In this document: piece after piece, positions 1 through 10,282 of the stretch
Layout: every line of letters starts with the position of its first letter
Numbering within the stretch: position 1 is the stretch's first letter
From: Lysobacteraceae bacterium
GTDB lineage: Bacteria > Pseudomonadota > Gammaproteobacteria > Xanthomonadales > Wenzhouxiangellaceae
Assembly: GCA_020201235.1 (NCBI GenBank)
Contig: JAIVHD010000032.1
Location: 1 to 10,282 of the forward strand
Length of the DNA stretch: 10,282 bases
Direction: 5' to 3'
Position numbers and translations under genes: made by a program
Notes under the pieces: model-generated
What the model was told of the DNA's origin: nothing
What the model saw: the letters and a program-made list of their open reading frames with translations, nothing else
The model's database searches: none

Positions 1-87
1 GAACCAGCAAAGACCAACCCAAACACCAAACCACCCATCCGTGCCGATATCGAGACACCGCGCTGCGCCTTAAAAAGAGCGCTTTTG

Positions 88-117
88 CCTACTTTTGAGG
101 TAACTGTCAAAAGTAGG
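88..117. repeat. Perfect 11-bp hairpin in module X, copy A
   Basis: CCTACTTTTGA (88-98) and TCAAAAGTAGG (107-117) are exact reverse complements separated by the 8-nt loop GGTAACTG. A poly-T run does not follow, so this does not look like a standard intrinsic terminator. Upstream lies AAAAAGAGCGCTTTT, a second imperfect palindrome. The same hairpin recurs at 483-512 and, split by an insertion, at 10025-10240. Confidence 0.9.
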
Positions 118-193
118 TCGCCCGCAAGCGCGCAGCGCGGGGCGAAACGCCTTTGACGTTTTGGGCTTGAGGTTCAAAAGTCGGGTTTCGCAG

Positions 194-327
194 CCCGGGT
201 ATGCGCAGCGCACCCGGGAATGGGGGCAAAATCGAGCGCTGGCTCCCGGGTGCACGCGCTACGCGCGTTTACCCGGGCTACGCGGGTTGTGGGTTTTCGT
301 AGCCCGGGTAAGCGCAGCGCACCCGGG
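194..327. repeat. Cluster of three REP-like CCCGGGT/ACCCGGG palindromes (unit A)
   Basis: Three inverted repeats share the same 7-bp arms, CCCGGGT and ACCCGGG: 194-200/212-218 (loop contains GCGCAGCGC), 245-251/271-277 (loop contains GCGCTACGCGC), and 303-309/321-327 (loop AAGCGCAGCGC). The loops are themselves palindromic (GCGC-N-GCGC), so each site can form a nested stem. They alternate between two loop types, like alternating-orientation REP sequences. No adjacent REP-associated tyrosine transposase gene is present in the window. Confidence 0.85.
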
Positions 328-482
328 AATAAAGGCGAGACCGAGGCAACCGCCAAAATCACCATGGCATCCAAGCACCGCAGCCCAGGTTTAAAGAACC
401 AGCGAAGACCAATCCAAACACCTAACCACCAACCCGTTCCGGCATGAAAACATCGTGCTGCGCCGTAAAAAGAGCGCTTTTG

Positions 483-512
483 CCTACTTTTGAGGTAATT
501 GTCAAAAGTAGG
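483..512. repeat. Perfect 11-bp hairpin in module X, copy B
   Basis: Same arms as copy A (483-493 and 502-512). The loop is GGTAATTG, one base different from copy A. The arms are unchanged while the loop varies, which fits selection on, or copying of, the stem. Confidence 0.9.
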
Positions 513-590
513 TCGCCCGCAAGCGCGCAGCGCGGGGCGAAACGCCTTTGACGTTTTGGGCTTGAGGTTGAAATGGCTCATTTTTCGCAG

Positions 591-787
591 CTCGGGTAAG
601 CGCAGCGCACCCGGGAATGGGGGGCAAAATCGGGCGCTGGCTCCCGGATGCACGCGCTACGCGCGTTTACCCGGGCTACGCGGGTTGTGGTTGGTTTTTT
701 GCCCTGGGTCGGCGTTGCGCGCCCGGGGAATGAGGCCAAAATCGGACGCTGGCCCCCGGGTGCACGCGCTACGCGCGCTTACCCGGG
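591..787. repeat. Cluster of REP-like palindromes (unit B)
   Basis: Arms at 591-597/609-615 (left arm CTCGGGT, one mismatch), 643-649/669-675 (left arm CCCGGAT, one mismatch) and 755-761/781-787 (perfect CCCGGGT/ACCCGGG). A weaker variant lies between them near 700-728 and another near 811-840. Arm mismatches are more common here than in unit A, so some of these palindromes are decaying. Confidence 0.8.
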
Positions 788-840
788 CTACGCGGGTTAC
801 GGTTGGATTTGGTGGCCTGGGTCGGCGTTGTGCACCCGGG

Positions 841-929
841 TGTCCCGAGGCGGTTGCAAGCCCTTGTCTGCAGTGTTTCGCATCCGAATGCTCCGGAAGC
901 GGACTCACCCGTACGGTGAGGATGCGAGA
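841..929. mobile_element. Degraded copy of the hairpin (MITE-like) element, left junction
   Basis: This stretch aligns by eye with the first half of the intact element at 10036-10215. Shared landmarks in order are CGAGGCGGTT, CTGCAGTGTTTCGCA (intact copy CTGCGGCGTTTTGCA), TCCGGAAGC (intact copy CCGGAGGC) and GGTGAGGATGCG (intact copy GGTGAGCATGCG). CGCATCC (879-885) and GGATGCG (920-926) still pair, with CTCACC/GGTGAG inside, so a hairpin survives. No terminal inverted repeat remains. It ends flush with the stop codon of the sterol desaturase gene and may now serve as its transcript end; that role is inference. Confidence 0.6.
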
Positions 930-1697
930 TTAGGGGTTACTGAGAAAGGGGTATTCGCTTTCCATGACGTCGGTACCCATGAGCTTGTCCCAGAAACGAA
1001 AGTACAAGCCGTAGTTGGTCCGGGGGTTGTTGTGGTGCAGGTTGTGGTGGGCGGCGGTGATGAGGTGTTTGCCCGGTAGCCCGCGAAGCCACCATTTCGG
1101 AAAGATTTCCCAGCCGCAGTGGTTAAACACCGCAGCCATTGTCATTAGTACAAGGATGAACAGGATGGCACCGACATGGATGGGTATGAATAGCGCCAGC
1201 AGCGGTGGGAAGATTGCGCCGACCAATGATTCATACGGGTGAAACGAAAACGCCGCCCAGGGTGTCGGCGGGCGCGATTGGTGGTGAACGCGGTGCATGA
1301 TCGGGAACAGGCTCTTGCGGTGCATTAAGCGGTGAGTCCAGTAGAAGTAGCTGTCGTGCAGAAACAGGTAGATGAAGATGCTGAGCGGGATGTACCACAA
1401 CGGGTATTGCTCGGCCTCGACGTAGACCGCGGTGCCGCCAAGCCGCCAGAGTTCGAATACGATTGCGGCCGGCGCGGCATAGATGAACGACGATAGCAGC
1501 GACCAGGTGATTTCGCGACGGACAGCACCGGGTTTTGGATGCCCGTGCATCAGCTTGATGGCGCGTACTTTTTCCGGTGCGCGGCCCCATAGCAGCCAGT
1601 AGAACAGGCCTGAGATCAGCAGGTAGCGCAAGGCAATAATCGCACTCAGTCCGATGAAGGTGACCAGCAATGTCATGGGCGGTATCTGGGCGAGCAT
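930..1697 (-). CDS. Sterol desaturase / fatty acid hydroxylase family membrane protein
   Basis: A 255-residue integral-membrane diiron oxygenase-type protein. Hydrophobic stretches lie near residues 9-36, 65-85, 99-119 and 160-190. The histidine clusters of the family are all present: H114 with H122-x3-H126 (HRLMH), H135-x2-HH139 (HRVHH), H192, and HHNLHH at 217-222 near the C-terminus. These ligate two irons that activate O2 for desaturation or hydroxylation of a lipid substrate. The substrate (sterol, carotenoid, fatty acid or ornithine lipid) cannot be read from sequence. The ATG at 1697 has AGGA six bases upstream on the minus strand. The upstream TraB-like gene is 97 bp away in the same direction, so co-transcription is possible. 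The stop codon directly abuts a degraded repeat element, but the C-terminus looks complete for the family. Confidence 0.88.
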   Translation of the reverse strand: MLAQIPPMTLLVTFIGLSAIIALRYLLISGLFYWLLWGRAPEKVRAIKLMHGHPKPGAVRREITWSLLSSFIYAAPAAIVFELWRLGGTAVYVEAEQYPLWYIPLSIFIYLFLHDSYFYWTHRLMHRKSLFPIMHRVHHQSRPPTPWAAFSFHPYESLVGAIFPPLLALFIPIHVGAILFILVLMTMAAVFNHCGWEIFPKWWLRGLPGKHLITAAHHNLHHNNPRTNYGLYFRFWDKLMGTDVMESEYPFLSNP

Positions 1698-1734
1698 CAG
1701 TAATCCTGGTCAAAACCGGTGATACGCGCGACCG

Positions 1735-1749
1735 GGCCCGGCTCGGGCC
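1735..1749. other. GC-rich short hairpin between two minus-strand genes
   Basis: GGCCCG (1735-1740) and CGGGCC (1744-1749) pair around a 3-nt loop in the 97-bp gap between the TraB-like and desaturase genes. No U-run follows on the minus strand, so it is not a clear terminator. It could modulate read-through or mRNA stability, or be chance in GC-rich DNA. Confidence 0.3.
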
Positions 1750-1794
1750 GCGGCGTGCAGGACCGGGGTCTGTGCTGACCGGCGGTCATTGCGG

Positions 1795-2733
1795 CTATTC
1801 TTCCATTGGCGTGCTGCCACGCAGGTCCCATGCTTGAACCCAGGTGCGCGATGTTGGACGAAAACCGAGCTCGGTGCGCATCACGCGGTCGAGATCGGGC
1901 ATGTGCCCGGCACCATAGAAGATGGCGATCTTTTGGCTAGGACGACCCAACCTGCTGTCGAGCACATCAAGCGCGCGCCGGTTTCGAACCGTAATCAGCG
2001 TCGAGCCCTGTTCATCGGACAACAGTTCGAGCAGCTGCGACGTGTCGGCCAACTGCTCGGCCATCAGCCGCTTGAGCGCAAGCTGGCGGTCGTCAGCCAG
2101 TAGAACCCGGAGCAGGCTGACTTCTGGGCGACGAACAGTTCCGCGCTGCGGGTCGGCCACCGACAGCGCCCAGGATTTAAACAATAATCCGATGATCGAT
2201 TCGCCGCGCTGTCGCATGCTCTCGGAGAATTCTCGGGCGGTCAAATCGGCGTGCAGCATATTCGGGCGTTGATAATCGATTTCGTCGAGCTGAAATGCCA
2301 GCCCCAGCGCTTCGGTCATGCCGCCCTGGAACATCGAGACCAGCGAAGGCGATCCGGCTTGCGCGCTGACCTGGCCGGGTTCTCCGACCAGTTCGTAGAG
2401 CACCGTGTCGTACTCGTCGAACCGTCGGCTTAACTCCTGAAAGTAGGCGCGATCGGCTACGTGGACGGCGCTGACCAGGTCGACCCGGTCGCCACCGGGC
2501 GCGCGATAGCCGGCGATGGCAACCTGCAGCGCGGCCGGCTGGCCGTGTCCGTCGCGAACCAAGCGGATGAATGTTTCTTGATCCGCCGACCACGCGAACG
2601 GCGCGGTTACCGCAAGGCACAGCCAGAGCAACGCGGTGCCAAGCCCGGCTGAAGCAAGCCCGGACCAGCCTGCACGTCCGACCGCGCTAAACGCAGGCAG
2701 CTTGATTGAATGAAATCTGGATTCGAGTCGCAT
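1795..2733 (-). CDS. TraB/GumN (Tiki-superfamily)-like secreted or membrane-anchored protein
   Basis: A 312-residue protein starting at the ATG at 2733 (MRLESRF). The frame stays open further upstream, but that part is antisense to glmS and lacks family character, so I reject it. A long N-terminal segment with a hydrophobic stretch at about 27-46 ends in PFAWSA, consistent with a signal peptide or anchor and cleavage near residue 50. The body shows the sparse signature of the TraB/PrgY/GumN superfamily: SAVHVADRAYF (H91), then a conserved Glu in VLYELVGE (E114), and late in the protein YGAGHMPDL (H277). In Tiki-type relatives such His/Glu residues bind metal for peptide cleavage. Whether this one is catalytic is unknown. 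It is divergent from glmS (96-bp gap) and upstream of the desaturase gene. Confidence 0.6.
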   Translation of the reverse strand: MRLESRFHSIKLPAFSAVGRAGWSGLASAGLGTALLWLCLAVTAPFAWSADQETFIRLVRDGHGQPAALQVAIAGYRAPGGDRVDLVSAVHVADRAYFQELSRRFDEYDTVLYELVGEPGQVSAQAGSPSLVSMFQGGMTEALGLAFQLDEIDYQRPNMLHADLTAREFSESMRQRGESIIGLLFKSWALSVADPQRGTVRRPEVSLLRVLLADDRQLALKRLMAEQLADTSQLLELLSDEQGSTLITVRNRRALDVLDSRLGRPSQKIAIFYGAGHMPDLDRVMRTELGFRPTSRTWVQAWDLRGSTPMEE

Positions 2734-2784
2734 GTTGGCATTATGCACAGTCGGGTAATCGACCGTGCTGACAATCCAGCGCAA

Positions 2785-2793
2785 TGCTATCAT
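2785..2793 (+). promoter_or_regulatory. Candidate extended -10 promoter for glmS
   Basis: TGCTATCAT matches the extended -10 pattern TGnTATAAT with one mismatch. It would start transcription near 2800, giving a leader of about 30 nt. CTGACA at 2768-2773 resembles a -35 box but is only 14 bp away, too close for a normal sigma-70 spacing, so the TG extension would carry recognition. No glmS ribozyme-like leader is visible. The 96-bp divergent gap must also hold the promoter of the TraB-like gene. Confidence 0.4.
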
Positions 2794-2829
2794 CTCGACC
2801 ATCCATTCCCATCCAGGTACCGGACCCCC

Positions 2830-4647
2830 ATGTGCGGAATTGTCGCAGCGATTGCAGAACGAAATGTAGTGGCGCTGCTGATCGACGGCCTTCGTCGACT
2901 TGAGTACCGTGGCTACGACTCGGCCGGCGTCGCTTTTATTGATCGCGATTCGAGCCTGGTTCGCGAGCGCTCGGTCGGCAAGGTCGCAGCGTTGTCGGAG
3001 TTGCTCGGCAGCGCTCATCAGGGCCAGGTCGGGCTGGCCCACACGCGCTGGGCCACGCACGGCAAACCGAGCCTGCTGAACGCCCACCCGCATCTTTCCC
3101 GAGGCCGGATTGCCGTGGTCCACAACGGCATCATCGAGAATTTTCAGGAGCTGAAGGCCGAGCTTCAGTCGCTTGGTTATGAGTTTCAGTCCGAGACTGA
3201 TTCAGAGGTGGTGGCGCATCTGATCGATCATTATTTGCGCGCTTGCCGCGACATGCGGCAGTCTTTGACCCAGGCCACGGCGCGCCTGAGCGGAAGTTTT
3301 GCCCTGGCCGTGATGGATGCCGATGACCCCGATAAAATCTGGGGCATTCGCCAGGGCAGCCCGCTGGTCATCGGGGTCGGCGTCGGCGAGCATTTCCTGG
3401 CGTCCGATGCCGCGGCACTGGTGCCGCTGACCCAGCAAATGGTGTTTTTGCAGGAAGGCGACATCGCCGAACTCAGCCGACAGCGGATCGAGATCACCGA
3501 TGCCGACGGCGAGCCGGTCGATCGACCGATCCGGATTTCCTCGATTCCGGCCGACAGTGCCGATCGGGGGCGCTTCCGGCACTTCATGATCAAGGAGATT
3601 CACGAACAGCCCGATGCGATCGCCGCGACCTTGAGCGGCTACCTGGAGGGCGGCGAAATACTGCCCGGGCTGGATCGCAAATTACTGCGACGGGTTCGGG
3701 CCATCCATATCCTGGCCTGCGGCACCAGCTACCATGCCGGTTTGGTCGCACGCTACTGGATCGAGGCGCTGGCCGGCGTACCGGTGATGGTGGAGGTCGC
3801 CAGCGAATACCGGTATCGTACGCCGGCCGTGCCGGAGGGTACGCTGATGCTGGCCATTTCGCAGTCCGGCGAGACGGCCGATACGCTGGCCGCGCTGGAG
3901 CTGTCCTCCGACCGTCGCTACATCAGTCGCCTGGGCATTTGCAACGTGCCCGAAAGCGCGATCACCCGGGTTTGCGAGCACGTGCTGATGACCCGGGCCG
4001 GGCTCGAAATCGGGGTTGCCTCGACCAAAGCATTCACGACCCAACTGACGGTGCTGCTGTTGTTTGCCGGTGCACTGGCGCGCGAGAACGGGCTGGATCG
4101 GGCGGGCCTGCACGATGTCACCGAGGCGCTGGGGCATGTCGTGCAGCAGGCCCGTGAAGTGCTGGCTCTCGATCGACAAATCGAAGACCTGGCGGCACAC
4201 ATCGCCGACAAGCAGCATGCGATCTTCCTCGGCCGCGGACCGGAGTTTCCGATTGCGCTGGAGGGTGCGCTGAAGCTCAAGGAAGTGTCGTATATTCATG
4301 CCGAAGGTTACGCTGCCGGAGAGCTCAAGCACGGGCCTCTTGCGCTGGTTGACGAGAACCTGCCGGTGATTGTTTCGGCGTCGAGCAACAACCTGGTGCA
4401 AAAGCTCAAGTCGAACCTTCACGAAGTCCACGCGCGCGGCGGCCAGATCCTGGTTTTTGCCGACCGTAACGTAACGCTTGAGAGCTCAGAATCGATGACC
4501 GTGATGCACTTGCCAATCGCCCATTCGATTGCAGCGCCGATCCTGCAGGTCCTGCCGCTACAACTGCTGGCCTACCACGTCGGGGTTCTGCGCGGCACCG
4601 ACGTTGACCAGCCACGCAACCTGGCCAAATCGGTCACCGTGGAATAA
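2830..4647 (+). CDS. glmS: Glutamine--fructose-6-phosphate aminotransferase (isomerizing)
   Basis: A 605-residue cytoplasmic enzyme that converts fructose-6-phosphate and glutamine to glucosamine-6-phosphate and glutamate. This is the first committed step to UDP-GlcNAc for peptidoglycan and LPS. The glutaminase domain (about 1-235) has the nucleophile C2, exposed as residue 1 after Met removal, LEYRGYDSAG (24-33), HTRWATHG (71-78), HNG (98-100) and SETDSE (121-126). The two SIS sugar-isomerase domains (about 285-420 and 455-590) contain GTSYHAG (298-304), SQSGETADT (344-352), STK (398-400), and ALKLKEVSYIHAEGYAAGEL (480-499) followed by KH. The C-terminus is the canonical NLAKSVTVE with the catalytic lysine. 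Start: the ATG at 2830, because mature GlmS must begin with Cys. The in-frame start at 2710 would add 40 non-homologous residues. The ribosome site is weak (CGGA, 5-nt spacing). Length matches the family (about 609 in E. coli). No glmU lies next to it. Confidence 0.98.
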   Translation: MCGIVAAIAERNVVALLIDGLRRLEYRGYDSAGVAFIDRDSSLVRERSVGKVAALSELLGSAHQGQVGLAHTRWATHGKPSLLNAHPHLSRGRIAVVHNGIIENFQELKAELQSLGYEFQSETDSEVVAHLIDHYLRACRDMRQSLTQATARLSGSFALAVMDADDPDKIWGIRQGSPLVIGVGVGEHFLASDAAALVPLTQQMVFLQEGDIAELSRQRIEITDADGEPVDRPIRISSIPADSADRGRFRHFMIKEIHEQPDAIAATLSGYLEGGEILPGLDRKLLRRVRAIHILACGTSYHAGLVARYWIEALAGVPVMVEVASEYRYRTPAVPEGTLMLAISQSGETADTLAALELSSDRRYISRLGICNVPESAITRVCEHVLMTRAGLEIGVASTKAFTTQLTVLLLFAGALARENGLDRAGLHDVTEALGHVVQQAREVLALDRQIEDLAAHIADKQHAIFLGRGPEFPIALEGALKLKEVSYIHAEGYAAGELKHGPLALVDENLPVIVSASSNNLVQKLKSNLHEVHARGGQILVFADRNVTLESSESMTVMHLPIAHSIAAPILQVLPLQLLAYHVGVLRGTDVDQPRNLAKSVTVE

Positions 4648-4684
4648 GCCGGGGTAAAGCAATTGCCGCGACCACTTTGCGGAC

Positions 4685-4716
4685 AAAAAAAGCGCACCGC
4701 CTCCCGGCAAGTGCGC
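4685..4716 (-). terminator. Intrinsic terminator of the small acidic gene (possibly bidirectional with glmS)
   Basis: GCGCAC (4692-4697) pairs with GTGCGC (4711-4716), with an inner GCC/GGC stem and a 4-nt loop. On the minus strand the stem is followed by seven uninterrupted T (A-run 4685-4691), a textbook Rho-independent terminator. On the plus strand the stem is followed by the moderately T-rich CTGTTTCCTTTT, so it may also end the glmS transcript, whose stop is 43 bp upstream. Confidence 0.85.
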
Positions 4717-4812
4717 CTGTTTCCTTTTAACCCGCAGAGTACTTGCGGGCCAGCGGCCTAAAAACCCCTTCTTAGGCCAACTGCTATAGGACTCCCCTTC
4801 CCCGTTAAGAGA
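4717..4812 (-). other. Structured 3' UTR of the small acidic gene, possible sRNA
   Basis: Between the stop codon of the 49-residue gene and its terminator lie about 96 bases with two further perfect stems. GGCCTAA/TTAGGCC (4755-4761/4772-4778) is a 7-bp stem whose minus-strand loop exposes AAGGGG. CCCGCA/TGCGGG (4731-4736/4744-4749) is a 6-bp stem. Closer to the gene, the minus strand reads GGGGAAGGGGAGTCC, unusually G-rich. Three stacked hairpins ending in a strong terminator is the architecture of many 3'-UTR-derived small RNAs. That function is inference only. Confidence 0.4.
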
Positions 4813-4962
4813 CTAGTTGGCCATGCGGCTCATAGATTCGCCCTGCTGCTCGGCAAGCTCATAATCGATGTCTTCGGATTCGAGGTTCACGAGCCAATCG
4901 AGGATCGCTTCTTCGGCGATCATTGCGTCAAAATTCGCGGATTCGATGCTGCTCAGTTTCAT
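4813..4962 (-). CDS. Small, strongly acidic protein of unknown function
   Basis: A 49-codon gene starting MKLSSIESANFDAMIAEEAI, with the rest rich in Glu/Asp (LESEDIDYELAEQQGE) and ending MSRMAN. It has about 12 acidic residues against two basic ones (K2, R46), no cysteine and no signal peptide. It contains a short amphipathic stretch, AILDWLVNL (19-27). Support for being real: AAGGA with 7-nt spacing before the ATG at 4962, normal codon use, and a strong intrinsic terminator downstream on the same strand. An in-frame ATG at 4983 would add MNKKDND and also has AAAGG six bases upstream, so the product could be 56 residues. I do not recognise the family. A RiPP-like precursor or an acidic antitoxin- or regulator-like peptide is conceivable, but no maturation enzyme or toxin is adjacent. 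Confidence 0.7.
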   Translation of the reverse strand: MKLSSIESANFDAMIAEEAILDWLVNLESEDIDYELAEQQGESMSRMAN

Positions 4963-4983
4963 GTCGTTGTCCTTTTTGTTCAT

Positions 4984-5402
4984 TTTTTACCTTTACCGAA
5001 CGTTTCAGACGTGCCGTGCGAGGCTTCTGATTCGTTGTCATTTCGGAACTTAGTGAGAAGGATGCAATCCACGTGCCAATCGACTGGGAGCGCGACAACA
5101 AAGCGGCGTTTATTGACCGTGCGGGCGTGCCGGCGAACGGCGGTTTGAGCGTGTGGTGACGATATTGGTCAGTGTTTGCGCCGAATTCGTCACTTTATTT
5201 TTGTAGGTTCGATCACCCGACCGCTGCCGCAACGATTGCTGCGTAGACGGCACGCCAGCGGGCCAGGGTTTGCCGGAATGGCGAACACCGCGCGTCGCCC
5301 AATCGGGCAGGCGGCCCTTTCATGAATCCGCCAGCGTGACTGACCCACGGCGGCGCTTTGACTGTCACAATGCCGGCCAAACTTGTATTCCCTGGCCCCG
5401 CG
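4984..5402. other. 419-bp intergenic region between two divergent genes
   Basis: This region separates the minus-strand small acidic gene from the plus-strand EamA gene and must hold both promoters. I found no convincing -35/-10 pair. An A/T-rich patch (CACTTTATTTTTGTAGG, about 5191-5207) could be a promoter core for the EamA gene. A 28-codon frame from a GTG at about 5073 to a TGA near 5160 reads PIDWERDNKAAFIDRAGVPA and looks faintly protein-like, possibly a gene remnant. I see no repeats, tRNA or strong hairpins. Confidence 0.4.
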
Positions 5403-6305
5403 ATGCCCGTTTCGCACCGAATAGCGCTGCTGCTGATTTGCCTGATCTGGGCCGGCAATTTCATTGCCGCAGCGATTGCCGTGGACGAACTTCAGCCGAT
5501 TACGTTCACGCTGCTTCGGTTTGCCGTGGTGCTGGCCCTGTTATTTCCCTTTATTCGAGTGCCGCAACGCGGCCAGTGGCTGAATCTGCTGGTGGCCTGC
5601 TGGTGCATGGGTGCGCTTCATTTCGGCCTGGTTTTCATCGCATTGTCACGCTCCACCGATATTTCATCAATTGCCATCCTGATGCAGATCTACGTGCCGT
5701 TTTCGACCTTGCTGGCAGTGGTGGTGCTGGGCGAGCGAATCGGCTGGCGGACCACCAGCGCCATTGCCCTGGCATTTGCCGGCGTGCTGGTGGTTGGCTT
5801 CGATCCGTTGGTGTTGACCCAGCTCGATGTGCTGGCACTGGTGCTTTGCTCGGCGCTTCTGCTCGCCATCGGTACGGTCTTCATGCGACGGGTCAAGGGC
5901 GTCGGGTTGTTCAGCTTTCAGGGATGGAACGCGTTGCTTGCGATTCTGCCGCTGGCGGCCATGGCGTGGCTGCTTGAATCACCCGCCGATTCGATCGCCG
6001 GTCTCGAATGGTCTTCGACGGTCGTTCCCGCGCTTTTGTATTCGTCGATCGGAGCGTCGATCATCGGCCACGGTACGTTCTACTGGCTGGTCCAGCGCCA
6101 CGAGGTCAATACCGTCACGCCGTACCTGCTGCTGGTCCCGATCCTGGCCGTGCTGCTGGGGGTTCTGGTCTGGGGTGATCGACCGGGTCCACGCGTGCAG
6201 ATCGGCGGCGCGATGATCATCGGCGGCGTGCTGTGGGTGACGCTGCGGGCGCGTTACCGCAACCGTCCGCTACCCGACCCGGAAGCGCCCGGCGGCTGCG
6301 CGTGA
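5403..6305 (+). CDS. EamA/DMT-superfamily membrane transporter
   Basis: A 300-residue inner-membrane protein of the drug/metabolite transporter superfamily with two EamA repeats (about residues 6-132 and 143-282) and roughly ten hydrophobic helices. Family landmarks are LICLIWAGNF in the first helix, FTLLRFAVVLALL in the second, SSIAILMQIYVPFSTLLAVVVLGERIGW (88-115) at the end of repeat one, and TPYLLLVPILAVLLGVLVWGD (239-259) in repeat two. The C-terminal tail is cytosolic and Pro/Arg-rich. Start: the ATG at 5403 puts the first helix right after MPVSHR, typical for the family. An ATG at 5370 and a TTG at 5358 are in frame upstream, and none has a good ribosome site. Members export amino acids, metabolites or drugs; the substrate cannot be predicted. 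It appears to stand alone. Confidence 0.85.
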   Translation: MPVSHRIALLLICLIWAGNFIAAAIAVDELQPITFTLLRFAVVLALLFPFIRVPQRGQWLNLLVACWCMGALHFGLVFIALSRSTDISSIAILMQIYVPFSTLLAVVVLGERIGWRTTSAIALAFAGVLVVGFDPLVLTQLDVLALVLCSALLLAIGTVFMRRVKGVGLFSFQGWNALLAILPLAAMAWLLESPADSIAGLEWSSTVVPALLYSSIGASIIGHGTFYWLVQRHEVNTVTPYLLLVPILAVLLGVLVWGDRPGPRVQIGGAMIIGGVLWVTLRARYRNRPLPDPEAPGGCA

Positions 6306-6312
6306 ACAGCGA

Positions 6313-6340
6313 CTGAATGCCCAATTCAGGCTGGATTCAA
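6313..6340 (+). promoter_or_regulatory. Putative three-half-site operator for the secreted RYH-rich protein gene
   Basis: CTGAAT (6313-6318), ATTCAG (6324-6329) and ATTCAA (6335-6340) follow each other with an exact 11-bp period. The first two form a perfect inverted repeat with a 5-bp spacer; the second and third form a near-perfect direct repeat. An 11-bp phased direct repeat just upstream of a promoter is the usual arrangement for OmpR/PhoB-type response regulators. CATACT at 6352-6357 could be the -10 box, with no recognisable -35, as expected for an activated promoter. The regulator is not in the window. Confidence 0.45.
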
Positions 6341-6392
6341 TCAAGTCTTTGCATACTGGCGTCGAATGCTCGCAAATCGCCAGGAGAACAAC

Positions 6393-6875
6393 ATGAACTT
6401 GCTGACCAGCACCATCACCGTATTCGCGATTACAGGTTTGATCATGACATCGGCGTTGGCCGATACCCCAAACGAGCGCACTGCCTTGCTGGCAACAACC
6501 GACCGGCTCGCCGAGCGCTCGCGAGCGGCTGGCGAGCCAATCGGATCAACCCGGCATCAGCAAGGTGCAAGCCACGACAGTCGTTACAACAGTCATTACG
6601 ACCCGCGTTATCACAATCGTGGCAGGGCCACCCAGGATTCTCGCTACGGCGGGCTTCGCCAAGCGCGCCAGGTTCGTCATCTTGGCTACTACCCCGATCA
6701 TCCGCGCTGGTCGCTGGACTACCGAAGCCACCTGCACTGGGCGCTGCAAAGGGGCCGCTACGAAATGGATCGCGAAAACCACAGGCGGCTTCGCAAGATC
6801 GATGACCTCAAGCGCCACATTGTCTACGGCCGCGAACCTTCCTACGAATACAGTGATCCGCTTGAGTACGAGTGA
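6393..6875 (+). CDS. Secreted Arg/Tyr/His-rich protein of unknown function
   Basis: A 160-residue protein with a clear Sec signal peptide: hydrophobic residues 2-20 (NLLTSTITVFAITGLIMTS), then ALA followed by D24, so cleavage is probably after residue 23. The mature protein has a low-complexity middle (53-95) rich in Arg, Tyr, His, Ser and Gln (HDSRYNSHYDPRYHNRGR). A more ordered C-terminal part (96-150) has YYPDHPRWSLDYRSHLHWAL, then charged, probably helical sequence and an acidic YEYSDPLEYE end. It is predicted periplasmic or extracellular; His/Tyr richness hints at metal or surface binding, but I recognise no family. The start at 6393 is fixed by AGGAG eight bases upstream. The earlier in-frame ATG at 6366 has none and would bury the signal peptide. 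It is followed by a strong terminator and preceded by a putative operator, so it is probably monocistronic. Confidence 0.82.
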   Translation: MNLLTSTITVFAITGLIMTSALADTPNERTALLATTDRLAERSRAAGEPIGSTRHQQGASHDSRYNSHYDPRYHNRGRATQDSRYGGLRQARQVRHLGYYPDHPRWSLDYRSHLHWALQRGRYEMDRENHRRLRKIDDLKRHIVYGREPSYEYSDPLEYE

Positions 6876-6920
6876 GCCGGCGCTCCGCGCCGCTCTGCCA
6901 AGTGATAGACAACACTCCTT

Positions 6921-6943
6921 CCCGGCTTCGGCCGGGTTTTTTT
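6921..6943 (+). terminator. Intrinsic terminator of the secreted RYH-rich protein gene
   Basis: CCCGGC (6921-6926), a stable TTCG tetraloop, GCCGGG (6931-6936) and seven T (6937-6943). It lies 46 bp after the stop codon at 6875. On the minus strand no U-run follows, so it mainly serves the plus strand. The convergent M48 gene ends 27 bp beyond it. Confidence 0.93.
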
Positions 6944-6969
6944 AAGCGATGCTCGGTACAGGCGGCCGG

Positions 6970-8802
6970 TTACACCAAAATCGGCAGCGGGATGTGAAGC
7001 ACCCCGGCGACCAATCGGGTCAATTCGTACTCGCTTGAGACGACCTGGCCATCGTGTCGAACGCAGCGCAGCAGGATCTCGACCAGTTTGTTTCGCGATG
7101 GCATATCCAGCGACTGCAATCGCTGGAAGATTTCATCCAGCCGCCCTGCCCAGTTGTCGCTGAATCGCGCGGGTTCGACAAGTTCAAACCCGGTCAAACC
7201 GGAAAAAGCTTCGGCACTTGCGGCGCGGGCCGCGTCCGGTCGGTTGGGATGACCGTGCAGCGCGACGATAGCGACCAGGTCCGAGATTTCGGGGCGGCGA
7301 TCGGCCAGGCCGGCAGTGCCGCCAGGCACCTTGCGCGGCGGATTCAGCGCATCTTCGATTTCGCGGTTGAGCAATCGCGCCAGCGCATACTCGAAGACCT
7401 CGGTTCGGTTGTCGGCGGCAATCAGCTTACCGACCAGCTCCATGAACCGGACCAGTTCGGCCTCCGGACGCCGACGCATGGCCGGGAAGGCCAGTTCCAG
7501 CAACGGCAGGCGCAGGCGGGCCGGCAGCTTCGGCTCGATGTTCACCAGGTCGCGCACTTTAGCTTCGCTTTCCGATCCGCGCATTCTGACCACAATAAGC
7601 AACTGGTTTTCGCGTGACTCGGGATCGCTGCCCAGCAGCAGGTAGACCAGTAATTCCGGGGCCCATTCATCGGAGTGGGCGGCCCGCTGTAGCGGCCTGG
7701 GCAACTCGGCCAGCAAGTTGGCGACCAGCAGCATCCGGGCCGGCCCCGGCGGGCCGATCGACTCGCCGATCGAATGGCCGGCCGCCTCGGCCCAGGCGCC
7801 AGGATCCAGCGATAAGCCGCCCGGCGACGGCTGTTCTGGCTTTTCCCGTTCGGCCTCGGCCTGCTCCTGTTCGGCTAGCCGGGCCTGGCTGTGGCGCTCC
7901 AATTGTTGTGCGACTTGCTCGAATTGGGCCGGTTTGAACGACGGATCGATGCGCCCGATGCGCTGTTCCAGCGGCGGATGGGTGGCGAACAGCCGGCTCG
8001 AAAGCCCGCTGGCAAACAGCATGTGCCCGACCTCATCGGTATTGGCTGTTAATCGCGAGCCCTGCGCCAGCGCACCGATTTTTTTCAGCGCCCCGGCGAT
8101 GCCGTCAGGCGAGCGGGTGAACTGGACCGCAGAGGCGTCGGCCAGGTATTCGCGCTGACGCGAGAGCGCAGCCTGAATCCAGCGTTTTCGACCGACAACC
8201 GCCATGATCAGAATGCCGAACAAGACGCCCATCAAACGAATATTGAGACGCATATCACCGTTGAAGACGTGGCTGAATTCGTGCGCGATAACGCCCTGCA
8301 ATTCGTCGCGGCTCAGCGTTTCCAGAGTGCCGCGCGTGACGGCCACGGCCGCGTCGGCCGGCGACCAACCGGCGGCGAAGGCATTGATACCGTCTTCGTG
8401 CTCCAGTACGAAAACTTCCGGCACCGGCACGCCCGAGGCAATCGCCATTTCCTCAACCACGTTCAAGAGCCGGCGGCGCAGCGGGTCGGACGTGGTGCCA
8501 TTGACTTCAACCCCGCCCAGCTCACGCGCGACGGTCGAACCGCCGCCTCGCAATTGCAATGATCGGTACAGACTTGCCAGGCCGATGATGCCGGAAGTCA
8601 CGACGGTGGTTGCCAGCAGCGTCGGGCCGTTGGCAAGCCAGAACGACGGCGAAAGCCACGCCTGCGGCGATGATCCGTCGCCGAAGACGACCAGCGCGAT
8701 CAGGTTCATCGCGACCACAATCGCGACCACGGCCAGCATAAAGGCGATCACCAGCAAGCGGGTCTGCTTGCGGGCCCGATCTTGTTGTTCGAAAAAGTTC
8801 AC
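6970..8802 (-). CDS. HtpX-like M48 family zinc metalloprotease with TerB-like C-terminus
   Basis: A 610-residue membrane protease probably involved in turnover of damaged membrane proteins. Order: cytosolic NFFEQQDRARKQTR, two hydrophobic segments (about 15-40 and 59-79), and an M48 peptidase core with NAFAAG (140-145), the zinc site HEFSH (174-178; H174, E175 catalytic, H178) and third ligand E218 in SRQREYLADASA (214-225). A hydrophobic segment lies at 189-203 and THPPLEQRI at 274-282. A charged linker (300-330) leads to a helical extension of about 280 residues ending in LLRCVRHDGQVVSSEYELTR, a TerB-like signature. Plain HtpX is under 300 residues, so this is the long class. Start: the GTG at 8802, because family members characteristically begin M-N/D-FFE-x-Q-D. 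A TTG at 8856 would add 18 atypical residues. Neither has a strong ribosome site. It lies downstream of lemA on the same strand. Confidence 0.88.
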   Translation of the reverse strand: MNFFEQQDRARKQTRLLVIAFMLAVVAIVVAMNLIALVVFGDGSSPQAWLSPSFWLANGPTLLATTVVTSGIIGLASLYRSLQLRGGGSTVARELGGVEVNGTTSDPLRRRLLNVVEEMAIASGVPVPEVFVLEHEDGINAFAAGWSPADAAVAVTRGTLETLSRDELQGVIAHEFSHVFNGDMRLNIRLMGVLFGILIMAVVGRKRWIQAALSRQREYLADASAVQFTRSPDGIAGALKKIGALAQGSRLTANTDEVGHMLFASGLSSRLFATHPPLEQRIGRIDPSFKPAQFEQVAQQLERHSQARLAEQEQAEAEREKPEQPSPGGLSLDPGAWAEAAGHSIGESIGPPGPARMLLVANLLAELPRPLQRAAHSDEWAPELLVYLLLGSDPESRENQLLIVVRMRGSESEAKVRDLVNIEPKLPARLRLPLLELAFPAMRRRPEAELVRFMELVGKLIAADNRTEVFEYALARLLNREIEDALNPPRKVPGGTAGLADRRPEISDLVAIVALHGHPNRPDAARAASAEAFSGLTGFELVEPARFSDNWAGRLDEIFQRLQSLDMPSRNKLVEILLRCVRHDGQVVSSEYELTRLVAGVLHIPLPILV

Positions 8803-9011
8803 GGCCTTGCTTGACCAAATGGTGGGGCGAAAAAGGCGCTGCGCTTTCTCCAGCAAACGCCGGTGGGCAGCGGGTTGCGGGTGGCGGAGCGTGGCCTAAT
8901 AAGACAAGCACCGGCCACCGAAGAGTGGCCCACGGTTGCCACCGCGTCCGGCAGCTTATCGCCGGCCTGGCTCGGGCCGATGGGCACGCGTTGCACTGGC
9001 ACGAGACCGAT
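8803..9011 (-). other. 209-bp gap between lemA and the M48 protease gene
   Basis: Long for an intra-operon gap. It holds a stem GGCCAC/GTGGCC (8913-8918/8925-8930) with a 6-nt loop and no T-run, so it is not a typical terminator. The open frames through it are Pro/Arg-rich, overlap in several frames and have no ribosome site. It may hold a processing site, an internal promoter or a decayed intergenic repeat. I cannot tell which. Confidence 0.35.
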
Positions 9012-9596
9012 TCAGCCGAAGTCGACCTTGACGGCCTCGCGCTTGACCGGGTCTTCGATGTCGAGCATCTCGGCCGGACCAAAGCCGAACGGGCCGGCGA
9101 TGAAGTTGTTGGGCACCGATTCGCGCAGGATGTTGTAGTTCATGACCGCGTCGTTGTAGGCCTGGCGGGCGAATGCGATCTTGTTTTCGGTGGTCGTGAT
9201 TTCTTCGGTCAACTGCATCATGTTTTGGTTGGCTTTCAGGTCGGGGTAGCTTTCCGACAGCGCGAACAGCCGACCGAGCGCGCCGGAAAGGCCTTGTTCG
9301 GCCTGGTTGAGCTGACTGACTGCTTGCGGGTCGCCAGGGTTGTCGGAGGCCTGCTTCAAGCCGCTGACGGCTGCATTTCGCGCCTGGATAACGGCTTCGA
9401 GCGTGTCTTTCTCGTGCGCCATATAGCGCTTGGCCACCTCGACCAGATTAGGGATCAAGTCATAGCGGCGGGTCAGCTGGACATCGATTTGCGCAAACGC
9501 ATTCTTGTAGCGGTTGCGCGCCGTGACCAGGCGGTTGTAGATCGAAACTGCGAAAACGGCGAGCAGCGCGATAGCGCCAAGGACGATCCATTCCAT
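9012..9596 (-). CDS. lemA: LemA family membrane-anchored protein
   Basis: A 194-residue protein with one N-terminal transmembrane helix (about residues 3-19, EWIVLGAIALLAVFAVSIY) and a long helical bundle outside it. Family landmarks are YNRLVTARNRYKNAFAQIDV (20-39), QLTRRYDLIPNLVEVAKRYM (40-59), FALSESYPDLKANQ (111-124), LTEEITTTENKIAFARQAYN (129-148), and the closing VPNNFIAGPFGFGPAEMLDI (161-180). LemA proteins have no enzyme activity assigned and are commonly encoded beside M48 or TPM-domain proteins, as here. The start at the ATG 9596 is supported by GGGAAG about 9 bases upstream; a TTG at 9620 is possible but less likely. The gene is first in the minus-strand pair with the M48 protease, consistent with a shared membrane quality-control role. 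Confidence 0.93.
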   Translation of the reverse strand: MEWIVLGAIALLAVFAVSIYNRLVTARNRYKNAFAQIDVQLTRRYDLIPNLVEVAKRYMAHEKDTLEAVIQARNAAVSGLKQASDNPGDPQAVSQLNQAEQGLSGALGRLFALSESYPDLKANQNMMQLTEEITTTENKIAFARQAYNDAVMNYNILRESVPNNFIAGPFGFGPAEMLDIEDPVKREAVKVDFG

Positions 9597-9660
9597 TACA
9601 GATACTTCCCGGGTGATCAATCTATAGTCTAATCAATTCCAGCTGCCGGTTATAGTGGCT

Positions 9661-9779
9661 GAGCCCACCTTATTCACCACCCCACCTACTGTGGCACCGC
9701 CATACCCCGCGTCTGCAGCGTTTCGCTCTGTCACGCATCCTAACCGGACAGGCGAATACGCTTTCCAGTGCCTATGGCT
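9661..9779. mobile_element. Half copy of the hairpin (MITE-like) element, right junction
   Basis: This stretch matches the reverse complement of the right half of the intact element (10036-10215). Shared landmarks are TTATTCACCACCC (terminal repeat), CTACTG(C/T)GGC, CCCCGCGTCTGC(G/A)GCGTTT and ACCGGACAGGC(A/G)A(G/A)TACGC. The match is lost after about 9779, where the other arm would begin, and module Y repeat DNA takes over. The terminal-repeat end lies close to the lemA promoter region (start codon at 9596), so the element may contribute upstream sequence to lemA. Confidence 0.7.
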
Positions 9780-10024
9780 CGCCAAAATCCCCAGCGCTGC
9801 TTCCCGGGTGCACGCGCTACGCGGGTAATGGTTGGGTTTTGTGGCCTGGGTTGGCGTTGCGCACCCGGGGAATGAGGCGGGACCGGGGCAACCGCCGAAA
9901 TCAACATGGCATCCGAGCACCGCAGCCCAGGTTTCAAGAACCAGCGAAGACCAACCCAAACACCAAACCACCAACCGGTTCCGGCATGAAAACATCGTGC
10001 TGCGCCGTAAAAAGAGCGCTTTTG

Positions 10025-10240
10025 CCTACTTTTAACTCGGCTTATTCACCACCCGGTCGTCGCGAGGCGGTTCCAGGTCCTGTGGCTGCGGCGTTTTGCA
10101 ACCGAGCGCACCGGAGGCGTACTTGCCTGTCCGGTGAGCATGCGCTTGGCTGCAAAACGCCGCAGACGCGGGGCCTGGGGCCGCCGCAGTAGATCGGGTG
10201 GTGAATGAGCCGGGTTTAAGGTAACTGTCAAAAGTAGGTC
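10025..10240. repeat. Module X hairpin split by an insertion, copy C
   Basis: The left arm CCTACTTTT remains at 10025-10033 and the right arm TCAAAAGTAGG at 10228-10238. The palindromic element sits between them, just at the arm/loop border. In the other two copies these arms are separated by only 8 nt. Confidence 0.85.
10036..10215. mobile_element. Intact 180-bp palindromic MITE-like element flanked by TTAA
   Basis: The ends are inverted repeats: 10034-10055 and 10195-10216 match at 20 of 22 positions (core ATTCACCACCCG / CGGGTGGTGAAT). Inside, CTGCGGCGTTTTGCA (10086-10100) and TGCAAAACGCCGCAG (10151-10165) pair perfectly over 15 bp. The apex CACCGGA (10109-10115) pairs with TCCGGTG (10130-10136), with AGGC/GCCT inside. 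The whole element can fold into one long hairpin. TTAA flanks both sides (10032-10035, 10216-10219); deleting the element plus one TTAA recreates the uninterrupted module X with one G/A difference. It has no coding capacity, so it must be mobilised in trans if it moves at all. Confidence 0.82.
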
Positions 10241-10282
10241 GCCCGCAAGCGCGCAGCGCGGGGCGAAACGCCTTTGACGTTG

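Follow-up and report, generated by a model that had tools for sequence, protein, structure and literature searches.

The element and the repeat it interrupts

The window, i.e., the whole stretch of 10,282 nucleotides that was analyzed, is an entire contig (C343) of the incomplete assembly G000, which comprises 2.89 Mb in 439 contigs and is 83% complete. On its forward strand it carries at positions 10036–10214 a full-length copy of a 179-bp element, reading from CTCGGCTTATTCACC to GCCGGG, which is a MITE very probably mobilised by a transposase of the IS1380 family. It is classified as full-length by ends common to other copies, by a perfect 5-bp duplication and by its hairpin. The flank comparison (row L001) identified TTTAA as target duplication, with the left copy at 10031–10035 and the right copy at 10215–10219. 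The terminal inverted repeats lie at 10036–10057 (left, forward strand) and 10193–10214 (right, reverse strand); the left one agrees with the reverse-complemented right one at 19 of 22 positions. Both the sequence and the fold reveal a 15-bp perfect internal stem with the left side CTGCGGCGTTTTGCA at 10086–10100 and the right side TGCAAAACGCCGCAG at 10151–10165, both on the forward strand. The DNA fold of the hairpin reaches -82 kcal/mol, compared with a mean of -40.07 kcal/mol (sd 3.42) in 200 shuffles.

In the first-pass annotation the hairpin element was described as 180 bp long within 10032–10219, with terminal inverted repeats matching at 20 of 22 positions. The long hairpin and its terminal repeats are present at this place, while lining up other copies set the edges to 10036 and 10214, which gives a length of 179 bp and the 19 of 22 matches stated above. 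The 15-bp internal stem was described correctly, and so was the lack of an open reading frame, as 179 bp are too short for a sizeable gene and no transposase gene is encoded. Besides the full copy, the window holds two decayed MITE copies. The one at 9664–9795 (reverse strand) is truncated and diverged, covers about 130 of the 179 positions in the orientation opposite to the full copy and aligns locally with copy L024 with a score of 165 (shuffle maximum 24). The other, at 833–926 (forward strand), is a remnant of the internal part without ends (local alignment score 78, shuffle maximum 28).

The MITE interrupts a copy of a dispersed repeat on the forward strand (9922–10281, with the matches 9922–10033 and 10215–10281). 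An uninterrupted copy of the same repeat with the target site CCTACTTTTGAGG lies at 380–570 (forward strand) and served as query of the repeat search, and a second one, cut by the contig start, was found as a match to it at 1–174 (forward strand). The dispersed repeat is built around a CCTACTTTTGAGG...CAAAAGTAGG hairpin. Counting halves, the assembly contains 10 matches to it, several of which lie at contig ends. The window furthermore contains several CCCGGG-rich repeats of the GCGCAGCGCACCCGGG kind at 196–840 and 9793–9869.

Removal of the MITE and of one duplication leaves CCTACTTTTAAGG as the empty site in the repeat of the window. This is the sequence that had been inferred before from the two uninterrupted copies in the window; however, all five uninterrupted copies that are readable in the assembly (two in the window and one each on contigs C16, C304 and C246) read CCTACTTTTGAGG, and none of the five shows exactly the pre-insertion sequence. 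The interrupted repeat has an A where these five copies have a G, and therefore the A belonged to the repeat variant that received the insertion. The interrupted form was found in the window, on C16 (left half) and on C171 (right half), with shared variants within the MITE, and the right half on C171 possibly represents the same locus as the left half on C16. Since the interrupted form is present in the window and on C16/C171, the insertion was probably copied later together with its repeat as one unit. Most simply, the MITE inserted once into a variant repeat and the composite was then copied; that two insertions hit one repeat site independently is possible as well.

Copies in the genome and the target duplication

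A search of the whole genome, as it had been proposed along with the first description, revealed the MITE at 58 or more separate places, which are spread over 52 contigs and include fragments. The number was obtained by merging three genome searches and is a lower bound, as in two of these 40 candidates each were scored out of 234 and 258 from the first look, respectively. The 5-bp flanks agree perfectly in 21 of 54 end-pairs, including three alternative end calls of already counted copies, compared with 1.36% of cross-pairs that combine flanks of different copies. For the other lengths from 2 to 9 only 0, 1 or 2 of the 54 end-pairs agree perfectly; at 4 bp these are 2 of 54 versus 0.56% of cross-pairs. 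All 21 perfect pentamers fit the pattern N-T-N-A-N. Across the 54 end-pairs, T occupies pentamer position 2 in 44 left and 46 right flanks and A occupies position 4 in 48 left and 47 right flanks. On contig C390 two elements directly adjoin each other, with GTAAT between them and GTAAT following the second (L013).

The first-pass annotation had postulated a duplication of TTAA and had raised the question of whether TTAA or TA is always duplicated. The window copy has TTTAA, and across the copies the duplication comprises 5 bp of mostly N-T-N-A-N type; as the duplications follow this pattern and TTAA is the tail of TTTAA, the TTAA at the window copy is incidental. What stands is the more general claim of a discrete, non-autonomous inserted element with evidence of mobility, which is strongly supported by the at least 58 places, by 5-bp duplications far above the cross-pairs and by one element-free syntenic interval in relatives. 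Many copies have defined ends and duplications, and they also occur outside the larger repeat.

Two alternative origins were weighed against these data. A piggyBac-like element with specificity for TTAA would account for the TTAA found on both sides of the window copy, and in one paper, as far as its accessible text goes, IS1380 transposases form the outgroup of piggyBac (PMC10813416). Such an element is highly improbable given the comparison of duplication lengths, which speaks against a TTAA target with a 4-bp duplication, and given perfect pentamers such as GTCAG, CTCAG and TTGAC that contain no TTAA. There is even less room for the idea that the MITE belongs structurally to the larger dispersed repeat and is no separate element. 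Two or three repeat copies do carry the MITE at an identical position, but the five readable copies without it and the many MITE copies elsewhere with duplications of their own counter this idea, leaving it practically no probability.

Relatives and an empty orthologous site

The MITE query matched in 21 of 101 genomes including its own, none of the 21 from outside its bacterial family. Of the 28 relative loci that were fetched, 17 allowed both ends to be placed; 16 of these 17 are 178–180 bp long and one is 170 bp long. Perfect 5-bp duplications are present in eight of these 17 loci. Six of the eight targets fit N-T-N-A-N, whereas L074 and L091 show TTGGA and fall outside the rule. The latter two, from the genomes G017 and G021 of two species, are one and the same MITE copy without any difference, and their flanks are almost identical over at least 60 bp to the left and to the right, which indicates either an insertion common to both or shared DNA. 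Among named genomes, a pattern scan identified L142 from Wenzhouxiangella sp. DLM2.Bin32 as a true MITE copy, and the record contains the locus L094 (G023). A long hairpin in a Magnetospirillum MAG (L141, 3204–3366) has TTATTCACCACC at its ends and a stem with CCAAGACAC-type sequence; it shares TTATTCACCACC with the MITE and has no CCCG ends, and it was rejected as a member by eye. The exact 18-base MITE end had no match in viral contigs.

Empty orthologous sites, which had been suggested as a check of mobility, were sought by comparing seven joined empty sites with 43 genomes of the family. For one of the seven, copy L026, the flanks are conserved on both sides in two genomes of the same genus, G005 and G002, and the other six sites were uninformative. 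The interval between these flanks contains no MITE end within two mismatches in either genome, although the exact target pentamer is not alignable. It measures 238 bp in G005 and 214 bp in G002, compared with 374 and 378 bp for the own genome after subtraction of the element, and therefore other length changes occurred there too.

The ends point to IS1380 transposases

The first-pass annotation had assigned the element to no named family. To judge by sequence, both its ends and its duplications indicate a relation to the IS1380 family of insertion sequences. The literature offers a comparable duplication length: IS1247 is tabulated with a 5-bp repeat in the accessible part of PMC3281130, and the repeat of the IS1380 family is given as 4–5 bp in that of PMC12116815. 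The ends of IS1380 elements were determined independently of the MITE by an inverted-end search around 11 IS1380 loci (10 plasmid copies and the locus L045 from the family), in which the MITE sequence was not used and pairs were ranked by how well their ends match, a perfect duplication raising the score by 2. MITE-type ends were found in six of the 11 loci and perfect 5-bp duplications in four of the 11, all of them N-T-N-A-N; the remaining five loci show no clear MITE-type ends. In Halomonas sp. KO116 one IS1380 element is present on two plasmids with the duplications GTTAA and CTTAA and the ends CCCGCCTTATTCATGAGG and CCCGCCTTATTCACGAGG. The Pseudomonas putida locus has the duplication TTAAA and the ends CCCGGCTTATTCATGAGG and CCCGCCTCATTCACGAGG, and the Celeribacter indicus locus has the duplication TTTAT and the ends CCCGGTTTATTCATCC and CCCGCATTATTCGCCG, a pair that was ranked second with an end match of 12/18. 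At the Stenotrophomonas locus L189 and at L045 the ends are of MITE type and no perfect duplication is present. Common to the MITE and to the copies from Halomonas and Pseudomonas are ends that follow CCCGSCTTATTCAYG, with C in place of a T at one P. putida end, and a 5-bp duplication of the N-T-N-A-N type.

The IS1380 model NF033539 gave matches in 11 of 61 genomes, in five of them above the curated cut-off. Five full-length IS1380 loci of the bacterial family were examined (L045, L047, L048, L055 and L061), and only L045 has MITE-type ends. The ends of L055 and L061 are quite different from those of the MITE, and no MITE-type ends were found at L047 and L048, although their genomes G022 and G017 do carry the MITE. 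L045 from G023 scores 296.1 bits with NF033539 (cut-off 180) and has the inverted ends CCCACCTTATTCATC and CCCGCCTTATTCATC, flanked by the unequal pentamers CTTAT and CTGAG. The MAG contig that carries it is 3.1 kb long, its nearest relatives on plasmids are alphaproteobacterial with the best plasmid matches in Rhodobacterales, and the flanking reading frames look, by our own reading, like other transposase genes. L045 may be foreign to its MAG, by recent transfer or by a binning error. When its 80-bp ends were compared with MITE ends, 6 of 28 comparisons scored above the shuffle maximum, and 0 of 28 did so beyond the first 18 bp; there is no support for an origin of the MITE core, apart from the ends, in L045. 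The family genomes G034 and G031 contain single MITE-type ends near transposase fragments, with TTCAG and TTCAA outside.

In the assembly of the own genome (G000), no IS1380 transposase was found. A transposase with matching ends, which the first description had recommended looking for, thus turned up in some IS1380 elements of other bacteria and not in the own assembly. We nevertheless consider it highly likely that the element is a type-I MITE and that a DDE transposase of the IS1380 family, produced elsewhere in the cell, moves it; this mover is inferred, and the assembly, at 83% completeness, yielded no partner for the MITE. The four full-length family loci that lack MITE-type ends lower this likelihood slightly. 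Such a transposase would recognise the MITE ends (approximately CCCGSCTTATTCACC) and move the element, presumably by cut-and-paste, and the MITE would be joined to a staggered target of mostly N-T-N-A-N type, leaving the 5-bp duplication. The window copy would have entered the TTTTAAGG variant of the dispersed repeat, and the interrupted repeat was probably copied afterwards as a unit.

Conservation of the hairpin and strand preference

The fold was analyzed in an alignment with a mean column identity of 83%, which comprises 44 MITE copies, 43 of them distinct, and spans three genera of the family. RNAalifold yields 55 pairs, in which 92.4% of the cells are paired and of which 37 show changes on both sides, i.e., the hairpin covaries between its arms over the full length. 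Cells changed on both sides number 212, compared with 68.9 (sd 7.4) in shuffles, a comparison that is inflated by the relatedness of the copies, and with 19–44 in slid controls, which keep this relatedness; the structure was derived from the same alignment.

Wobble pairs were counted with a second pairing of 74 pairs that was set by Watson-Crick counts alone. It replaced an earlier pairing with one loop shifted by a base, and both pairings give the same direction. Among pair states common to at least three copies, G-T exceeds A-C with 32 versus 12, whereas rare pair states show 32 G-T versus 39 A-C. Positions with more G-T outnumber those with more A-C by 43 to 18, and by 42 to 19 in 31 representatives. 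In 43 of the 44 copies the written strand gives the more stable fold of the two, with a mean difference of 17.3 kcal/mol. No such preference would be expected of a cruciform, in which both strands take part. Strand preference and wobble bias in shared variants together suggest a strand-specific structural constraint.

Long palindromes are corrected by arm templating, and this seems to occur here too. In alignment columns 66–72 and 113–119 the segment GACCGAG forms the left side of an internal loop in 26 of 44 copies, its right side in 32 of 44 and both sides, which then are unable to pair, in 19 of 44. In six of the 44 copies, including that of the window, the right-arm segment reads TTGGCTG in place of GACCGAG, and by our own reading most of TTGGCTG can pair with the left arm, the outcome expected of arm-templated correction.

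Two explanations of the conserved arms therefore have to be considered. According to one, the arms stay complementary by mutual repair templating (quasi-palindrome correction) without any selection on the fold, which we regard as having somewhat less than an even chance. The TTGGCTG segment speaks for this explanation. The explanation does not predict, however, the one-strand excess of G-T over A-C among shared states, and the unpaired GACCGAG segments on both sides of the loop speak against it. According to the other, the whole 179-nt hairpin is selected, with one strand folding as RNA or single-stranded DNA and mattering to the spread of the element or to the host, and the IS1380-type ends are the vehicle only. 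The pairs changed on both sides, the G-T excess among shared states and the more stable written strand speak for it. It is weakened by the relatedness of the copies, whose counts are not independent events, by structures that come from the same alignment and by the correction that seems to occur as well. Moreover, no Rfam match at gathering score was found in the window, and the orientation of the MITE relative to tandem flanking genes shows no bias, with nine in the same and eight in the opposite direction according to crude gene calls. The latter comparison comprises 51 rows including one alternative end call, with 17 tandem, 11 divergent, 5 convergent and 18 undecided cases and one case inside an ORF. 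We hold this explanation only tentatively, and rate it below correction alone. Structural selection and arm-templated correction may both act.

A further, rather unlikely proposal combines mobility and fold: the success of an IS1380-driven MITE across at least three genera would depend on one strand folding into the 179-nt hairpin, and selection would act on copies that give rise to new copies and not after insertion.

Relation to known elements and implications

IS1380 elements such as ISEcp1/ISEc9 move antibiotic-resistance genes. IS1380 insertion sequences (IS1247; ISEcp1/ISEc9; the Halomonas sp. KO116 and Pseudomonas putida copies) are about 1.7 kb long and encode a DDE transposase, in contrast to the MITE described here. 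ERIC and Correia/NEMIS are, like the MITE, intergenic, imperfect palindromes over their whole length and present in many copies, but they differ from it in sequence, size, duplication and hosts. For ISEc9, the accessible text of PMC12116815 gives an end and an AGGCA repeat of another form than those of the MITE. MITEPye1, with ends like IS1182 (PMC11578231), and the TIMEs, with ends like Tn3 (PMC4133298), are in the available portions of these papers likewise short, devoid of a transposase, equipped with IS- or transposon-like ends and duplications, and foldable. Compared with these portions, the present MITE differs by the likely parent IS1380, by at least 58 places against one to three and usually one, by a near-constant length of 179 bp and by arms that covary over the full length. 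The accessible parts of PMC4133298, PMC3281130, PMC11578231, PMC3542288, PMC10813416 and PMC12116815 describe no IS1380-derived MITE. The literature search as a whole, which covered titles, the openings of abstracts and accessible texts, revealed no recognisable one, and a description elsewhere is possible.

The element is ordinary in kind and its folded core is the interesting part. With the present analysis a dispersed hairpin repeat of Wenzhouxiangella-type bacteria gains edges, a target rule and a likely transposase family. With a hairpin that covaries and is strand-biased, it becomes testable whether long-hairpin MITEs are palindromic by mutation alone or whether the folded strand is functional. 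If the proposal that success depends on the folding strand is true, this would be a case of strand-specific structural selection on a non-autonomous DNA transposon.
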